Source of the DNA: Conchocele bisecta
Lineage: Eukaryota; Mollusca; Bivalvia; Lucinida; Thyasiridae
DNA: 64,000 nucleotides
Assembly (NCBI GenBank): GCA_029237695.1
Contig: CM055275.1
Location: 10,490,899-10,554,898 of the forward strand
Direction: 5' to 3'
Within the stretch, counting starts at the first letter, position 1. Each line of letters opens with the position of its first letter. The notes under the pieces were generated by a model. That model did not search any database. It was not told the origin of the DNA and saw only the letters and a list, made by a program, of their open reading frames with translations. Shown piece after piece: positions 1-64,000 of the stretch. A program made the position numbers and the translations under genes.

Positions 1-52
1 ACCTGTCCACTAACCTACTATTCTCTATCTATTTTCCTTATTTCTCAACCAA

Positions 53-123
53 AGTATATGTTGTGACCACTCATTTGAACCGTCTCGGCGAGACGGTTCA
101 AATGAGTGGTCACAACATATACT
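53..123. repeat. 71-bp near-perfect palindrome (fold-back family 1)
   Basis: AGTATATGTTGTGACCACTC...CCGTCT / AGACGG...GAGTGGTCACAACATATACT with a 5-bp loop. Further copies are at 3689, 3966, 14880, 15161, 31492, 31667, 49148, 51187 and 54315, with degenerate ones at 7655 and 38775. Confidence 0.9.
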
Positions 124-154
124 TCTGATGAGAAATAAAGAAATTCTTGAGCCT

Positions 155-495
155 GTCAGATTTCACTTTAAACTGTGGTCCCGTCTCTATATGACCCTAG
201 CTGTTGCTGGGACGTTACACCCATTCACTTTCACTTTTCATAGTATTTCCATCCCACTGGTCTGTCGGATGAGACTTTAAACTGTGGTCCCATCTCTATA
301 TGACCTTAGCTGTTGCTGGTGAATGTTGTTAAACCCATTCACTTTCACTTTCAAACCTCACATTCTGCATCAAAAATACGTTCATAGTATTTCCATCCCA
401 CTGGTCTGTCGGATGAGACTTTAAGCCGTGGTCCTGTCTCTATATGACTCTAGTAGCTGTTGGTGTGACGTTAAACCCATTCACTTTCACTTTTT
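155..495 (+). repeat. Three copies of a SINE-tail-like repeat
   Basis: TCTATATGACC(C/T)TAGCTGTTG followed by GTTAAACCCATTCACTTTCAC occurs three times with ~110-165 bp spacing; the core resembles the GACCTTAGCTGTTGATAG tails seen elsewhere in the window. Confidence 0.6.
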
Positions 496-639
496 TTATG
501 CATTATAGCTACTGTACATTATTTATGCATGTGATGTTGCAGCAAGGATATAATTATATATTTCCATTTGACATTGAGGGACGCACTAAAGTGATCTGTG
601 ATGAACATGAATTTTCACTTAACCCTTACAATGCAGAAT

Positions 640-750
640 TTATGTCGTCTGCTGAATATTTTTAATTTTTCCATTTTTCTCATAAAAAAAATTGGTTTGG
701 CACCATGTTTTTACTGAGAGAAAAGACAAACTATGAATTATCAGCAGACG
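640..750. mobile_element. TIR element, TGTCGTCTGCTG family
   Basis: TGTCGTCTGCTG at 642 and a diverged inverted CAGCAGACGA near 743-752, preceded by TTAACCCTTACA. The same ends recur at 41563, 42347, 42561, 53976 and 55388. Confidence 0.55.
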
Positions 751-797
751 AGTCCGTCCATTCTAGAGCAAGGGGAGTAGTGTGATTGTGGATATAT
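751..797 (+). pseudogene. Decayed copy of the disintegrin exon (5' part)
   Basis: AGTCCGTCCATTCT matches the first bases of the exon at 3442, then after a deletion the frame reads G-E-stop-C-D-C-G-Y where the real exon has GEECDCGY. Four of the differences (GAC/GAT, TGC/TGT, GGG/GGA, TAC/TAT) are synonymous. It is directly followed by TCAATCAATC repeats and preceded by a TIR element ending CAGCAGACG. Confidence 0.7.
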
Positions 798-874
798 TCA
801 ATCAATCAATCAACCAACCAACCACTCGCACAACCAACCAGTCACTCGATCAATTAATACCTCCCATATGGCCA

Positions 875-965
875 GTAGCTGATTTCATCCAAATTGCAAA
901 TTATACTTTGAGCGAGAAATTTTCAATTTATGGATAAATTTATTATTTTTGATTATACTGGATTT
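875..965. mobile_element. Truncated GTAGCC-TIR MITE
   Basis: GTAGCTGATTTCATCCAAAT...CTTTGAGCGAGAAATTTTCAA matches one end of the 1694-1994 element; the rest is missing. Confidence 0.6.
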
Positions 966-1693
966 ATCCTGCTTATCGGACAAATGAAAATACCATTTGT
1001 TTGATCAGAATTTGCATAAAATACATCTAAGTCACGCAGGTGGTTGCTGTTTCCATGCCAGTGTGAAGAATATATTGCCAAGGTAAACATTTTAGTAATA
1101 TTTGCTGAAAATATTCCTCAACTATGTCCACAAGTTGTTTACACCATCAAAAGTCTCGCGGCTTGTAATCGAATGTGCCCATTACGTCATTTCTGAGTTG
1201 TTCTATAAATAAATAAAATCTATAAATACATTGTTTTCCAAGAAGCGAATGGTAATTGTTTTTCTGCAGGACTACACAACTCTGTTTACACTGGCTTACA
1301 AGCGATAAAATTGTGATTTCATGTTGAGAATACAAGTTATAAGACGAGTATATGTTTGTCCGGATAACTGATTGTCGATGTTAATTTTGGGGCAATCTTA
1401 CGATTGATCATCTGACCCGATTTTAAGCGAGACAGATGGCACAGTTTGCTAAATAGTTTACATGCGTTGAGAAAGCAAGAACCGACGATTGTTCTGTGAA
1501 AAGTTTATGCCCACAGCTGCTATTTTAAGAAAAATATCATTAAAAAACTGCTATTTTTGTCCGATAATCTAGAGGATCCCTGTACAGTTGTTAGTTCTGT
1601 ATGGTAAAGTAACAAAAGTAGGTCAAATAAATGTACATTGTAGTTTCGACACAAGGTAATTTAGGTGACAAATCCGACGATTTTGACACACCT
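966..1693. other. No gene seen
   Basis: AT-rich intronic DNA between repeats; short ORFs only, no splice-flanked conserved segment recognised. Confidence 0.5.
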
Positions 1694-1994
1694 GTAGCCT
1701 ATTTCACCAACATTGCAAAGTATACTTATCTAGCAAAGTATACTTTGAGGGAGAAATTTTAAATTTTAGGATAAATTTATTAATTTTTATTATACTGAAT
1801 TTATTACATTATCACAGCCATTTTGGCTGTGATAATGTAATAAATTCAGTATAATAATTCTGCATATTTGTAATCATCAAATATATGCAGTCGTTAGTTA
1901 TGAAATAATGCATTTCAGGAAAAATAAATGATTACTACCTCAAAGTATACTTTGCTAGGTAAGTATACTTTGCAATTTTGGTGAAAGCGACTAC
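1694..1994. mobile_element. GTAGCC-TIR MITE, ~300 bp
   Basis: Ends GTAGCCTATTTCACCAACAT and ...GGTGAAAGCGACTAC; internal palindrome TTACATTATCACAGCC around a TTTTGG centre. Family copies: 39450-39754, 43560-43970, 57827-58078, 60832-61110, 63421-63725. Non-autonomous. Confidence 0.85.
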
Positions 1995-2023
1995 ATGTCA
2001 TTTGTTTAATTGTCACCTTACTG

Positions 2024-2255
2024 TTAACCCTTTCACCCCTAAGTAACTGGAATGGATTTTGATATGTTAATGTTACAACCAATCCAATCGTCAGAAAATG
2101 ATTTTCAGACAAGTCCATTTATGAAAAGGGGGTGTGTTTTGTTCTCAAAAATATGAATATTTCTTTCAAAAAGTGCAGATCCTGATGAGACGGCTCGTAA
2201 CATATGCACTGTTTGCATAAACCGCTAATGTGGGCTTTCGGGTTCAAACGGTTAA
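2024..2255. mobile_element. TTAA-flanked MITE (piggyBac-like ends)
   Basis: TTAACCCTTTCACCCC at one end, GGTTAA at the other; the interior is an inverted, diverged copy of the elements at 23974-24229 and 29129-29375. Confidence 0.65.
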
Positions 2256-2273
2256 ACAGACAGAAATCCTGAT

Positions 2274-2592
2274 TTATCCAGTCAACACTGTGTATGTGCC
2301 GTGAAACACGGTGCAGTGAAACATTTTTGATATCCTGTCAATACGACCTAATCACTGCGTATGAATATGTGCGGTTGTAATACTAGTCGATTCTCTGATT
2401 TTGAGGATGTGGCTGGAGTTATTTTTTGCATTTTAAAGCTACATGTATTGTAGTGTTGACGGGATAAATAGAATAGTAGGTTAGTGCAGTGAATGGGAAA
2501 AAATATCTGGCACGGCAGAGCCTCGCCCATCCCGTTTCCTAAGCCTTGCCAGATATGTTTTCCCATTCACAGCAATAGCCTACTACTCATTG
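2274..2592. repeat. Fold-back repeat TTTATCC.GTCAACAC family
   Basis: TTATCCAGTCAACACTG at the left, TGTTGACGGGATAAA in the middle, then TAGAATAGTAGGTTAGTGC facing GCCTACTACTC. Related: 31245-31800, 49045-49400, 54270-54470, 57325-57597. Confidence 0.7.
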
Positions 2593-3412
2593 TCGCGCCT
2601 GCTTTAGCAGAGGCGCGACTATAGTCGGCGCTTTTTCTGTCGTCGTCCGTTTTTTTTGTAAGGCAAATGCGTTAAAGTTATTGTTTCTTCACAATATCTC
2701 TTTAACCCCTTGCCAGACTTTGATAATATTTTGCATCAATGTTTGTCATGGGATGATGCTTCATTACACACACCCCCACATCCAAATTCTGAAAGTCAAG
2801 GTCATTTATTTACTTGTAATGTTCACCGGTTTTGTAACAGAAATGCGTTAAAGTTATTGTTTTTCCACAATATCTCTTTAACCCCTTGCCAGACTTTGAT
2901 AATATTTCTCATCAATGTTTGTCTAGGAATGATGCTGCATTACGCACACCCCCACATCAAAATTTTGAAGGTCAAGGTCATTTATTTCCTTGTAATGTTC
3001 ACGGTTTTTTTGTGTAACAGAAATGCGTTAAAGTTATTGTTTTTTCACAATATCTCTTTAAACCCCTTGCCAGACATTGATAATATTTCACATCAATGTT
3101 TGTCTAGGGATGATGCTTCATTACGCACACCCCCACATCCAAATTCTCAAGGCCAAGGTTATTTATTTACTTTCAATGTTCACCGGTTTTGTAACAGAAA
3201 TACGTTAAAGTTATTGTTTTTTCACAATATCTCTTTAACCCCTTGCCACACTTTGATAATATTTCACATCAATGTTCGTCTAGGGATGATGCTTGATTAC
3301 GCACACCCCCACATCCAAATTCTGAAGGTCAAGGTCATTTATTTACTTTAATGTTCACGTTCAAATGCCTCGGCAGGCGTGACACCGCTTCCATGGCGGA
3401 ATTCTTGTTTTA
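2593..3412 (+). mobile_element. Hairpin plus ~170-bp tandem array (type A)
   Basis: Starts with the hairpin GTCGCGCCTGC/GCAGAGGCGCGAC and TATAGTCGG, then four ~170-bp units (GCGTTAAAGTTATTG...AAGGTCAAGGTCATTTA), ending GGCGGAATTCTTGTTTT. Exon 1 of the window begins 30 bp after its end. Same family at 10577-11245. Confidence 0.8.
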
Positions 3413-3441
3413 ACCAGTCAATCAATCAATTTCCCCCACAG

Positions 3442-3598
3442 AGTCGGGTCCATTCTGTGGCAACAATCTAGTAGAAGTCGGTGAAGAGTGTGACTGCGGG
3501 TACACGGACCAGTGCAAAGATAAATGTTGTAACAGCCGTAGCAATATAGCCGGGCAAAACGAATTCATGTGTAAACGTCCCGAAGACAAAGATTGCAG
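3442..3598 (+). CDS. ADAM10: ADAM10-like disintegrin-domain exon (internal)
   Basis: Exon 1 of this window, entering in phase 1 after a CCCCCACAG acceptor and leaving in phase 2 at TGCAG|GTAATA. It encodes 51 complete codons beginning [20 protein letters not shown], followed by TDQCKDKCC and ending KRPEDKDC. This is the start of the ADAM10 disintegrin domain: human ADAM10 has [17 protein letters not shown] at the same place. The cysteine spacing (C-D-C, C..C-C) is intact, so the domain should fold. ADAM10/Kuzbanian is a type I membrane sheddase that cleaves Notch and many other ectodomains at the cell surface; its disintegrin and cysteine-rich parts bind substrate and tetraspanin partners. 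The catalytic exons with the zinc motif are not in the window and must lie upstream. Family assignment is from conserved motifs; splice sites are seen, usage is inferred. Confidence 0.93.
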
Positions 3599-3688
3599 GT
3601 AATAACAATGTTAGCCCATTATAGGTCCGATACAATCACAGTAGTATGAATGTTCCCCCCCGCTATTTTCTCTACTTCTTTTCAAAAG

Positions 3689-3755
3689 TATATGTTGTTA
3701 CCACTCATCTGAACCATCTCGGTGAGACGGTTCATATGAGTGGTAGCAACATATG
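3689..3755. repeat. Fold-back palindrome family 1
   Basis: GTATATGTTGTTACCACTC / GAGTGGTAGCAACATATG arms around CATCTCGGTGAGACGG; sits in a ~270-bp unit with the exon-1 donor. Confidence 0.85.
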
Positions 3756-3841
3756 GATTTATGAATAAATAAACAAAATAATCAGATTTTTTTCAATAAA
3801 AAGTACCTGTGTTGTGTGTATCCATAAATGTCGATAGATTA

Positions 3842-3875
3842 ACATGTGTAGACGTCCCTCTAGCGTACAGTGCAG
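3842..3875 (+). pseudogene. Copy of the 3' end and donor of the disintegrin exon
   Basis: ATGTGTAGACGTCCC...TGCAG|GTGATAACAATG aligns to ATGTGTAAACGTCCC...TGCAG|GTAATAACAATG of the exon ending at 3598, and homology runs on into the intron (GTTAGCCCATTATAGG..). Encodes MCRRP. Confidence 0.8.
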
Positions 3876-3965
3876 GTGATAACAATGTTAGCCCATGATA
3901 GGCCAGATACACTCACAGTAGTATGAATGTTTCCCCCCGCTATTTTCTCTACTTCTTTTCAAAAG

Positions 3966-4032
3966 TATATGTTGTTACCACTCATCTGAACCGTCTCGGT
4001 GAGACGGTTCATATGAGTGGTAACAACATATG
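3966..4032. repeat. Fold-back palindrome family 1
   Basis: Second unit of the ~270-bp duplication; arms TATGTTGTTACCACTC / GAGTGGTAACAACATA. Confidence 0.85.
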
Positions 4033-4230
4033 GATTTATGAAGAAATAAAGAAAATAATCAGATTTTTTTCAATAAAAAGTACCCGTGTTGTGTGTATCC
4101 ATAAATGTCGATGTTTTTGTCTCGCCTGCTTTAGAGTGGTGCTACTATAGTCGGTTCTTTTTCCGTCGTCGGCGTCGTCCGGTTTTTGTCTCGCCCGCGA
4201 AGCTGAAAGCGAGACATAGGTTTTGCTTTT

Positions 4231-4459
<229 letters not shown>

Positions 4460-5730
4460 TTCAATGTTAAGTTTTCGTGTTATGGTCATTACTTCAACAC
4501 CTTATCAGCTACAGTCATCAAACTTTATACATACCTTTACTATGATATGTAGATGAATATAGGACTATTAAAAAAAATTCCGGGCTCCAGGATCAAGGTC
4601 AAACTCTATTTCTTTCTATGCTACAAACTGAACATTAATGCATGAAGACACGTTTTCTCGTGCACACCTTACCTGTAGAGAGAACAATAGCCTTCTCCAG
4701 TTGAACACTTCTGCATGTGCAAGCATGTGCAAATTTCCAGCTTGACCACTAAATGTCCAGCTAAATTATTACAGGTAATTTATACAGGTACAGTCGAACT
4801 TGTGCTAACCACCACTTGTAATAAACGACCACCTGCTGTAAGCGACCGGTTTGAATCCCGCCCGCACCGAATTTCCCATAATAACGTACTTGCAATGAAC
4901 GACCACCTGCTGTCTGCGACCAGCGACCGTATAAATACGGCCCATTCCGTCAAAATACGACGCGTTTAACGACCGTCGGCGACTGTCAGCGCCCATGAAA
5001 ACACGGCTCGAAACACGGCTATAAACGTGGCTATAATCCATAAAACGTGTATTTAGCGTTCTATAAATAGACTGGTGTTTCAGCATTATCTGGGTCAGGG
5101 TATGGGATCACGTGTCTATTGTTTACACTGCAGCCCAAGGCAATCTCGCTTAAATCGTAAATTTCATTCATCAATATGACTTGCAGCGTAAACAATAGAT
5201 CACGTGACCCCACATCCTGAGATTATGCACGTATCAACCGCATGAATAGCAGGACACGTGACCATAGCATTATTTATTATCAATTAATCCGTTTAAGCGT
5301 CTGTTGATCGCGAGTAGTATACATTGTAATAAGCGTCTGTCTATCGCGAGCACTATACAACGTAATAAGCATGATTTTATAAATAACTCGTATGTTTAAT
5401 ACATTAATACATACAAGTTTGTATGTCATAGGCATTATTAATAATTACTTTAACTTCTGTTCAAATGACATGATTTTATATGGGTCCGTTGCTAATGGAA
5501 TTCCCGCAATAGTTGGTAACCGAAATGCGAATGATACCAGCATAACCCGTACAGTACCAGTACCCACCCGTGCATGTCCCGAAATTTATAACGCGGTCGG
5601 ATTCGATCGCGGTTTGAAATCTTGGACCCCGACACGACCGCGTTATTAATGGAGCTGCAGTGTATTCAAACTTATGTTTTCCATTGTACATGTTATTACT
5701 TTAATAAACATACATATATGTGTATACATG
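4460..5730. other. No gene; low-copy repeats
   Basis: Contains an ACAGTCGAACTTGTGCT repeat end (4793), an inverted repeat with GATCACGTG...TGTTTAC / GTAAACAATAGATCACGTG (about 5105-5202), and GCGTTATTAATGGAGCTGCAG near 5640 that recurs at 8240. No conserved protein seen. Confidence 0.5.
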
Positions 5731-6420
5731 TTATTGTATCCCCCGGACTCCGTCGGGGGATACTATGGATTTGACAGCGCGCCGCGTCCGCGTCCGCCGC
5801 AGACACTTCTTGTCCGGAGCATAACTCGAACACCCTTTGGAATATTTTCATGAAACTTCACACATGCATAGACCACGACCCGAAGGTGTGTCGCGCGCAA
5901 GAATGACAACTCTTGCATAGCTAATTTTTGAGTTATCTCCCTTTTTTGTTTCTCGCAATGATTTCGTGTCCGGAGCATAACTCCACCACCCTTTGGAATA
6001 TTTTCATGAAACTTTACACATGCATAGACCACGACCTGAAGGTGTGTCGCGCACAAGAATGACAACTCTTGCATAGCTAATTTTTGAGTTATCTCCCTTT
6101 TTTGTTTTGCGCACTGATTGACCATAACTCGACCACCCTTTGGAATATTTTTATGAAACTTAACACATTCAATTAGACCACGAACCGAAGGTGTGTCGTG
6201 CACAAGAATGACAACTCTTGCATAGCTAATTTTTGAGTTATCTCCCTTTTTTGTTTTCGCTCATTGATTTCCTGTCCGGAGCATAACTCGACCACCCTTT
6301 GGAATATTTTCATGAAACTTCACACATGCATAGACCACGACCCGGAGGTGTGTCGCGCACAAGAATGACAACTCTTGCGTAGCTAATTTTTGACTTATCT
6401 CCATTTTTGTTTTGCGCACT
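5731..6420 (+). mobile_element. Hairpin plus ~150-bp tandem array (type B)
   Basis: Hairpin ATCCCCCGGACTCCGTCGGGGGAT then four units TCCGGAGCATAACTCGACCA...GTGTGTCGCGCACAAGAATG. A diverged fifth unit is at 6715-6840. Confidence 0.8.
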
Positions 6421-8640
6421 CTACAAACTGGACAATAATGCATGAAGACCTGTTTTCTCGTCTGCTCTGTACACCTTTTCTCGTGTGCTCTGTACACCTT
6501 ACCTGTAGAGAGAACAAAAGAAACTGGGAGAACCATGGGCTAGCATGGGCTAGCATGTGCAGATGTCCAGTGCTTGACCACTGCTGACCAGGTAATTTAT
6601 ACAGGTAAATCACTACATTGGGTACTGTGTTGAAAATATTGTGGCATTAGTGCACCTGTGCAGATATATGTACATAAATATTGGACTATTAACAAATAAT
6701 TCTGCACTCCAGTAGCTTCACACATGCATAGACCCTAAAGGTGTGTCGCGCAAGATTGACAACTCTTGCATCACTAATTGTTTAGTTATCTCCCTTTGTC
6801 CGTCACCGATTTTCTCTCCGGAGCATAACTCGATCACCCTTTTTTCAAACTACTTGTGTATCTGGGGAGGGGGATACACATGCGCTTGTCGACAAGCGTC
6901 CATTTCTAGTTACTTGACTGTGTTGTCACTGTGTTGTTTTTGATATATCATCCGTGTACCCACTCCACATGGCTGTCCCTATTAAGAGACCACCTCTGTT
7001 AAGAGACCACTTTTGGCAGTTCCCTTGAGTGGTCTCCTAACACAAGTTTGACTGTAAATTATTATACCCCCCCGCAACGAGTTATGGGGGGGTATACTGG
7101 AGTCAGGTTGTCCGTCCGTCCGTCTGTCCGTCCGTCCAGGCACACATTAGGGTACTTATGTGGCTAGCCCAGGGCTGTACAAATCGGCACGCCCGACGCC
7201 CGGTTTTGGTCTCGGGCAAGTGGCTCTATGCTGAAAGTTAGTCCCGGGCAAGTCACTATTTTCCGTTGAAACGTCCCGCCACAAGCCTGTTTTCTTCACT
7301 AGACTAATCCTAAATTGTAACATTTCATCGATCGATAACGCCTAGGGCGTGTGTCGGCTTCCCTGTGGCGATACACACTTACACAGAAGCTGCTATACTG
7401 TGTATATAGCAAGAAAAGTGATATACTTTAGATTAATTTATTCGAATTTGAAAGCATAATCCCACCGACAATTCCGCATGAACTCTGAACTTTTCAACAC
7501 CATTTACGGAAAATATTTTCGAAATATCGGCGAAATATGGCGACAGATCTGCGTATAATCCAGAGTTTTTTTGTAATCCATTCCTTTCAGAATACACATT
7601 TACGGGTATGAAATTAATAAAAAAAATATTTTTATTTTTGTTATTTCTCAATGAAAGTATACGATGTGACCACTCATTTTAACCGTCTCGACGAGACGGA
7701 TTAAATGGTGGTCGCGGCATATACTTCTGAGCGCATAGAAGCAAAATATTTGTCTGCAAACATAAGCGTATCCTCGGCATGAAATGGGTTACTGCATGAT
7801 TGCCCCGTGATGCGATGATGAAAGTCGCACGTTCGCCACGTCTGTGGCACATCAAAAGGAGTGTTGACCAATCAGTAACATTTCAAAACATAGCCTAAAG
7901 GTCACACAGTTTACAGCCTCGTGCTGAATGAGGTCATACAATAAACACCTGTACACACAGCTGGGTGTATCGATGCACTGTATGCATATTAACATGATTA
8001 CCTGATTAAAGGTATTACATTTGCTAACATACTAATAATAATTGTTTCATGTACTTTGAATGTCGTTGTTTGAATAAACTTACAGAAATCACGAATCAAC
8101 TAATTACAGGATCACTACGACCTCCGACGATTTAAAAAAAAAAAATTCTTTGTTTTCCTTTTTCTTCTCTATTTTTTTAAATATTTGTTTGGGATCCACG
8201 AGAGACCCGCGTTATAATGGAGATCGCGCTATACGCGATCGCGTTATAATGGAGCTGCAGTGTAATTAGCGAATTAACAGCTGTTGCCAACAAACAAAAA
8301 CTGAAATTTCAAAAAGTTTATTATTTACCGTTCCGCGAACATACTGATAGACATTAAATATTGTAAATATAGACGTGATTTCATTTTCGAGACGGTCAAA
8401 TGAGTGGACTCCGTAATTTGATTCACAAAACGTCGATACATATGTGCTCGAAATTTTAGGACGCCGTGAGAAAACAAATCTTAAAAATGCCCATTACGTC
8501 GGTAAATTCAGACCCGGGGGTATAATGAAAATTGTTTGTGAAATTTTAATCAAACACGCTTGACTGACAACCCTATCCCTATCCTTTAACAAGTCCATAA
8601 CCCTGTGGGGCTAGTGGCTAATATGTGGCTAATATTTAAC
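6421..8640. other. No gene; repeat fragments
   Basis: Includes a hairpin ATACCCCCCCGC..GGGGGGGTAT with (GTCC)n at 7063-7140, a degenerate family 1 palindrome at 7655-7730, and GACCACTTTTGGCAG...TTTGACTGTA (6965-7055), one end of a TACAGTCAAACC element. Confidence 0.5.
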
Positions 8641-9800
8641 ATGTGATAAGCCACATAAGTACCCTAATGTAAGAACGTCCGTCCGTGTGTCCGTGCGTCC
8701 GTGCGTCCGTAAACTTAACATCAGAGAAATATTGTTATAACTTCTATTTCCTTCATCTAAAATGCTTGATATTTCACACATGCATTCCTGTAAGGCTCTA
8801 CTACCATGCTGTGCCAAATCCACGACTGTCCAACCCCCGCAGATCCCAAGGTCAAGGTCGAATACTTAGTCCGTAAACTTAACATCAGAGAAATATTGTA
8901 TAACTTCTATTTCCTTCATCTAAATGCTTAATATTTCACAACATGCATTCCTGTAAGGCTCTACTACTATGCTGTGCCAAATCCACGACCGTCCAACCCC
9001 CGCACATCCCAAGGTCAAGGTCAAATACTTAGTCTCTTTACAAAACTTAACATCAGAGAAATATTGTTATAACTTCTATTTCCTTCATCTAAAATGCTTA
9101 ATATTTCACACATGCATTCCTGTAAGGCTCTACTACCATGCTGTGCCAAATCCACGACCGTCCAACCCCCGCACATTCCGAGGTCAAGGTCAAATACTTA
9201 GTCTCTTTACAAAACTTAGCATCAGAGAAATATTGTTATAACTTCTATTTCCTTCATCTAAAATGCTTAATATTTCACACATGCATTCCTCTAAGGCTCT
9301 ACTACCATGCTGTGCCAAATCCACGACCGTCCAACCCCCGCTGATCCCAAGGTCAAGGTCAAATACTTAGTCTCTTTACAAAACTTAACATCAGAGAAAT
9401 ATTGTTCTAACTTCTATTTCCTTCATCTAAAATTCTTTATATTTCACACATGCATTCCTGTATGGCTCTAATACCATGCTGTGCCAAATCCACGACCGTC
9501 CAACCCCCGCTGATCCCAATATCAAGGTCAAATACTTAGTCTCCTTACAAAACTTAACATCAGAGAAATAAGTTATAACTTCTATTTCCTTCATTGAAAA
9601 TTCTTATTATTTCACTTGTGCATTCCTCTAAGGTTGTACTATCATGCTGTGACAAATCTACGACTGTCCAACCCCCGTTGATCCCAAGGTCAAGGTCACA
9701 TACTTAGTCTCTTTACAAAACTTAACATCAAAGAAATATGTTATAACTTCTATTTCTTTCATTGAAAATTCTTAATATTTCATATGCTCTGACAAATCCC
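8641..9800 (+). repeat. ~165-bp tandem array, about seven units
   Basis: Unit AACTTAACATCAGAGAAATA...CATGCATTCCTGTAAGGC...AAGGTCAAGGTCAAATACTT. Later units decay progressively. Preceded by GTCCGTCC tract near 8670. Confidence 0.9.
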
Positions 9801-9829
9801 CGCTGATCTCGAGGTCAACGTAACATACA

Positions 9830-10119
9830 TACCGTATAACCTCGAATTAACGCACCCCTCCTAATAAAACCAATAAACCCCCCCCCCCCCCCCCCCCAAA
9901 TAAAAAAAAATAAAATAAAATTTACCAATGACCGCCAGTTTCAAACACAAATCATCCTTAAATTCTTATTTGTGTTTGAAATTGGCAGTCCTTGGTAATT
10001 TATTTTTATTTTTATTTTTTACTGGCTAATAAATGCCCCCCCCCCCCCCCCCACCCCCCCCCCCCCCCCTTTTGTAAAATGTAACGCCTCCGGGGGCGTT
10101 AATTCGAGGTTATACGGTA
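9830..10119. mobile_element. TA-flanked TIR element with poly-C core
   Basis: TACCGTATAACCTCGAATTA at the left and its inverse TAATTCGAGGTTATACGGTA at the right (about 24-bp TIRs, TA ends, Tc1/mariner style); inside are two C runs and an inverted TTTCAAACACAAAT/ATTTGTGTTTGAAA. Confidence 0.75.
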
Positions 10120-10576
10120 GTCTCTTTACAAAACTTAACATCAGAGAAATTGGTTATAACTTCTATTTCCTTGCTCGGATCTGCTTCACATTTCACACAC
10201 TCATTGCTCCAATGGACCTCTACCACCCTGTGACAAATTCACGTTCATGCCGCTCGCGCTAATCCAGAAGCCCACACACTTGGAAATTTGTACATATTTT
10301 AGGGGTACCTGGGCCCACGCGGGGGGTATTCCGTAAGCCTCGCTTACTGACCAATCTAGTTATACCTGGGTATTACATTTCCGTAAACTGTGTTGACAAT
10401 ATTGTGGCAATATGTGGACCTGTGCAGATATGATATGTAGATAAATATAGGACTATTATAAAAATTCTGGGCTCCAGTAGCGAGCATTATTTTTTTGTTA
10501 ATTTTTTTTTTTAACTTTTTTTTCCATTTTTAGCCAGGTTTTTTTGGAGAAAAAAAAATCATTTTAAACTTTTTTG

Positions 10577-11245
10577 TCGTGCTGCTTTAGCAGAGGCACG
10601 ACTATAGTCGTCGTATTTTCCGTCGTCGTCGTCCGCGTCGTCATCGTCCGCGTCGCGTCGTCCGGTTTTTTTTGTAAGGCAAATGCGTTAAAGTTATTGT
10701 TTTTTCACAATATCTCTTTAACCCCTTGCCAGACATTGATAATATTTCACATCAATGTTTGTCTAGGGATGATGCTTCATTACGCACACCCCCACATCCA
10801 AATTATCAAGGTCAAGGTCATTTATTTACTTGTAATGTTCACCGGTTTTGTAACAGAAATATGTTAAAGTTATTGTTTTTTCACAATATCTCTTTAACCC
10901 CTTGCCAGACATTGATAATATTTCACATCAATGTTTGTCTACGGATGATGCTTCATTACGCACACCCCCACATCCAAATTCTCAAGGTCAAGGTAATTTA
11001 TTTACTTGTAATGTTCACCTGTTTTGTAACAGAAATGCATTAAAAGTTATTGTTTTTTCACAATATCTCTTTAACCCCTTGCCAGACTTTGATAATATTT
11101 CACATCAATGTTTGTCTAGGGATGATTATTCATTACGCACACTCCCACATCCAAATTCTCAAGGTCAAGGTCATTTATTTACTTGTAATGTTTACGGTCA
11201 AATGCCTCGGCAGGCGCGATACCACTTCCGTGGCGGAATTCTTGT
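10577..11245 (+). mobile_element. Hairpin plus ~170-bp tandem array (type A, second copy)
   Basis: GTCGTGCTGC/GCAGAGGCACGAC hairpin, GTC-rich tract, three units GCGTTAAAGTTATTG..., end GGCGGAATTCTTGT. Confidence 0.85.
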
Positions 11246-11337
11246 ACATGTATGATGAAATAAACAAAATAATCAGAATGTTTTCAATTAAAAGTACCGG
11301 TGGTGTTGTGTGTATCCATAAATGTCGTTAGATTAAC

Positions 11338-11369
11338 ATGTGTAGACGTGCCTCTAGCGTACAGTGCAG
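11338..11369 (+). pseudogene. Second copy of the disintegrin exon 3' end and donor
   Basis: Same MCRRP-encoding sequence with TGCAG|GTGATAACAATG donor and the same intron flank; followed by a truncated fold-back arm at about 11457. Confidence 0.78.
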
Positions 11370-11714
11370 GTGATAACAATGTTAGCCCATTAGAGGCCAG
11401 ATACAATCACAGTAGCATTCATTTTTTTACCCGCTATTTTCTCCATTTCTTTTCAAAAGTATATGTTGTTGCCACTCATCATTCATTTTTAGCTCGTCTA
11501 TTCGAAGAATAGTTAGAGCTTATGTTGTCACGTCGGCGTCGGCGTCACCGTCACGCCTTGGTTAAGGTTTTTAGTGAAGCTTGTATATGGAATACTACTG
11601 GCCCTACACCCACCATACTTGGACAACTTCATCTCCTAGTGATGTACATCAATAACCCCTGATCTATATTTGACCTTCACCTACATTTCATCTTCAATTA
11701 CTTAGTTAATTATA

Positions 11715-12615
11715 CCCCGACAAACAAAGTTTGAGGGGGTATATAGGAGTCAGCTTGTCGGTCGGTCTGTCGGTCTGTCGGTCGGTCTGTCGGTCTGTTG
11801 GAAATTCCCTTCCGCTCTATATCTTCTACACCCATGCATGGATTATCAAATTGCTTGGCACAAATGTTTCTCATGATGAGAAGGTGTGTCGCGATCTATA
11901 ACCACGCACCTGCGTCCAAGGTCAAGGTCACAGTTGAAGGTCAAACCTATTGAAATTCCCTTCCGCTCTATGTCTTCTACGCCGATGCATGGATTATCAA
12001 ATGGCTTGGCAGAAATGTTTCTCATGATGAGAAGGTGTGTCGCGATCAATAACCACGCACCTACGTCCAAGGTCAAGGTCACAGTTGCAGGTCAAAGGTC
12101 AAACCTATCGAAATTCCCTTCCGCTCTATGTCTTCTACACCGATGCATGGATTATCAAATGGCTTGGCACAAATGTTTCTCATGATGAGAAGGTGTGTCG
12201 CGATCAATAACCACGCAACTACGTCAAAGGTCAAGGTCACAGTTGAAGGTCAAATGTCAAACCTATTGAAATTCCCTTCCGCTCTATATCTTCTACACCG
12301 ATGCATGGATTATCAAATTGGATTATCAAATGGCTTGGCACAAATGTTTCTCATGATGAGAAGGTGTGTCGCGATCAATAACCACGCACCTACGTCCAAG
12401 GTCAAGGTCACAGTTGAAGGTCAAAGGTCAAACCTATTTAATTTCCCTTCCGCTCTATATCTTCTGCACCGATGCATGGATTATCAAATGCCTTCGCACA
12501 AATGTTTCTCAGGATGAGAAGGTGTGTCACGATCAATAGCCACGCACCTACGTCCAAGGTCAAGGTCACAGTTGAAGGTCAAAGGTCAAACCTATTGCAT
12601 GCGGCGGACAGATAA
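11715..12615 (+). mobile_element. Hairpin plus ~160-bp tandem array (type C)
   Basis: TATACCCCGACAAAC...GTTTGAGGGGGTATATAGGAG, GTCGGTCTGTCG tract, then five units AAATTCCCTTCCGCTCTAT...AAGGTGTGTCGCGATC...AAGGTCAAGGTCACAG. Confidence 0.85.
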
Positions 12616-12744
12616 ACTGCATAGTTTGTGTACACAACTCCTCTGAAACCGTTCAGTAGATTGATCTGAAACTATACACACTTTTTATGCCGAACAAATA
12701 TTTTTTTTACAAAAATATCATCCTTTTAACTCAGCCATTTTTAG

Positions 12745-13675
12745 CCAGGTTTTTTTAAAAAAAATCCAGGCTATTGGATTGGCGAAAGCCGGGCGGGCGG
12801 CGTCCAAAATCAATGTTATGTTGAGTCCATTTCTTTGTTACGGTACCACCTAGGACCACCAAACTTTCTCAGCTTCATAACCAAGGGGTGCCTACCACAT
12901 ACAACTATCTACTTTTTTTTTTAACTTGACCCATTTTTTCCTCGCAGTCGATTTAAGTTTTTGTGTTTAAGTCCATTTCTTTGGTACTGTACCACCTAGG
13001 ACCACCAAACTTTCACAGCTTCATAACCAAGGGGTGCCTACCACATACAACTATCCAACATGTAACCATTTTTTTACCTTCACCTATTATTTCTACGTAA
13101 TTGACTTAGCCATTTTCAACGTTAACTTTTTAACGTACGTCTGGTTAAATATTTTGGTTAAAACTTTTTCGTTATACTATATCTCTGCAACTGCTTCGCC
13201 CATTACCTTGAAACTTCACATGGGTGTTTATCATCGTCCATATTTTCATTCTAACCCCCAACCATGCGGCCCCTGTGCGCAATGTCAAGGTCAAATTACT
13301 TTGAATTTATTGTTAAAGTTTTTTCGTGTACTGTATCTCTGCAACTGCTTCACCCATTACCTTGATACTTCACATGGGTGTTTATCATCATTGTCGCACC
13401 CACTTGCGGAAAGCGCGATATCGTCGACATTTTGGCATACGTCCGTCCGTCCATCCGTTCGTCCGTACGTCCGTGTATCCGGTTAAAGTTTTTTCGTTAA
13501 AGTTTTTCCATCTACTATATCTATTTTTTTAGTGTCCATGCCTCGCTCCAAGGCGCGACATGCAGGCCACGGCCATCTAGTCTACAAAAAGTGGGTATAA
13601 TTATGTTATCCAAGTGTCCATGCTTGGAAAAAACCTGGCCTTCTTGGCTTTGCCTCGTTTCTTGTTTCTATTTTT
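12745..13675 (+). mobile_element. GCCAGGTTTTTT element with nested GTCC array
   Basis: Left end TTAGCCAGGTTTTTT...GGCGAAAGCCGGGCGG, right end GGAAAAAACCTGGCC...GCCTCGTTTCTTGTTT. A second, hairpin-led GTCC segment (13393-13565) is nested. Homologous copy at 27935-28928. Confidence 0.8.
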
Positions 13676-13969
13676 ATTAAATTGATTCATTGCGTTCTTG
13701 ACAAACTCGACACCGAGTTTTTAATCAAAATCATATTAATCCATTACTCGTGTAAGATCCTCTATAACTGATGAATGAATTTTCAAATGTTTTCAGATTA
13801 TCTCATTTTCATTGACCACGTACGCAGGTAAAAGGTCAATGTCACACATCTCTAAGGCCAGCATTAAATAATGATCATGAAATTTTTATTCAAACCTATA
13901 AAACTCTTCTAATGTTACGCTATTTGTAAGTCCAACTCTTTGTGGGGGTATTCTGACCACTGCTGTGAT

Positions 13970-14760
13970 AGTTCTAGTTCCCCTTGGTTAAGGTTTTTAG
14001 TCAACCTTGGTTAAGGTTTTTAGTCAAGCTTGTATATGGAATACTACTGGCCCTACACCCACCATACTTGGACAACTTCATCTCCTAGTGATGCACATCA
14101 ATAACCCCTGATCTATATTTGACCTTGACCTACATTTCCTCTTGAATTACTTAGTTAATTCCCCTTGGTTAAGGTTTTTAGTCAACATTGGTTAAGGTTT
14201 TTAGTCAAGCTTGTATGGAATACGGTCAGCTTGTAGATGGAATACTATTGTGCATACATGAATACTATTGCCGATACTGACTAACATACTCATATGGGAT
14301 CTCATAGGGATATACATCAATAACCCCTGACCTATATTTTACCTTCACCTACATTTAACCTTCAATTACTTACTTATTTCCCCTTGGTTAAGGTTTGTAC
14401 TCAAACTTGGTTAATGTTTATAGTCAAGCTTGTATATGGAATACTCCTGGGCCTACAGCAACCATACTTGGACAACGTCATCTCCTAGTGATGTACATCA
14501 ATAATCCCTGACCTATATTTGACGTTGACCTACTTTTATCCTTGGATTACTTAGTTATTTCCCCTTGGTTAATGTTTTTAGTCAAGCTTGTATATGGAAT
14601 ACTCCTGGGCCTACAGCAACCATACTTGGAAAACTTCATCTCCTACTGATGTACATCAATAACCCCTGACCTATATCTGACATTGACCTACATTTAACCT
14701 TGAATTACTTACTTAATTTCCCTTGGTTAAGGTTTTTAGTCAACCTTGGTTAAGGTTTTT
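13970..14760 (+). repeat. ~180-200-bp tandem array
   Basis: Four to five diverged units of CCCCTTGGTTAAGGTTTTTA...CTTGTATATGGAATACT...GATGTACATCAATAACCC; an isolated unit lies at 11560-11710. Confidence 0.8.
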
Positions 14761-14879
14761 ATGCAGGCCGCGGCCACCTTGTTTGTCAAGCTATGTGTAC
14801 ATCGACAACCTTCGTAGTCGAGCTATGCTGTTCTCCTACAGCTCTTGTTTTACCCGCAATTTTCTTCATTTCTTTTCAA

Positions 14880-14950
14880 AAGTATATGTTGTTGCCACTC
14901 ATCTGAACCGTCTCGACGAGACGGTTTATATGAGTGGTAAACAACATATG
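14880..14950. repeat. Fold-back palindrome family 1
   Basis: AGTATATGTTGTTGCCACTC / GAGTGGTAAACAACATATG around CGTCTCGACGAGACG. Confidence 0.85.
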
Positions 14951-15038
14951 GTTTTATGATGAAATAAACAAAATAATCAGAATTTTTTCAATAAAAAGTA
15001 CCGATGTTGTGTGTATCCATAAATGTCGATAGATTAAC

Positions 15039-15070
15039 ATGTGTAGACGTGCCTCTAGCGTACAGTGCAG
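15039..15070 (+). pseudogene. Third copy of the disintegrin exon 3' end and donor
   Basis: ATGTGTAGACG...TGCAG|GTGATAAC, nearly identical to the 11.3-kb copy, flanked on both sides by the fold-back palindromes at 14880 and 15161. Confidence 0.78.
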
Positions 15071-15160
15071 GTGATAACAATGTTAGCCCATTATCGGTCA
15101 GATACAATCACAGTAGTATTAATTTTTTACCCGCTATTTTCTCCATTTTTTTTCAAAAGT

Positions 15161-15227
15161 ATATGTTGTTACCACTCATCTGAATCGTCTCGACGAGACG
15201 GTTCATATGAGTGGTAACAACATATGG
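15161..15227. repeat. Fold-back palindrome family 1
   Basis: Second copy in the ~280-bp unit that also carries the exon-1 donor echo at 15039-15070. Confidence 0.85.
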
Positions 15228-15279
15228 ATTTGTGAAGAAATAAACAAAATAATCAGAATTTTGTCAATCTGTTTTTCAG

Positions 15280-15325
15280 TCCGCCTCAGGGTCTGCTCCC
15301 TGGAGAGCTGTACCTTCGTATCAGT
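15280..15325 (+). pseudogene. Decayed copy 1 of exon 2 with its acceptor
   Basis: GTTTTTCAG|TCCGCCTCAGGG... aligns with TTCCAG|TCCATCCCAGGG... of the exon at 15774, and continues GGAGAGC..GTA.CTTCGT in both. Frame is lost by a deletion. Confidence 0.7.
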
Positions 15326-15522
15326 GTGTCAATCAATAACATTCAATCAATCAAACAACCAATCAATCCATCAATCTGTTTTTCGATCCATCTCGCTGTC
15401 CATGCCTGTCTATATGACATAATACAACAAACCAAACAACCAACCAATCTATCTCTCAATCATTCAATTAATCAATCAATCAAACCAATCAATACTCAAG
15501 AAATCAATCAATATGTTTTCAG

Positions 15523-15558
15523 TCCGTCTGGTGAGCTGTACCTTCATATCATTCCATA
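15523..15558 (+). pseudogene. Decayed copy 2 of exon 2 with its acceptor
   Basis: GTTTTCAG|TCCGTCTGG followed by GAGCTGTACCTTCAT, a shorter version of copy 1, again followed by CAAT-type repeats. Confidence 0.6.
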
Positions 15559-15606
15559 AATCAATTACTCACAACCAATCAATCAAGCAATAAATCTGCT
15601 TTTTCA

Positions 15607-15652
15607 CTCTGTCCCAAGGACCCCTGCTGCCTGGAGTGCTGTACCTTCATAC
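15607..15652 (+). pseudogene. Decayed copy 3 of exon 2 (acceptor mutated)
   Basis: TCTGTCCCAAGGACC then CCTGCTGCCTGGAGTGC and TGTACCTTC; one frame reads PCCLECCTF beside PCCEESTCSF of the real exon. The AG of the acceptor is changed to AC. Confidence 0.6.
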
Positions 15653-15773
15653 CAATCAATCAATTAATCAATCAATACATAAATAAATCAATCCATAAAT
15701 AAATCAAACAAAGCCAATCAATCCATCCATAAACCAATCAATCAACCAATCAATCAACCAATCTGTGTTCCAG

Positions 15774-15881
15774 TCCATCCCAGGGACCGTGCTGCGAGGA
15801 GAGCACCTGTAGCTTCGTTCCCTTCTCGACCAACAAGACGTGTAGATACGAGCAAGACTGTGCTGCAGAGGCAGTTTGCGA
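15774..15881 (+). CDS. ADAM10: ADAM10-like disintegrin exon 2, ends at a U12-type donor
   Basis: Follows a TGTGTTCCAG acceptor; the first T completes the AG left by the preceding exon (Ser). It encodes PSQGPCCEESTCSFVPFS, then TNKTCRYEQDCAAEAVC, and leaves two bases (GA). Human ADAM10 has SPSQGPCCTAQCAF at the same position and continues DSDCAREGICNG. The sequence NKT is a possible N-glycosylation sequon. If read on, the frame stops after four more codons, and no good GT donor exists near the end. However, the bases directly after 15881 are ATATCCTTT, an exact U12-type AT-AC 5' splice site. Joined to the exon at 24284 this gives VC-D-G-I-H-A-T-C-P, matching the human ICNG..ALCP pattern. Three decayed copies of this exon lie just upstream in CAAT-repeat DNA. 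Confidence 0.9.
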
Positions 15882-15890
15882 ATATCCTTT
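15882..15890 (+). promoter_or_regulatory. U12-type 5' splice site ATATCCTTT
   Basis: Exact match to the U12-dependent AT-AC intron donor consensus (ATATCCTTT), placed immediately after GTTTGCGA. It gives the exon the phase required by the exon at 24284 and explains why no U2-type donor is visible before the in-frame stop. Confidence 0.85.
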
Positions 15891-15965
15891 CTGCTGATCT
15901 TAGAAAACATTGTTTACCGATATACAACAATATTGATTTCAACGACACATAATGATTATCAGTAC

Positions 15966-16270
15966 TAATTCACTCTCACTCACTCACTCACTCATCACTC
16001 ACTCACTCACTCACTCACTCACTCACTCACTCACTCACTCACTCACTCACTCACTCACTCACTCACTCACTCACTCCACTCACTCACTCACACACTCACT
16101 CACACACTCACTCACCACTCACCGCTCACCGCTCAATCACTCAACACTCACTCACTTACTCACCACTCACTCGCTCACCACTCGCTCGCTCGCTCGCCTC
16201 TATCACTCACTCATTCACTCGCTCACCTCAATCACTCACTCATTCACTCGCTCACTCACTCACTCAACAC
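15966..16270 (+). repeat. (CTCA)n microsatellite
   Basis: About 300 bp of CTCACTCACTCA with local variants, 80 bp into the U12-type intron. Confidence 0.95.
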
Positions 16271-16429
16271 TCACTTTCTATTTTCAAAATCTAACTTATT
16301 TTCTTAGTTACATCATTTTCAAGCTATCTCGCCAGGTTTCGGTGTCGATTTCCAAAATGTTTTCGTTTTTTGATGCAAAAAGTTTTGGAAATATCGGCCC
16401 CATGTTAAATTCCCACAGGAAAATCGTTT

Positions 16430-17215
16430 TTTATGCCACCGGGTTTCGAAGAAACGGGTGGCATATAGTGTTTGGACCGTCCATCTGTCTGTCTCCGTCT
16501 GTCCGTCTGTCCGGGCACACATTAGGGTACTTATGTGGCTAGCCCCACAGGGTTATGGACTTGGTAAAGGATAGGGTTGGTTACAATTAGCCACCTAAAA
16601 AATCCTTTTATGTGGCTAAAAATCGTTTTATGTGGCCAATATTTAACATGTGATAAGCCACATAAGTATAGTACTGTAAGAACGTCCGTCTGTCTGTCTG
16701 TCCGTCTGTCCGGGCAAAAGATAGCTACATTGTGAGGTTAACCCCACAGTGATGAACTTGTTAAGAGATGCTTTTTCCGTTTTAACACCACTATGAATTG
16801 CGCTTGTGGGGTTATTTTGTCTTGTGGGGTTGTTTTTGTATGTATGATTGATCTTTACAGGGTTTGATTTAGGATAGGGTTAGGGTTAGGAACCCAATTG
16901 TATGTCTCCTAAGGATGTCCGTCCGTCCGTCTGTGCGCCCTGACGGTACTATACTTGTGTGGCTAGCCCCACAGGGTTATGGACTTAGTAAAGGTTAGGG
17001 TTGGTTACAATTAGCCACCTAAAAATTCCTTTTATGTGGCTAAAAATCCTTTTATGTGGCTAATATTTAACATGTGATAAGCCACATAAGTATAGTACCA
17101 TAAGAACGTCCGTCTGTCCGTCCTTTACACTTTTCGGTTAACCACTTTGTTACAGTTTCTCAAATATGCTGCAGGTGGCATCCGCGTTCGACAGACACAT
17201 TTCTTGTTTCGCAAT
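16430..17215 (+). mobile_element. Hairpin TATGCCACCGGG element (type D)
   Basis: TATGCCACCGGGTTTCGAAG / AAACGGGTGGCATATAGTG hairpin, GTCCGTCTG tracts, an internal TTAGGGTACTTATGTGGCTA / TAGCCACATAAG inverted pair (repeated twice), end GCATCCGCGTTCGACAGACACATTTCTTGTTT in two halves. Confidence 0.8.
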
Positions 17216-17299
17216 AAAATCAATATTTAATGGAATTTCATGAAATAATTTTTTTTGGGGAGGGTGACTTTTTTGTTATTGATGAAAACATACTTACTT

Positions 17300-18520
17300 T
17301 TCATATTTTTTTATGCCACCAGGTTTCGAAGAGAAACAGGTGGCATATAGTGTTTGGACCGTCCGTCCATCCGTCCGTCCGTCACACTTTTCGGTTAACC
17401 ACTTTGTCACAGTTTCTCAAACTGGCCATAGCATCTACATAAGTTGCTTTTAATCGCTTCAATACTTCAAACACTTCATTCATTGGTATGTGTGCCACAC
17501 CTGCCTTTTCATAATTTATATGACCTTCGCCTTTTGACCTTTACAGGTTACGTAAATGACTTAACAATTTTGGTTAACCAGTTCGTCAGTTTCTCAAACT
17601 GGCCATATCATCTACATAAGTTGCTTAATCGCTTCAATACTTCAAAACTTCATTCATTGGTATGTGTGCCACACCTGCCTTTTCATAATTTATATGACCT
17701 TCGCCTTTTGACCTTCACCAGGTTACTTAAATGACTTAACAATTTTGGTTAACCAGTTCGTCATAGTTTCTCAAACTGGCCATATGATCTACATAAGTTG
17801 CTTAATCGCTTCAATACTTCAACACTTCATTCATTGGTATGTGTGCCACACCTGCCTTTTCATAATTTATATGACCTTCGCCTTTTGACCTTCACCAGGT
17901 TACTTAAATGACTTAACAATTTTGGTTAACCAGTTCGTCATAGTTTCTCAAACTGGCCATATGATCTACAATAAGTTGCTTAATCGCTTCAATACTTCAA
18001 CACTTCATTCATTGGTATGTGTGCCACACCTGCCTTTTCATAATTTATATCACCTTCGCCTTTTGACCTTCACCAGGTTACTTAAATGACTTAACAATTT
18101 TGGTTAACCAGTTCGTCACAGTTTCTCAAACTGGCCATATGATCTACATAAGTTGCTTAATCGCTTCAATACTTCAACACTTCATTCATTGGTATGTGTG
18201 CCACACCTGCCTTTTCATAATTTATATGACCTTCGCCTTTTGACCTTCACCAGGTTACTTAAATGACTTAACAATTTTGGTTAACCAGTTCGTCACAGTT
18301 TCTCAAACTGGCCATATCATCTACATAAGTTGCTTAATTGCTTCAATACTTCAACACTTCATTCATTGGTATGTGTGCCACACCTGCCTTTTCATAATTT
18401 ATATCACCTTCGCCTTTTGACCTTCACCAGGTTACTTAAATGACTTAACCACTTTGTCACAGTTTCTCAAATAGCTGCAGGTGGCATCCGCGTTCGACAG
18501 ACCAGACATTTCTTGTTTAG
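17300..18520 (+). mobile_element. Type D element with ~177-bp tandem array
   Basis: Hairpin at 17312-17350, then six units CTCAAACTGGCCATATCATC...TGTGTGCCACACCTGCC...CCTTCGCCTTTTGACCTTCA, ending GACAGACCAGACATTTCTTGTTT. Confidence 0.9.
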
Positions 18521-18779
18521 ATTTAATCTGTTTAATAGCCCAAAGTTTTGTCCGGCAGCAAAACAGTGGAACAGACAGTAGAAACTTTAGAGAACTGAAA
18601 GGTACATACCCACTCAGTAGGCACAAAATGTTCTTTATAGGAAATAAGTAAGTATATAATTGTGTCACTATTCCACCAGATCTAAACATTACGAGTGCCG
18701 CTGTACAAAAATAATCATTTAGTAATATAGTGACTCACGGTAATATCAGGCTATTTTCGTATGCAAATGAGGCATGATA

Positions 18780-20275
18780 TTTTTATGCCACCGGTTTTCG
18801 AAGAAACGGGTGGCATATAGTGTTTGGACCGTCCGTCTGTCTGGACGGACACACTGCTGGGTAGTTGTGTGACAATGCTGCTTGTGTGGCAACACATTTT
18901 ACTTCTGTGTCAATTCAAAAAGTGTACGCACGGCACCATACATCCAAGTGTCTCATATCCTCGGAGCTACAGATTCGTAAACCAGACAATGTTGAAGATT
19001 TGCGGTATCATCCAAACTCCATCATGTCCATGGACCCTAATAGCATCCAAATTACCGAGAGTGTCCAACTACTTCTGCTGCGATTTTTGGGACACTTCTG
19101 CTGCGATTTTTGGGACACATTGAAACAGTCACACAGGCTACTTTTTAGACGATTTAGACACATTTTCTCGTGTGACAGTCACACAAGATCAATTTGCAGA
19201 ACAAGCATACTTTTTTCTCAGAAATTGCGGCACAAGCATACCCTTGTCAACTCGTCCGTCTGTCCGTCCGTCGGGCCGTCCGTCCATCTGTCCGTCTGTC
19301 TGTCTGTCCGGCCATCACACTTTTCGGTTAACCACTTTGTCACAGTTTCTCAAACTGGCCATAGCATCTACATACATGTAAGTTGCTTAATCGCTTCAAT
19401 ACTTCAATACTTCATTCATTGGTATGTGTGCCACACCTGCCTTTTCATAATTTATATGACCTTCGCCTTTTGACCTTTACCAGGTTACGTAAATGACTTA
19501 ACAATTTTGGTTAACCAGTTCGTCAGTTTCTCAAACTGGCCATATCATCTACATAAGTTGCTTAATCGCTTCAATACTTCAAAACTTCATTCATTGGTAT
19601 GTGTGCCACACCTGCCTTTTCATAATTTATATGACCTTCGCCTTTTGACCTTCACCAGGTTACTTAAATGACTTAACAATTTTGGTTAACCAGTTCGTCA
19701 TAGTTTCTCAAACTGGCCATATGATCTACATAAGTTGCTTAATCGCTTCAATACTTCAACACTTCATTCATTGGTATGTGTGCCACACTGCCTTTTCATA
19801 ATTTATATCACCTTCGCCTTTTTGACCATTCACCAGGTTACTTAAATGACTTAACAATTTTGGTTAACCAGTTCGTCACAGTTCTCAAACTGGCCATATG
19901 ATCTACATAAGTTGCTTAATCGCTTCAATACTTCAACACTTCATTCATTGGTATGTGTGCCACACCTGCCTTTTCATAATTTATATGACCTTCGCCTTTT
20001 GACCTTCACCAGGTTACTTAAATGACTTAACAATTTTGGTTAACCAGTTCGTCACAGTTTCTCAAACTGGCCATATCATCTACATAAGTTGCTTAATTGC
20101 TTCAATACTTCAACACTTCATTCATTGGTATGTGTGCCACACCTGCCTTTTCATAATTTATATCACCTTCGCCTTTTGACCTTCACCAGGTTACTTAAAT
20201 GACTTAACCACTTTGTCACAGTTTCTCAAATATGCTGCAGGTGGCATCCGCGTTCGACAGACGCATTTCTTGTTT
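18780..20275 (+). repeat. Higher-order repeat unit 1, ~1.75 kb
   Basis: Hairpin TATGCCACCGGTTTTCG (18784) through CACACTGCTGGGTAG, GTCCGTC tract, five ~177-bp units, ending CATTTCTTGTTT. Repeats at an offset of 1754 bp. Confidence 0.92.
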
Positions 20276-21970
20276 AGATTTAATCTGTTTAATAGCCCAA
20301 AGTTTGTCGGCAGCAAAACGTGGAACAGACAGTAGAAACTTTAGAGAACTGAAAGGTACATACCCACTCAGTAGGCACAAAATGTTCTTTATAGGAAATA
20401 AGTAAGTATATAATTGTGTCGCTATTCCACCAGATCTAAACATTACGAGTGCCGCTGTACAAAAATAATCATTTAGTAATATAGTGACTCACGGTAATAT
20501 CAGGCTATTTTCGTATGCAAATGAGGCATGATATTTTTATGCCACCGGTTTTCGAAGAAACGGGTGGCATATAGTGTTTGGACCGTCCGTCCGTCTGTCT
20601 GGACGGACACACTGCTGGGTAGTTGTGTGACAATGCTGCTTGTGTGGCAACACATTTTACTTCTGTGTCAATTCAAAAAGTGTACGCACGGCACCATACA
20701 TCCAAGTGTCTCATATCCTCGGAGCTACAGATTCGTAAACCAGACAATGTTGAAGATTTGCGGTATCATCCAAACTCCATCATGTCCATGGACCCTAATA
20801 GCATCCAAATTACCGAGAGTGTCCAACTTACTTCTGCTGCGATTTTTGGGACACTTCTGCTGCGATTTTTGGGACACATTGAAACAGTCACACAGGCTAC
20901 TTTTTAGACGATTTAGACACATTTTCTCGTGTGACAGTCACACAAGATCAATTTGCAGAACAAGCATACTTTTTTCTCAGAAATTGCGGCACAAGCATAC
21001 CCTTGTCAACTCGTCCGTCTGTCCGTCCGTCGGGCCGTCCGTCCATCTGTCCGTCTGTTTGTCTGTCCGTCCATCACACTTTTCGGTTAACCACTTTGTC
21101 ACAGTTTCTCAAACTGGCCATAGCATCTACATACATGTAAGTTGCTTAATCGCTTCAATACTTCAATACTTCATTCATTGGTATGAGTGCCACACCTGCT
21201 CCTTTTTCATAATTTATATGACCTTCGCCTTTGACCTTCACCAGGTTACTTAAATGACTTAACAATTTTGGTTAACCAGTTCGTCAGTTTCTCAAACTGG
21301 CCATATCATCTACATAAGTTGCTTAATCGCTTCAATACTTCAACACTTCATTCATTGGTATGTGTGCCACACCTGCCTTTTCATAATTTATATGACCTTC
21401 ACCATTTGACCTTCACCAGGTTACTTAAATGACTTAACAATTTTGGTTAACCAGTTCGTCACAGTTTCTCAAACTGGCCATATGATCTACATAAGTTGCT
21501 TAATCGCTTCAATACTTCAACACTTCATTCATTGGTATGTGTGCCACACCTGCCTTTTCATAATTTATATGACCTTCGCCTTTTGACCTTCACCAGGTTA
21601 CTTAAATGACTTAACAATTTTGGTTAACCAGTTCGTCACAGTTTCTCAAACTGGCCATATCATCTGCATAAGTTGCTTAATTGCTTCAATAGTTCTGCAC
21701 CTGCTTTGCCAACACTAATATCACCTTCGCCTTTTCACCTTCACAGGGCTACTGAAGACTTAACAATTTTGGTTAACCAGTTTGTCACAGTTTCTCAAAC
21801 TGGCCATATCATCTACATAAGTTGCGTAATCGCTTTAATATTTGAATACTTCATTCATTTGCATGTATGCTTACACCTGCCTTCCCATAAACTAATATCC
21901 TTTTCACATTCCCAGGCTTACTGAAATCACCTACTTTTCCAGATTCAGAAGTTTCCTTAACAAGTTTGTC
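20276..21970 (+). repeat. Higher-order repeat unit 2, ~1.75 kb
   Basis: Contains the same AGATCTAAACATTACGAG, hairpin (20538), CACACTGCTGGG and 177-bp units as the previous block with few differences; the last units (21660 on) decay. Confidence 0.92.
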
Positions 21971-22004
21971 AAACTACCCATACATGTACATAAGTTAAAT
22001 AATT

Positions 22005-22545
22005 ATGCCACCGGGTTTCGAAGAAACGGGTGGCATATAGTGTTTGGACCATCCGTCTGTCCGTCTGTCCGAGCAACCAAGGGTGTACAAGGGGCCATGG
22101 GGCGGAGCCTAACACAAAAGAATCCTTTGATTTATACCGTATGGCCCCTTATTCTATTGTTATACAAGAGGCCATCTCTTTGATCTAGAACATTGGAAAT
22201 GGCCCCTTATTCGCTATCCGTCCGTCCGTCTGTCCATCTGTCCGCCCTGACGGTACTATACTTATGTGGCTAGCCCCACAGGGTTATGGACTTAGTAAAG
22301 GTTAGGGTTGGTTACAATTACCCACCTACAAATTCCTTTTATGTGGCTAAAAATCCTTTTATATGCTAATATTTAACATGTGATAAGCCACATAAGTATA
22401 GTACCGTAAGAATGTCCGTCCGTCCGTCCGTCCGTCCGTCTGTCCATCCGTCCGTCACATTTTTCGGTTAACCACTTTGTCACAGTTTCTCAAATATGCT
22501 GCAGGTGGCATCCGCATTCGACAGACGCAGTTCTAATTATTACTT
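22005..22545 (+). mobile_element. Type D element fragments
   Basis: Hairpin at 22005-22040, GGGGCCATGGGG...ATGGCCCCTTATTC inverted pair, TTATGTGGCTAGCCCCACAG and GTCCGTCC tract, ending GCATCCGCATTCGACAGACG just before the gap. Confidence 0.75.
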
Positions 22546-22576
22546 ACATAACGGTATAGATTTTAATATAGGATTA

Positions 22577-23076
22577 NNNNNNNNNNNNNNNNNNNNNNNN
22601 NNNNNNNNNNNNNNNNNNNNNNNNNNNNNNNNNNNNNNNNNNNNNNNNNNNNNNNNNNNNNNNNNNNNNNNNNNNNNNNNNNNNNNNNNNNNNNNNNNNN
22701 NNNNNNNNNNNNNNNNNNNNNNNNNNNNNNNNNNNNNNNNNNNNNNNNNNNNNNNNNNNNNNNNNNNNNNNNNNNNNNNNNNNNNNNNNNNNNNNNNNNN
22801 NNNNNNNNNNNNNNNNNNNNNNNNNNNNNNNNNNNNNNNNNNNNNNNNNNNNNNNNNNNNNNNNNNNNNNNNNNNNNNNNNNNNNNNNNNNNNNNNNNNN
22901 NNNNNNNNNNNNNNNNNNNNNNNNNNNNNNNNNNNNNNNNNNNNNNNNNNNNNNNNNNNNNNNNNNNNNNNNNNNNNNNNNNNNNNNNNNNNNNNNNNNN
23001 NNNNNNNNNNNNNNNNNNNNNNNNNNNNNNNNNNNNNNNNNNNNNNNNNNNNNNNNNNNNNNNNNNNNNNNNNNNN
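22577..23076. other. Assembly gap of exactly 500 N
   Basis: The 16 bases before the gap (TTTTAATATAGGATTA, 22561-22576) are identical to the 16 after it (23077-23092), suggesting that the two contig ends overlap and the gap may be artificial. Confidence 0.97.
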
Positions 23077-23159
23077 TTTTAATATAGGATTATCACAACT
23101 GCCGGATGATTGATATTGAAATTGCTATCTAAGTAATCTAAGTAATAAAGATGTTAATA

Positions 23160-23285
23160 CGTGTCTTGTTTGATATCGGCCTAGGTATCGTCCCTCAGTA
23201 ACTTGGTATCAGCCTTCGACCTTCGGTCTCGGGCTGATATCAAGTTAACTCGGGCCGATACCTAGGCCGATATCAAACAAGCCAC
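23160..23285. repeat. Palindrome, ~30-bp arms
   Basis: CTTGTTTGATATCGGCCTAG / CTAGGCCGATATCAAACAAG around a ~65-bp loop with a smaller GATATCAGCC/GGCTGATATC pair. Confidence 0.85.
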
Positions 23286-23449
23286 ATATTAACCTCTAAT
23301 TATTTATACTGACAGATTATGAAGTGTGATAATTGCACATCAAAAAATAAATACAGAGAATAGGTAGTAATGTCCGTAAAACATTTTCTGGGAACACGGT
23401 TATCGCCCCTGATATCAGTGTGGAAATTTACGTCTGATATAAAATGTAT

Positions 23450-23898
23450 AATAATGCCAATCAATACGTGGGGTAATGGTGAATGATTGTGGGTTGCAGG
23501 TGGGAGCACGCAATGGGTAATTTAACGATCGGGTTCATCCTTACCGGAATCACGACTGGAGACCTGGTTTGGCCCTCACATACGTCTGGCATTTTGTATG
23601 TGACAGTTGAATCTGGTTATACCCCTTATGTGAGTATTACGATATTCGTAATCGTATATTAGGGGAAGGGGCCAAGTGACTTTGGTGTGGTATGGACCTG
23701 GCACCAGGTCAGGTAATTCTAATTTCTGGGCTGAATATATTTGTTCTCTATGTAAATATTCCGCTCTGATTTTGGGATTGTCCCCCCAATGCAGCAGGTT
23801 AAAATGGGATCGAACCCGTTTGCCCGGCCTTACATGACCTTAGCTGTTGATAGGCCGTTAAACACTAATAAACAAACAAACAAACAAACAAACAAACT
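23450..23898 (+). mobile_element. SINE-like element
   Basis: GGTGGGAGCACGCAATGGG...GGTATGGACCTGGCACCAGG...GGGATCGAACCCG...GACCTTAGCTGTTGATAGGC, GTTAAACACTAATAAACAAAC and an AAAC tail. The GATCGAACC box fits a pol III B box. Near-full copy at 41090-41490; others at 24900-25080, 40885-41090, 44020-44410, 57730-58380; tails at 25640, 29440, 38680. Confidence 0.75.
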
Positions 23899-23973
23899 AG
23901 CATGTGTGTTGATAATATGATATTTATTAAACTCGGCATAACCTCGTTTCTTATGAAATCAGTAAATATCACA

Positions 23974-24229
23974 TTAACCCTTTCAACACCACAGGCCTGT
24001 ATATAGTGATATTGGCAAAATGTGTAGATCCAGATGAGCCGGCTCGTGACGAGCCGTCTCATCAGGATCTGCACTTTTTGCAACTAATTTTAATATTTTT
24101 TAGACAGAAAACAACACCCTCTTTTCATAAATGGACTAGTCTGAAAACTATTTTGTGACAATTGGATTGGTTGCAAAATTAACATATCAATCAAAATATG
24201 TTGCAGTTACTTTGGGGTGAAAGGGTTAA
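23974..24229. mobile_element. TTAA-flanked MITE (piggyBac-like ends)
   Basis: TTAACCCTTTCAACACC ... GGGGTGAAAGGGTTAA; TTAA target duplication with CCCTTT ends. Internal palindrome GAGCCGGCTCGTGACGAGCC. Copy at 29129-29375. Lies close upstream of the U12 branch site. Confidence 0.85.
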
Positions 24230-24265
24230 ATCATCACTCCTGTAAGATCCTCTATCTCCGATATA

Positions 24266-24274
24266 TTCCTTAAC
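24266..24274 (+). promoter_or_regulatory. U12-type branch-point motif TTCCTTAAC
   Basis: Exact match to the U12 branch-site consensus TTCCTTAAC. The presumed branch adenosine (24273) is 10 nt before the phase-consistent 3' splice site after 24283, within the short distance typical of U12 introns. There is no U2-style polypyrimidine tract with AG here. The terminal intron dinucleotide would be AT (24282-24283) rather than AC. Confidence 0.82.
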
Positions 24275-24283
24275 TTACTTCAT

Positions 24284-24368
24284 TGGGATACACGCCACTT
24301 GCCCGCTTTCCGACAACGTGAAGAACGGATCTTTTTGTAACAATTACGGCTTCACATGTGTTGAAGGG
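24284..24368 (+). CDS. ADAM10: ADAM10-like disintegrin exon 3, after the U12-type intron
   Basis: An 85-nt exon, phase 2 in, phase 0 out, with a strong donor GAAGGG|GTGAGT. Its codons read GIHATCPLSDNVKNGSFC then NNYGFTCVEG. This corresponds to the human ADAM10 stretch from NGFTALCPASD to TQVCING at the end of the disintegrin domain, with both cysteine spacings kept and an NGS glycosylation sequon where human has NFT. The next exon continues ECAGSLC (human QCAGSIC). Only an acceptor after 24283 keeps the frame: the AC dinucleotides at 24290-24291 and 24292-24293 both lead to stops. A TTAA-flanked MITE (23974-24229) sits only about 40 bp upstream of the branch site. Confidence 0.88.
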
Positions 24369-24390
24369 GTGAGTACTCGGTGTGTATAGT

Positions 24391-24605
24391 CAGAGCTCCA
24401 GATAAGCTGCGTATTTGCGTAAATACCCAATTAAAATTACCAAAAACCCAATTGAAATCAGAAGTAGCGGGTATCAAAAAGAAATAACAAATTTGTGGTA
24501 CCTTTATCATGCTACAGAAAACAATAAACAGACCACAAATATAGCATATTTTTCTTCTTTTCCATGAAAACACATCTTGGTATTTCATTAGAATTGTCTC
24601 CAAGG
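24391..24605. mobile_element. Half of a CAGGGCTCCAGATAAG MITE
   Basis: CAGAGCTCCAGATAAGCTGC... through CATGAAAACACATCTTGG; equivalent to the left half of 45299-45690. Confidence 0.8.
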
Positions 24606-25089
24606 ATGAGGCGATTGGTCTGGTGCAATATTTCTCGGAATCGGATGATTATGTCATCCATGATGGCCACCAAAAGGTCCATTTATTCCAGATTTTGAAC
24701 GTCATTTTCTCAGGAACCACATGGCCGATGCTGGCCAAACTTCATAGGAAGTTAAGATCCTTGGGTGAAGCATTTTCAGATTTGGTAAAATGAGTGTCAT
24801 TGCTTAATCCAAGATGACCGTCATCTAAAAATAGCACAATTTTTTTAAAACACATGAACTCAATGTCACATTCTCCTCTGGTGTTCATGGAGTCAGGTGA
24901 ACGAATTAGGGCCATCATGGCCCTCTTGTTTATAATCTTTGGCTCCTTTGTTACCTGGGAGTTGATTTTATTTCCCATTATAAAAGATTATTACTGACCC
25001 TACTGCTTTTGGGAGGGGGCCAAGTGATTCTGATCTGGCAAGGACCTGGCATCAGATCAGGATTATTCTGATTTCAGGGCAGATTATAT

Positions 25090-25640
25090 AGTTTTTGTCG
25101 AGCAAGACATAGTCTATGATCACAATGACGTCCGGGTGTCCGTGCGTCCGTCCAAAATCTGCGTTAAAGTTTTTAAATACCTTATATCTCTGCAGTCCTA
25201 AGTCACATTGACTTGAAACTTGATAAGCTTATTAGTTATTATCCGTATATTCATGTTGTATCCCACTCATGCGGCCCCTGTGCCCAAGGTCAAGGTGAAA
25301 TGACTTAGAAGTTTGCGTTCCAAAATCTGCGTTAAAGTTTTTAAATGCCTTATATCTCTGCAGTCCTAAGTCACATTGACTTGAAACTTCATATACTTAT
25401 TAGTCATGATTCATATATTCATGCTGTATCCAACTCATGCGGCCCCTGTGCCCAAGGTCAAGGTCAAGGTCAAATGACTTAGAAGTTTGCATTAAAGTTT
25501 CTGTCAAAATTTGCGTTAAAGTTTCTGTCAAAATTTGCGTTAAAGTTTTCACATACCTACTATCTCTGTAACCGTAAGTCAGATTTGCTTGAAACTTTGT
25601 ATGCTTATTGGGCATCAAACTTCAAACTTTATTGTACAGG
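25090..25640 (+). mobile_element. Hairpin-led array, ~170-bp units
   Basis: TGTCGAGCAAGACATAGTC, GTCCGTGCGTCCGTCC, then units GCGTTAAAGTTTTTAAATA...ACATTGACTTGAAACTT...GCGGCCCCTGTGCCCAAGG. A related array spans 30320-31080. Confidence 0.75.
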
Positions 25641-25689
25641 TAATATATGGGATTTAGTACTAAGCCCATTGACCTGGCCTTAAATGACC

Positions 25690-25918
25690 TTAGCTGTTGA
25701 TAGGTCGTTAAACCAACCAATCAACCAACCAACCTATTAACCATACAACCAACCAATCAAGAGCCAATCAATCAGCCAACCAATCATTCACCCAATTAAT
25801 CAACCCAATCATTCAAGTAATCAACCAATCAGTCCACCAATCAACCTGCCAATTGGTCATCAAGTCAATCAATGAACCAGCTGACCATTCAACCAACCAA
25901 CCAATCTGTATATGGCAG
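25690..25918 (+). repeat. CAACC/CAATC simple repeat up to the exon 4 acceptor
   Basis: SINE tail followed by CCAACCAATCAACC-type DNA ending in TATATGGCAG. Confidence 0.8.
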
Positions 25919-26024
25919 GAGTGTGCGGGCTCCCTGTGTGAGAGTTTTGGCTGGATAGAATGTTTTGACACGGGTGAGATGAAGACAAAGGAGGATCAGG
26001 AGAGACTATGTACGCTCGGATGTC
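25919..26024 (+). CDS. ADAM10: ADAM10-like cysteine-rich exon 4
   Basis: Acceptor TATATGGCAG, donor GGATGTC|GTAAGT; 35 codons plus one base (phase 0 to 1). It encodes ECAGSLCESFGWIECF, then an acidic/basic stretch DTGEMKTKEDQERLC and TLGC. Human ADAM10 has CAGSICEKYGLEEC followed by DGKDDKELCHVCC, so both order and cysteine spacing agree. This is the beginning of the membrane-proximal cysteine-rich region involved in substrate recognition. The 220 bp before the acceptor are CAAT/CAACC simple repeats, the same context as the acceptor of exon 2. A partial copy of its 3' end and donor lies about 125 bp downstream. Confidence 0.92.
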
Positions 26025-26150
26025 GTAAGTCACTTCACTATACCTCATTGTAGATGATAGGCAATCTGGGTCCTTCGCTAAACAAACGAGTGAGCAACGC
26101 AAAATAAATTTGTTTAGCGGTAGGACGCGATAGCGAAGTCAGACCAAGGG

Positions 26151-26180
26151 ATACTGTGTACGGATGTCGTAAGTCACTTT
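26151..26180 (+). pseudogene. Partial copy of exon 4 3' end and donor
   Basis: ACTGTGTAC.GGATGTCGTAAGTCACTT repeats the end of exon 4 (ACTATGTACGCTCGGATGTC|GTAAGTCACTT) 130 bp downstream, with a 3-bp deletion. The interval between is a small inverted-repeat element (about 26056-26148). Confidence 0.7.
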
Positions 26181-26204
26181 ATCGCATTACATATGCTTCT
26201 GCAT

Positions 26205-26575
26205 GTACAACGTGCATGATCACGTGGTTACAACAACAACAACATCGCCCACTCCAAAGTAAGTATTATTTGATATTTTCCTTAATATGTAACGGATTTT
26301 GATGAAATGCATTGAGATGCATTTGGTGGTCCAGGGAGTTTGGCACCGACTTATGTCGTTTTTGAAAAGAACCGATTTCCGTGTCGCAAAAACGACATAA
26401 GTTTGGGCGAAAATACCAAATGCAGCTTAACAAGACGTGTTTGATGCGCCATATTGCATCAAATTCCCTTACGTAATAATGACAATATAAAATAATACGT
26501 ACTTTCAATCGGATGGATTCTGAAAGTTTCAGTACTTGTTGTTGCTGTTAGTACCACGTGATCATACACCTCGTA
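26205..26575. repeat. Fold-back element with CACGTGGTTACAACAACAAC ends
   Basis: TGATCACGTGGTTACAACAA at left faces TTGTTGTTGCTG..ACCACGTGATCA at right. Copies at 61125-61555 and 57005-57680 (interrupted). Confidence 0.85.
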
Positions 26576-27935
26576 TAAACGCAGTCCAATAGAAACCAAA
26601 ATACAAAATAGTGTAATAAATATGCAAATGAGCCCACTGCAGAAAACAGGTTCGGTGATCAATAGTTTCAGCTTTTGATGTTTGCTTATGCAATAAATAA
26701 AACTAGTTGACTGATTTCATAACAAACTCGACATAGCCTTGTTTCTTATGAAATCAGTAAACTCGTTTAATAAATATCATATTAAATCATCACTCGTGTA
26801 TGATCCTCTATTTATCACATGAAAACCTTGTTATGACATTTTGGAACCAATTTCATGAAAGTGATATGACACATGTGCAGTGAATTTGATTGGCTAGCCG
26901 CATCACCATAATTACATATTTGTATTATACACTAACATTATGCCAAACAAACAAAATGAAGATGTTCCAAATGACTTCCCTAATTGGCGCGACAAAGCAA
27001 TGTTCTTTTGATGTTGACGTTATCATGTTTTAAACGTTATAAGAAGCGTCTGTGACTAAGTAAAATTACTGCAATTGTTAGAATGGTAATATGAAGTGTT
27101 TACAAAGAGCGGGAACTTATATTGTTACATGGTTTCCGTTGTTTGCACATATGTTCAAACATATAGCGCATGCTGTTTGCATATGGCTTTAGGCAATGCT
27201 CATTCCGGGGCCGCGCGTAGACCAAGTGCCTTCATGACGTCACTACTCGGAAGTGCCTTCATGACGTCACTACTTCATGACGTTCATAACGTTCATGACT
27301 CGGCCCCGGAATATGAATACCGAAAATTATCTACGTGAATGGGATTATTTATAAAAGTACTGAAAATACTGAATATAATGCTCAAATTACATCAGTTTTT
27401 TGTTGGAAATGTAACAATAACGTTTGATCATGTCCAGCCGTATGCAAACGTTTGCTGTGGCCCTCGGGAACTGTTTGAACCCACGGCCTGCGGCCTTGGG
27501 GTTCAAACAGTTCTCTCGGGCCACAGCAAACAAATTGTTATTATCCCAACGCGAAGCGAAAATGGGATATAGGGATGCAAAAGTCGTTCTTTCTGCTGTG
27601 ACTTCTATAGCATAGGACCATTTGGTTTCAAACTCCATGTACATGTACATGTTTATTATCATCCATATATTCATTCCCCACCCCACTCATGCTCCCCGTG
27701 ACCAATGTCAATGTCAAATAACTTTGAAATTTCATATTCACTAGATTCTCACATTCAGGAGATATGTACGGGTTGAACCTTTCTCCTATAACTTCTTTAG
27801 TGTATGACCGATTGGCTTAAAACTGCATGTACTTGTTTATTATCATCCATGTATTCAATCCCCACCCCACCCATGCTCCCCTGTGCACAAGGTCAATGTC
27901 AAATAACATTGAAATTTCATATTCACTTGATTTAT
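26576..27935. other. No gene; palindrome and array fragments
   Basis: Contains a 70-bp palindrome at 27458-27530 (GCTGTGGCCCTCGGGAACTG / CAGTTCTCTCGGGCCACAGC), a TATTATCCCAACGCGAAGCG hairpin start (27540) and ~190-bp units with CATGTACATGTTTATTATCATCC. ORFs are short and without homology. Confidence 0.55.
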
Positions 27936-28928
27936 TAGCCAGGTTTTTTTTTTTTTTTTTTAAAAACCCAGGCTATTGGATTGGCGAAAGCCGGGCGGGC
28001 GGGCGGCGGGCGGCGTCCACAATCAATGTTAAGTTTTTGTGTTTGAGTCCATTTCTTTGTTACTGTACCACCTAGGACCACCAAACTTTCACAGCTTCAT
28101 AATCATTGGGTGCCCACCACATATCACTATCCAACATGTTACCTTTTTTTTTAACTTGACACATTTTTTCCGCGCAGTCGACTTAGCCATTTTCAATGTT
28201 AACTTTTCGCGTTTACAATGTTAAGTTTTCGTGTTTAAGTCCATTTCTTTGGTACTGTACCACCTAGGACCACCAAACTTTCACAGTTTCATAACCAAGG
28301 GGTGCCAACCACATACAACTATCCAACATGTGACCATTTCTTTTACCTTCACCTATTATTTCTACGTAATTGACTTAGCCATTTTCAACATTAACTTTTT
28401 AACATACGTCTGGTTAAAGTTTTTTGTTTTTTGGTTAAAAGTTTTTCGTTATACTATATCTCTGCAACTGCTTCGCCCATTACCTTGAAACTTCACATGG
28501 GTGTTTATCATCATCCATATTTTTATTCTACCCCCCAATCGTGAGGCCCCTGTGCCCAATGTCAAGGTCAAATTACTTTGAATTTTTTTGTTAAAGTTTT
28601 TTTGTGTACTATGTCTCTGCAACTGCTTCACCCATTACCTTGATACTTCACATGGGTGTTTATCATCATTGTCGCGCCCGCTTGCGCAAAGCGCGATATA
28701 GTCGGCATTTTGGCATACGTCCGTCCGTACGTCCGTGTGTCCGGTTAAAGTTTTTTGGTTAAAGTTTTTCCATCTACTATATCTATTTTGTTGGTGTCCA
28801 TGCCTCGCCCCTAGGCACGACATGCAGGCAACGGCCATCTAGTCTACAAAAAGTGGGTATAATTATGTTATCCAAGTGTCTATGCTTGGAAAAAACCTGG
28901 CCTTCGTGGCTTTGCCTCGTTTCTTGTT
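27935..28928 (+). mobile_element. GCCAGGTTTTTT element, second copy
   Basis: Same ends and order as 12745-13675, including the nested GTCCGTACGTCCGTG segment; internal CACCTAGGACCACCAAACTT units. Confidence 0.85.
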
Positions 28929-29128
28929 CACTAGTGATAACATTCAGTAGATGTGTGCGTGTTTCTCCATTCTCCTATAACTTGTATAATGTATGACCAA
29001 TTGGCTTCAAACTTCATGTACATGTTTATTATCATCCAAATATTCGTTCCCCACCCGACCCATGCTTCTTTAATGTACAAGCGCGGGCCCGTACACAGAG
29101 GGGGTGCGACGGGTGCGTATGCACCCCC

Positions 29129-29375
29129 TTAACCCGTTCAACACCACAGGCCTGTATAGTGGTATTGGCAAAACGTGTAGATCCAGATGAGCCGGCTCGT
29201 GACGAGCCGTCTCATCAGGATCTGCACTTTTTGCAAGTAATGTTCATAATTTTGAGAACAAAAACACCTCATGTTCATAAATGGACTGGTCTGAAAATCA
29301 TTTTGTGATGATTGGAATGGGTTGCAAAATTAACATATCAAAATCCATTCAGTTATTTAGGGGTGAAATGGTTAA
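29129..29375. mobile_element. TTAA-flanked MITE (copy of 23974-24229)
   Basis: TTAACCCGTTCAACACC ... GGTGAAATGGTTAA with GAGCCGGCTCGTGACGAGCC in the centre-left. Confidence 0.8.
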
Positions 29376-29715
29376 TCTGCCGAGATTTTCCCCCCATTTG
29401 TACATGTACTTGAAAATGTACATGTACTTGTACAGGTAATATATGGGATTTAGTACTAAACCCATTGACCCGGCCTTAAATTACCTTAGCTGTTGATAGG
29501 TCGTTAAACCCCAACAAACAAACAAATAATCTGCCGAGGTCTGTTCGTGGATGTGCAAAAGAAGTGTTTAGCCCTGTGCGCCGTCGATAATACACCTCCC
29601 TAAATTAATTTCTGCGTACGGGCCTGGAGCGGTTGGCTTGAAATGTCATGTGCATGTTTTGCATCATTCATATTTTCATTCCCCGCCCCACCGATGCTTC
29701 CTCCGTGCCCAAGGT

Positions 29716-30024
29716 CAGAGCTCCAGATAAGGTGCGTATTGGCGTATTTTACGCAATTATTTTAGCTGAATACGCGTTGATTATCAAAAGTGGGAGTACA
29801 CAATACACACAACAATGTGATAATGCGCATTGATTTTCAAATTGAGTAGTGGAAATACTGTCATAATGTTAAAAATTCACTTAGTTGAGCTGCAAAAAGT
29901 GAATAAGTGAATGTTTAAATTTGTTATATTTTTTTTATTATTTTTTCCCTATTTAGTAATGAATAAAATCAATAATCCATCTGTAAAAGTAATGATTTTG
30001 AAACACAACTTATCTGGAGCTCTG
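29716..30024. mobile_element. CAGAGCTCCAG-TIR MITE inside an AAGGTCAAGGT repeat
   Basis: CAGAGCTCCAGATAAGGTGC ... AACTTATCTGGAGCTCTG; flanks CAAGGT on both sides are compatible with a short target duplication (hAT-like). Interior differs from the 45299 family. Confidence 0.75.
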
Positions 30025-30319
30025 CAAGGTCAAGGTAAAATAACTTTGAAATTTCACATTCAATTATGGATGTGTGCTTGTTTCTCCATCATCCTATTAC
30101 TTCTGTACTGTATGTGCGATTGGTTTAACATTGAATATGCATAGCTTTTGATCCAACCACCACAGCGATGCGATACATGCCATTCTTGTCTAGTATTAAA
30201 ACTATTTTATACCTCCACAGGGCAGAATTTGTGTGTACTATCGAGCTATTCTGACCATTACAGATGTTCTATATATTAACTACATACATTACTTATACGT
30301 CCACAGTGCAGAATTTGTC

Positions 30320-31085
30320 ACAATGATGTCCGGGTGTCTGTGTGTCCATTCGTCCGTCCGTCCGTTTGTATGTCAGTCCATACGTCAGTCCGTGCACATG
30401 AAAGGGTATACGTTGGGTACAAAAGTACCCAATAAATGCTCTTCTGTGTGTTGGGGAGCTCGTTTTATGCTCTTATTGGCTTATTCCGTTGTTTTTGTTG
30501 GGTACTTGTCTTGTTATACAGTAAAAACCCAACAAAAAGATCAGTTGGTAGGAACGTTCGTCCGTCCGAAATCTGTGTTAAAGTTTTTAAATACCTTATA
30601 TCTCTGCAGTCCTAAGTCACATTGACTTGAAACTTGATAAGCTTATTAGTCATTATCCATATAGTCATGTCGTATCCCACTCATGCGGCCCATGTGCCAA
30701 ATGTCAAGGTCAAAGTTTGCGTTAAATGTTTGTCCAAATTTGCGTTAAGCTTTTCACATACCTACTATCACTGTAACCGTATGTCAGATTTGCTTGACAC
30801 TTCGTATGCTTATTGGTCATCATGCATATGTTCATTCTGTATCCCAATCATGCGGCCCCTGTGCCCCAAGGTCAAGGTCAAGTGACTTGAAGTTTGCGTT
30901 AAAGTTTTCGTCAAAATTTGCATTAAAGTTTTCAGATACCTACCTTCTTTGTAACTGTAAGTCGGATTGGCTTGAAACTTTATATACTTATTATTCATCA
31001 TCTATATATTTATTCTCTGTCCCAGGCATGCAGCCACTCGGCTAAAGGTCAAGGTCAACCAAGTTAGAAGTTTCCCTTGTTTGTA
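30320..31085 (+). repeat. GTCC tract plus ~170-bp array
   Basis: Units GCGTTAAAGTTTTC...GGATTGGCTTGAAACTT...CATGCGGCCCCTGTGCCC; homologous to 25090-25640. Confidence 0.75.
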
Positions 31086-31244
31086 AGGCAAAATGTTCAA
31101 TGTTTTTTTCTTTTTTCAATAACTCGTCACTGATTTTGATAATATTTGGTAAAAATGTGCGTCTAGGGTAGGTGCTTTGTTTTGCATACGACCCACGTCC
31201 GACCACTCAAGGTCAAGGTCTCTGAGCACTTGATTTGTTTTATT

Positions 31245-31830
31245 TTATCCCGTCAACACAGTGCGTATGTGCCGTGAAACACGGTGCCGTGAAACATTTT
31301 TGATATCCAGTCAATACTATTTTTGCATTTTACAGCCATTTATAGGTGTTGACGGGATAAATAGAATAGTAGGTTAGTGCCGTGAATGGCAGAGCCTCGC
31401 CCATCCCGTTTCCTGAGCCTTGCCAGATATTTTTTCCCATTCACGGCACTAACCTACTATTCTCTATCTATTTTCCTTATTTCTGAACCAAAGTATATGT
31501 TGTGACCACTCATTTGAACCGTCTCGGCGAGACGGTTCAAATGAGTGGTCACAACATATACTTCTGATGAGAAATAAAGAAATTATTGAGCCTTGCCGGA
31601 TATTTTTTCCCATTCACGGCACTAACCTACTATTCTCTATCTATTTTCCTTATTTCTGAACCAAAGTATATGTTGTGACCACTCATTTGAACCGTCTCGG
31701 CGAGACGGTTCAAATGAGTGGTCACAACATATACTTCTGATGAGAAATAAAGAAATTATTGAGCCTTGTCGGATATTTTTTACCATTCACGGCACTAACC
31801 TACTATTATCTATATGTGTGTGCTTTGAAT
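31245..31830. repeat. Fold-back repeat with duplicated palindrome
   Basis: TTATCCCGTCAACACAG...TGTTGACGGGATAAA, then two 175-bp direct copies each holding a perfect family 1 palindrome (31492-31562, 31667-31737). Confidence 0.85.
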
Positions 31831-31889
31831 TATTTGAACCTATTATTCTATATATCAAGGCTGCCAGAGAGGGGATTAGCTTGGTTTAA

Positions 31890-33692
31890 CAATTCCAGTT
31901 CTTGTTATATCCTCGGGATACGAAGTATGTCGAGGGGTATATAGTTTTTATCCCCCCTGCTTTATCAGAAGTGGGACATAGGCATAGCTTTTCCGTCGAC
32001 GTCGGCGTTGGTTTCACGTTAAGTTGTTGCGTTTAGCTCAGTTTCCAGAAAACTATAAGACCTACGACCTCCATACTTGGTATACATCAACACTGTGGTG
32101 TAACCATCTCACACAGAGGGAGCGCATGTGACCTTGACCTAGTTTTCATGGTTTTTGCGTTTAGCTCCGTTTCTAAAACTTAACGCTCAGGTTAATTCAT
32201 TGTAACTTCTGTTTCCCTCAATGGAATGCTTTAATATTACATACATGCATTTGTAACAACATCCTGCATCATTCTACAGAAAGCCCATGGTGCTCGCTAA
32301 CCCCAAAGGTCAAGGTCACTGACTTAGAAATTTCCGTGTTTGGAAAACTTTAACGCTCGGTTTAATTTATTACAACGTCTGTTTCCCTTGATGGAATGCT
32401 TCGGTATACATCAACACTGTGGTGTAACCATCTCACACAGAGGGAGCCCATGTGACCTTGACCTAATTTTCATGGTTTATTAACCTACATTTCACATGCA
32501 TTCAATGTTAAGTTTTTGCATTTAGCTGAGTTTCCGGAAAACTATAAATCCTACGACCTCCAAACTTGGTATACATCAACACTGTGGTGTAACACAGAGG
32601 GAGCCCATGTGACCTTGGCCTGGTTTTCATGGTTCATTGACATACTTTTCACATGCATTCAACGTTAAGTTTTTGCGTTTGGCTATGTTTCTAAAACTTA
32701 ACACTCAGGTTAATTCGTTGTAACTTCTGTTTCCCTCAATGGAATGTTTTAATATTCCATACATGCATTTGAAACAACATCCCGCATCATTCTACAGAAA
32801 GCCCATGGTTTCCGCTATTCTACAGAAAGCCCATGGTTTCCGCTAACCCCAAATGTCAAGGGTACAGGCATAGAAAATTCCTGGTTTGGAAAACTTAAAG
32901 GTACATGCCCACTCAGTAGGCACAAACTTTTCTTTATGGGAATTAAATAAGTGTATAATTGTGTCACTATTCCACCAGTTCTAAAAATTACGAGTGCCCG
33001 CTATACAGATATAATCGGTTAGTACTATTTATTTTACTGATAGTGACGCGCAGTGGTATCAGGTTATTGGCATATGCAAATGAAGCATGATATTTTTTTA
33101 ATTAGTTATACAAATACAGAGAATAAATAGTATTGTCCGTTAACATTTTAAGGAAACACCGTTATCGCCCCTGTTATCAGTGTGAAAATATACGTCTGAT
33201 ATAAAATGTATGATAATGCCAATCAATATGTGGGGAAATGGTGAATGAATGTTTATTTTGCCAGAAAATGTCTCAGGTAATGTCTTTGATATAGAGAACA
33301 TTTTGTGCCTACTGAGTAGGCATGTACCTTTAACGCTCGGTTTCATTTATTGCAACTTCTGTTTCCCTTGATGAAATGCTTTAATACTTCTTAGGTGTAA
33401 ACTACAGCAACATCCGGCATGATTCTACAGAAAGCCCTTGGTGCCCGCTAACCCCAAGGTCAAGGTCGCGGGCTTAATGCTCAGTTTTGAAAACCTAACA
33501 CTTGGGTTAATTTATTGTAACTTCTTGTTGTTTCCCTTGATGGAATGTTTTAATATTTCATACATGCATCTGCAGAAAGTTCATGTTGTCTGGTAACCCC
33601 AAGGTAAAGGTCACGGACTTCAAAAATGTCTTGTATAGAAATTTAGCATCGGTGCCAGGAGATACATGTCGTTGGTGGCATTCTTGTTTGTC
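31890..33692 (+). mobile_element. Hairpin-led array with inserted MITE
   Basis: Hairpin starts near 31905 and 31950; units carry GTAACTTCTGTTTCCCTCAA, ACATGCATTTGTAACAACAT, CATTCTACAGAAAGCCCATGG and AAGGTCAAGGTCAC; ends GGTGGCATTCTTGTTTG. The CATTTGTAACAACATCC...CTACAG segment resembles the non-coding half of the 73-bp array that follows. Confidence 0.75.
32895..33333. mobile_element. TTAAAGGTACATGCC MITE, TTAA-flanked
   Basis: TTAAAGGTACATGCCCACTC ... GAGTAGGCATGTACCTTTAA; ~440 bp. Copies at 42970-43450 and 45975-46356 also have TTAA at both ends; fragments at 18597, 20350 and 23290. Confidence 0.88.
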
Positions 33693-33732
33693 TTTAGCTG
33701 TGTTTGTTGAAAAATAAGTGTTTTGGTTTCAG

Positions 33733-33887
33733 TTTATTATCCCTTCGCGTAGCGACAAGGGTAAATAGTGATACAACAGTTGTCTGTTCGTCTGTCCATC
33801 CGTCTGTCCGTCACAAAAATTAACATTGGGGTTAATCTGCAATAACTTCTGTTTCCATTGATGGAATGCTTTAATATTTCATAGGTG
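33733..33887 (+). mobile_element. Hairpin TATCCCTTCGCG start merging into the exon-fragment array
   Basis: TTATCCCTTCGCGTAGCGAC.AGGGTAAATAGTG, GTCTGTCCATCCGTCTG, then AATGGAATGCTTTAATATTTC directly joined to the first 73-bp unit. Confidence 0.7.
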
Positions 33888-36800
33888 CATTTGTAACATC
33901 ATCCTACTTCTACATCTACAGAGGCCAATGCTACATCACTGTGTATACTGTCGAGCAATACATTTGTTACATCATCCTACTTATACATCTACAGAGGCCA
34001 ATGCTACTCACTGTGTACGTCGAGCAATACATTTGTAACATCAACCATATACTTCTACATCTCAGAGCCAATTGCATACATCACTGTGTATACTGTCGAG
34101 CAATACATTTGTAACATCATCCTACTTATACATCTACAGAGGCCAATGCTACATCACTGTGTATACTGTCGAGCAATACATTTGTAACATCATCCTACTT
34201 ATACATCTACAGAGCCAATGCTACATCACTGTGTAACGTCCGAGCAATACATTTAACATCTCCTACTTTACTCACAGGCCAATGCCACATCACTGGTATA
34301 CTGTCGAGCAATACATTTGTAACATCATCCACTTATACATCTACAGAGGCCAATGCTACATCAGTATACTGACCGAGCAATACATTTGTAACAATCATCC
34401 TACTATACATCTACAGAGGCCAATTATCATGTGTATACTTCGGCATACATTTGTAACATCATCCTACTTATACATCTACAGAAGCCTCTACAATCATGTA
34501 TACTGTCGAGCAATACATTTGAACATCATCCTACCTTATACATCTACAGAGGCCAATGCTACATCATCTTGTGTATACTGTCGAGCAATACTTTTGTAAC
34601 ATCATCCCTACTTTTATATCTTACAGAGGCCAATGCTACATCACTGTGTATACCTGTTCGAGCAATACATTTGTAAACATCATCCTTACTTATACATTTT
34701 ACAGAGGCCAATTGCTACATCACTGAGTTACTTTGTAAAATAACCGATCGAGGCAATACATTTGTAACATCATCTCCACTTATACATTCTACAGAGGCAA
34801 TGCTTACATCTCCGTGTATACTGTCGTGCAATACATTTGTAACATCATCATCTACATCTACAGAGGCCAATGCTACTTCAATGTGTATTCTGTCGAGCAA
34901 TACATTTGTAAAACATCATCCTACTTATACATCTACAGAGGCCAATGATACATCACTGTGTATTACTGTCGGAGCAATAACATTTGTTAAACATCATTCA
35001 CTTACTTTACATCTACAGAGGCCAATGCTACAGTATCCGTGTATTCTGTGTTGCTTAATCACATTTGTAACATCATCCTACTTAATACATCTACAGAGGC
35101 CAATGCATACTTCCACTTTGGGGTAATACTGGTCGGAGCAATACCTTTTGTAACTTCTTCTAATTTTACCATTCTACAGAGGCCAATGGCTACATTTCCA
35201 CTGTGTATACTGTTCGAGCAATACATTTGTAACATCATTTCCTACTTCTAACCATCTACTGAGGCCAATGCTACATCTCTGTGGTATACTGTCAGAGCAA
35301 TACATTTTTGTAACATTCATTCTAATCTTTAATACCTTACAGAGGCCAAATGCATACATCACTGGTGTATTACCTTGTTCGAGGCAAATTACATTTGTAA
35401 ACATTCTATCCTATGTTATACATCTTACAGAGGCCAATTGCTACATCCACTGTGTATACTGTGAGGCCAATTACATTTGTTAACATCATCCTACTTTTAA
35501 TCCTACAGAGGCCAATTGCTACATCACCGTTGTATACTGTCGAGCAATACATTTGGTAACCAATCCTCCTACTTTTACTCATTCCAGTGGCCAAATGCTA
35601 CATCTCGTGTTTTACTGTGTCGAGCAATACATTTGTAAAACATCAATCCTACTTCTACAATCTACCAGAGGGCCAATGCTTACATCAACTGTGTTATACT
35701 GTCGTGCAATACATTTGGTAACATCATCTACTTATACATTATAGAGGCAATGCTAAATCACTGTGTATACTGTCGAGGCATACAATTTGTAAATTCATCC
35801 TACTTTAAAATCTACAGGGCCAATGCTACTCACGTTTGTATACTGTCGGAGCAATAACATTTGTTAACATCATCCTACTTATTACATCATACAGAGGCCA
35901 ATGCTAAATCATCCATGTTTGGATTACTGTCGGCAATACATTTGTAACATCATCCTACTTATAACATCTACAGAGGCCAATGCCTACATCACTGGGTGTG
36001 TATAATGTCCGAAGCAATACATTTGTAACATCATCCTAACTTATACATCTACAGAGGCCAATGCTACATCTCCGTGTATTACTTCGAGCAATACATTTGT
36101 AACATTCATCCTACTTATACATCTACAGAGGCCAATGCTACATCAACTGTGTATACTGTCGAGCAATATCATTGTAATATCATCCTACTTATCACATCTA
36201 CAAGGCCAATGCTACATCACTGTGTATACTGTCCGAGCATACATTTGTAACATCATCCTACTTCTACATCTACAGAGGCCAATGCTACATCTCTGTGTAT
36301 ACTGTCGAGCAATACATTTGTAACATCATCCTACTTCTACATCTACCGAGCCAATGCTACATCACTGTGTATACTGTCGAGCATACATTATGTAACATCA
36401 ACCTACTTATACATCCTACAGAGCCAATCACTCACCTGTGTATACTGTCAGAGCAATACATTGTAACTCATCTACTTATACACTACAGAGGCCAATGCTA
36501 CATCACCGTTGTATCTGTCGAGCATACATTTGTAACATCATCCTACTATACATCTACAGAGGCCAATGCACCCTCCGTGTATACTGTCGAGCAATACATT
36601 GTTACATCATCTACTTCTACAATCTACAGAGCCAAAGCTACATCACTGGTGAATACTGTCAGCAATACATTTGGTAACATCATCCTACTTATACATCTAA
36701 GATGCCCATGCTACATCACTGTGTATACAGTCGAGCAATACAGTTTTCGTAACATCATCTACTTTATTAACATCTACAGAGGCCAATGCTACATCACTGT

Positions 36801-37704
36801 GTATACTGTCAGCCAATCCATTTGTAACACAATCCTTTACTTCTACCAACTACAGAGGCCAATGCTATCATCAACTGTGTTTATACTGTTCGAGCAATAC
36901 ATTTGTAACATCATCCTACTTCTACATCTACAGAGGCAATGCTACATTCACTGTGTATACGTCGAAGCAATCATTTGTAACATCATCTACTTAACACTAC
37001 CAGAGGCCAATGCCTACTCACTGGTGTATACCTGTCCGAGCAATACAATTTGTTAAACATCCATTCCTACTTATACATCTACCAAGAAGGCAATGCAACC
37101 AATCAACCGGTGTATCCTGCGAGCAATACATTTGAACATCATCCTACTTCTACATCTACAGAGGCCAATGCTACATCACTGTGTATACTGTCGAGCAATA
37201 CATTTGTAACATCATCCTACTTCTACATCTACAGAGGCCAATCTACATCTGTATCTGTCGAGCAATACATTTAACACATCCACTCTACATCTACAGATCA
37301 ATGCTACATCACTGTCTATACTGTCACAATACAGTGTAACATCATCCTACTTATCATCTACAGAGGTCAGCTACATCAGCCAAGCCAAAGCTACATCATG
37401 TGATAACTGCGACAATACATTTGTAACATATCCTACTTATACATCTACAGAGGCCAATGCTACATCACTGTGTTGTCGAGCAATACATTTGTAACATCAT
37501 CCTACTTATACATCTACAGAGGCCAATGCTACATCACTGTGTATACTGTCGAGCAATACATTTGTAACATCATCCTACTTCTACATCTACAGAGGCCAAT
37601 GCTACATCACTGTGTATACTGTCGAGCAATACATTTGTAACATCATCCTACTTATACATCTACAGAGGCCAATGCTACATCACTGTGTATACTGTCGAGC
37701 AATA
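33888..37704 (+). repeat. ~52-copy, 73-bp tandem array of an ADAM10 splice acceptor plus exon start
   Basis: Each unit is CATTTGTAACATCATCCTAC, TTATACATCTACAG, then AGGCCAATGCTACATCAC and TGTGTATACTGTCGAGCAATA. The second half equals the 3' splice site and first ~40 coding bases of exon 5 (EANATSLCILSSNT versus EENATSPCILSSNT). The unit is not a multiple of three, so the frame rotates. Terminal units (37430-37704 and the first) are clean; the interior has scattered one-base indels. The last unit runs into exon copy A. Confidence 0.93.
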
Positions 37705-37776
37705 CAGACCAGCTAAAGAAGTATGCGACATATCAATCAATGGTGAACGAATTGATGGCCGGTCGTGGGCTGCTAA
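37666..37776 (+). pseudogene. Exon 5 copy A, truncated by a fold-back MITE
   Basis: Starts at the last acceptor of the 73-bp array and reads EANATSLCILSSNTDQLKK, YATYQSMVNELMAGRG, clearly homologous to the intact exon 37937-38080. After GGTCGTGGG it lacks 10 nt, keeps CTGCTAAT, then runs into an inverted-repeat element and has no donor. Could still be a leftover alternative exon. Confidence 0.8.
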
Positions 37777-37936
37777 TTCTTGTTATCATCAAAAACATGC
37801 TCTGACAGCACTTTAGAATAATTTACAACATGGTTTGACAGCACTTCAGAATCATTTCCATTTGGAAATGATTCTGAAGTGCTTGTCAAACCATGTTTTA
37901 TGGCGTTAACTAGAGTTATTACTTCTATATCTACAG

Positions 37937-38080
37937 AGGAGAATGCTACGTCACCGTGTATACTGTCGAGCAATACAGACGAGCTAAATAAGCATACGGT
38001 ATATCAAGACATGGTGAACACAGTGATGGCCGGTCGTGGGAAGCAGCCAGCTGCTAATGGTGGTGTACAGATGGCGCCAG
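37937..38080 (+). CDS. ADAM10: ADAM10-like membrane-proximal exon 5 (intact copy)
   Basis: Acceptor TATATCTACAG, donor GCGCCAG|GTCAGT; phase 1 in, phase 1 out, no stop. With the C from exon 4 it reads QENATSPCILSSNTDELNK, then HTVYQDMVNTVMAGRGKQ and PAANGGVQMAPG; the next exon continues [10 protein letters not shown] (human LQPGSPCNDFRGYC). The N-A-T sequon and the Gly-rich GGVQMAPGSPC join fit the ADAM10 membrane-proximal region, although the middle of this exon is poorly conserved in the family. It is one of three related copies: an upstream copy broken by a MITE (37666-37776) and a downstream copy with a stop (38878-38959). Its first 40 bases and acceptor resemble the unit of the 33888-37704 tandem array. 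Confidence 0.87.
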
Positions 38081-38204
38081 GTCAGTATGACGCAAACAAT
38101 CAAACGTATCAACTATTGTGGAACCTCTCTAAACCGGACAGGTCAGATGACGCAAACATCAAACGTAATCAACTATTGTGGAACCAACCTCTAAACCGCA
38201 CACC

Positions 38205-38650
38205 TCTGGGAGTCCCCCATGGTGTCCGGTCTTAGAGCGGGGGAGTTTCACTGTTGAGAGGACACCCCCAGGGTGTCCGGTTAGAGAGGTTATCGTAGGG
38301 AGGGTCAGTGTCCGGGTGTAGAGTCCCCATGTCCCCGGGTTTTAGAGAGGTTTCACTGTCAATTGATCATTTGATCATTCTGAGCCATGGCTGTGTGCTA
38401 TGCGATCACGAACAGACATTATCACCTGATATATACAGTCAAACCTGTGCTAAAAACCACCTCCGAATAGCAATCACCTGGCTTTAAAGACCACACTTTT
38501 GTTTTCCCAATGGCACAATTACTATATAAATGTCCCCGCGAATAAAGACCACCTGTGAACAGGTTTGACTGTATGACCAAAAAACTCCTCAAAAGTAAGA
38601 AACCTTTTGTTTTCATGGTGTCTGGTTTAGAGAGGTTCTACTGTATTTCA
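38205..38650. mobile_element. GGTGTCCGG...TTTCACTG element with inner TACAGTCAAACC MITE
   Basis: GGTGTCCGGTTAGAGAGG-type repeats; inside is a TA-flanked MITE, TACAGTCAAACCTGTG ... ACAGGTTTGACTGTA (38434-38573), Tc1/mariner style. Confidence 0.75.
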
Positions 38651-38877
38651 GATAGTTTCTTTGTTAATATATAATATATGGGATTTAGTACTAAACCCAT
38701 TGACCCGTCCTTAAATGACCTTAGCTGTTGATAGGCCGTTAAACCCCAACAAACAAACAAATATCATCAGAACTATTATGTCGTGACCACCATATGAACC
38801 GTCTTGACAAGATGTTTCAAATGAGTGGTCACAACATATGCTTTCAATAAGAAAATTTTGAAGTACATGTACTTGAA

Positions 38878-38959
38878 TATCTAGCTATGGTGAACGAAGT
38901 GATCGGAGGTCGTGGGCTGCAGTCAGTGAGTTCTGGAGGGGGCGTATAAATGGCGCCAG
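38878..38959 (+). pseudogene. Exon 5 copy C, 3' part with in-frame stop
   Basis: Reads AMVNEVIGGRGLQSVSSGGG-V-stop-MAPV, matching MVNTVMAGRGKQ...GGVQMAPG of the intact exon. CAG (Gln) is replaced by TAA and the GTCAGT donor is lost by a one-base deletion. The 5' part and acceptor are missing. Confidence 0.8.
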
Positions 38960-39236
38960 TCATACCGCGAACGATAATCGTCGCAAATATGGCCAGATAT
39001 GAAAATTGCAAAATTTAGTAGCTGCGAAATTTAGTTCCTTTACAGTAGTATACTTTCGATAGGAAATAAGACGAAAATAAAAACGAAGACTTCAAAAATT
39101 TGATACATGTATGTTACTGAGGTGTATAGATGGCATAAATTTTGTATGGCTACTACGATTTGACAAACAGGATATTTAAACATTTCCGATATATGTTGTG
39201 ACCACCATTTGAACCGTGTCAGTAATTTCATGTCCT

Positions 39237-39448
39237 GGGGCGCGTTTCACTAAGCTTTGTACGACTAAAATGTTCGTAAGTGCAAAATTATGAGTCTGTA
39301 AATTTCACATTAACAATGTTTTCTTGTAAACAATTTTTGGATTTACATTTATTGAGCATATGTAAATCCATCAATTGAAATTTCCAGGCGATCCTAAATT
39401 TGCACTTACAAACATTTTAGTCATACAAAGTTTAGTGAAACGGGCACC
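39237..39448. mobile_element. CGTTTCACTAAACTTTGTACG MITE
   Basis: GCGTTTCACTAAGCTTTGTA ... ACAAAGTTTAGTGAAACGGG; internal TTTACATTTATTGAGCATA fold-back. Copies: 40192-40430, 44422-44652, 56334-56550, 59146-59380 and a window-edge copy from about 63957. Confidence 0.88.
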
Positions 39449-39449
39449 A

Positions 39450-39754
39450 GTAGCCGATTTCATCAACATTGCAAAGCATACTTTTCTAGCAAAGTATACT
39501 TTGAGGGAGAAATTCTCAATTTTAGGATAAATTTATTAACTTTTATTATACTGAATTTATTACATTATCACAGCCATTTTGGCTGTGATAATGTAATACA
39601 TTCAGAATAATAATTCTGCATACTTTTAATCATCAAATATATGCAGTTGTTAGTTCTATATGAAATAATGCATTTCAGGAAAAATAAATGATTACTCCCT
39701 CAAAGTATACTTTGCTAGAAAAGTATACTTTGCAGTTTTGATGAAATCGTCTAC
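39450..39754. mobile_element. GTAGCC-TIR MITE
   Basis: GTAGCCGATTTCATCAACAT ... TGATGAAATCGTCTAC, directly abutting the previous MITE; the intact exon 6 starts 150 bp later. Confidence 0.88.
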
Positions 39755-39904
39755 AGGTGTGGTGAGGACTTGGCACCCGATCAGGTTATTCTAATGTCAG
39801 TGTTCCCCCCAGGTGGAATACGGGATTCGACCCCTAAAATGGCCATAGCTGCTAACAGGCTGTTAAATAACATTAAACAAACACAAATGTATTACTCCTT
39901 GCAG

Positions 39905-40044
39905 GGTCACCATGCAACAATCTCCAAGGTTACTGTGATGTGTTTTTCCGTTGCCGTGGCGTCGATGCAGACGGGCCTCTGTCTCGACTGAAGAACCTCA
40001 TTTTCAACCCGGAAACATTGGAGACGGTGAAAGACTGGATTGTG
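39905..40044 (+). CDS. ADAM10: ADAM10-like membrane-proximal exon 6
   Basis: Acceptor CCTTGCAG, donor ATTGTG|GTACGG; phase 1 in, phase 0 out. It encodes [17 protein letters not shown], then [17 protein letters not shown] and [13 protein letters not shown]. Human ADAM10 has PGSPCNDFRGYCDVFMRC followed by RLVDADGPLARLKKAIF, a very close match that fixes the identity of the gene. This is the last extracellular segment before the membrane, the stalk that orients the protease over its substrate. Four degenerate copies of the 3' third of this exon follow within 800 bp in the intron. Confidence 0.96.
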
Positions 40045-40123
40045 GTACGGATTGTTTTTTTTTCTAATTTAGTGAGTTTACGAAATGTGTAGGAATGCCG
40101 AGGTCTACCATTTTTGAGCCACC

Positions 40124-40173
40124 TGTCCCTGTTAACGAACCTTATTTTCCTGACACTAAAAGACTGGATTTTG
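40124..40173 (+). pseudogene. Exon 6 3'-end copy 1 with GTAAAT donor
   Basis: CCCTGTTAACGAACCTTATTTTC, a deletion, then AAAGACTGGATTTTG|GTAAAT; matches LKNLIF...KDWIV of exon 6. Confidence 0.7.
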
Positions 40174-40191
40174 GTAAATATAATAATCAGA

Positions 40192-40430
40192 GGCCCGTTT
40201 CACTAAACTTTGTACGACTAAAATATTCGTAAGTGCAAATTTAGTATCGCCTGAAAATTTCAATTGATGGATTTACATTTATTGAGCATAGGCTGCATTT
40301 GCAGCCTATGCTGAATAAATGTAAATCCAATAAAATGGTTACAAGAAAACATTGTTAATGTGAAATTTACAGACTATCATCAATTTGCACTTACGAACAT
40401 TTTAGTCGTACGAAGGTTAGTCATTTTCGA
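40192..40430. mobile_element. CGTTTCACTAAACTTTGTACG MITE
   Basis: Lies between exon 6 echo copies 1 and 2. Confidence 0.85.
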
Positions 40431-40437
40431 GCTGAAA

Positions 40438-40502
40438 AGTCCCTGTTAAAGAACCTCATTTTCATCCACGAAACGTTGGAGACTGTTAAAGACTGGATTT
40501 TG
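40438..40502 (+). pseudogene. Exon 6 3'-end copy 2, frame open, GTAAAT donor
   Basis: Reads [27 protein letters not shown] beside [20 protein letters not shown] of the real exon. Frame and donor are kept; no acceptor is seen. Confidence 0.8.
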
Positions 40503-40587
40503 GTAAATATAATAATCAGGTGAGGCTAGGAATGTGTAGGAATTACGAGGCTTGCCAAGCAATTCCTACCATTTCCTAGCCGAGCTG

Positions 40588-40643
40588 TCCCTGTTAAAGA
40601 ACCTCATTTTCATCCCGAAACATTGGAGACGGTTAAACACTGG
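40588..40643 (+). pseudogene. Exon 6 3'-end copy 3, frameshifted
   Basis: CCTGTTAAAGAACCTCATTT then TCATCCCGAAACATTGGAGACG; one base is missing after CCC and the donor is gone. Confidence 0.75.
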
Positions 40644-40752
40644 TATATATTGTTAATTCTAGGCTTGTGTCTTATCTAATCTTCTGAGGCTAGGAAATGC
40701 GTAGGAATTACGAGGCTTGCCGAGCAATTTCTATAATTTTCGAGCTGAAAAT

Positions 40753-40815
40753 TGCCTGTTAAAGAACCTCATTTTCATCCCGGGAACTGTGGAGATGGTT
40801 AAAGACTGGATCATG
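40753..40815 (+). pseudogene. Exon 6 3'-end copy 4, donor lost
   Basis: Reads LLKNLIFIPGTVEMVKDWIM; the frame is open but ATCATGATAC has replaced the GT donor. Confidence 0.75.
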
Positions 40816-41089
40816 ATACATATTGTTAAATCCAGAGAACCGAGTACACATTCATATGGACAATAAAAGTAGTAAGATTAGTACTAATCCTATTATTTTT
40901 AAGGAGAGGAGCTAAGTGACTCTGGTCTGGTGAGGACCTGGCATCAGGTCAGGCTGTTCTAATTCCAGGGCTTGATATATATTTGTTTTGTAAATACTCG
41001 GTTATGAACAAGTGAAATATGGGATTCGACCTCATCCACCCAGCCTAAAATGACCTTGGCTGTTGACAGGCCATTAAACACCATTACAT

Positions 41090-41490
41090 ATGTAAAGTCA
41101 CTTTGCAGGAGATGGGTAATTTAACGATCGGGGTTCATCCCTACCGGAATCCCGACTGGAGACCTGGTTTGGCCTTCACATACGTCTTTGGCATTTTGTA
41201 TGTGACAGTTGAATCTGGTTATACCCCTTATAAGAGTAATCCTACCGGTATTACTTTTAAATAGGGGAAGGGGCCAAGTGACTTTGGTGCGGTATGTACC
41301 TGGCACCAGGTCAGGTTATTCTAATTTCAGGGCTGAATATGTTGTATCTCGATGTAAATATTCCGTTCTGATTTTGGGATTTTCCCCCCAATGCAGCAGG
41401 TTAAAATGGGATCGAACCTGTTTGCCCGGCCTTACATGCCATTAGCTGTTGATAAGCCGTTAAACACCAATAAACAAACAAACAAACACT
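41090..41490 (+). mobile_element. SINE-like element (near-full copy)
   Basis: GGGTAATTTAACGATCGGGG ... GGGATCGAACCTG...TTAGCTGTTGATAAGCCGTT, AAAC tail; aligns along its length with 23500-23890. Confidence 0.8.
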
Positions 41491-41496
41491 TTGCAG

Positions 41497-41515
41497 GAGA
41501 ACTATGGTGTTGAAC
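41497..41515 (+). pseudogene. Echo of the TM-exon acceptor and first codons
   Basis: CTTTGCAG|GAGAACTATGGTG resembles TTTTGCAG|GAGAACTGGTGGGC of exon 7. A shorter echo, CTTTGCAG|GAGATGGG, is at 41109. Confidence 0.4.
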
Positions 41516-41562
41516 ATTGTAGAGTTGGTGTAATTAATTAACACTTACAATGTTGAATTAAA

Positions 41563-41722
41563 TTTTGTCGTCTGCTGTTTATTTGCTAGTTTCCATTTTT
41601 ATCAACAAACACATGGTTTGGCAGCACTTTAGAATCATTTCCAATGGAAATGATTCTAAAGTGCTGCCAAACCGTGTTTTATTGAGGGAAATCTGCCAAA
41701 TATGAAACGACAGCAGACGACA
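41563..41722. mobile_element. TTGTCGTCTGCTG fold-back element
   Basis: TGTCGTCTGCTGTTTATTTG ... CGACAGCAGACGACA with inner palindrome TTGGCAGCACTTTAGAATCA / TGATTCTAAAGTGCTGCCAA. Same inner palindrome interrupts exon 5 copy A at 37780-37900. Confidence 0.88.
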
Positions 41723-41959
41723 ATTATTTTGTGTTTCCCCGCAGTTAAAATAATTCTTAATAAAATGGAAAATAAACACATTTTCTTGATGAATTTATTT
41801 CAAATGCTGGAATTATAAGGAATGAATGGCCTTTTTGTTGAATTTATCGGGGATATAAACTTCGTCCAGTATTCCCGCGACTTTTCCAAGTTTATACCCC
41901 GATAAATTCCACAAAAATGCCATTCATTCCTATAATGAACTTGGTAATGTATTTTGCAG

Positions 41960-42169
41960 GAGAACTGGTGGGCGGTACTATTAATGGCAATCGGCCTCGT
42001 TGTTGCTATGGCAATATTTATCAAATTCTGTGCCGTACACACGCCAAGTTCGAATCCGAAAGCGAAACCGGCGCGCAAACTTAGCGAGACGATGACCTTG
42101 CGTCGCCGTAGAAACCAACGCCAGCAACAAGGTCAACAGCAAAATCCACAGCCGGTTCGATATCCACAG
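41960..42169 (+). CDS. ADAM10: ADAM10-like transmembrane and juxtamembrane exon 7
   Basis: Acceptor ATTTTGCAG, donor CCACAG|GTACGT; exactly 70 codons, phase 0 both sides. It starts [20 protein letters not shown], one hydrophobic transmembrane helix, followed by [14 protein letters not shown], nearly identical to human ADAM10 (HWWAVLLMG..., [11 protein letters not shown]). The tail then has a basic [10 protein letters not shown] stretch and Q/N/P-rich [15 protein letters not shown]. In the mammalian protein this region holds an ER-retention arginine motif and SH3-binding prolines; the RRRR here may act similarly (inference). A 47/48-identical copy of the [13 protein letters not shown] coding segment occurs about 210 bp downstream. 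Confidence 0.95.
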
Positions 42170-42228
42170 GTACGTGGTGAAGTTACGCCTTAATATGGCG
42201 GGAAACTGACGTGTAAAAAAAAAACAAT

Positions 42229-42770
42229 GTTGTCGTCTGCTGTATTTAAATTGTTGTTTTTTTTTGTGGATGGGGTGACGGTGTTCATGGTTCTTAGCGA
42301 GACGATGACCTTGCGTCGCCGTAGAAACCAACACCAGCAGTTGTCGTCTGCTGTATTTAAATTGTGTTTTTTTGTGGATGGTTTGAAGCGATTATTGCCA
42401 TTTGCTTTGACAATTTTGACTTATTTCTCAAAATGTTTTGACAGAACATGAGAATCGTCTCATTGGAGAAATTGGAGAATTGTCTCATTGGAGTCGACAA
42501 TTGCATCGTGAAAAAACAAGTCTTGTGATTTATTTATTTTTTATTTAATTTCTTAAGTCAATTGTCGTCTGCTGTTGCTTTTATATCTTGCCTTATTTCT
42601 CAATAAAAACATGTTTTTGACAGCACTTCAGAATCATTTCCATTGGAAATGATTCTGAAGTTGTAAATTATTCTAAAGTTCTCTCCAAGCATGTTGTTGA
42701 TGATAACAATGGAAAATAGAAAACAGACAGCAGACGACAAAAAATTAAGATAGCGGTTGTGTAAGGGTTA
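42229..42770. mobile_element. Cluster of TGTCGTCTGCTG fold-backs, TTAA end
   Basis: Ends at 42229, 42342 and 42561, right end CAGCAGACGACAAAAAATTA...TGTAAGGGTTAA; the equivalent left end TTAACCCTTAGACCGC is at 53945, showing CCCTTA/TTAA termini. Confidence 0.75.
42292..42339 (+). pseudogene. Recent copy of the [13 protein letters not shown] coding segment
   Basis: 47 of 48 bases match 42080-42127 inside exon 7. The copy is bracketed by two copies of a TGTCGTCTGCTGTATTTAAA segment, so it is part of a short tandem duplication. It has no donor. Confidence 0.85.
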
Positions 42771-42969
42771 AAAGGAAAATATGTTGTAACAGCACATGAG
42801 AATTGTCTCAATTGGAGACGATTCACATTTGCTGTCACAATGGGTTTTCATCATCTACAAAAATTGTAAGTAAGAAATAAACAGTGGATGACAATATGTT
42901 CATTCTGCATCATAGTTTTATAGCCTTGACCTTTGTGTTCTCTTGACCTTTGACCTCCATTGTTTTGTA

Positions 42970-43450
42970 TTAAAGATCATGCCCACTCAGTAGGCACAAA
43001 CTGTTCTTTATATCAGAGACATCATCTGAGACATTTTCTGGCAAAAAAAAAATTCATTCACCATTACTCCACGTATTGATTGGCATTATTATACATGTAC
43101 ATTTTATTTCGGACATAAACTTCCACACTGCTATCAGGGGCGATAACCGTGTTATTTATTCTCTGTATTTATTTTTTATGTTCAATGATCATACTTTATA
43201 ATCTGTATAGTTTCAGGCAACGCATTCTTTTTTAATTATTATAAATAATAAATATCATGCCTCATTTGCATATGAAAATAGCCTGATACCACCGTGAGTC
43301 AATATCAGTAAAATACATATTACTAAATGATTATATCTGTATAGCGGCCACTCGTAATTTTTAGAACTGGTGGAATAGTGACACAAGTATACACTTATTT
43401 AATTCCTACAAAGAACATGTTGTGCCTGCTGTGTGGGCATGTACCTTTAA
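42970..43450. mobile_element. TTAAAGGTACATGCC MITE
   Basis: TTAAAGATCATGCCCACTC ... GGGCATGTACCTTTAA. Confidence 0.85.
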
Positions 43451-43554
43451 CTGTTCTGTTCTGTGCTGTGTTTTGATATAGCCCTACAGACAGTCACTTT
43501 AAATTGCAGATTGTGATATTTCCAGTCATTATTGTTACGTTAGACCAGTAGCAT

Positions 43555-43970
43555 ATTTCAACATTGAAAATAGCCTATTTCACCAACATTGCAAATAGCC
43601 TATTTCACCAACATTGAAAATAGCCTATTTCACATACATTGAAAATAGCCTATTTCACCAACATTGAAAATAGCCTATTTCACCAACATTGCAAATAGCC
43701 TATTTTACCAACATTGCAAAGTATACTTTTCTAGCAAAGTATACTTTGAGGGAGAAATTTTCAATTTTAGGATAAATTTATTAATTTTTATTATACTGAA
43801 TTTATTACATTATCACAGCCATTTCGGCTGTGATAATGTAATAAATTCAGTATAATAATTCTGCATACTTGTAATCATCATATATATGCAGTCGTTAGTT
43901 TTATATGAAATAATGCATTTCGGGAAAAATAAATGATTACTCCCTTAAAGTGAAATCGGCTACAGGGTCC
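43555..43970. mobile_element. GTAGCC-type MITE with tandem left end
   Basis: Five ~36-bp copies of ATAGCCTATTTCACCAACAT precede the usual AAGTATACTTTTCTAGC body; right end GTGAAATCGGCTAC. Confidence 0.85.
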
Positions 43971-44421
43971 AGGTGTCACTAAACTTTGTACGATAAAACT
44001 TCATATTCTTACGAAGTTGTGGGTGGTTGGTCGGGCGAACGCGACGGCGTAAATTAACGGTAAGGGTTCCTCCTTATAGGAATCACGATTTGCCTGGTTT
44101 GGCCCTCAGGTCCGTTTTAATCTTTGGCACTTTTGTTACCTGGGAGTTGAATTGTGTTATTGCCCATTATAAAAGTTGTAAGATTATTACTGATCCTACT
44201 GCTTTTGGGAGGGGCCAAGTGATTCTGGTGTGGCGAGGACATGTCATCAGATCAAGATTATTCTGATTTCAGGGCTGAATATATAGTTTTGTTATTGTAA
44301 ATATTCAGTTCTGATTTTGGGATTTTGTACATGAAAATGTACATGTACTTGTACAGGTAATTTATGAGATTTAGTACTAAACCCATTGACCCGGCCTTAA
44401 ATGACCTTAGCTTTAACAAAA

Positions 44422-44652
44422 CAAACATCTTACAAAGTTTAGTGAAACTCGACTAAAATGTAAGTGCACATTTAGGATCGTCTGGAAATTTCAATTCATG
44501 GATTTACATTTATTGAGCATAGGCTGCATATCCAGCCTATGCTCAATAAATGTAAATCCATGAATTGTTTACAAGAATGTGAAATTTACAGACTATCATA
44601 TTTTTGCACTTGCAAACATTTTAGTCATACGAAGTTTAGTGAAACGGGCCCC
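44422..44652. mobile_element. CGTTTCACTAAACTTTGTACG MITE
   Basis: Long fold-back TTTACATTTATTGAGCATA / TATGCTCAATAAATGTAAA at 44500-44565. Confidence 0.85.
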
Positions 44653-44864
44653 AGATCTTCTAGTGCAGTCTTGAAGTTAATTATGGCTGTTTCATGGACT
44701 GAATGGCGAACAATGCAGGCGCATAACCTAATAAGACCAATTTTCCAGTCATAACCACATATTTCATTGTTTATTTGCCCATGTTTTATGTTACTCAGTG
44801 AAATTCATTGGATATGTTAAATGTTAATTAACCTTTTTAGTAATTGTACATTTCATCACATCAG

Positions 44865-45149
44865 CAAAAGAAAGATAAGCACAGATCTCAGAATCGACAA
44901 GATGACTATCGTCATGACGACCGTAGTAGACAGGATTATCGTCATGATGACCGTAGTAGGCAGGATTATCGTCATGACGACCGTAGTAGGCAGGATTATC
45001 GTCATGACGACCGCGGTAGGCAGGATTATCGTCATGACGACCGCGGTAGGCAGGATTATCGTCATGACGACCGCGGTAGACAAGATTATCGCCTTGACGA
45101 TTATTATCGTCAAGACAATAGACAGGATCAGAGTTATCCACAAGACTGG
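44865..45149 (+). CDS. ADAM10: ADAM10-like cytoplasmic exon with seven 10-residue repeats
   Basis: Acceptor CATCACATCAG, strong donor GACTGG|GTGAGT; 95 codons, phase 0 both sides, matching the phase of the TM exon before it. After QKKDKHRSQNRQDD come seven 30-bp tandem units (44907-45116), each encoding YRHDDRSRQD or a variant (YRHDDRGRQD, YRLDDYYRQD), then NRQDQSYPQDW. The result is a highly charged, Tyr/Arg/Asp-rich, presumably disordered cytoplasmic tail. I know of no such repeat in mammalian ADAM10, whose tail is short and proline-rich. Because the 30-bp unit lacks stops in several frames it also throws ORFs on both strands; phase and splice sites favour this one. That it belongs to ADAM10 is inferred from phase, order and spacing. 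Confidence 0.75.
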
Positions 45150-45298
45150 GTGAGTCGTCTCGCGCCGTGTACACTGCACGAGTGATCGCATGGCAACCCA
45201 CCATAGCAACGATAACATTAGTATGCTGTAGGCATGGCTTCCCAGGCTAACAATTATCTTGCATTGTTTACTTCCCTACATAGTGTTGTTATTGTTTA

Positions 45299-45690
45299 CA
45301 GAACTCCAGATAAGCTGCGTATTTGCTTAAATACCCAATTAAAATTGCCAAAAACCCAATTGAAATCAGAAGTAGCAAGTATCAAAAAGCAGTAAAACAT
45401 TTGTGGTACATTTATCATGCTGCAGAAAACAATAAACAGACCACAAATATAGCATATTTTTCTTATTTTCCATGAAAACACATCTTGGTATTTCATTAGA
45501 ATTGTCTCCAGGGAGACAAAATGCCAAGACATGTTTTCATTTCGAAGCACACTATGCAATAATTGCTGTCTGTTGATGTGTGAACAGTAGTGTGATTTTA
45601 TTTTACCCAATTGAAATTTCGAAATACCCAATTGCTTCAGAAATGATGGAGTGACAATACTCAAGTACTAATTCCTTATCTGGAGCCCTG
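45299..45690. mobile_element. CAGGGCTCCAGATAAG MITE, ~390 bp (hAT-like ends)
   Basis: CAGAACTCCAGATAAGCTGC ... CTTATCTGGAGCCCTG. Copies 48505-48915 and 52195-52595. CAGGG ends suggest the hAT group (inference). It lies 150 bp after exon 8. Confidence 0.82.
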
Positions 45691-45853
45691 GTTTAGATAC
45701 ACAAGCGGATATGATGCCACCCAAACCTAGTAGCGATAACATTAGTATGGTTGTCATGGCAACCAAGCTAACATTTATTCTCACTTTCAGTGCCGTACAT
45801 AATTTCTAGTGTGCCCTTAGAATATTGAGTAGTAACATTAACATTAGTATGTG

Positions 45854-45867
45854 GTTGCCATGGCAAC
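45854..45867. promoter_or_regulatory. RFX X-box palindrome GTTGCCATGGCAAC
   Basis: Exact RFX-family consensus. One-mismatch versions at 45750-45763 (GTTGTCATGGCAAC) and 45915-45928 (GTTGGCATGGCAAC). Confidence 0.6.
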
Positions 45868-45974
45868 CCAGGCTAACAATTATACCGATTTTGCAGTATT
45901 GTATTTAGTATGCAGTTGGCATGGCAACCACCAATATACTGACTTTGATATACTGTGCGTATTTACCAACCACC

Positions 45975-46356
45975 TTAAAGGTACATGCCCACTCAGTAGG
46001 CACACATTGTTCTTTATGGGAATTAAATAAGTGTATAATTGTGTCACTATTCCACCAGTTCTAAAATTACGATTTCGCTATACAGCTATAATCATTTAGT
46101 GATATTTATTTCACTGATAGTGATCCGCGGTTGTATCAGGCTATTTTCATATGCAAATGAGGCATGATAATTTCATGATAAATATTATTTTCGACAGATT
46201 ATAAAGTATGATCAATGCACATCAACAAATAAATAATAATGCCAATCAATACACGGGGTAATGGTGAATGAATGTTTAATTTGCCAGAAAATGTCTTGGA
46301 TGATGTCTCTGATATAAAGAACATTTTGTGCCTACTGAGTGGTCATGTACCTTTAA
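45975..46356. mobile_element. TTAAAGGTACATGCC MITE
   Basis: TTAAAGGTACATGCCCACTC ... CATGTACCTTTAA. Confidence 0.85.
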
Positions 46357-46511
46357 ATTATATTATATAGTCACGTATATACTGAAATGAGTGGGTGGCT
46401 GGTCTGGGGCATACGGAGGGTAAATTTAACAATGGGGTTCATTCTTGCCGGTATCTGCTACACCACTGTATTATAGTGATACTGAAAAGCACAAGGAAAT
46501 ATCTAGTAGCA

Positions 46512-46740
46512 TTAACCCTTTCCCTGATAGAGACGACTTTTCACGCCTCTGCAGAAGATGTCTTTAGAAAACATTGTGGGAAAAGGAGAAATTGCTTGTA
46601 ACAAGCAATTTCTCCTTTTCCCACAATGTTTTCTACTCTATCAGATAATTTAACCATCATTTGACCCAGCATTTGATTCTTTTATTCAGATGTTTTCGAT
46701 TTGGAAGAGTCGAAATATCGCAAAACAGGGAAAGGGTTAA
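46512..46740. mobile_element. TTAACCCTTTCCCTG MITE (piggyBac-like)
   Basis: TTAACCCTTTCCCTGATAG ... AACAGGGAAAGGGTTAA with inner palindrome GGAGAAATTGCTTGT/ACAAGCAATTTCTCC. Inverted copy at 60409-60638. Confidence 0.9.
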
Positions 46741-47003
46741 CAGTGGTGTTCCGTAGGCATAGCAACCCCGACTAACAATTGTACCGACTTGCTAGTCTAC
46801 CCTTTCAATATGAAATAGGCACTTTCTATGACGGGCGACAGTGTATGAAACTAAATTTACCAATTGATAGCTTTACCATGATGTTAGTATGCTATAAACA
46901 GTACCGTAGTAGTATATTGTAGTACTTCCCGCAACTACCATGGTGTTACACCTTCTCTATTATAATTTCATGGCATACAATTTGAGGAACGATAACAGTA
47001 ATA

Positions 47004-47732
47004 CAGTAAAACCTCTCTAAACCGGACACCCTGGGATGTCCCCAGGGTGTCCGGCTTCGAAGGTTTCACTGTAAATCAGGAATTTGATCATTCAAAGCCA
47101 TAGTTGTCTGCTAGCGATCTCGAACAGACATTATCTTGGGATCTCCCAGTGTCCGGCTTCGAAGGTTTCACTGTAAATCAGGAATTTGATCATTCAAAGC
47201 CATAGTTGTCTGCTATGCGATCTCGAACAGACATTATCTGGGATGTCCCCAGGGTGTCCGGCTTCGAAGGTTTCACTGTAAATCAGGAATTTGATCATTC
47301 AAAGCCATAGTTGTCTGCTATGCGATCTCGAACAGACATTTTATTCTGCGGATGTCCCCAGGTGGTCCGGCTTCGAAGGTTTCACTGTAAATCAGGAATT
47401 TGATCATTCAAAGCCATAGTTGTCTGCTATGCGATCTCGAACAGACATTATCTGGGATGTCCCCAGGGTGTCCGGCTTCGAAGGTTTCACTGTAAATCAG
47501 GAATTTGATCATTCAAAGCCATAGTTGTCTGCTATGCGATCTCGAACAGACATTATCTGGGATGTCCCCAGGGTGTCCGGCTTAGGGAGGTTTCACTGTA
47601 AGTCAAGGATTTGATCACTCTCAGCCATATATAGTTGTCTGCTCTGCGATCACGAATTATCACCTGAAATAAATGTCCAAGAAGCCCATCAATCTTTTTT
47701 CTTGGTGTCCGGTTTAGAGGTTCCACTGTATG
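47004..47732. mobile_element. TACAGTAAAACCTCTCTAAACC element with inner tandem array
   Basis: Left TACAGTAAAACCTCTCTAAA, right GTTTAGAGGTTCCACTGTA (TA-ended, Tc1/mariner style); inside about six ~110-bp units CCCCAGGGTGTCCGGCTTCG...GCGATCTCGAACAGACATT. Confidence 0.85.
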
Positions 47733-48000
47733 TGGTTTGCATGGCGACCGGCGCTAACTACTTCGACTTTACTCTACTCTATTTACAAACTGTTACACAT
47801 GTCCAATGGTAAACGAAACACACATCTCACATGATACACCATGCAACAACGTATTGCATTAGTCTGTGGTTATCATGGCTACAAAAGCTTACATTTATTC
47901 TGACTTTATCGTTTGTATTTACTAGCCGATTTCTCGCCGACACTTTCAATAGTAAAATATAGCACATGGTACACCAGGGAACATATTAAATTAGTCTGTG

Positions 48001-48014
48001 GTTGCCATGGCAAC
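48001..48014. promoter_or_regulatory. RFX X-box palindrome GTTGCCATGGCAAC
   Basis: Exact consensus in a repeat TTAGTCTGTGGTTGCC...CAATTATTCTGA. Confidence 0.6.
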
Positions 48015-48153
48015 TGACGCTCACAATTATTCTGAATTGACAGTATTGTATTTACTAGCTTAATATTGTTTCGCCTACAATTTCACGGTACACGGATTAC
48101 TGATAAGGACATAGGCAAACATCAGATGGTACACAATGAAACATCAGTCTGTG

Positions 48154-48167
48154 GTTGCCATGGCAAC
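48154..48167. promoter_or_regulatory. RFX X-box palindrome GTTGCCATGGCAAC
   Basis: Third exact copy, preceded by ATCAGTCTGTG as at 48001. Confidence 0.6.
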
Positions 48168-48504
48168 TGAAACTAATACTAAGTGATTCTCAGCATGTTT
48201 TTGAATCCATTTCTGGCATATGTTGCAGTTGATATTATAATATTAATATTTATTACAGCCATACGTGAAATAGAGGCCGTGGCATCCAATTTTTCTTTTG
48301 AATATATATTATATAATTATATTCCTTGTATTGTTATTTCAGTATTGTGTTAACCATGGTTGGTTGCCTTATGATGGTGCAGTTATAGGGGTATAGACCC
48401 AAATATGTCACAATTTTCAATAGATATTAATAACACTATTGAGTCTGCCTTACCGAAGATACTGAAATCCGATTTGTCTTGCTTAATTACATAACTGCTG
48501 GTGG

Positions 48505-48915
48505 CAGGGCTCCAGATAAGCTGCATATTTGCGCATATTTGCGCATATTTGTGCATATTTGCTTAAATACCCAATTGAAATTGCCAAAAAATCAGAAGTA
48601 GCGAGTATCATTCAAAAAGCAATACAAATTTTGTGGTACCTTTATCATGCTGCAGAAAACAATAAACAGACCAAAAATATAGCATATTTTTCTTATTTTC
48701 CATGAAAACACATATTGGTATTTCATTAGAATTCTAATTCTAATGAAATGCCAATACATGTTTTCATTTCGAAGCAAACTATTCAATAATTGCGGTCTGT
48801 TAATGTGTACAGTAGTGTGATTTTATTTTACCCAATTAAAATTTTGAAATACCCAATTGCTTCAGATATAATGGAGTGAAAATACTCAATTTCTAATTCC
48901 TTATCTGGAGCCCTG
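48505..48915. mobile_element. CAGGGCTCCAGATAAG MITE
   Basis: Near-perfect TIRs CAGGGCTCCAGATAAG / CTTATCTGGAGCCCTG; left end carries a GCGCATATTT triplication. Confidence 0.9.
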
Positions 48916-49044
48916 CTACTGAGTCTGCCTTACCTAAGATACTGAAATCCGATTTGTCTTGGTTCCCTGTTTACTGCGCCACGTCACGATGGTTCACCAC
49001 TTGTGTCCCAAATATCAGAGATATAGAGAATATAGTGGTCACAA

Positions 49045-49400
49045 CATATACTTTGGTTCAGGAATAAGGAAAATAGATAGCGAATAGTAGGTTAGTGCCG
49101 TGAATGGGAAAAAATATCTGGCAAGGCTCAAGAATTTCTTTATTTCTCATCAGAAGTATATGTTGTGACCACTCATTTGAACCGTCTCGCCGAGACGGTT
49201 CAAATGAGTGGTCACACCATATACTTTGGTTGAGAAATAAGGAAAATAGATAGAGAATAATAGGTTAGTGCCGTGAATGGGAAAAAATGTCTGGCAAGGC
49301 TCAGGAAACGGGATAGGCGAGGCTCTGCCGAGCACATCCCGTTTCCGTGCCGCGCCAGATATATTTTCCCATTCACGGCACTAACCTACTATTCTCTATA
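49045..49400. repeat. Fold-back repeat with family 1 palindrome
   Basis: AGTAGGTTAGTGCCGTGAAT units flank the palindrome at 49148-49225; a large GGAAACGGGATAGGCGAGGC / GCACATCCCGTTTCC hairpin follows. It ends 60 bp before the probable last exon. Confidence 0.85.
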
Positions 49401-49466
49401 TGACCATATAGCCATGGTAATGGGATGTTAAACCCTTTCCCTTTAACTTTTGTACCGTGATTGCAG

Positions 49467-49562
49467 AATAGCGTCGCACCTGGGCAGTTACTACCAACCG
49501 CGCCACCGAATTATGGTGGCGTAGAGAACGGAATGTGTGAGTCACCGCAGTCCCACAAATAG
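49467..49562 (+). CDS. ADAM10: Probable C-terminal cytoplasmic exon with PTAPPNY motif
   Basis: Acceptor CCGTGATTGCAG; in phase 0, as required by the exon ending at 45149, it reads NSVAPGQLLPTAPPNYGG, then VENGMCESPQSHK and a TAG stop at 49560-49562. The proline-rich PTAPPNY fuses a P-T-A-P motif (binds the UEV domain of TSG101 in known cellular proteins) with PPxY (binds WW domains of NEDD4-family ligases), a plausible trafficking signal for a membrane protease. A GTGAGT at 49537 could be an internal donor (exon then ends at 49536, phase 1) leading to a further terminal exon. No clear poly(A) signal lies immediately downstream. Membership in ADAM10 is inferred from position, strand and phase. 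Confidence 0.6.
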   Translation, partial: NSVAPGQLLPTAPPNYGGVENGMCESPQSHK

Positions 49563-49779
49563 ACCCATCTCGGTAGTACAGTACCAAACCTGACAATTAC
49601 TGCACAATCGAAGGCGGAGTTTTGTCCCTTTATTATTTCCAGCACGTGTAAAATGTACACCTCATGGTTATGAACTTTCTGAGCACGTTGTCTAAATTCG
49701 TTGTCAAAATCAAGCAATTTGTACGGCTGAGATGAATGAATCTTTCTGATTCGAGCACGAGTTTTCAGTACAGCTATGA

Positions 49780-50400
49780 ATTTTTTCGATAGTTGTGCTC
49801 GAACTCAAGCAAATTGATTGGACGAGATCATCAAATTTCCTGATTTTGAGCGTCGGTTTTGAGTACAATTATGAATCTCTGAGCATGTTCTTAATATTTG
49901 TGCTCAAAGTCGAGCAGTTTTGCACGCTGAGATCGGTCAGACTTCCTGAGTTTGAGTGTGAGTTTTCAGTACAATTAATAAACTCAATATCAAGCAGTTT
50001 AATTGGCCAAGATGTATCAAGCATGAATTTTAATTACAATTATGAAACTGAGCATGTTATTGGTATTTGTGCTCAAATTCAAGGAGTTTGATTGGCCAAG
50101 ATGAATTGGACGTCCAGATTTAAGCACGAGTTTTCAGTACAATTATGATTTTTTTTCGGAATTTGTGCTCAAAATGAATTACTGGTAGTATGATGACCGT
50201 GATGAATCAGAATTCCTGATTTGAGCATGAGTTTTTAGTACAATTATGGTCTATGCACATGTTTGTGCTCAAAGTTAAGGAGTTTGAGCACAAGTTTTAA
50301 GTACAATTATGAAACGATTGAGAATTTTCTCGATATTTGTGCTAAAAATCCAGCAGTTTGATTGGCCGAAACCGAGCCCAGCTCGATCTCGGCCAATCAA
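49780..50400 (+). repeat. Degenerate ~125-bp tandem repeat
   Basis: Diverged units of TTTGTGCTCAAA..CAAGCAGTTTGATTGGCC...GAGTTTTCAGTACAATTATGA, repeated about five times. Confidence 0.7.
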
Positions 50401-50689
50401 ACTTCTTGATGTTGAGTGGGATTTTCGTGAACATGCTTAGAGAGTTAGTAATCATGGTTTATATTTTTCAAAGATGGACGTGTGGAATTATCCACATTCT
50501 TGCACCAACCTTACATTGTTTTACACGCCTATTTTGTGGACCTTTAAGGAACAAGGTTAATTTGTTTTATTAATTCATTTATTATTATTACCGTGGCTTA
50601 TGTTTTCTTCTTCAGCTAGTGAAAATAAATAAAACACAAATTTGCGATGGTGGCACTTGAACACGGTTCATAATCTGAGACATGTCATG

Positions 50690-50940
50690 TGATCTTGTAC
50701 CTTCGGACATATGCGTAATTTCATTAAATACGTTTACAAAATTTACAATATTTTTTCATAAATAAAGTCAAAAGTAGACAAAATTATCAGAGTACATGTG
50801 GAATATAATTCCGCAAGTACTCTTGAGAATTTTGTCAACTTTTGACGACATTTTCGGAAAAGATTGTAAATTTTGTAAACGTATTTCATGAAGTAACGCA
50901 GATGTTCGAAGGTACAAAATCACATGGCGTGTCTCATTTT
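50690..50940. repeat. Fold-back element CTTCGGACATATGCG
   Basis: TTTACAAAATTTACAATATT...GGAATATAATTCC...AATTTTGTAAACG. Relatives at 54110-54260 and 55870-56105 (GCGGAATAGAATTCCGC centre). Confidence 0.8.
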
Positions 50941-51013
50941 TATGCTTCCTGAATGATAGTCGTGGATGATTAAAATTTGAAACTGTTGATCCGTGTGCAT
51001 TTCACACAGGATT

Positions 51014-51083
51014 AAAAAGCGTAAGGCCAGAATAATGGGCAGATTTAGCTAAATCTGCCCATTATTCTGGCCTTACGCTTTTT
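51014..51083. repeat. 70-bp perfect palindrome
   Basis: AAAAAGCGTAAGGCCAGAAT ... ATTCTGGCCTTACGCTTTTT with no loop, centre TAGCTA. Confidence 0.92.
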
Positions 51084-51186
51084 AAAACTTAGAAAAAACG
51101 TGAAACAACATATTTAACCCATTTCAGTCTAAGGATACAATGATATTTATTGGAAAAGTCTCATTCTTTTGTTTATTTCTCTATAA

Positions 51187-51261
51187 AGGTATATGTTGTT
51201 ACCACTCATTTGAACCGTCTCGTCGTGACGGTTCAAATGAGTGGTAACAACATATACTTTC
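51187..51261. repeat. Fold-back palindrome family 1
   Basis: AAGGTATATGTTGTTACCAC ... GTGGTAACAACATATACTTT, centre GTCTCGTCGTGAC. Confidence 0.88.
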
Positions 51262-52194
51262 GAGATAAAATGGAAGAAAATTGGATTTTCCCCACAAAAA
51301 AGTTTCATACTACTATAAGTGTATCCCGTCTTTAATGGGTACTTGCCGGTAAATGAAATAGTGGATTAAATAAAAACAAAAATTCTTCATAAGTAGTTCG
51401 AATAAATTTATTACATGCATCGTAAATTTTTAATAAGCATATTAATCGGTAAATACCAATAAATGCAGCACTAGCTGCTTTGTGGATGTGAACTCAGAAA
51501 ATAGTGATGCGCGTTGTACACCAATGCGCGCAATACACGGCAAAATATGGTAGATAGTTATGGAACACCCAATGTCAAGGTAATTTTATTATCAAGGCTG
51601 CCAGCTGTAAGTGAATCAACTTAGTGATAACGATAACGATGACTATTGGACTCTGTTGAATTCAACTTTGGTACTGTATTACGTACACCAGATATAATAT
51701 ATAGGTCGGGCTGTGACTTACCTCCCTTGTCATGTATCGCCATATTTCACCAATATTGGTTTCAAAAATGAGTAACATTTTCCGAAAATAACTTTGACAG
51801 AAAATTTCATGCTCTGAATTTTGTGTAAATTTTCGCCACCGTTTGTGTTCAATATCACTTTTTTTTCGAAATCGGTATCGGCAAAATGTGGTTATTCAAC
51901 ACAGGAGATTTAAACACTAGAGCTGTGCCCATATATTTATATAACCTATCATTCCAGAAACTTTATATTGTACGGTTTACACAAGATCCCAAAACTTGTT
52001 TAGTGTTTCCCTCAGGCAGGGATTTTGAACAATCTTCTTTTTTTTTTTCTTTTTTTTTTCGAAAATTGTAATTTTTTATCGCCAATTGTTTATTTTTATC
52101 GCCAATTGCAAAAGTGGCGATTGGCAGCGGAATCCCTGCTCAGGGTCAAAGAGGGGCATTTCAATGCCAGAAAGAATGGTTTAATTAGCGTGTA
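51262..52194. other. No gene seen
   Basis: AT-rich DNA; TATCGCCAATTG repeats at 52076-52110 only. Confidence 0.5.
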
Positions 52195-52595
52195 CAGGTC
52201 TCCAGATAAGGAATTAGTAATTGAGTATTGTCACTCCATCATTTCTGAAGCAATTGCGTATTTCAAAATTTTAATTGGGTGAAATAAAATCACACTACTG
52301 TTTACACATTAACAGACAGCAATTATTGAATAGTTTGTTTTGAAATGAAAACATGTCTTGGTATTTCATTAGAATTGTCTCCTTGGAGACAATTCTAATG
52401 ACATACCAAGATGTGTTTTCATGGAAAATAAGAAAAATATGCTATATTTGTGGTCTGTTTATTGTTTTCTGCAGCATGATAAAGGTACCACAAAATTTGT
52501 ATTGCTTTTTGATACTCGCTACTTCTGATTTCAATTGGGTTTTTGGAAATTTTAATTGGGTATTTAAGCAAATACACAGCTTATCTGGAGACCAT
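52195..52595. mobile_element. CAGGGCTCCAG-family MITE, inverted
   Basis: CAGGTCTCCAGATAAGG ... CTTATCTGGAGACCATG, inverted relative to 45299-45690; inner AGAATTGTCTCC/GGAGACAATTCT. Confidence 0.85.
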
Positions 52596-52785
52596 GTATA
52601 CCTAAGGGGCACATTAAGCACGAAGAACAACATTTTGAATATTAGTTGAAAATTACCGGTACATCAACATGAAAATGTTGAATGGATGTAACAGAAAGTA
52701 TTTTGTTTGAAACATTTGTTGAATAATAATTATAATGGATGTAACGGTGTCTTAATGTAATAATTTTTTGTTTTATTTCTTTTAG

Positions 52786-52856
52786 GCTGCATGGTGCCCC
52801 CAAATTTGGCCATGGTGCCAACAAAATCAGGCATGGCACAGCACCTTGCTAAATAG
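52786..52856 (+). CDS. Candidate alternative terminal exon
   Basis: Strong acceptor (T-rich tract ending TTTCTTTTAG). If spliced from the GTGAGT donor at 49537 (phase 1) it reads CCMVPPNLAMVPTKSGMAQHLAK before a TAG stop split across 52854-52856. Proline content is compatible with an ADAM tail but there is no family match I can name. It lies just after a MITE with CAGGGCTCC-type ends. It could equally be chance. Confidence 0.22.
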
Positions 52857-52994
52857 GCTGAGTGAAACACTAATGTTGTATACGACATACCCAGAAATAT
52901 TGCATGTCAGTCCCATGTTATTGACACATACTTTATAGTAATGCATCTTATGGTTTTCTAGTTGATCATTGACTGTTATCGACAATGGTTGCTT

Positions 52995-53070
52995 GTACGA
53001 ATGATAGAATTTGGTCTACCGTCTGTCTGTCAGACAGACGGTAGACCACATTCTGTTATTCATACAGTGT
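52995..53070. repeat. Palindrome centred on GTCTGTCTGTCAGACAGAC
   Basis: GGTCTACCGTCTGTCTG / CAGACAGACGGTAGACC with weaker arms beyond. Confidence 0.85.
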
Positions 53071-53319
53071 TGATATCACTATCGTACAGGTAACCATTTA
53101 CTGTTGATATCATTTTCATTCATTTTCAGATCCCGTCCCTAAATTACCTGTTGCAGGGACATTAAACTGTCTCACTTTCACTTTTCTTTTTCAGATGTGC
53201 ATACTTTGTGGACGAGTTTTGATGAATGATATTATTTCAACGATATAGTTTCAGTTTATTATTAGTTTATTAGTTATGTTTCTGGTTTGAGTTCTGTTTA
53301 TGTGCATTTTGAAAGGATT

Positions 53320-53545
53320 TGAAAATGATGTTGACCAATCAGATTGTCTTGCATTGATTGTCACATGACTTTATATGACCAACCAATTCCCTCTGGCATT
53401 GTCACATGGCAATATGACGACCAATCAATATCATCTGTCATTGTCACATGACTAATTTCACCAATCAGTGCTCTGGCATTGTGACAACCAATCAATATCC
53501 TCTAACATTGTCACGTGACATTATGTAACCAATCAACTTCTCACC
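53320..53545 (+). repeat. ~55-bp degenerate repeat GACCAATCA..TGTCACATGAC
   Basis: Five diverged units of TGACCAATCAAT...CTGGCATTGTCACATGAC just before the 53550 acceptor; each holds a CCAAT box. Confidence 0.6.
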
Positions 53546-53549
53546 ACAG

Positions 53550-53584
53550 GCTCAAGAAACACAGTTCAAGAAAATATAATGTAA
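53550..53584 (+). CDS. Weak candidate terminal exon upstream of a poly(A) signal
   Basis: Acceptor TCTCACCACAG. In phase 0 it reads AQETQFKKI then TAA (53577-53579); in phase 1 CSRNTVQENIM then TAA (53582-53584). An AATAAA hexamer follows at 53652. Too short for a homology call; listed because exon, stop and poly(A) signal are correctly ordered. Confidence 0.18.
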
Positions 53585-53651
53585 GAGAAACCTGTTGCAT
53601 CGTCACCTCATTTCTCAGACAGTTGTACCAAGTCCCCTAGAAAGATGTGAA

Positions 53652-53657
53652 AATAAA
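53652..53657 (+). promoter_or_regulatory. Candidate poly(A) signal AATAAA
   Basis: AATAAA in an AT-rich stretch following the candidate terminal exons; a TAATAAA lies about 20 bp further. Use is inferred. Confidence 0.25.
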
Positions 53658-54269
53658 ATATTTTTCTTATTTATAATAAATTTACACTAGCTGCTGTGTC
53701 TCAGATGGTATTCCAAGGATGCATTTCACAAAAAAAGCTCTGATTGAAGTTGTATGAATACAGTCACAACTTGTCACTGATCATAAACCTGTGTTTGTCA
53801 GCTAATTATCGCGTTTGAATGTCAGCTTCGGATATCATAAACATCAAAACCAGGAAATTTCATGATACTGCATAAACACATTTTCGTCCAGTAACCTGTA
53901 CAGATTTCTTGACTACCAATAATGGGTGTACATTTATATTTACTTAACCCTTAGACCGCTATCTTATTTTTTTTGTCGTCTGCTGTTTATTTCCTATTTT
54001 CCATTTTTATCATCAAAAACATGCTTTGACAGCACTTTAGAAAAAAAAATTACAACATGGTTTGACAGCACTTCAGAATCATTTCCATTGGAAAAAAAAA
54101 ATTAAATAAGAAACTGTGATATTTTCTGTAAATGGTGTTGAATGTTGGTGTAATCTTCATTGCAAATGCGGAATTCTATTCCGCATTTGCCCTGAACATT
54201 TCATCAACTTTCGTAAAATATTGTAAATTTTGTAAATATTTTTAATGAGAATTATCGCACATCCTCGAG

Positions 54270-54470
54270 GAAAAAATATCCGGCAAGGCTCAAGAATTTC
54301 TTTATTTCTCATCAGAAGTATATGTTGTGACCACTCATTTGAACCGTCTCGCCGAGACGGTTCAAATGAGTGGTCACAACATATACTTTGGTTCAGAAAT
54401 AAGGAAAATAGATAGAGAATAGTAGGTTATTTTTTCCCATTCACGGCACTAACCTACTATTCTCTATATA
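54270..54470. repeat. Fold-back repeat with family 1 palindrome
   Basis: Palindrome 54315-54388 flanked by AATAGTAGGTTA / TAACCTACTATT. Confidence 0.85.
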
Positions 54471-54799
54471 TCTTAGCGTGTACTTGGGGTGGCTTGTGGC
54501 CGTTCGGAAACACTACATTTGCATTATTTCTGAGATCTCTGGAAGACATATATGGAAGCGTCCTGGTGCCAATGTTAAAATACATGTATCTCCTAATATT
54601 ATCGCCTAATTAGGACTTATTATCTCATAATTAAGAGATAATAACAAATAATGGGTAGATAATAAAACCTTTCTGTGAAATGTTACCTAGGTGACGTGCA
54701 CATATGGCGTTGTAGAAATAATCATGTGTTACTCTACTAGCTGAGTTTCTATCTTATTGCTAATTATCCCCCCGCCGATGGGCAGGAGGGGTATATAGT

Positions 54800-55295
54800 G
54801 ATGGTCCATGTACGTTAGTATGTTATGTATGTTAGTATGTTATGTATGTTATGTACGTTATGTACGTTAGTATGTTATGTATGTTATGTATGTTATGTAT
54901 GTTAGTATGTTAGTATGTTATGTATGTTAGTATGTTAGTATGTTATGTATGTTATGTATGTTATGTACGTTAGTATGTTATGTATGTTATGTACGTTAGT
55001 ATGTTATGTATGTTATGTATGTTATGTAGTTATATGTTAGTATGTTAGTATGTTATGTATGTTAGTATGTTATGTATGTTATGTATGTTAGTATGTTATG
55101 TATGTTATGTATGTTATGTACGTTAGTATGTTATGTATGTTATGTATGTTATGTATGTTAGTATGTTAGTATGTTATGTATGTTATGTATGTTATGTATG
55201 TTAGTATGTTATGTATGTTATGTATGTTATGTATGTTAGTATGTTATGTATGTTAGTATGTTAGTATGTTAGTATGTTATGTATGTTAGTAAGTC
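54800..55295 (+). repeat. 8/9-bp minisatellite, TATGTTAG and TATGTTATG units
   Basis: About 490 bp of ATGTTAGT (8) and ATGTTATGT (9) in irregular order, following a TATCCCCCCGCCGATGGGC hairpin start (54769). Confidence 0.92.
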
Positions 55296-56333
55296 TGTAT
55301 TCACATTGGTAACATTGTCTTACTTTTCTTCCATTTTCTGTTGCCATTTTCTGTATCTCTTTAACACTTAGACCGCTACACACAACAATTGTCGTCTGCT
55401 GTTGCTTTTATATCTTGCCTTATTTCTCAATAAAAAACATGGTTTGACAGCACTTCAGAATCGTTTCCAATGGTTTTTATGCGTGACGCGGCCACCTGCT
55501 TTGTCAAGCTATGTGTACATCGACAACCCTCGTAGTCGAGCTATGCTGTTCTCCTACAGCTCTGTTGCGCATAACCCCCACATCCCAATTATCAAGGTCA
55601 AGGTCACTTCGCCTTTTTTCTCTCAATTTCTTTTTAATATTTGGCCACATAATATAATACATGTATTTGTGTGTCTAAGGAAGGGTCTTTGTTTCAAAAA
55701 GGCCCCACAGTCTGCAAACCGGTCACTGTCAGGACTGCATGCCAGCGAGGGGATTAGCTTAGTGATAATGTTTAATAAAAGGTATACTAAAATTGTCAGT
55801 TTACTGCTGTTTATCTAACGGTGAAGGCCACTGTGTGAATCTGGCATTTATATTTGACACACGCCACGTGGTTTTGTACCGAAGAATGTGTGCCACTTTT
55901 CGAGATTTTTTTCAAAATCTACGATATTTTTCGTAAATGACGTCAAAAGTTGGCGAAATTCTCAGAGCAAATGCGGAATAGAATTCCGCATTTGCTCTGA
56001 ACATTTCTTCAACTTTTGAAGTCATCTACAAAAGATATCGTAGATTTTGTAACTATTTTATCATTACATATCGCACATCTTCGGAGGTACAAAATCACAT
56101 GGACCGGATCTCTGGAATTATCTCCCTGAGCTACTCGCCATTTTTTACCGATACTGATTTTAAAAATAATTCATATTTTGTGTAAATGATGTTGAAAATT
56201 GACAAGAAATTCCACATGAGCTCTGATTTTTATTGTCAATTTTCGAAGTCCTTGATGGAAATATTGCAATTTTTTCGAATCAATATCGTCGAAAATCGGT
56301 GATGGTGATTATATAGAGGTAATGCCACGATCT
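55296..56333. other. No gene; repeat fragments
   Basis: Contains a TTGTCGTCTGCTG end (55388), the GTCAAGCTATGTGTACATCG sequence also seen at 14790, an AAGGTCAAGGTCAC core (55590) and the fold-back at 55870-56105. Confidence 0.55.
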
Positions 56334-56550
56334 GGGGCCCGTTTCACTAAACTTTGTACACTAAAATGTTCATAAGTGCAAATTTAGGATCGTTTGGAAA
56401 TTTCAATTGATGAATTCACATTTATTTATGCTCAATAAATGTAAATCCAATAATTGTTTACAAGAACACATTGTTAATGTCAAATTTACAGACTATGATA
56501 ATTTTGCACTTACGAACATGTTAGTCGTACAAAGTTTAGTGAACTGGTCC
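56334..56550. mobile_element. CGTTTCACTAAACTTTGTACG MITE
   Basis: GGGGCCCGTTTCACTAAACT ... AAGTTTAGTGAACTGGTCCCC. Confidence 0.85.
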
Positions 56551-57004
56551 CCTGGCTCGTACAACTGAAATCTGTTTTATACATGCAGACTAACATTGTG
56601 ACAAACCTACCTTAAGACTCACAAAAAAATCATACAACAAAGAAATCAGCGACTACTCCTTTCCATTATTATCATGAAATAATATGTTTACATAATTAGA
56701 TATAATGCTTGTTTAGCCATTGCGTGTTCGGAAACAATCACAGTTCTTTCTGTTATAGCTAATTAGTGATACTAACAACCTAATTCTCTGGTCACTGTTT
56801 CAGACTTGCTTATTCACTTGTCATTTTCAGATGATTATTCTCTAGGTAAATGTATATATAAGCCAATTTTATTACATTTTGAGCCATTATATGTACCGGT
56901 ACTCGTTGTTTACTTGTGTATCATAAGTCGCTATTCAATTCAAACATGTACGATCCATTCCATCTGCTATGTCTTCCACTAACTCCTGCTTGTAATTAAA
57001 TCAA

Positions 57005-57680
57005 GGTGTATGATCATGTGGTTACAGCAACAACAACAAGTACTGAAACTTCCAGAAGCCCTCTGATTCAAAGTACATAATTTATTTTTTTATTTTGTCC
57101 TTATTATGTAAAGTATTTTTATGAAATATGGCGCATCAAACGCATCTTGTTATTAAGCTGCATTTTGTGGTCGCAGTATGTTGACCCAAACTTCTGTTGT
57201 TTTTGCAAAGAATCAATTAGTAGACACGGAAATCTGTTCTTCGCAAAAACGACAGTATGTACCTAACTCCCGGGACCACTAAATGCAGCTTAAGCTGTTG
57301 CATGTTAAGGAAAATATCAAATAAATAGAGAATAGTAGGTTAGTGCCGTGAATGGGAAAAAATATCTGGCAAGGCTCAGGAAACGGGATGGGCGAGGCTC
57401 TGCCGAGCACATCCCGTTTCCGTGCCGCGCCAGATTTTTTTTCCCATTCACGGCACTAACCTACTATTCTATTTATCCCGTCAACACCTACAAATGGCTG
57501 TAAAATGCAAAAATGGTATTGACTGGATATCAAAAATGTTTCACGGCACCGTGTTTCACGGCACATACGCACTGTGTTGATGGGATAAAAGGAAAATATC
57601 AAATAATACTTAGTTTGGAGTGGGCGAGATTTCAACACTTGGCTATTGTTGGTGTTGTAACCATGTGATCATGCACCTTG
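57005..57680. repeat. CACGTGGTTACAACAACAAC fold-back interrupted by another fold-back
   Basis: The outer element is split by 57325-57588 (AATAGTAGGTTAGTGCC...GTGTTGATGGGATAAA). An 18-bp direct repeat AAGGAAAATATCAAATAA flanks the insert (57307-57324, 57589-57606). Confidence 0.8.
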
Positions 57681-57729
57681 TAAATCTCAGGTGAGAGGAT
57701 ACACGTATATCTTAAAATCAGGATTTGAC

Positions 57730-58385
57730 GTTCCTGAAAATTGTGCGTGGGTGGCAGGTGGGAGCACCATCGATCGGTAATTTAATGTTCGGAGTTCATC
57801 CTTACCAGAATCCCGACCGGAGACCTGTAGGCTATTTCACGAATATTGCAAAGTATACTTATCTAGCAAAGTATACTTTGAGGGTGTAATCGTTTATTTT
57901 TCGTGAAATGCATTATTTCATATCGAACTAACGACTGAATATATTTGATGATTAAAAGTATGCAGAATTATTATGCTGAATTTATTACATTATAATTCAG
58001 TATAATAAAAAATAATAAATTTATCCTTACCGGTACATTGAAAAGTATACTTTGCAATGTTCGTGAAATTGTCTACTGGTTTGGTCCTCAAGTTACGTCT
58101 TTGTCAGTCTTTGTATGCGAGGGTTAAATGTAGTTATACCCCTTGTATGAGTATTACGATTATTCCTAATCCTAGTACTTTTAGGGGAAGGGGACTGGTG
58201 TGGTATGGACCTGGTACCAGGGGTATGGACCAGGTCAGGTTATTCTAATTTCAGGGCTGAATATATATTTATTTCGATGTTGGGTAATTTCCAACCCATC
58301 AGCAGGTTAAAGGCGTGATCGAACCCGTTGGCCCAACCTTAAATGACCTTGGCTGTTGACTGAATCAATCAACCAATCAATTGTT
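57730..58385 (+). mobile_element. SINE-like element interrupted by a GTAGCC-type MITE
   Basis: GGGTGGCAGGTGGGAGCACC...CGACCGGAGACCTG, then MITE TAGGCTATTTCACGAATATT...GAAATTGTCTAC (57827-58078), then TGGTTTGGTCCTC... resumes the SINE through TTGGCTGTTGACTGAATC. Confidence 0.8.
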
Positions 58386-58479
58386 GTAAAATTTGTATTT
58401 TAGCGAAACGAGGCACACATAATGAGTGACTTGTATATGTAAACTTCAGTGCAGGTAACTTTATAATAGATAATACCAG

Positions 58480-58985
58480 GCTAGTGTATTTCAATATCAA
58501 GTTTATCAGGCAAGGCTAGGAAGCATGTAAGAATCCGAGGCTGACCGAGGAATTCCTATCGTTTCAAAAACGAGCCTGATAAATTTGATACCTCTTACAT
58601 AGAGAATACCAGACTAGTGTATTTCAATATAAAGTTTATCAGGCACGGCTAGGACTCGCCAGGAAATTCCTATCGTTTCCAAGACGAGCCTGATAAACTT
58701 GATATCGAAATACACTAGCCGGGTATTCCCTATGTAAGAGGTATCAAATTTATCAGGCTTGTCTTGGTAACGGTAGGAATTCTTCGGTGAGCCTCGGAAT
58801 TCCTACATGTTTCCTAACCTTGCCTGATAAACTTGATACCTCTTACATAGAGAATACCAGGCTAATGTCTTTTGATATCAAGTTTATCAGGCAATGCTAG
58901 GAAATGCTAGGAAATGCGAGCTGAGCTGAGCCGAGACTCATTAACTTGATATTAAAGGACAATAGCGTGGTATTCTATTTATCAG
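58480..58985. repeat. Nested inverted repeats ATCAAGTTTATCAGGC
   Basis: TACCAGGCTAGTGTATTTC and ATCAAGTTTATCAGGCAAGGC occur alternately in both orientations five to six times, able to fold into several hairpins. Confidence 0.75.
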
Positions 58986-59480
58986 GTAACGTTTTGTGTT
59001 ACAAAATGAGCAAATATGTGGCTGTGACTGGAGAAATGGGGCTCATGGGTTTTGTGACCAGTGTAGATCCAGCACAGCCTGATCAGGATCTGCACTATTC
59101 GCAATTCCATTAATAGCTCATTTTCAGGCTACAGGGTTCCGTTTCACTAAACTGCACACACTAAAATGGTCGTAAGTGCAAAATTATGATAGTCTGTAAA
59201 TTTCACATTAACACTATTTTCTTGTAAACAATTATTGGATTTACATTTATTGAGCATAGCCCATAGGCTGCATATGCAGCCTATGCTCAATAAATGTAAA
59301 TCCATCCATTGAAATTTCCAGACGATCCTACATTTGCACCTACGAACATTTTAGTCATACAAACTTTAGTGAAACGTGCCCTTGGAATGTGCTATTTGAC
59401 CTGATGAGCTACACTGGTCACAATTAGCCCCATTTCTCAAGTCACAGCCACATATGACGTGGTTTTCATTGTTTATTTGC
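58986..59480. mobile_element. GGCTGTGACT..GAGAAATGGGG element with inserted MITE
   Basis: ATGTGGCTGTGACTGGAGAA...ATCCAGCACAGCCTGATCAG on the left and CCATTTCTCAAGTCACAGCC on the right, split by the CGTTTCACTAAAC MITE at 59146-59380. Relative at 61868-62105. Confidence 0.8.
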
Positions 59481-59639
59481 TACGTCATTACTCTGATCCC
59501 ATGTGACATGGTTCCACCAATGAATCGTCAGCAACAAGACTTGAATCTCTTTTGACCCGTATGTGATTATCTAGTCAATGCGGGATGCAGCCATTCGATA
59601 TTACTGTCTGTATCACGGGTTACCTACCCAAATTTTACG

Positions 59640-60408
59640 GCTATATAAATAATGCAGGCGGGTGGGCGGCGGACAGAAAAAGTGCATAGTTTGTGTACAC
59701 AACTCCTCCAAAACAGTTCAGTCAATCGATCTGAAACTATACACACGTCTTTTACAAATATTGAAGATCTGCACCTTGGTGTTTTTATGACGAAAAAATA
59801 TTTTTTAACAAAAATATCGCCTTTTTAACGTAGCCATTTTTTTCTACATTTTTGTATACAATTCTATATAGGGTACAGAGTTTGTGTACACAACTCCTCT
59901 GAAACTGCTCAGTCGGTCGATCTGCAACTATACACACGTCTTCTACACATATTGCAGATGTGCACCTTGGTGTTTTTATGCCAAAAAAATATTTTGTAAC
60001 AAAAATATCACCTTTTAAACTTGGCCTTTTTTTTCCACGTTTTTGTATCCAATTCTATACAATTTCTACTTTACACATCTCTACCTAAATTAGTATACAT
60101 GTTTAGCACAATGAGAGGAAGAAATAATGCTATAATAAGAGTTTCAAATTCTCATTAATGTTTCTTGCCTTGTTGACAGCTTCACATTTCTGCATTTTGG
60201 CGTATTTTGTGACTTTCGGCACTCTTGTTCGTAATAAAATCAATATTTGACCAAATTTCACGAAATAAAAAGAAGGCTCATTTTTAAATTTTGATAATAT
60301 TTAATACATGTATTATCAAAAAAAATTGATTATATAGCCGTAAATTTTGGATAGGTTTCGTGAAACAGACAGTAGTCGGTATATATCCAATGCCAAACTT
60401 GATTGTGG
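59640..60408. other. No gene; diverged array
   Basis: Units with AGTTTGTGTACACAACTCCTC...TGCACCTTGGTGTTTTTATG (two copies, also at 12600); outer pieces TAAATTTTGGATAGG / CCCAAATTTTACGGCTATA suggest an inverted pair. Confidence 0.6.
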
Positions 60409-60638
60409 TTTAACCCTTTCCCTGTTTTGCGATATTTCCACTCATCCAAATCCAAAACATCTGAATAAAAGAATCAAATGCTGGGTCAAATGATGGTTAA
60501 ATTATCTCATAGAGTAGCAAACATTGTGGGAAAAGGAGAAATTGCTTGTTACAAGCAATTTCTCCTTTTCCCACAATGTTTTCAAAAGACATCTTCTGCA
60601 GAGGCGTGAAAAGTCGTCTCTATCAGGGAAAGGGTTAA
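60409..60638. mobile_element. TTAACCCTTTCCCTG MITE (inverted copy)
   Basis: TTAACCCTTTCCCTGTTTTG ... CTATCAGGGAAAGGGTTAA; inverted relative to 46512-46740. Confidence 0.9.
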
Positions 60639-60831
60639 AACCATTGTGATCCAGTAAATATGACGTATCAGACGAAAACAAAGCTTGTTACCTGATTAAT
60701 TCAAGTACAGATAGTGTAGATGAGGGACAAATCCCCCTCCCTGGTTCTTGGTGAAGAAACACAGGCGATCAATATCCACTACCCCCACCCAATTCCACCA
60801 TTACACGCATCCTACAGGTCAGTAGCCTATT

Positions 60832-61110
60832 TCACCAACATGGCAAAGTATACTTTCCTAGCAAAGTATACTTTCAGGGAGAAATTTTAAATTTAATGAT
60901 AAATTTATTAATTTGTATTATACTGAATTTATTACATTATCACAGCCATTTTGGCTGTGATAATGTAATAAATTCAGTATAATAATCATCAAATATATGC
61001 AGTGGTTTGTTCTATATGAAATAATGCATGTTGGGAAAAATAAATGATTACTCCCTCAAAGTATACTTTGCTAGATAAGTATACTTTGCAATTTTGATGA
61101 AATCGGCTAC
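60832..61110. mobile_element. GTAGCC-TIR MITE
   Basis: GTAGCCTATTTCACCAACAT ... TGATGAAATCGGCTAC. Confidence 0.88.
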
Positions 61111-61124
61111 TGGTTCGTCAATAT

Positions 61125-61555
61125 CAAGGTGCATGATCATGTGGTTACAACAACAACAACGTCGCCCACTCCAAAGTAAGTGTTATTTGATATTTTCCTT
61201 AATATGCAACGGATTTTGATGAGATATGGCGCAGCAAACGCGTCTTCATCAGCTGCAATTGGTGGCCCAGGGAGTTTGGCACAGTCTTATGTCGTTTTTG
61301 CAAAGAATCGATTTCCGTGTCAGTAGACACGGAAATCGATTCTTCGCAAAAACGACATAAGTTTGGGTGAAAATACAAAGACCACCAAATGCAGCTTAAC
61401 AAGAAGCGTTACCTGATTAATTCAAAATCATCAAAATCCGTTACGTAATCAGGACAATATAAAAGAATACGTACTTTGAATCAGGGATTCTGGAAGTTTC
61501 AGTACTTGTTGTTGTTGTTAGTACCACGTGATCATACACCTTGTATATGTAGTTT
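61125..61555. repeat. CACGTGGTTACAACAACAAC fold-back (most complete copy)
   Basis: Arms ATGATCACGTGG..ACAACAACAAC / GTTGTTGTTG..CCACGTGATCAT; inner perfect arms GAATCGATTTCCGTGTC / GACACGGAAATCGATTC. Confidence 0.88.
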
Positions 61556-61584
61556 CTGACTGTACTACCTGTTACTTCTTCATA

Positions 61585-61862
61585 TACAGGGTGGTTCAAA
61601 ATATATGTTGCACGTTGGGACCTATCTGTTACAAGTAGATAATAATAATCTTATATATCAGAATATAATATAATTAGTCACCATTTTTTTCAAGTATATA
61701 ATATTCAAGAAACACATACATAATCTACCTTTATACATGATTTTCAAAATGTATACCCATGTTTTACATAACGCGCTGTCGCTGGTCTTTAAAAATTCTG
61801 ATTTTCACGTGCGTCCAAAAACTGTCTTTAAAGTGGGGACATATATTTTGAACCACCCTGTA
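61585..61862. mobile_element. TACAGGGTGGTTCAAAATATATG MITE (mariner-like)
   Basis: TACAGGGTGGTTCAAAATAT ... ATATTTTGAACCACCCTGTA; TA at both ends, ~278 bp, no transposase. Confidence 0.88.
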
Positions 61863-62231
61863 TATATACGTCGCTGTGACTAGAGAAATGGGGCTTATGG
61901 GTTTTGCGACCAGTGTAGATCCTGCATCCGCACAGTCTGATCAGGATCTGCACTGGTTGCTATTCCATCAATGAAACATCAGTCATGCTTCTTCTGACAA
62001 GCAATATATAGATTGTTATCTGGCTTCATGAGTGTGATATTTGATCAGGAGCTCACTGGTTACAGATCCTATATACCCCATTTCTCCATTCACCGCCACT
62101 TGTATTAATGATGTATAGGGATTATTTTCTTAGTACGGGATCTAATGGTGGAATCGGGTGAAATTTCAATCGTCTGTGGTATAAATAACTTTTGCATGCA
62201 AACCCCCACATCTCATTTCTCAAGTTTCATG

Positions 62232-62335
62232 TACAGTGGGGTCAGCGTGTAAGTGCACACACGAACGAACACGACAGGTTGGAACCAACCTGTCGTGTTC
62301 GTTCGTGTGTGCACTTACACGCTGACCCCACTGTA
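62232..62335. repeat. 104-bp perfect palindrome, 51-bp arms
   Basis: TACAGTGGGGTCAGCGTGTA ... TACACGCTGACCCCACTGTA with a 2-bp AA spacer at the centre. Confidence 0.93.
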
Positions 62336-62539
62336 ATGTACATGTATATTTATTTGCCCACATTCTCACATTATTATATTATATATATCGGATCATTGGT
62401 TGAAAATAATTTGCCTGCCAGCCAATATCTTGGGTGAGACGGGTCCTGAGGTCACAGTAGGAGTGGAAATTGTCATCTTTGTAAAAAAAATATAATATTT
62501 GACGAAATCTATCAAATATTCATTGAAACTCATCAGTGA

Positions 62540-62690
62540 TCAATTAATCAATCAATCAATCAATTCATCAATCGACCAATACATCAATCAATCAATTAAT
62601 AAATCAATCAATATATCAATCAATCAATATGTAAATATATCAATCAATCAGTCAATCAATCAATAAATTAATCAGTCAATCACAAGAGGC
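62540..62690. repeat. (AATC)n simple repeat
   Basis: ATCAATCAATCAATC with TATC/TTAATC variants. Confidence 0.9.
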
Positions 62691-62699
62691 AAATATTGA

Positions 62700-63420
62700 C
62701 TTGTGATAATGCATAATCAATTTATCATGTTTACATTACAATGACTGTGACTATCATATATATATTTCCTTATATTTTGTACACACATTGGGTTATATAA
62801 CGGGTACCGGTATTATCTTTTCATTTTCTTCCCTCGCTTTCATGAATTCTCCTACATAATCTTACCAATGGTGTTGCACTCCACACCGGCATTAAATGTT
62901 TCTCATCGAAAAATGCACCGGTTTCTGGATGAATTGCCATGCAGCTCTATTGCATAAATACATATTTTGTCTAGTGATTGTCTTGCGCCAGTTACTGGGC
63001 GAGAATGTGTTGCTGAATGTAGCTGAATGGGAATTTGTTAGGAATCTGACACTAATTTCGATGTTATGCTGAAGTTACTCGGTCACATGCAGATGATATT
63101 GCATAAATATGTTTTTGAAGTTTGTAAGTGCAGATATTAATTTTGGAATAGCATTTACACTAACAGCCGATGTTGGTAAATCTTTAGTGGATTATATTAT
63201 GCTTACATGTGTGCATGTGTTAATTAACCACATTAATGTGAGAAGCAGTTTAATGAAAACTGTCATACAAACATTTTTTTCAGTGGTGGATTCAGGTGGG
63301 GGGGATTTATTTTTTGTTGTTGAGACTTGAGAAGCTGTGTGATTGCTGTAAAAACAAAGCTGTCTGTAAAAACAGCAAACACTGTCAAATAAGGCTGTTT
63401 TTTTTTCAGATCAAGGTCCA
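62700..63420. other. No gene seen
   Basis: AT-rich unique-looking DNA; one 73-codon ORF (63109-63330) without recognisable domain or splice context. Confidence 0.5.
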
Positions 63421-63725
63421 GTAGCTTATTTCACCAACATTGCAAAGTATACTTTTCTAGCAAAGTATACTTTGAGGGAGGAATCATTAATTTGTCCCGA
63501 AATGCATTATTTCATACAGAACTAACGACTGCATATATTTGATGATTAAAAATATGCTGAATTATTATACTGAATTTATTACATTATCACAGCCAAAATG
63601 GCTGTGATAATGTAATAAATTCAGTGTAATAAATATTAATAAATTTATCCTTAAATTGAAAATTTCTCCCTCAAAGTATACTTTGCTAGAAAAGTATACT
63701 TTGCAATGTTGATGAAATCGGCTAC
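63421..63725. mobile_element. GTAGCC-TIR MITE
   Basis: GTAGCTTATTTCACCAACAT ... TGATGAAATCGGCTAC with inner ATCACAGCCAAAATGGCTGTGAT. Confidence 0.88.
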
Positions 63726-64000
63726 AGATATAGGGAGCCCATTCAGTAAATATTACCAGTATCTGCTGTATTACATGAGCATTGTATACTGAAAATCAGT
63801 CGTTCGAATTTCGACAGGGCGCTACTCTTCGGCGATATCCTGGATCCACCACTGTTTTTATCATAAGAAGTTTAGTGAAACGGACCCGTGGCACCTATTT
63901 CGATGTGAAACATTTTACGTTGGTGCGGCAAAGTGCAGCACCAGTTCTTATATGTTTCACTTAATTTGTACGACTAAAATATTTGTAAGTGCAAATTTAG

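Follow-up and report, generated by a model that had tools for sequence, protein, structure and literature searches.

A mirage-type minisatellite of about 51 units at the splice acceptor of a dead duplicate exon in an ADAM10 gene of the bivalve Conchocele bisecta

Introduction

Minisatellites whose repeats run across an intron-exon boundary have been described in amphioxus under the name 'mirage', with cases in Adh3 and the globin genes BflGb6 and BflGb9 (PMC3087553), to which PGBD5 and troponin C were added (PMC3902484). Regular splicing is described in these reports as undisturbed, and the Adh3 mirage, with units of 10-72 bp, is described as keeping its splice signals in many repeats (PMC3087553, PMC3902484); published mirage units measure 10-160 bp in the cases found. 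Related structures are the IFI6 (6-16) minisatellite with its multiple splice donor sites (Turri et al. 1995, via PMC4526556) and the internal tandem repeats of human segmental duplications. The latter average 30 bp x 4, can alter splicing when located at exon-intron boundaries, and, when exonic, may either remain in the transcript or be removed from it by splicing (PMC2812944). In the open-licence literature, no paper was found on a bivalve minisatellite that contains a splice site.

Here we describe a tandem array within an ADAM10 gene of the bivalve Conchocele bisecta, located in a stretch of 64,000 nucleotides (referred to as the window; GCA_029237695.1, CM055275.1, corresponding to C11:10490899-10554898 in the 1.89-Gb assembly). 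The array is an unusually large mirage-type minisatellite and a new instance of a known structure. Because the amphioxus mirages are published, the view of the initial annotation, made from the sequence alone, that no such array had been described was wrong (PMC3087553, PMC3902484; see also the IFI6 case, PMC4526556). The structure, which under that name we found in the literature from amphioxus only, is hereby extended to a bivalve mollusc.

Like the amphioxus mirages, the ADAM10 array spans an intron-exon boundary (34 nt of intron end and 39 nt of exon start), has a unit within the minisatellite range (73 bp) and keeps a splice signal in many units (CAGAG[GC] in 41/51). It differs from them in its bivalve host and in its roughly 51 units, compared to 6 and 3 in BflGb6, amounting to eight to nine times the units of the larger globin example (51 vs 6). 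Moreover, its unit stems partly from a dispersed repeat, and it adjoins a dead exon copy without a good donor (B', see below), 271 bp upstream of the authentic acceptor, although the passages cited on mirages do not state adjacency to a used exon as a requirement. As in IFI6, minisatellite repeats coincide with splice sites, which are donors there and acceptors in the ADAM10 array. The IFI6 repeat reportedly has a 12-bp unit in about 26 copies. The human internal tandem repeats resemble the ADAM10 array as boundary minisatellites, but are far smaller on average (30 bp x 4 vs 73 bp x ~51).

The ADAM10 gene and its exons

Four exons on the + strand, named A to D, join in one open phase:

25919..26024, + strand: ADAM10 exon A, with donor GTAAGT (phase join; tblastn with six ADAM10 proteins)
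37937..38080, + strand: intact ADAM10 exon B, acceptor 37936, donor after 38080 (phase-consistent with A and C; ADAM10 matches)
39905..40044, + strand: ADAM10 exon C (phase join; tblastn)
41960..42169, + strand: ADAM10 exon D, encoding the transmembrane and cytoplasmic portions (end placed by eye at CCACAG/GTACGT)

For the 205 residues joined in this way, the PDB gave ADAM10 (8esv_A, E 3.7e-41) and Pfam the ADAM10 cysteine-rich domain (PF21299, E 8.6e-15). Among the best 120 of 236 full-length matches, the closest were an unnamed entry (71%) and the ADAM10 proteins of Mactra antiquata (70%), Mercenaria (68%), Dreissena (62%) and Mya (61%). Exon B was covered in an alignment with seven ADAM10 proteins. 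The PDB and Pfam matches, which show the cysteine-rich domain and the conserved C-terminal half of ADAM10, and the named bivalve ADAM10 proteins at 61-70% bear out the gene identity that the initial annotation had proposed. No near-identical transcript-derived protein was present among the 38 matches of one search or the best 120 of 236 of another, the best listed protein matches reaching 71% across 99% of the query or 81% across 43% of it.

Matches to Mercenaria ADAM10 were spread over C11 from ~10351317 to 10564567. Exons for approximately residues 161-596 occur twice in this region, at C11:10395007-10434234 and C11:10451932-10506780. These doubled sets lie ~57-73 kb apart, are 79-94% alike in the compared pieces, and represent either a segment duplicated inside the gene or two genes that overlap. 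An ADAM-like copy at C5:30249783-30250991, with a 566-aa open frame and 35-40% identity to the ADAM10 queries, looks intron-poor.

Extent and anatomy of the array

The array sits in the ADAM10 intron that separates exons A and B, and its features, together with those of its left flank, are as follows:

33330..33905, + strand: dispersed-repeat fragment with internal repeats of ~165-170 bp, starting here or earlier (own-genome search)
33888..37706, + strand: tandem array, 73-bp unit, ~51 copies (Tandem Repeats Finder, wrap-around alignment, core count)
33888..33905, + strand: unit 1 positions 1-18, of dispersed-repeat origin, with branch-point-like GTAAC
33906..33921, + strand: unit 1 positions 19-34, end of the native intron and acceptor AG (15/16 to exon B flank)
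33922..33960, + strand: unit 1 positions 35-73, exon start, reading Q-ANATSLCILSSNT after donor A (35/39 to exon B)

Tandem Repeats Finder reported 51.0 copies of a 73-bp unit at 33888-37706, with 77% matches and 14% indels. Wrap-around alignment of 33888-37710 to the consensus unit yielded 51.1 units (3517 matches, 87 substitutions, and 219 inserted and 129 deleted bases). A 28-nt core over the intron/exon boundary occurred 18 times at no more than 3 mismatches, against none in 100 shuffles. The sequence does contain the array, and its description as some 52 copies upstream of the intact exon stands with a count of ~51, while its right end moves from 37776 to 37706 (Tandem Repeats Finder).

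The consensus unit, CATTTGTAACATCATCCTACTTATACATCTACAG / AGGCCAATGCTACATCACTGTGTATACTGTCGAGCAATA, consists of 34 nt ending in CTACAG and of 39 nt with 35/39 identity to exon B, which supports the splice acceptor and exon start recognised in the initial annotation. CTACAGAGG is exact in 29/51 units, and CAGAG[GC] is the motif kept in 41/51. The proposed division into half intron and half coding sequence agrees with these 34 + 39 nt, but 18 of the 34 'intron' nucleotides come from a dispersed repeat, making the unit a chimera of 18 nt dispersed repeat, 16 nt native intron end and 39 nt exon.

Copies of exon B and the hairpin element

Exon B is present in three copies, being B' at 37649-37769 including flank (85%), B itself and a relic B'' (72%):

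37666..37769, + strand: exon B', shortened second copy (blastn 85% to exon B)
37776..37912, no strand assigned: hairpin (MITE-like) element that separates B' from B (RNA fold at -57.5 kcal/mol, z -11.7)
38078..38202, + strand: exon B donor and intron start, one tandem duplication (Tandem Repeats Finder 60 bp x 2.0; 89%)
38877..38959, + strand: B'', remnant of a third copy of exon B, containing an in-frame stop (72% over 83 bp)

The last array unit leads into B', which follows exon B only up to 37769 and then gives way to the hairpin element. B' contains no donor-like site scoring at least 7/9 and runs into a stop after 46 codons. The acceptor of B' is located at 37665 and the authentic exon B acceptor at 37936, 271 bp downstream. 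A full-length exon at the array end, into which the array had been said to run straight, is ruled out by the truncation of B', the intact exon starting at 37937. Likewise, the 3' splice site that was amplified is not the intact exon's own, as had been supposed, but that of the dead duplicate B'.

In a search of the own genome with exon B, 24/24 reported matches fell at the array locus (8 candidates scored; counts are lower bounds). The possibility that the array is a dispersed satellite was rejected, this locus being the only one reported in the search made. Relatives of the hairpin element, for which the fold was computed on the 37776-37912 copy, occur at 41596-41682, 42606-42709, 54004-54094 and 55430-55476, several members of the family lying in ADAM10 introns.

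Origin of the unit

The dispersed-repeat fragment upstream of the array ends 16 bp before the first acceptor. Searching the own genome with 33400-33890 yielded 114 matches, with 40 of 1814 candidates scored. Seven copies were fetched beyond the window, five of which read through the end of the repeat, the other two being without a same-strand match. In these five copies, unit positions 1-18 are matched at 16-18/18, after which the copies diverge, leaving 5-7/16 at positions 19-34. The flank of exon B displays the reverse pattern, with 4/18 at positions 1-18 and 15/16 at positions 19-34. Since positions 1-18 fit the repeat and positions 19-34 fit the exon B flank, the unit is a fusion of a mobile repeat's broken end with the native acceptor and the start of the exon. 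An acceptor derived from the mobile repeat itself, some copies of which carry TCTACAGA, was ruled out by the same comparison (5-7/16 vs 15/16 for the exon B flank). At the unit junction, direct reading revealed two bases (CA) common to the upstream flank and the exon.

We propose the following order of events. Exon B would first have been duplicated to give B', B and B'', after which B' would have lost its 3' end and donor beside the hairpin element. A truncated dispersed repeat would then have come to lie 16 bp before the B' acceptor, and a 73-bp segment across the repeat end, acceptor and exon start may have been duplicated at the 2-bp CA microhomology. Slippage or unequal exchange would finally have expanded this duplicate to ~51 units, with the death of exon B' having presumably freed the array from coding constraint. 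The locus might in turn illustrate how a mirage is born, from the end of a mobile repeat and the acceptor of a defunct exon copy.

Taken as a whole, we consider it likely that the array is a private mirage-type minisatellite derived from a dead exon copy, that it is non-productive if used, and that its inner indels are mostly read errors.

Reliability of the inner units

The array holds 9.3 indels vs 2.3 substitutions per 100 bp (ratio 4.0), and 259/296 indel events involve a single base. With distance from the array edge, indels per 100 bp go from 2.6 (within 150 bp) over 4.6 (150-300 bp) to 6.0-14.4 (further in). Inserted bases adjoin the same base in 169/219 cases (a raw count, without chance level), and insertions and deletions are distributed in blocks (runs test z -8.3, counting bases rather than events). 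Unit 2, near the left edge, already has 4 deleted bases, and some units near the edges (4, 49 and 51) match the consensus perfectly.

As a control, 27 other arrays (at least 450 bp, period 40-200, at least 3 copies) were taken from the window and 19 sampled 10-kb stretches. Of these, 6/27 reach 7 indels per 100 bp, so that arrays here are not generally rich in indels. Indels are fewer than substitutions in 18/27 and exceed them in 9/27, with a ratio of at least 2.7 in 5/27, and two control arrays of at least 7 indels per 100 bp are as blocky as the ADAM10 array or nearly so (runs z -8.5 and -6.7).

The inner indels fit noisy long reads that polishing might have been unable to correct inside a long array, and most of them would then be uncorrected read errors. 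Given that many of the single-base indels look like such errors, neither the details of individual units nor the exact number of copies can be relied upon, and the inner units of long arrays in assemblies of this kind are not suited to letter-by-letter reading. Nevertheless, not all variation is error, since 14/51 units have A>C at position 23 in common.

Such variants common to many units, together with the 9/27 other arrays in which indels outnumber substitutions, could also be expected from an old, decaying array whose units have truly diverged. That the indels are real in this sense is unlikely, however, given a ratio of 4.0 where 5/27 arrays reach 2.7 and 18/27 stay below 1, and given the blocks of insertions and deletions and the 169/219 insertions next to the same base.

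The noisy interior, the cleaner edges and the block-wise change of error type might alternatively hint at an array that is largely an assembly artefact, either a short true array that became inflated or noisy reads that were stitched in, and one amphioxus mirage is reported as aberrantly assembled in its draft genome (PMC3087553). Nonetheless, we regard an artefact on this scale as quite improbable. Both array edges are joined to flanks of the same gene, units 4, 49 and 51 are perfect, and read errors could not produce 51 direct 73-bp repeats. Exon B was also without a second copy elsewhere in the own-genome search made (counts are lower bounds).

Predicted consequences for splicing

Splice signals were judged by pyrimidine counts and by matches to consensus patterns, which are simple counts rather than the output of a trained model. 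Units 1 and 51 contain a branch-point-like GTAAC at -29, and their 38 nt upstream are free of any other AG. Of the 17 nucleotides before the AG, 13 are pyrimidines in unit 1 and 12 in unit 51, compared to 12 for exon B, 10 for C and D, and 8 for A. By such counts the array acceptor is not weak, so its silence is not guaranteed. The locus provides a natural test of how splicing copes with tens of nearly identical acceptors ahead of an indispensable exon.

From donor A, the consensus acceptor carries the reading frame onward (QANATSLC), with a TAA following after 64 codons. Direct reading of the 37 acceptors caught by one text pattern, the remaining units being unmatched by it, revealed a stop before 38080 in 37/37, after 7-211 codons, and the use of array acceptors would thus be unproductive. 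This partly revises the initial annotation, which had upstream acceptors reading into other frames: the consensus unit begins in the correct phase (Q-ANATSLC), and the frame is lost on reading into the next units. Donor-like sites of at least 7/9 numbered two in 33888-38094, namely 36648 (7/9, in a noisy unit) and 38080 (8/9), and the second copy of the donor region at 38139-38202 lies past both the scanned stretch and the stops.

In the predicted ADAM10 mRNA, exon A is followed by exon B. Were an array acceptor used, the transcript would run toward the donor at 38080 and meet a premature stop, so that it would be lost or would encode a truncated protein without membrane anchor. It appears most likely that the array has no effect on the protein, and a role of its acceptors as decoy or alternative acceptors is possible. 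A functional bank of decoy acceptors, tuning ADAM10 output by unproductive splicing or yielding a truncated soluble ectodomain, would accord with the intact consensus acceptors, the GTAAC at -29, a pyrimidine content equal to that of exon B, CAGAG[GC] in 41/51 units and the stops met by all 37 tested acceptors. This proposal seems very unlikely, however, as the boundary concerned comes from a dead copy of the exon, local duplications abound in this genome (see below), and the amphioxus mirages are reported to leave splicing undisturbed (PMC3087553, PMC3902484). Highly improbable is the further idea of a splicing sink, in which ~51 in-phase decoys with branch points from the mobile repeat would channel ADAM10 pre-mRNA, to an extent depending on copy number, into transcripts that are truncated or degraded, such that array length would set ADAM10 shedding activity between individuals.

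Local duplication in the genome

Nearby same-strand partial copies were found for 147/300 random 240-bp segments, drawn from the window (33600-38300 left out) and the sampled stretches, vs 5/7 ADAM10 exons. One of these five exons counts solely by simple CAAT-like repeats (15751-15879). Local duplication is therefore commonplace across this genome, and the array is most simply read as neutral in origin. Gene-wide mirages special to ADAM10 were rejected, 5/7 exons being not clearly above 147/300 random segments.

Several small copies were observed around the other exons. The donor end of exon A recurs at 26161-26179 (19/19 bp), the 3' end and donor of exon C in three copies (75-88%) at 40449-40505, 40597-40715 and 40762-40827, and an inner piece of exon D at 42293-42339 (98%).

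Further tandem repeats were noted along the way. A 177-bp array occurs three times in the window (17384-18456, 19317-20215 and 21076-21695), with similar open frames between the copies, which suggests a larger tandem unit of ~1.8-1.9 kb. A nearly pure (CGT)n tract of ~76 units lies at 4232-4458. Finally, the 8 kb at L029:477-8426 hold several distinct minisatellites (41-109 bp), of which some are matched at 97-99% and others have 18% indels.
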